NCBI GenBank assembly: GCA_021159235.1
Contig: JAGGSF010000113.1
Coordinates: 1 to 12,035, forward strand
Length of the DNA: 12,035 bases
Reading direction: 5' to 3'
From: Deltaproteobacteria bacterium
GTDB lineage: Bacteria; Campylobacterota_A; Desulfurellia; JAGGSF01
Shown here: positions 1-12,035 of the stretch, piece after piece
Position numbering within the stretch: position 1 is the first letter of the stretch
How the letters are laid out: each line of letters begins with the position of its first letter
Translations under genes and position numbers: made by a program
Notes under the pieces: generated by a model
Database searches by the model: none
What the model saw: only the letters and a program-made list of their open reading frames with translations
What the model was told of the DNA's origin: nothing

Positions 1-33
1 CAATTCCCCAAACCTATTTTCAGCCTACAGTCA
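1..33 (-). other. Start of spacer downstream of the channel gene
   Basis: After the channel TAA an adjacent in-frame TGA follows, then about 30 nt running off the window. No stem-loop with a U tract is visible, so there is no evidence that the operon ends here. The segment has a GAAAATAGGTTTG run (mRNA sense) that resembles part of the rpsB leader. Confidence 0.4.
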
Positions 34-690
34 TTAACTTCTAAGTAAATATTCTGTATACAACGATGTTATAAAGCTGGTAATGGTGGAGAGTATTAAA
101 ACTCCAATTATAACGAGTATAATGGTGACAACTTTGCCGGTTTGGGTAGAGGGAGTAATATCTCCGTAACCAAGCATAGGTATGGTCTGTATAACCCAGT
201 ATAGAGAATCAAATATGGTTTTAAACTGGGTATTGGATTTATATTCAGTAAGGTATATAACTATGGAGAATGAAAAGACCACAAAGAGGATTACTACGAG
301 TATAGTTATAGCTTCAGCTGTTCTTTTCTTTATGACAGGTTTCATTCCTGGAAACAAATGGCTGTGGTATGTTATTTTAATTAATCTGCTTATGACAATT
401 AAGAAAGAAAGGGGTTTGGGTAAAGTGTAGTAGGGAATGAATGATAGGATATCTGTTATCGTTCTGAATTTAAAGGCAGGATGTAGCCACAGTCTTAAGA
501 GAAACTCTATACAGAGAAGGATGCATGTGCATTTTTCAATCGTTTTACAATGAATCTTTAAGCCTGCTGTAGCTGTTCCTCCCTCATAGGCTGTTATAGA
601 GAAGAGAGAAACAATGATAATTATTATTATGGTAATGTTGAAATATCTGTTCTGTGAAACATCTTGAAGAAGATTCTTAAATTTTTTCAT
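34..690 (-). CDS. Six-transmembrane voltage-gated-type potassium channel family protein
   Basis: This 218-residue membrane protein has the layout of a bacterial Ion_trans/Kv-type channel subunit, which would work as a tetramer in the inner membrane. Visible segments are S1 about 17-36, S2 about 48-68, S3 about 76-92, an S4-like segment about 94-113, S5 about 125-148, a pore helix about 158-170, the filter G174-Y175-G176-D177, and S6 about 185-212. GYGD followed by ITP is the K+ channel signature. Two things are odd: the filter reads Pro-Met-Leu-Gly-Tyr-Gly-Asp, lacking the usual Thr before Val/Ile-Gly-Tyr-Gly, and S4 has only a few basic residues (R102, K105, H109). There is no cytoplasmic C-terminal RCK or cyclic-nucleotide domain, since the protein ends just after S6. 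The ATG overlaps the ispG stop by 4 nt (ATGA) with no clear ribosome site, so translation is probably coupled. Family assignment is firm; ion selectivity and gating are inferred. Confidence 0.85.
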   Translation of the reverse strand: MKKFKNLLQDVSQNRYFNITIIIIIIVSLFSITAYEGGTATAGLKIHCKTIEKCTCILLCIEFLLRLWLHPAFKFRTITDILSFIPYYTLPKPLSFLIVISRLIKITYHSHLFPGMKPVIKKRTAEAITILVVILFVVFSFSIVIYLTEYKSNTQFKTIFDSLYWVIQTIPMLGYGDITPSTQTGKVVTIILVIIGVLILSTITSFITSLYTEYLLRS

Positions 691-1766
691 TGAGGGATAT
701 TTTTTGCATAGTTTTCTACTTCTCTGACAAATTTCTCTATTAACTGTGATTCTGGCACTTTTTCTTTTATTTTCCCTTTAACCACGATTAATCCGAATTT
801 TTTTCCACCACAGATTGCTAAATCTGCCTCCCTTGCCTCCCCCATTGCATTGACCATACAACCCATAACGGCTATTTTGATGGGTTTTTTGATATGGGAT
901 AACCTCTTTTTAAGCGTATCTACAAGAGGTATGAGATTTATCTGTATGCGCCCGCAAGTAGGACAGGAGACGATATCTACACCATGTTTTTTTCTTAAAT
1001 GCAGAGAGGATAAGATTTCATAAGCTGCATCTACTTCCTTTACGGGATGTTCTGAGAGGGATACCCTGATTGTATCTCCAATGCCTTCTCTTAAAAGAGT
1101 GCCTAAAGCAACACTGGATTTTGTTATCCCTTCTTGCAGGGGGCCTGCTTCCGTAAGTCCAATGTGCAGGGGATAATCTATGAGTTTTGATATCTTTTCA
1201 TTGGTAATGATGGTTGTTTTTACATCGGATGATTTTATGGATACCTTTATTAGGGTGAAACCTTCATCTTCAAATTTCCTTACCCAGTTATGTGCGCTTT
1301 CTACCATTGCATCAGCGCTCGGCCATCCATATTTGTCCAGCATACTTTTTTCTAAAGAACCCGAATTTACACCTATTCTAATAGGAGTACCTCTTTCCTT
1401 TGCTACTTCTATTATCTCCTTTACCTTTTTCCAGGAACCTATGTTTCCAGGATTTATCCTTATTCCATCTACTCCTGCATTTATAGATGAAATCGCAAGA
1501 CGATGCTGGAAGTGAATGTCGGCAATGATAGGTACAGGACTATTCTTTTTTATCTCTTTTATGGCAGATACCGCTTCATCATCCATTATTGTACACCTTA
1601 CAATTTCACAACCTGCCTCATGTAATTCGTTTATTTGAGCTAAAGTTTGTTTGATGTTTCTGGTATCCGTTTTAGTCATAGACTGGACAGAGATAGGTGC
1701 ATCTCCTCCTATGTATACATTTCCTATCTTTATTTTCTTTGTCCTTCTTCTACTTATCCATTCCAT
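687..1766 (-). CDS. ispG: 4-hydroxy-3-methylbut-2-enyl diphosphate synthase (flavodoxin/ferredoxin-dependent)
   Basis: IspG (GcpE) carries out the penultimate step of the MEP pathway, the reductive ring opening of methylerythritol cyclodiphosphate to HMBPP, using a [4Fe-4S] cluster in the cytoplasm. The 359 residues fit the compact bacterial form without the inserted domain of plant enzymes. The N-terminal TIM-barrel part opens near residue 11 (IKIGNVYIGGDAPISVQSM) and includes ADIHF (82-86) and GIRINPGNIG (101-110). The C-terminal iron-sulfur part carries the cluster ligands C268 and C271 (CPTCGR), C303 (GCMVNAMGEA) and the glutamate ligand E310, matching the spacing of the E. coli enzyme. 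It starts 1 nt after the rseP stop with little Shine-Dalgarno signal, and its TGA overlaps the channel gene start. Together with dxr in the same operon it contributes two MEP-pathway enzymes that feed UppS. Confidence 0.98.
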   Translation of the reverse strand: MEWISRRRTKKIKIGNVYIGGDAPISVQSMTKTDTRNIKQTLAQINELHEAGCEIVRCTIMDDEAVSAIKEIKKNSPVPIIADIHFQHRLAISSINAGVDGIRINPGNIGSWKKVKEIIEVAKERGTPIRIGVNSGSLEKSMLDKYGWPSADAMVESAHNWVRKFEDEGFTLIKVSIKSSDVKTTIITNEKISKLIDYPLHIGLTEAGPLQEGITKSSVALGTLLREGIGDTIRVSLSEHPVKEVDAAYEILSSLHLRKKHGVDIVSCPTCGRIQINLIPLVDTLKKRLSHIKKPIKIAVMGCMVNAMGEAREADLAICGGKKFGLIVVKGKIKEKVPESQLIEKFVREVENYAKNIPQ

Positions 1767-1767
1767 T

Positions 1768-2820
1768 TTATTTCATGAAGAGTCGTGATAGGTCGTTGTA
1801 AAAGGCAAATGCCATAAGTAAAATTAAAATGGTTAGGCCAATGTTTTGCGCAACTATCCGTGTATTTAAGGGAACCGGTTTTTTTCTTATAGCTTCTATG
1901 GTGAGAAATGTTAAATGTCCCCCATCTAAAACAGGGATGGGTAGAAGATTCAAAACACCTAAGTTGATACTAATTATAGCTGCTAAAGCCAGAAACGTAG
2001 AGAAACCGGATGCTGCGGCTTTAGACGCAATTTCAACGATTAATATAGGTCCTCCCACCGAGGAAGCAGGAATGGCTCTTTCAATGAGCCTTACAATACC
2101 CAATATGGTTATCTTTGTGATGTAAATTGTTCTGCAAATCCCCCTTTCTATACTTTTAAAGATATTCAGTCTTTGTATAGTTGTTTCTCCTGAAGGCATA
2201 ATACCGATAATACCTATCTTTTTCTTGTAACCCAGAAGGTCTCTTATTTCAGTAAGGCGTGGTGTGATGGATGTTTCTATTATTTTTCCATTCCTTTTGA
2301 TACTTAGAGTGATGCTTTTTCCTGCATTTTTTTTGATGATATTTGAGAGTTCTTCCCATGTTTTTATATTCTTTTTATCTATAGCAATGATCTCATCTCC
2401 CTTTTGTATTTTAGCGAAATAGGCGGGGGTATCCTTTTTGACCTTTCCTATTACCGGTTTGAGTGTGGGAACACCAACGGTATACACGATAGTAAAAAAC
2501 AATACAGCGGATAGTATATTGAACATTGGGCCGGCGAGAATGATGAGAAAACGCTTGTACAGTTTTTGGTTGCAGAATGCTCGTTCATCTAAATCTTCCT
2601 CTTCTTCTGGATTTTCTCCTTTTAATTTTACGTATCCTCCCAATGGAATAGCAGAAAGCACATATTCTGTTTCCTTCCCCTTTTTCCTCAATATAACGGG
2701 ACCGAATCCGATGGAAAATCTTTCTACAAACACATGAAACAGTTTTGCTATAGAGAAATGTCCCGTTTCATGAATTAAAATAATAATAACAAGGGCGACC
2801 AGTCCGTAAATAATGCCCAT
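1768..2820 (-). CDS. rseP: RIP metalloprotease, site-2 protease family (RseP-like)
   Basis: This is a zinc intramembrane protease of the RseP/RasP/MmpA family, which cuts transmembrane anchors such as anti-sigma factors or remnant signal peptides. The first membrane segment holds the zinc motif HETGH (residues 17-21, catalytic E18). A conserved loop with GGYVKLKGE lies around 61-69. A hydrophobic segment spans about 91-116, a single PDZ domain about 118-190 (KGDEIIAIDKK at 140-150), and C-terminal membrane segments carry NLLPIPVLDGGH (291-302), where D299 is the third zinc ligand. At 350 residues with one PDZ domain it matches the shorter non-proteobacterial forms; E. coli RseP has two PDZ domains. 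Its ATG shares one base with the dxr stop (TAATG), with an AGGGA ribosome site just upstream. The natural substrate cannot be read from this window because no sigma or anti-sigma gene is present. Confidence 0.97.
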   Translation of the reverse strand: MGIIYGLVALVIIILIHETGHFSIAKLFHVFVERFSIGFGPVILRKKGKETEYVLSAIPLGGYVKLKGENPEEEEDLDERAFCNQKLYKRFLIILAGPMFNILSAVLFFTIVYTVGVPTLKPVIGKVKKDTPAYFAKIQKGDEIIAIDKKNIKTWEELSNIIKKNAGKSITLSIKRNGKIIETSITPRLTEIRDLLGYKKKIGIIGIMPSGETTIQRLNIFKSIERGICRTIYITKITILGIVRLIERAIPASSVGGPILIVEIASKAAASGFSTFLALAAIISINLGVLNLLPIPVLDGGHLTFLTIEAIRKKPVPLNTRIVAQNIGLTILILLMAFAFYNDLSRLFMK

Positions 2821-3971
2821 TATATGTTCCCTTTATATCTTTTTATATTCTTTATTATCTCATCGGTAAAGTTCTTTACATCATAAATAGAATTTATCAT
2901 TTTCCCTCCAAAAATATGGATTGATTTTTCCAGTATGTCAAATATCTTGTCAAATGTGATTTTTCTGTTTAAGAACAGTTCTACCGCTGCTTCATCAGCG
3001 GCGTTTAAAACGATTGCATAATTTTTATCTTCATTTTGTAAGGCATATTTGGCTAAGGTAAGGGTATTGAATCTTTCTTCATCCGGTTTTTCAAAGGTTA
3101 GAGGTTGCATCTCATCGAAGGATAGAGCATTGATTTCGTTGCCTCTCTGAGGGTAGAACAGGGAATAGCTTATAGGTATGCGCATATCGGGAGGTGCCAT
3201 CTGGGCTATTATGGAACCGTCCTTAAATTCTACCGCTGAATGTATCATGCTTTGAGGATGGATTACCACATCTATTCTTGAAGGTTTGATGTTGAATAAC
3301 CACCGGGCCTCGATCATTTCAAAGCCTTTGTTCATCAATGTTGCAGAATCAATGGTAACCTTTTTACCCATAATCCAGGATGGATGCTTTAGAGCATCTT
3401 CTTGAGAGATATATGAAAATTCTTGTTTCGGCGTATGCAAAAATGGACCACCGGAGGCAGTAAGGATTAGTCTTTTTACATCTCTCTTTTTTCCCGCTCT
3501 TAAACATTGGAACAGTGCACTGTGTTCTGAATCTACGGGGATGATTTCGGCCTGATTTTCTCTTGCTTTTTTCATAATATGTTTGCCCCAGGCAACCAGG
3601 GATTCTTTATTTGCCAGAGCCAGCCTCCTTTTGCTTTGAATGGCTGAATAGGTAGGAAATAGCCCTGCAGTGCCTGACAGTGCGTTGATCACAATATGTG
3701 CTTCGGGATGGGAGGCAAGCTCACACAGACCCTCTTCTCCGTAAGTGATTTTTATATGTGATGGGATTTCTTCTTGTAGTTTGATTTTGTCTTTTTTTGT
3801 TTTAACCACAACAATTTTAGGGTTGAGGAAACTCACCTGTTTTTTGAGAAGTTCTATATTTCTATAACCAGAAATACCCAGGACTCTAAATTTATGTGGA
3901 TAGCGCATTATCACTTGAATGCTACTTTTTCCTACTGAACCGGTTGAGCCTAAGATAACGATATTTTTCAT
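2820..3971 (-). CDS. dxr: 1-deoxy-D-xylulose 5-phosphate reductoisomerase
   Basis: Dxr (IspC) rearranges and reduces DXP to methylerythritol 4-phosphate with NADPH and a divalent metal, the committed step of the MEP isoprenoid pathway and the target of fosmidomycin. The 383-residue protein shows the NADPH-binding loop GSTGSVG (8-14), LANKESLV (119-126), the metal ligands D147 and E149 in VDSEHSALFQ, the substrate loop around HPSWIMGKKVTIDSATLMNKG (196-216), E218 as further metal ligand, and HPQSMIHSAVEF (238-249). The C-terminal helical domain occupies roughly 290-383. Length and motifs are normal for a complete enzyme. The start overlaps the cdsA stop by 4 nt (ATGA) without a strong ribosome site, which suggests translational coupling. 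It sits directly between cdsA and rseP, a common bacterial arrangement. Confidence 0.98.
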   Translation of the reverse strand: MKNIVILGSTGSVGKSSIQVIMRYPHKFRVLGISGYRNIELLKKQVSFLNPKIVVVKTKKDKIKLQEEIPSHIKITYGEEGLCELASHPEAHIVINALSGTAGLFPTYSAIQSKRRLALANKESLVAWGKHIMKKARENQAEIIPVDSEHSALFQCLRAGKKRDVKRLILTASGGPFLHTPKQEFSYISQEDALKHPSWIMGKKVTIDSATLMNKGFEMIEARWLFNIKPSRIDVVIHPQSMIHSAVEFKDGSIIAQMAPPDMRIPISYSLFYPQRGNEINALSFDEMQPLTFEKPDEERFNTLTLAKYALQNEDKNYAIVLNAADEAAVELFLNRKITFDKIFDILEKSIHIFGGKMINSIYDVKNFTDEIIKNIKRYKGNI

Positions 3972-4735
3972 TTTATCAGTATGTTTAGATAGTATACAGC
4001 AGGTATGGCAAAAGATAAACTGTCCAATCTATCCAGTATTCCCCCATGACCGGGAAGCAATTTTCCAGAGTCCTTTTTTCCGAAGATCCTTTTTGGAACA
4101 GATTCGGCCAGGTCGCCCAGAATACCTGCTATGTTGGCCGCAAAACAGAATAAAAATCCGTGTATCAGTTCTATACTGAATATACCGGATAAGAAAGCTA
4201 CTGCAGTTCCCATAATTACCCCTGAAATTGCACCTTCTATAGTTTTGTGCGGACTTATATGCGGTGAGAGGTGATGTTTCCCCCATTTTTTTCCAGCAAA
4301 AAGAGCAGCAGTGTCGCCTGTCCATATGGAGAATAAGATTAGAATCAGAATTTCTCTTCCATTGTTCACTGTAGCTAATTTGTAAAAATAGGTGTATAGG
4401 AGTATGTAGAACACGCCAGAGAGATAAAATGCCTTTTTAAGAACACTTTCTCTTTGCACATTTTCGAAATTCAGTAGCAGGTGAATGACCATGATGCCCG
4501 ATATAACAGGTTTTACAAGAGAGGGGAAACGCATAATCGAAATGCTAAGGAAGATGGAGAGCAAAATATAGAAGGCTTTTACCGTGTTTATCTTGCCATC
4601 CAGTCTTAACCATTCTACCATTCCCAATATAGAAACGGCAGTTACTGTTAAAAATATGATTGTCAAACTACATTTGAGAAAAATGAATATGAGGATAAGG
4701 CCGAAGACGATAGCGGTAATTGTGCGTTTTAACAC
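3968..4735 (-). CDS. cdsA: Phosphatidate cytidylyltransferase (CDP-diacylglycerol synthase)
   Basis: CdsA makes CDP-diacylglycerol from phosphatidic acid and CTP, the branch point for membrane phospholipids. The 255-residue protein is strongly hydrophobic with roughly seven to eight membrane segments (for example about 5-38, 54-69, 74-90, 102-118, 128-147, 168-186, 190-208, 238-254). The diagnostic family signature lies near the C-terminus, GDLAES at 207-212 followed by KRIFGKKDSGKLLPGHGGILDRLDSL at 215-240. A second conserved stretch, WTGDTAALFAGKKWGKH, lies at 138-154 and SPHKTIEGAISG at 161-172. The start is GTG, immediately after the uppS stop (gap 0), with GGAAGG about 6 nt upstream as ribosome site. 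An alternative start further in would cut the first membrane segment. It shares an operon with uppS and dxr. Confidence 0.97.
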   Translation of the reverse strand: MLKRTITAIVFGLILIFIFLKCSLTIIFLTVTAVSILGMVEWLRLDGKINTVKAFYILLSIFLSISIMRFPSLVKPVISGIMVIHLLLNFENVQRESVLKKAFYLSGVFYILLYTYFYKLATVNNGREILILILFSIWTGDTAALFAGKKWGKHHLSPHISPHKTIEGAISGVIMGTAVAFLSGIFSIELIHGFLFCFAANIAGILGDLAESVPKRIFGKKDSGKLLPGHGGILDRLDSLSFAIPAVYYLNILIK

Positions 4736-5470
4736 TTATATCCTTCCGAATCGCCTTTTGCGGTGCTGGAAGTTTATTATTGCTCGATAGAAATCTGCTG
4801 CAGAGAAATTTGGCCACATCTTAGGAGAAAAGTATAGTTCTGTATATGATAACTGCCACAGGAGAAAGTTGCTTATCCTTTTTTCTTTACCTGTTCTTAT
4901 AAGAAGATCCGGGTCAGGCAAAGGACTTGTGTTAAGGTTCAGAGAAAATGTTTTCTCATCTATATCTTTTATACTCATCCTTCCATTTCTTACCTGTTTT
5001 GCAATATTTCGTGTGGCATTTAATATATCCCATTTTCCTCCATAGTTTATAGCTACGTTTAGAATCATTTCATCGTACTTTTCCGTTTTTTTCTGAGCAT
5101 TTTCCAAGGCGTTTATAAGTCTTTTGGGTAGTTCTTCGATTTTCCCCATTACTCTGAATCTTATTTTATTCTTCATAAGATCGGGCAAATACCGCCTTAC
5201 ATTTTGAGAGATGAGTTCTAACAGGAAATTCACTTCTTCTTTAGGTCTTTGCCAGTTTTCTGTAGAAAATGCAAAGATGGTTAAAATGGGGATCCCTATA
5301 TTTCTTGCTGTTTTTACGATTGTTTCTGTTGTTTTTATCCCTTTCATGTGTCCGTAGATGCGCGCTTTTTTCTGTGTCTCTGCCCATCTGCCGTTTCCAT
5401 CCATTATAATGGCTATATGCGTTGGCAGATTGTTTTTGTCTATCTGGGATAGGAGTTTTTCTTCATTCAT
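4736..5470 (-). CDS. uppS: Isoprenyl transferase (undecaprenyl diphosphate synthase family)
   Basis: This is a cis-prenyltransferase that condenses isopentenyl diphosphate onto farnesyl diphosphate to give the long lipid carrier used for peptidoglycan and other envelope glycans. The 244 residues contain the family start motif HIAIIMDGNGRWA (18-30) with catalytic D24, then FAFSTENWQRP (67-76), NYGGKWDI (142-149) and the C-terminal RTGKEKRISNFLLWQLSYTELYF (192-214), which binds the IPP phosphates and Mg2+ (E211). The usual RTxGE loop reads RTGKE here, a minor variation. Length is typical. The start ATG overlaps the frr stop (ATGA) and lacks an evident ribosome site, so it is likely translated by coupling. 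The exact product chain length is not readable from sequence alone; undecaprenyl is the default for a bacterium with one copy beside cdsA. Confidence 0.97.
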   Translation of the reverse strand: MNEEKLLSQIDKNNLPTHIAIIMDGNGRWAETQKKARIYGHMKGIKTTETIVKTARNIGIPILTIFAFSTENWQRPKEEVNFLLELISQNVRRYLPDLMKNKIRFRVMGKIEELPKRLINALENAQKKTEKYDEMILNVAINYGGKWDILNATRNIAKQVRNGRMSIKDIDEKTFSLNLNTSPLPDPDLLIRTGKEKRISNFLLWQLSYTELYFSPKMWPNFSAADFYRAIINFQHRKRRFGRI

Positions 5471-6024
5471 GAGGTAGAGAGTATTTCTTTTCCCTTCTTT
5501 TCCACAATATCCGTGATTTTTTTTATGTATTGGTCAGTGAGCTTTTGTATTTCACCTATTACTCTCTTACAATCATCTTCCGAAATTTCCTTCCCTTTTT
5601 CTCTTTCCTTCAGTGTATTGTTTGCTTTTTTTCTTATGTTTCTTATGCTCGTTTTATATTTTTCTGCATCTTTCTTTATCTCTTTTATAATCTTGTTCTT
5701 ATCTTCTTCGGTTAGAGGGGGTATATTCAGTCTTATTACTCTTCCATCGTTTATAGGTGTAATGCCAATATTCGTTTTAAGAATGGCTTTTTCTATGTCC
5801 TTTATAATGTTGGGGTCCCAGGGTTGGATAACGATATGGGTAGCATCAGGGACAGAGACGAGGGCTACCTGTTTTATAGGGGATTCTGCTCCATAACAGG
5901 AGACAGGGATGTTTTCAACCAGACTTGCTTGAGCTCTACCTGTCCGTACTGTTTTTATATATCTTGTAAATGATGTAAGCGTTTTTTCCATCTCTTTTTT
6001 CACCTTATCAATGAGCTCTTTCAT
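5467..6024 (-). CDS. frr: Ribosome recycling factor
   Basis: RRF works with EF-G to split post-termination ribosomes. The 185 residues equal the length of the E. coli protein. Domain I, a three-helix bundle, is formed by residues about 1-30 and 104-185. Domain II, the beta-rich head, covers about 31-103 with VRTGRA (26-31), the AESPIKQVALVSVPDATHIVIQPWD stretch (46-70) and INDGRVIRLNIPPLTEE (91-107). The arginines R128 and R131 in the SIRNIRKKAN segment correspond to the conserved functional pair of helix 3. The gene starts 9 nt after pyrH; the ribosome site AGGA overlaps the pyrH stop codon (TAGGA), so ribosomes ending pyrH are well placed to reinitiate. Its own stop overlaps the uppS start by 4 nt. 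Confidence 0.98.
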   Translation of the reverse strand: MKELIDKVKKEMEKTLTSFTRYIKTVRTGRAQASLVENIPVSCYGAESPIKQVALVSVPDATHIVIQPWDPNIIKDIEKAILKTNIGITPINDGRVIRLNIPPLTEEDKNKIIKEIKKDAEKYKTSIRNIRKKANNTLKEREKGKEISEDDCKRVIGEIQKLTDQYIKKITDIVEKKGKEILSTS

Positions 6025-6033
6025 AAGCGTTTC

Positions 6034-6744
6034 CTATTTTAATAGCGTTCCTACCTTTTCACCCAGTACAGCTTTCTTCAACACATCCTTTTTATTCATA
6101 TTAAACACAACAATAGGCATGGAATTATCCATACATAGAGATGTAGCTGCAGCGTCTATGAGCTTTAACCCCTTATCTATTACCTGCAGGTAACTGATTG
6201 TATCGTATTTTACTGCATCTTTGTAAATTAAAGGATCCTTGTCGTATATACCATCCACCTTTGTTGCTTTAAATATCACTTCTGCTTTTATCTCTAATGC
6301 TCTCAAGGCTGCTGCTGTATCTGTGGTGAAGTAAGGACTGCCTGTTCCGGCTACAAATATAACAATTCTTTTCTTTTCTAAGTGTCTCAATGCTCTCCTT
6401 CTAATGTAAGGTTCTGCTATTTCTCTCATTTCTATGGCAGACATAATCCGGGTTTGGAGGGAGAGTTTTTCCAGTGCATCCTGCAGAGCAAGCCCGTTTA
6501 TTACTGTAGCTAACATGCCCATATAATCTGCCGATGCTCTATCCATACCCTGTGTTGAACCCTTTATTCCACGGAAGATATTTCCTCCGCCAATAACGAT
6601 AGCTATCTGCACCCCTAAGCTCCAGGTATCATAAATATTTCTGGCAATTCTGTTTAGGGTATTAAGATCTATGCCAAATTCACGGGAACCCATCAACGCT
6701 TCTCCGCTTAGTTTAAGCAATATCTTTCTATACTTCAGTTGCAT
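6034..6744 (-). CDS. pyrH: UMP kinase
   Basis: PyrH phosphorylates UMP to UDP with ATP, supplying all pyrimidine nucleotides; bacterial enzymes are hexamers of the amino-acid-kinase fold. The 236 residues include the phosphate-binding KLSGEAL (11-17), GGGNIFRG (52-59), the UMP-site stretch [20 protein letters not shown] (68-87), and [17 protein letters not shown] (133-149). [12 protein letters not shown] (160-171) is the nucleotide-binding loop. All the motifs expected of an active enzyme are present. The start codon shares one base with the tsf stop (TAATG) and is preceded by an AGGAAAGG ribosome site. The rpsB-tsf-pyrH-frr order is one of the most conserved in bacteria and supports the assignment fully. 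Confidence 0.98.
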
Positions 6745-7343
6745 TAAACCTTTCCTACTTCAAAACGAACAAATCTACGTACAGAAACATTCTCTCCCAA
6801 TTTACTAATGTATTGGGCAATATATTCTTTCACCGTTATTGTTTCATCTTTTATAAATGGTTGCTCTAAAAGACATGTTTGTTTAAAATATTTATTTATT
6901 TTCCCTTCTATTATCTTTTCTACTACTTGAGGAGGTTTATTTTCTTTTAGTAATTGTTCTTTATAGAAGGATTTTTCTTTTTCTATTATGTCTTGAGGCA
7001 CATCTTCTATTTTTACATACAGCGGTGACATAGCTGCAACTTGCATGGTAAGATCCTTCAGGAGTGTATTAAATTCATCTGTGTTGGCTACGAAGTCTGT
7101 TTCGCAATTTAGTTCCAGCAGTACACCTACCTTTCCTCCAAAATGTATATAAGACCCTATTTTTCCTTCTTTTGCTATGCGTGATGCCTTTTTCTGTGCC
7201 TCAGCCAAGCCTTTTTCTCTTAATTTGAGGATTGCTTTTTCCATATTTCCCTGTGTTTCTTGAAGCGCTTTTTTACAAGCCATCATACCTGCTCCCGTTA
7301 TATCTCTTAACTGCTTGACTGATTGCGCGGAAATTTCAGCCAT
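6744..7343 (-). CDS. tsf: Translation elongation factor Ts (short form)
   Basis: EF-Ts is the guanine nucleotide exchange factor for EF-Tu. The N-terminal UBA-like domain carries [15 protein letters not shown] (13-27), followed by the core with [12 protein letters not shown] (80-91), whose TDFVAN residues (82-87) insert into EF-Tu and disturb Mg2+ and GDP binding. The protein is 199 residues, much shorter than the 283 of E. coli. It lacks the second core subdomain and the coiled-coil insert, as in Thermus and Thermotoga type EF-Ts. The C-terminus ([16 protein letters not shown], 182-197) is intact, so this is a natural short form and not a truncation. The start overlaps the end of rpsB by 8 nt, with a strong AGGAGG site 6 nt upstream, so the two genes are tightly coupled. 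Confidence 0.98.
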
Positions 7344-8070
7344 TCAACTCCTCCTCTTTTGTTTCCTCTTTTTTTTCTTCTATTTCTTTTTCTATTTTGG
7401 CTTGACCTTCCATGATACATTCTGTGATCTTATCGACAACCAATTTTATTGATCTTATGGCATCATCATTACCGGGGATAACATAGTCTATGGGGTCGGG
7501 ATTACAGTTTGTATCTACTAAAGCTACAATAGGAATATTCAATATATTTGCTTCATGCACTGCCAGTGATTCCCTTTTTACATCAATAACAAACAGAGCC
7601 CCAGGTAATTGTTTCATATTTCTTATGCCTGCAAGATATTTTTCAAGTTTTGCTTTCCTTTTAAGAATTCTCTTTGCCTCTTTTTTCGGTAATTTGTCTA
7701 TTTCCTTTTCCAACTCCTCTAATCTGTTTAGTTTTTCAATACTCTTCTGGATTGTTTTGAAGTTTGTGAGCATTCCTCCTAACCATTTTTCGTTTACATA
7801 TGGCATGTTGCATTTTTCAGCGCACTCTTTTATAGTCTCTTTCCCCTGTTTTTTTGTGCACACAAAAAGGATATCTTTGCCCTGTGCCGCTATCTCTTCT
7901 ACAAACTCACATACTCTCTTAAAGCAATCAATAGTTTTTTGCAAATCTATTATGTGGATTCCTTTACGAGCGGCGAAGATATATGGTTTCATCTGTGGGT
8001 TCCATCGCTTTACCTGATGACCGAAGTGAACACCTGCTTCCAGTAACGCTTTCATTGAAATTGGCGTCAT
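7336..8070 (-). CDS. rpsB: 30S ribosomal protein S2
   Basis: S2 binds the back of the 30S head-body junction and is needed for bS1 or mRNA recruitment. The 244 residues start with the family-typical [16 protein letters not shown] (4-19) and [23 protein letters not shown] (21-43). [16 protein letters not shown] (92-107) follows, then a coiled-coil hairpin of charged residues (about 109-145), and [19 protein letters not shown] (157-175) with [19 protein letters not shown] (186-204). The last 20 residues are a Lys/Glu-rich tail ([17 protein letters not shown]), a common variable extension. The ATG lies 5 nt behind AAGGAGG, and a start here gives the usual S2 N-terminus. It is the first gene of the visible operon, headed by a promoter and a structured leader described separately. 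Confidence 0.99.
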
Positions 8071-8075
8071 AAAAA

Positions 8076-8088
8076 CCTCCTTCAGGAT
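8076..8088 (-). promoter_or_regulatory. Ribosome binding site of rpsB, downstream repeat copy
   Basis: The mRNA-sense AAGGAGG followed by five U residues and the rpsB ATG is a near-perfect Shine-Dalgarno site with optimal spacing. The surrounding 13 nt duplicate the element at 8120-8132. Confidence 0.95.
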
Positions 8089-8095
8089 CTTCCTC

Positions 8096-8142
8096 CGCGC
8101 GGGAACAAGCCTATTTTCGCCTCCTTCAGGATAGCCCGCACG
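8096..8142 (-). other. GC-rich stem-loop in rpsB leader
   Basis: In the mRNA sense CGTGCGGG (8142-8135) pairs with CCCGCGCG (8103-8096): eight consecutive pairs including one U-G wobble, enclosing a 31-nt loop. GC-rich runs like this stand out against the AT-rich surroundings. It is not a terminator: no U tract follows, and a ribosome site and start codon lie directly downstream. The loop contains the upstream copy of the Shine-Dalgarno element. Confidence 0.6.
8120..8132 (-). repeat. Upstream copy of 13-nt direct repeat (decoy Shine-Dalgarno element)
   Basis: ATCCTGAAGGAGG in the mRNA sense is identical to 8076-8088, with a period of 44 nt. It contains a perfect AAGGAGG but no ATG or GTG follows at a usable distance, so it is not an obvious initiation site. 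Confidence 0.85.
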
Positions 8143-8156
8143 TGTGTTTTTTCTTG

Positions 8157-8185
8157 TTTATAGCATAACAGAAGTAATATTACAA
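8157..8185 (-). promoter_or_regulatory. Sigma70-type promoter of the rpsB operon with extended -10
   Basis: In the minus-strand sense, TTGTAA (-35, 8185-8180; 4 of 6 consensus) is followed by 17 nt and TATAAA (-10, 8162-8157; 5 of 6), with TGC directly before it giving an extended -10. The predicted start is the A at about 8150, just upstream of the leader stem. It lies in the only sizeable gap of the window, right after pyc and before the ribosomal-protein operon, where a promoter is expected. Confidence 0.75.
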
Positions 8186-8190
8186 GTAAG

Positions 8191-11100
8191 CTATTCTAAT
8201 TCTATAATCAGATCCCCTGTTTCTATGTTTTCTTTTTCTTTTAAATGTATCTTTTTTACCCTTCCTTCACATTTGGCAACAATTTTTGTTTCCATCTTCA
8301 TTGCCTCTGTAATGGCTACTATATCGCCTTTTTTTACATGTTGACCTTCAATTGCATTGATTCTTATTATCTTTCCGGGCATGGTGGCACATATGTGTTT
8401 TATATTTTCAGGGTCTCCTTTTATGTTTTGCTTTACCAAAACTTCTGTTTTTTTGTCTTTTACCTTTATGGTGCGTTGCGGTCCATTCAATTCAAAGTAT
8501 ACAGTTCTTTCACCCTTTTCATCACATGGCCCCACCGATATAAATCTTATGAATAATTTCTTCCCGGGTTCTATAACTACATTTGTTTCTTCATTATGTT
8601 TTAGTGGATAAAAGAAGTCTTTGGTGCAGAGTTTTGTCACATCTCCATATTCATCGTTAAACTTTATATAATCCTCAAATACATCAGGATAAAGGGCATA
8701 GGAGATAAGCTCGCGGAATTTAAAATCTCTTTTGTACTTTTCTTTTAACTTTTTCCTTGCTTTTTCAAAATCAAATGGAGGGAGTAATTTTCCCGGTCGC
8801 TCATCTATTGGTGTTTCACCTTTTAATACCTTTTTTCTCATGCCTTTGGGCAAGAAACCACCATAAGGTTGTCCCAGTAAGCCTTTATAGAAATCCATTA
8901 CCGATTGAGGCAGAGAAAGTTCATCTGCTCTTTCTTTAAAATCTTCTATACTAAGATTGTTTCTTACCAGGAATAACGCTAAATCACCAACCACTTTTGA
9001 TGATGGTGTAACCTTTATAATATCTCCTAAGGCCCGATTTACCTCGGCATACATCTTTTTTACCTCTTCCCATCTATCTATAAGTCCCAATGCTGTTACC
9101 TGCGGTTTTAGGTTGCTGTATTGACCACCTGGTATTTCATGAGTGTATACCTCTGCCGTTGATGCTTTAAGATCACTTTCAAATGGATAGTAATATGTTC
9201 TTACTCTTTCCCAGTAATCGGATATTTCATCTAATTTTTCTTTATCCAGAGAGCTTTTTCTTCTGGTATGAGCAATGGCACTTACAATGGAATTCATATT
9301 TGGTTGACTGGTCAACCCTGACATAGAACTGATAGCTGCATCTACGATGTCCACTCCTGCTTCGATGGCTAAAAGTATAGCTGCTTCTCCATTGCCGCTG
9401 GTGTCATGGGTGTGAAAGTGAATGGGTTTTTCTACTTCTTGTTTTAGGGTTTTTATAAGTTTTTTTGCGGCATAGGGTTTACATAATCCAGCCATATCTT
9501 TTATACAGATAATGTCTACATCCATTTTTTCCAATTCTTTTGCTAAATCTACATAATACTTTAAATTGTATTTTTCTCTGTTCTTATCCAGAATATCTCC
9601 GGTATAACAGATGGCGGCCTCACATATTTTCCCTTGTTTTTTTACCTCTTCTATGGATATTTTCATTTGTTCTATCCAGTTAAAACAATCAAATATTCTG
9701 AACACATCTATACCGCAGGACGAAGCTTCTTTTATAAATGCTCTAATAACATTGTCGGGATAATTGGAGTATCCTACAGCATTCGATCCCCTTAAAAGCA
9801 TCTGGAACAATATGTTTGGTATTTTTTCTTTTAGCTCTTCTACTCTTTTCCATGGGTCTTCTCTTAAGAATCTATAGCAGACATCGAATGTTGCTCCTCC
9901 CCACATCTCTATTGAAAAGAGCTTCGACATCCAATGGGATGTGGCTTCTCCTACATTTAGCATATCGTGCGTTCTTATGCGGGTAGCTAAGAGTGATTGA
10001 TGTGCATCACGGAATGTAGTATCTGTAAACAGAACCTCATCTGTATTTTTTATCCATTCTATCACTCCCTTTACACCCTTTTCTTCTAAAATATTTCTCG
10101 AACCTTTAGGAACATCCTTGTCTTTTATCTCTATCCTTTTTATTTCTGGCAACACGATATCTTCATTTATCTTTATATCTTCTCTTCCGTTTACTATATT
10201 GTTTCCTAAGAATGAGAGCAGCTTTGTTGCTCGGTCTTTTCCTGCTTCTGGTTTGAGTAATTCAGGATGTCTTTCTATAAATTCTGTACAGAAATACTCC
10301 TCTAAAAAAGCTTTTGATTTTAGCACATTGAGCAGGAAGGGAATATTTGTCTTTACACCTCTTATTCTGAATTCATTCAAAGCTCTTATCATCTTTTTTA
10401 CTGTTTGTTCAAATGTCAGTCCCCATGAGGTTACCTTAACTAACAGTGAATCGTAATAGGGTGTAATGCGTGCGCCGGTGTAAGCTGATCCTCCATCCAA
10501 CCTTATGCCAAATCCAGCTGGTGATCTGTAAGCTTCCAATACTCCTGTATCGGGCATGAAGTTATTTTCCGGGTCCTCTGTTGTAATTCTACACTGAAGT
10601 GCGTACCCTCTTCTTTTTATATTCTCCTGTTTGAGATTGAGTTTTTCCCCATCTAATCTCTCTCCCTCTGCTATGTATATCTGGCAATGGACAATATCAA
10701 TACCTGTAATTCTCTCTGTTACCGTATGTTCTACTTGAATACGGGGATTTGTTTCCAAGAAATAATAGTTGAAGTCTTCATCCATCAAAAATTCAAATGT
10801 ACCTGCATTTACATAATTGGATGCTTTTGCCATCTTTATTGCATCTCTATATAGATTTTGAAGAACACCTTCTGGAATGTTTCTGGCAGGTGCCATTTCC
10901 ATCATCTTTTGATGTCTTCTCTGGATAGAGCAGTCTCTTTCATAGAGGTGAACGACATTTCCATATTTATCTGCTAAGATCTGCACTTCTATGTGTTTGG
11001 GTTTTTCTATGCGCTTTTCAATGAATACATCGGAGTTACCAAAGGCCTTTTCTGCTTCTCTCTTTGCAGATTCAAAATTCTCCAGTAGTTCTCTTTCATT

Positions 11101-11628
11101 TCTTATAATTCTCAGACCTCTTCCACCACCACCTTTGGATGCTTTGAGCATTACAGGATAACCAAACTCCTCAGCAAAACCCACAGCTTCATCTACATCC
11201 TTTAAGGCTTTTTCAGAACTAGGTATCACAGGTACGTTACATCGTTCCGCCACCTCTTTGGATTTTAATTTATCTTCAAATAGCCTTAGTGTTTCCGGTT
11301 CCGGACCTATGAATATTATGTGGTTTTCTCTGCATTTTTCTGCGAACTCTGCATTTTCTGCCAAGAAACCGTATCCTGGATGTATAGCGTCAACGCCTTT
11401 TCGCAACGCAAGCTCAATTATTTCATCCATGGAGAGATAAGCCTCTACAGGGTCTTTGTCTTTGCCTATCAGGTATGTCTCATCCATTTTAAATCTATGT
11501 AAAGAATACTTATCTTCATCTGAATAGATGCCTATTGTTCTTATGCCCAGTTCATTGCCCGCACGGGCTATTCTTATGGCAATTTCTCCCCTGTTTGCTA
11601 TGAGCAATTTTTTAATTTTTTTACTCAC
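8191..11628 (-). CDS. pyc: Pyruvate carboxylase, single-chain biotin enzyme
   Basis: This enzyme carboxylates pyruvate to oxaloacetate with ATP, bicarbonate and biotin, an anaplerotic and gluconeogenic entry to the TCA cycle. All domains are in one 1145-residue chain, near the usual bacterial length. The biotin carboxylase domain covers about 5-455, with ATP-grasp loop KGGGGRG (165-171), ERDCSIQRRHQ (230-240) and NPRIQVEHTVTE (294-305). The carboxyltransferase TIM barrel covers about 530-800, with TDTTFRDAHQS (535-545), IKDMAGL whose K710 should be the carbamylated lysine, and metal-binding H739/H741 in HFHTHD. The post-barrel region VTPSSKVVGDLALF is at 873-886. The biotin carrier domain covers about 1078-1145, with EAMKMET and biotinyl-lysine K1111. 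The start is GTG, 17 nt after der, with no Shine-Dalgarno sequence; the first residues fit the family, so I keep it. A conventional terminator after it is not visible, so some read-through into rpsB is possible. Confidence 0.98.
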   Translation of the reverse strand: MSKKIKKLLIANRGEIAIRIARAGNELGIRTIGIYSDEDKYSLHRFKMDETYLIGKDKDPVEAYLSMDEIIELALRKGVDAIHPGYGFLAENAEFAEKCRENHIIFIGPEPETLRLFEDKLKSKEVAERCNVPVIPSSEKALKDVDEAVGFAEEFGYPVMLKASKGGGGRGLRIIRNERELLENFESAKREAEKAFGNSDVFIEKRIEKPKHIEVQILADKYGNVVHLYERDCSIQRRHQKMMEMAPARNIPEGVLQNLYRDAIKMAKASNYVNAGTFEFLMDEDFNYYFLETNPRIQVEHTVTERITGIDIVHCQIYIAEGERLDGEKLNLKQENIKRRGYALQCRITTEDPENNFMPDTGVLEAYRSPAGFGIRLDGGSAYTGARITPYYDSLLVKVTSWGLTFEQTVKKMIRALNEFRIRGVKTNIPFLLNVLKSKAFLEEYFCTEFIERHPELLKPEAGKDRATKLLSFLGNNIVNGREDIKINEDIVLPEIKRIEIKDKDVPKGSRNILEEKGVKGVIEWIKNTDEVLFTDTTFRDAHQSLLATRIRTHDMLNVGEATSHWMSKLFSIEMWGGATFDVCYRFLREDPWKRVEELKEKIPNILFQMLLRGSNAVGYSNYPDNVIRAFIKEASSCGIDVFRIFDCFNWIEQMKISIEEVKKQGKICEAAICYTGDILDKNREKYNLKYYVDLAKELEKMDVDIICIKDMAGLCKPYAAKKLIKTLKQEVEKPIHFHTHDTSGNGEAAILLAIEAGVDIVDAAISSMSGLTSQPNMNSIVSAIAHTRRKSSLDKEKLDEISDYWERVRTYYYPFESDLKASTAEVYTHEIPGGQYSNLKPQVTALGLIDRWEEVKKMYAEVNRALGDIIKVTPSSKVVGDLALFLVRNNLSIEDFKERADELSLPQSVMDFYKGLLGQPYGGFLPKGMRKKVLKGETPIDERPGKLLPPFDFEKARKKLKEKYKRDFKFRELISYALYPDVFEDYIKFNDEYGDVTKLCTKDFFYPLKHNEETNVVIEPGKKLFIRFISVGPCDEKGERTVYFELNGPQRTIKVKDKKTEVLVKQNIKGDPENIKHICATMPGKIIRINAIEGQHVKKGDIVAITEAMKMETKIVAKCEGRVKKIHLKEKENIETGDLIIELE

Positions 11629-11634
11629 AGTTTA

Positions 11635-11663
11635 CTTTTATCATACTACTTTGTGTTTGTCAA
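11635..11663 (-). promoter_or_regulatory. Candidate promoter giving a leaderless pyc transcript
   Basis: In the minus-strand sense a perfect TTGACA (11663-11658), inside the last codons of der, is followed by 17 nt and TAAAAG (11640-11635; 4 of 6), with TGA directly before it forming an extended -10. Six nt later comes the pyc GTG (11628-11626), so the usual start distance puts +1 on the first base of the start codon. This agrees with the lack of a ribosome site before pyc. The -10 match is only moderate. Confidence 0.5.
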
Positions 11664-12035
11664 TTTTGCCCTGGAACTCTTAAACTTTATACGAATTGAA
11701 CAACCGGTAAATCCGTACAACCTGTATAGATTGTTCAGGATATACCTCTTGTAATTTTCTGTAATCTCTTCTGGTTTTGTAGTAAACAGGATGAATGTTG
11801 GCGGAGATATACTTACCTGTGTAGTATATTTAATCTTTATTTCTTTTCCTTTTTTAGAAAATGGAGGGTATCTTTGGATTACCTTCTGTATATCTTCATT
11901 TAATCTGGCAGTGGGTATTCTTGTTTTATATGCTTCTAATATTTTTTCTATCCAATGCAGAACTTTGCCAATATTTCTTCGTTCTACAGCGACTGTATGA
12001 ACAATAGGAACATAGCTTATGAAGGAGAGCTCTTT
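11646..12035 (-). CDS. der: GTPase Der (EngA), C-terminal part
   Basis: Only the last 129 codons are in the window; the gene continues beyond the right edge, so the two GTPase domains are mostly missing. Der is a double-GTPase needed for 50S ribosome assembly. What is visible begins at the end of the second G domain (KELSFISYVPIVHTVAV, corresponding to the G5-region stretch FVPVHFISA in E. coli). It then covers the helix with IGKVLHWIEKILEAYKTRI and the KH-like C-terminal domain with ARLNEDIQKVIQRYPP, KGKEIKIKYTTQVSISPPTFILF, YKRYILNNLYRLYGFTGCSIRIKFKSS. The order PPxF-x-F, then YxRYLxNxLR-like, then GxPIRIxFK is diagnostic for Der. The expected Pro in GxPI is Cys here (TGCSIRI), a small variation. 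Its TAG ends 17 nt before the pyc start, and its 3' end seems to carry the pyc promoter. Confidence 0.93.
   Translation of the reverse strand, partial: KELSFISYVPIVHTVAVERRNIGKVLHWIEKILEAYKTRIPTARLNEDIQKVIQRYPPFSKKGKEIKIKYTTQVSISPPTFILFTTKPEEITENYKRYILNNLYRLYGFTGCSIRIKFKSSRAKLTNTK

Follow-up and report, generated by a model that had tools for sequence, protein, structure and literature searches.

A divergent rpsB-motif leader with a predicted pseudoknot beside the SD sequence in a Desulfurellia-related bacterium

Introduction

Does the short gap upstream of rpsB in a Desulfurellia-related bacterium encode a pseudoknotted RNA operator for ribosomal protein uS2, and if so, is that RNA new? A preliminary description of this DNA proposed that the S2 leader forms an H-type pseudoknot, that its second helix covers the ribosome site, and that it is a candidate new RNA element. 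The window, by which we mean the whole 12,035-nt stretch analyzed here, is one contig of a 1.13-Mb genome whose closest named relative is a MAG labelled Desulfurellaceae (JAGMDW010000040). On its minus strand, a pyruvate carboxylase gene precedes the cluster rpsB-tsf-pyrH-frr-uppS-cdsA-dxr-rseP-ispG, and the leader element lies within the 120-nt gap between the end of pyruvate carboxylase at 8191 and the start of rpsB at 8070. The first gene of the cluster, rpsB (7336–8070, minus strand), stands directly downstream of the element and encodes uS2, as judged by a score of 336 bits to NCBIfam TIGR01011 (cut-off 76.3); its product is up to 72% identical to uS2 of class relatives outside the genus. 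EF-Ts (6744–7343, minus strand) is short in this genome, at 199 aa, and two stretches of it match the 293-position model.

Leaders of this kind have been described before. The rpsB motif, published in 2009 by Meyer et al., comprises a stem P1 and a J2-3 pseudoknot upstream of rpsB, and allows P2 and P3 to be short or absent; few Epsilonproteobacteria are among the groups listed in that paper (PMC2704228). In E. coli, uS2-dependent autogenous repression of rpsB-tsf is established, the RBS is reported to lie outside the S2 operator, and the mechanism of repression is unclear (review PMC10931766). A paper on 20 new ribosomal leaders mentions rpsB only as the gene behind an L13 leader (PMC7247131). 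The E. coli S15 (rpsO) and S4 (alpha operon) pseudoknots resemble the proposed structure as pseudoknotted ribosomal-protein translational operators near the RBS, but they involve another protein and an unrelated RNA, and the comparison is one of principle only.

Results

We located each part of the proposed structure on the minus strand, and found that the stem, the repeat copies, the 8-nt linker (8095–8088) and the 18-nt middle loop (8121–8104) had all been placed correctly. P1 pairs CGTGCGGG (8142–8135) with CCCGCGCG (8103–8096) in 8 bp, one of them T-G, and its pairs have probabilities of 0.90–1.00 in a pseudoknot-free fold. The stem is flanked immediately 5' by a conserved CACA box (8143–8146) and immediately 3' by a conserved GAGG (GWGG) box (8092–8095). 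The 13-nt sequence ATCCTGAAGGAGG occurs twice, once inside the P1 loop (8132–8120), where it holds the pseudoknot loop strand AGGA (8125–8122), and once 3' of the stem (8088–8076), where it holds both the complementary strand TCCT (8087–8084) and the SD sequence AAGGAGG (8082–8076). Only 1 nt separates this 4-bp core from the SD sequence, which itself stands 5 nt from the start codon (ATG, 8070) and forms a duplex of −13.6 kcal/mol with the anti-SD. A genome-wide repeat element was considered and rejected as the source of the repeats: TCCTGAAGGAGG has just three occurrences in the genome, two at this leader.

The stem-repeat arrangement exceeds chance. When the leader was dinucleotide-shuffled 20,000 times, no shuffle contained a 13-nt direct repeat. 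A descriptor reading CRCA-P1 (at least 7 bp)-loop-P1'-GWGG-pseudoknot (at least 4 bp), which we composed after both the relatives and the window had been seen, matches once on the two strands of the 12-kb window, at the S2 leader, and appears in 0 of 20,000 such shuffles, or in one of 20,000 when P1 is relaxed to at least 6 bp. With P1 of at least 5 bp, the strict descriptor matches 17 of 78 diverse rpsB upstream regions; it has no match among 158 control stretches taken from within these loci, and 4 among 3900 mononucleotide shuffles. The layout CRCA-P1-GWGG-pseudoknot also precedes rpsB in Chloroflexi, Chlorobi, Armatimonadetes, Oligoflexia and others (loci L043, L046, L047, L052, L054, L055, L059, L061, L062, L068, L069 and L090), beyond the rpsB-motif list of 2009. 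The descriptor extends the motif upstream of rpsB to Chloroflexi, Chlorobi, Armatimonadetes and other groups outside that list.

We compared 28 structurally aligned leaders (26 distinct) from the class together with gamma- and alphaproteobacteria, Chloroflexi, Chlorobi, Geobacteraceae and Bdellovibrionales. All 28 share one layout, CA box-P1-loop-P1'-GWGG box-(3–7 nt)-loop complement, which also occurs in Zymogenus and Melioribacteraceae. CA directly precedes P1 in every leader, mostly as CRCA, and the box directly 3' of P1 is GWGG in 26 of the 28 across phyla and GAAG in the other two. The pseudoknot 3' strand of the window falls at the conserved position 3–7 nt after this box. The alignment was placed by hand, with P1 fixed by the CA and GWGG boxes on either side of it and not by pairing. 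Pseudoknot strands follow a MAFFT alignment in the main class family; in distant phyla they were picked by complementarity within 3–7 nt after GWGG, so that those counts lean towards structure. A covariance-model alignment (A2) was left out of the pair counts because it contains spurious rows.

Across the 11 pairs, 96.2% of cells are paired, compared with 64.8% in shuffled and 35–56% in slid alignments, and two-sided changes occur at 11 of 11. The covariation score of 0.915 compares with 0.271 for shuffled alignments and no more than 0.21 for slid ones. In agreement with these counts, swapping strands between lineages generally breaks both P1 and the pseudoknot. The absence of covariation in either helix had been named as grounds for refuting the proposal; by both strand swaps and the 28-leader alignment both helices covary, which supports an H-type pseudoknot in the S2 leader and confirms by comparison a structure first spotted from a single sequence. 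P1 covaries within the genus as well as across phyla: the three species carry CGTGCGGG/CCCGCGCG, CGTGCAGG/CCTGCGCG and CGCGCGGG/CCTGCGCG, in which one position pairs as G-C, A-U and G-U, respectively, and another as U-G or C-G. The core AGGA/UCCU covaries across lineages and is invariant within the genus, so its covariation comes from the other lineages only. What is conserved of the second helix is this 4-bp core (8125–8122/8087–8084).

All 25 class genomes compared, including that of the window, carry rpsB, and their leaders keep the same order of elements in almost completely different sequences. In an example from the main class family, P1 is CATTCCC/GGGGATG and the pseudoknot is AAAGGAT/ATCCTTT; in family f4 these are CACTTGCT/AGCAAGTG and ATGGA/TCCAT, and in family f2 CATAAAGTTTT/AAAACTTTATG and GTGAG/CTCAC. 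In most relatives the loop strand is followed by a P3 hairpin that covaries. At the same place the window has only a weak 4-bp candidate, AGGC (8122–8119)/GCTT (8110–8107) with an 8-nt loop (8107–8122, minus strand), a possible P3 read from the sequence and a weak fold, which lacks covariation within the genus and shares A8122 with the pseudoknot core. P2 is absent from the window leader. In the pseudoknot-free fold, TCCT (8087–8084) pairs instead with AGGA (8094–8091), and the resulting local hairpin AGGA-AGA-TCCT (8094–8084) competes for the pseudoknot 3' strand. This hairpin is weakened in the congener G001, where the box reads GAAG, and is thus probably not conserved.

A covariance model built from nine leaders of genus g3, with the window's own genus left out (R1), finds the window leader at 8150–8065 with 13.2 bits (E 0.0023 in 401 nt), in the P1 register derived by hand. 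When R1 was applied to rpsB loci of other phyla, each of its eight best matches fell immediately before rpsB. At genome scale, R1 did not reach the window's own genus or family f2. Among 4227 Rfam families searched with 8050–8200, t44 (RF00127) is the best, on the same strand, at the same place and in the same P1 register, with 15.5 bits (E 0.71) against a gathering cut-off of 44. Rfam searches gave no relevant match in the whole window and no match in the class relatives. The R1 and t44 scores are each weak alone; what counts is that the two agree on place, strand and register.

Three gamma-proteobacterial rpsB leaders served as positive controls, scoring 60–84 bits to t44. They show CACA-P1-GAGG and, beyond it, a strand that complements the loop, and both boxes of the window recur in them and in the t44 consensus (GUG|GAGG). 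These three are stray records in a phage collection (AFYI01000001, OQ572403 and CAKLQH020000036; L118–L120) that hold bacterial rpsB and are apparently bacterial contigs, either misfiled or contaminated.

Discussion

Comparison of leaders identifies the window element as a divergent member of the known rpsB motif, neither a t44 match nor a new element. This assignment rests on testable structural features set against the published description, and the CACA and GAGG boxes were compared with gamma leaders and t44. Like the 2009 motif, the element lies upstream of rpsB and has a pseudoknot and a long basal P1 capped by a variable loop region; the motif's definition allows for a short or missing P2 and P3. 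It differs in having no P2, at most a 4-bp hairpin for P3, a 4-bp core ending in a G-A mismatch where U-A is usual, and a loop strand and SD region that together form a 13-nt direct repeat. With t44, the gamma-proteobacterial rpsB leader that is an S2 operator in E. coli, it shares the CACAC-P1-GUGGAGG register, the position before rpsB and a downstream strand complementary to the loop; it scores far below the gathering threshold, however, and lacks the long second stem. The suggestion of a candidate new RNA element therefore does not hold, since the architecture was published in 2009 (PMC2704228), its gamma form is Rfam t44, and S2-dependent repression is known in E. coli (PMC10931766). What is gained is the placement in the rpsB motif of a divergent leader below the Rfam detection limit.

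We think it very probable that the element is a cis-regulatory S2 leader of the rpsB motif that represses through a uS2-stabilised pseudoknot beside the SD sequence. Comparison among leaders identifies P1, the core of the pseudoknot, and the boxes with their position; the transcription start, uS2 as the ligand and repression by blocking initiation are probable, the S2 part by analogy with E. coli. Transcription probably begins a few bases ahead of CACA (8146). P1 (8142–8135/8103–8096) would fold between the CACA and GAGG boxes, and the loop AGGA (8125–8122) would pair with UCCU (8087–8084) just downstream of P1, ending 1 nt from the SD sequence. uS2 in excess over ribosomes may bind and stabilise this pseudoknot, as happens in E. 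coli with help from bS1, and the stabilised form would hinder access of the 30S subunit to the adjacent SD; we propose that less rpsB and fewer products of the co-transcribed downstream genes would be made as a result. An S1 reading frame in the window's own genome scores 306.7 bits to rpsA, but runs off a contig end.

The proposed start fits a probable sigma-70 promoter that we read from the sequence, TTGTAA (8185–8180) and TATAAA (8162–8157) spaced by 17 nt (8157–8185, minus strand), which may place the mRNA start just upstream of the motif. Class relatives carry a similar TTGTAA...TATATAAA upstream of the leader; a consensus promoter scan did not include the proposed promoter in its list.

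The pseudoknot strand is mostly within a few nt of the SD in non-gamma leaders (1 nt in the window), a spacing that favours interference with SD access; in the three gamma leaders the distance is 6–13 nt. The RBS of E. coli reportedly does not belong to the operator, so lineages may differ in mechanism, and compact leaders like that of the window make the question of direct occlusion testable. The claim that the second helix covers the ribosome site stands insofar as the core adjoins the SD; its extension (8131–8128/8081–8078) is confined to the genus and does not covary. The two repeats can pair with each other since each is nearly a palindrome: TCCTGAAGGA self-pairs through 4 bp TCCT/AGGA, a tandem G-A/A-G and 4 bp AGGA/TCCT. 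The full 10-nt helix (8131–8122 with 8087–8078, tandem G-A in the middle) might then be the functional second helix of a genus-specific, SD-burying variant of the rpsB motif. It is the more stable pairing (−11.4 kcal/mol as a duplex, compared with −4.6 for the AGGA/TCCT core by itself), both repeat copies persist in the two congeners, one of which has a single mismatch in its upstream copy, and nearly all class relatives have loop strands without the upstream TCCT. Yet the extension lacks covariation, its copies being nearly invariant in three species; the congener G002 has turned the outer U-A into C-A, and elsewhere in the class the pseudoknot merely abuts the SD. We regard this reading as tentative and rather doubtful, and the extension over the SD itself as speculative.

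Two further readings do without the pseudoknot. The upstream copy is a perfect SD (AAGGAGG, 8126–8120) with a TTG 11 nt downstream, from which 8 codons run to a TGA within the second repeat, and it could act as a decoy or standby SD that recruits 30S subunits or serves a short ORF (TTG 8108 to the TGA ending at 8082). Other families, however, carry non-SD strands (GTGAG, ATGGA, GGGTT) at the same loop position, matched by complementary 3' strands, so that it is the pairing, not SD character, that is conserved there, and we give this role only a slim chance. The leader might also be a simple hairpin with a chance SD-like repeat, devoid of a pseudoknot and of S2-specific regulation, as the stable P1 and local AGGA/TCCT hairpin of the pseudoknot-free fold and the sub-threshold t44 score would allow. 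This we consider extremely improbable, given a second helix that covaries across families and phyla, a strand position fixed after GWGG, and the failure of 20,000 shuffles to yield either the descriptor or the repeat.

Between the pseudoknot and rpsB, the congeners G001 and G002 carry a ~60-nt insertion (L010:1448–1504 and L011:1445–1504) that is absent from the window. It holds a possible leader peptide (MTQIKDSRLKTSSFWRFL and MTQIKDLRRKNLLFFWRFL) whose TGA overlaps the rpsB ATG, and a hairpin, AAAAACCTC...GAGGTTTTT (−13 to −15 kcal/mol), that would sequester the rpsB SD; the overlap and the hairpin suggest translational coupling of the candidate peptide and rpsB. It is conceivable, if unlikely, that the rpsB motif of this genus is an SD-burying switch, built of near-palindromic SD-element copies that form a 10-nt helix with a tandem G-A, and that in the sister species the switch controls the coupled leader peptide and not rpsB directly.
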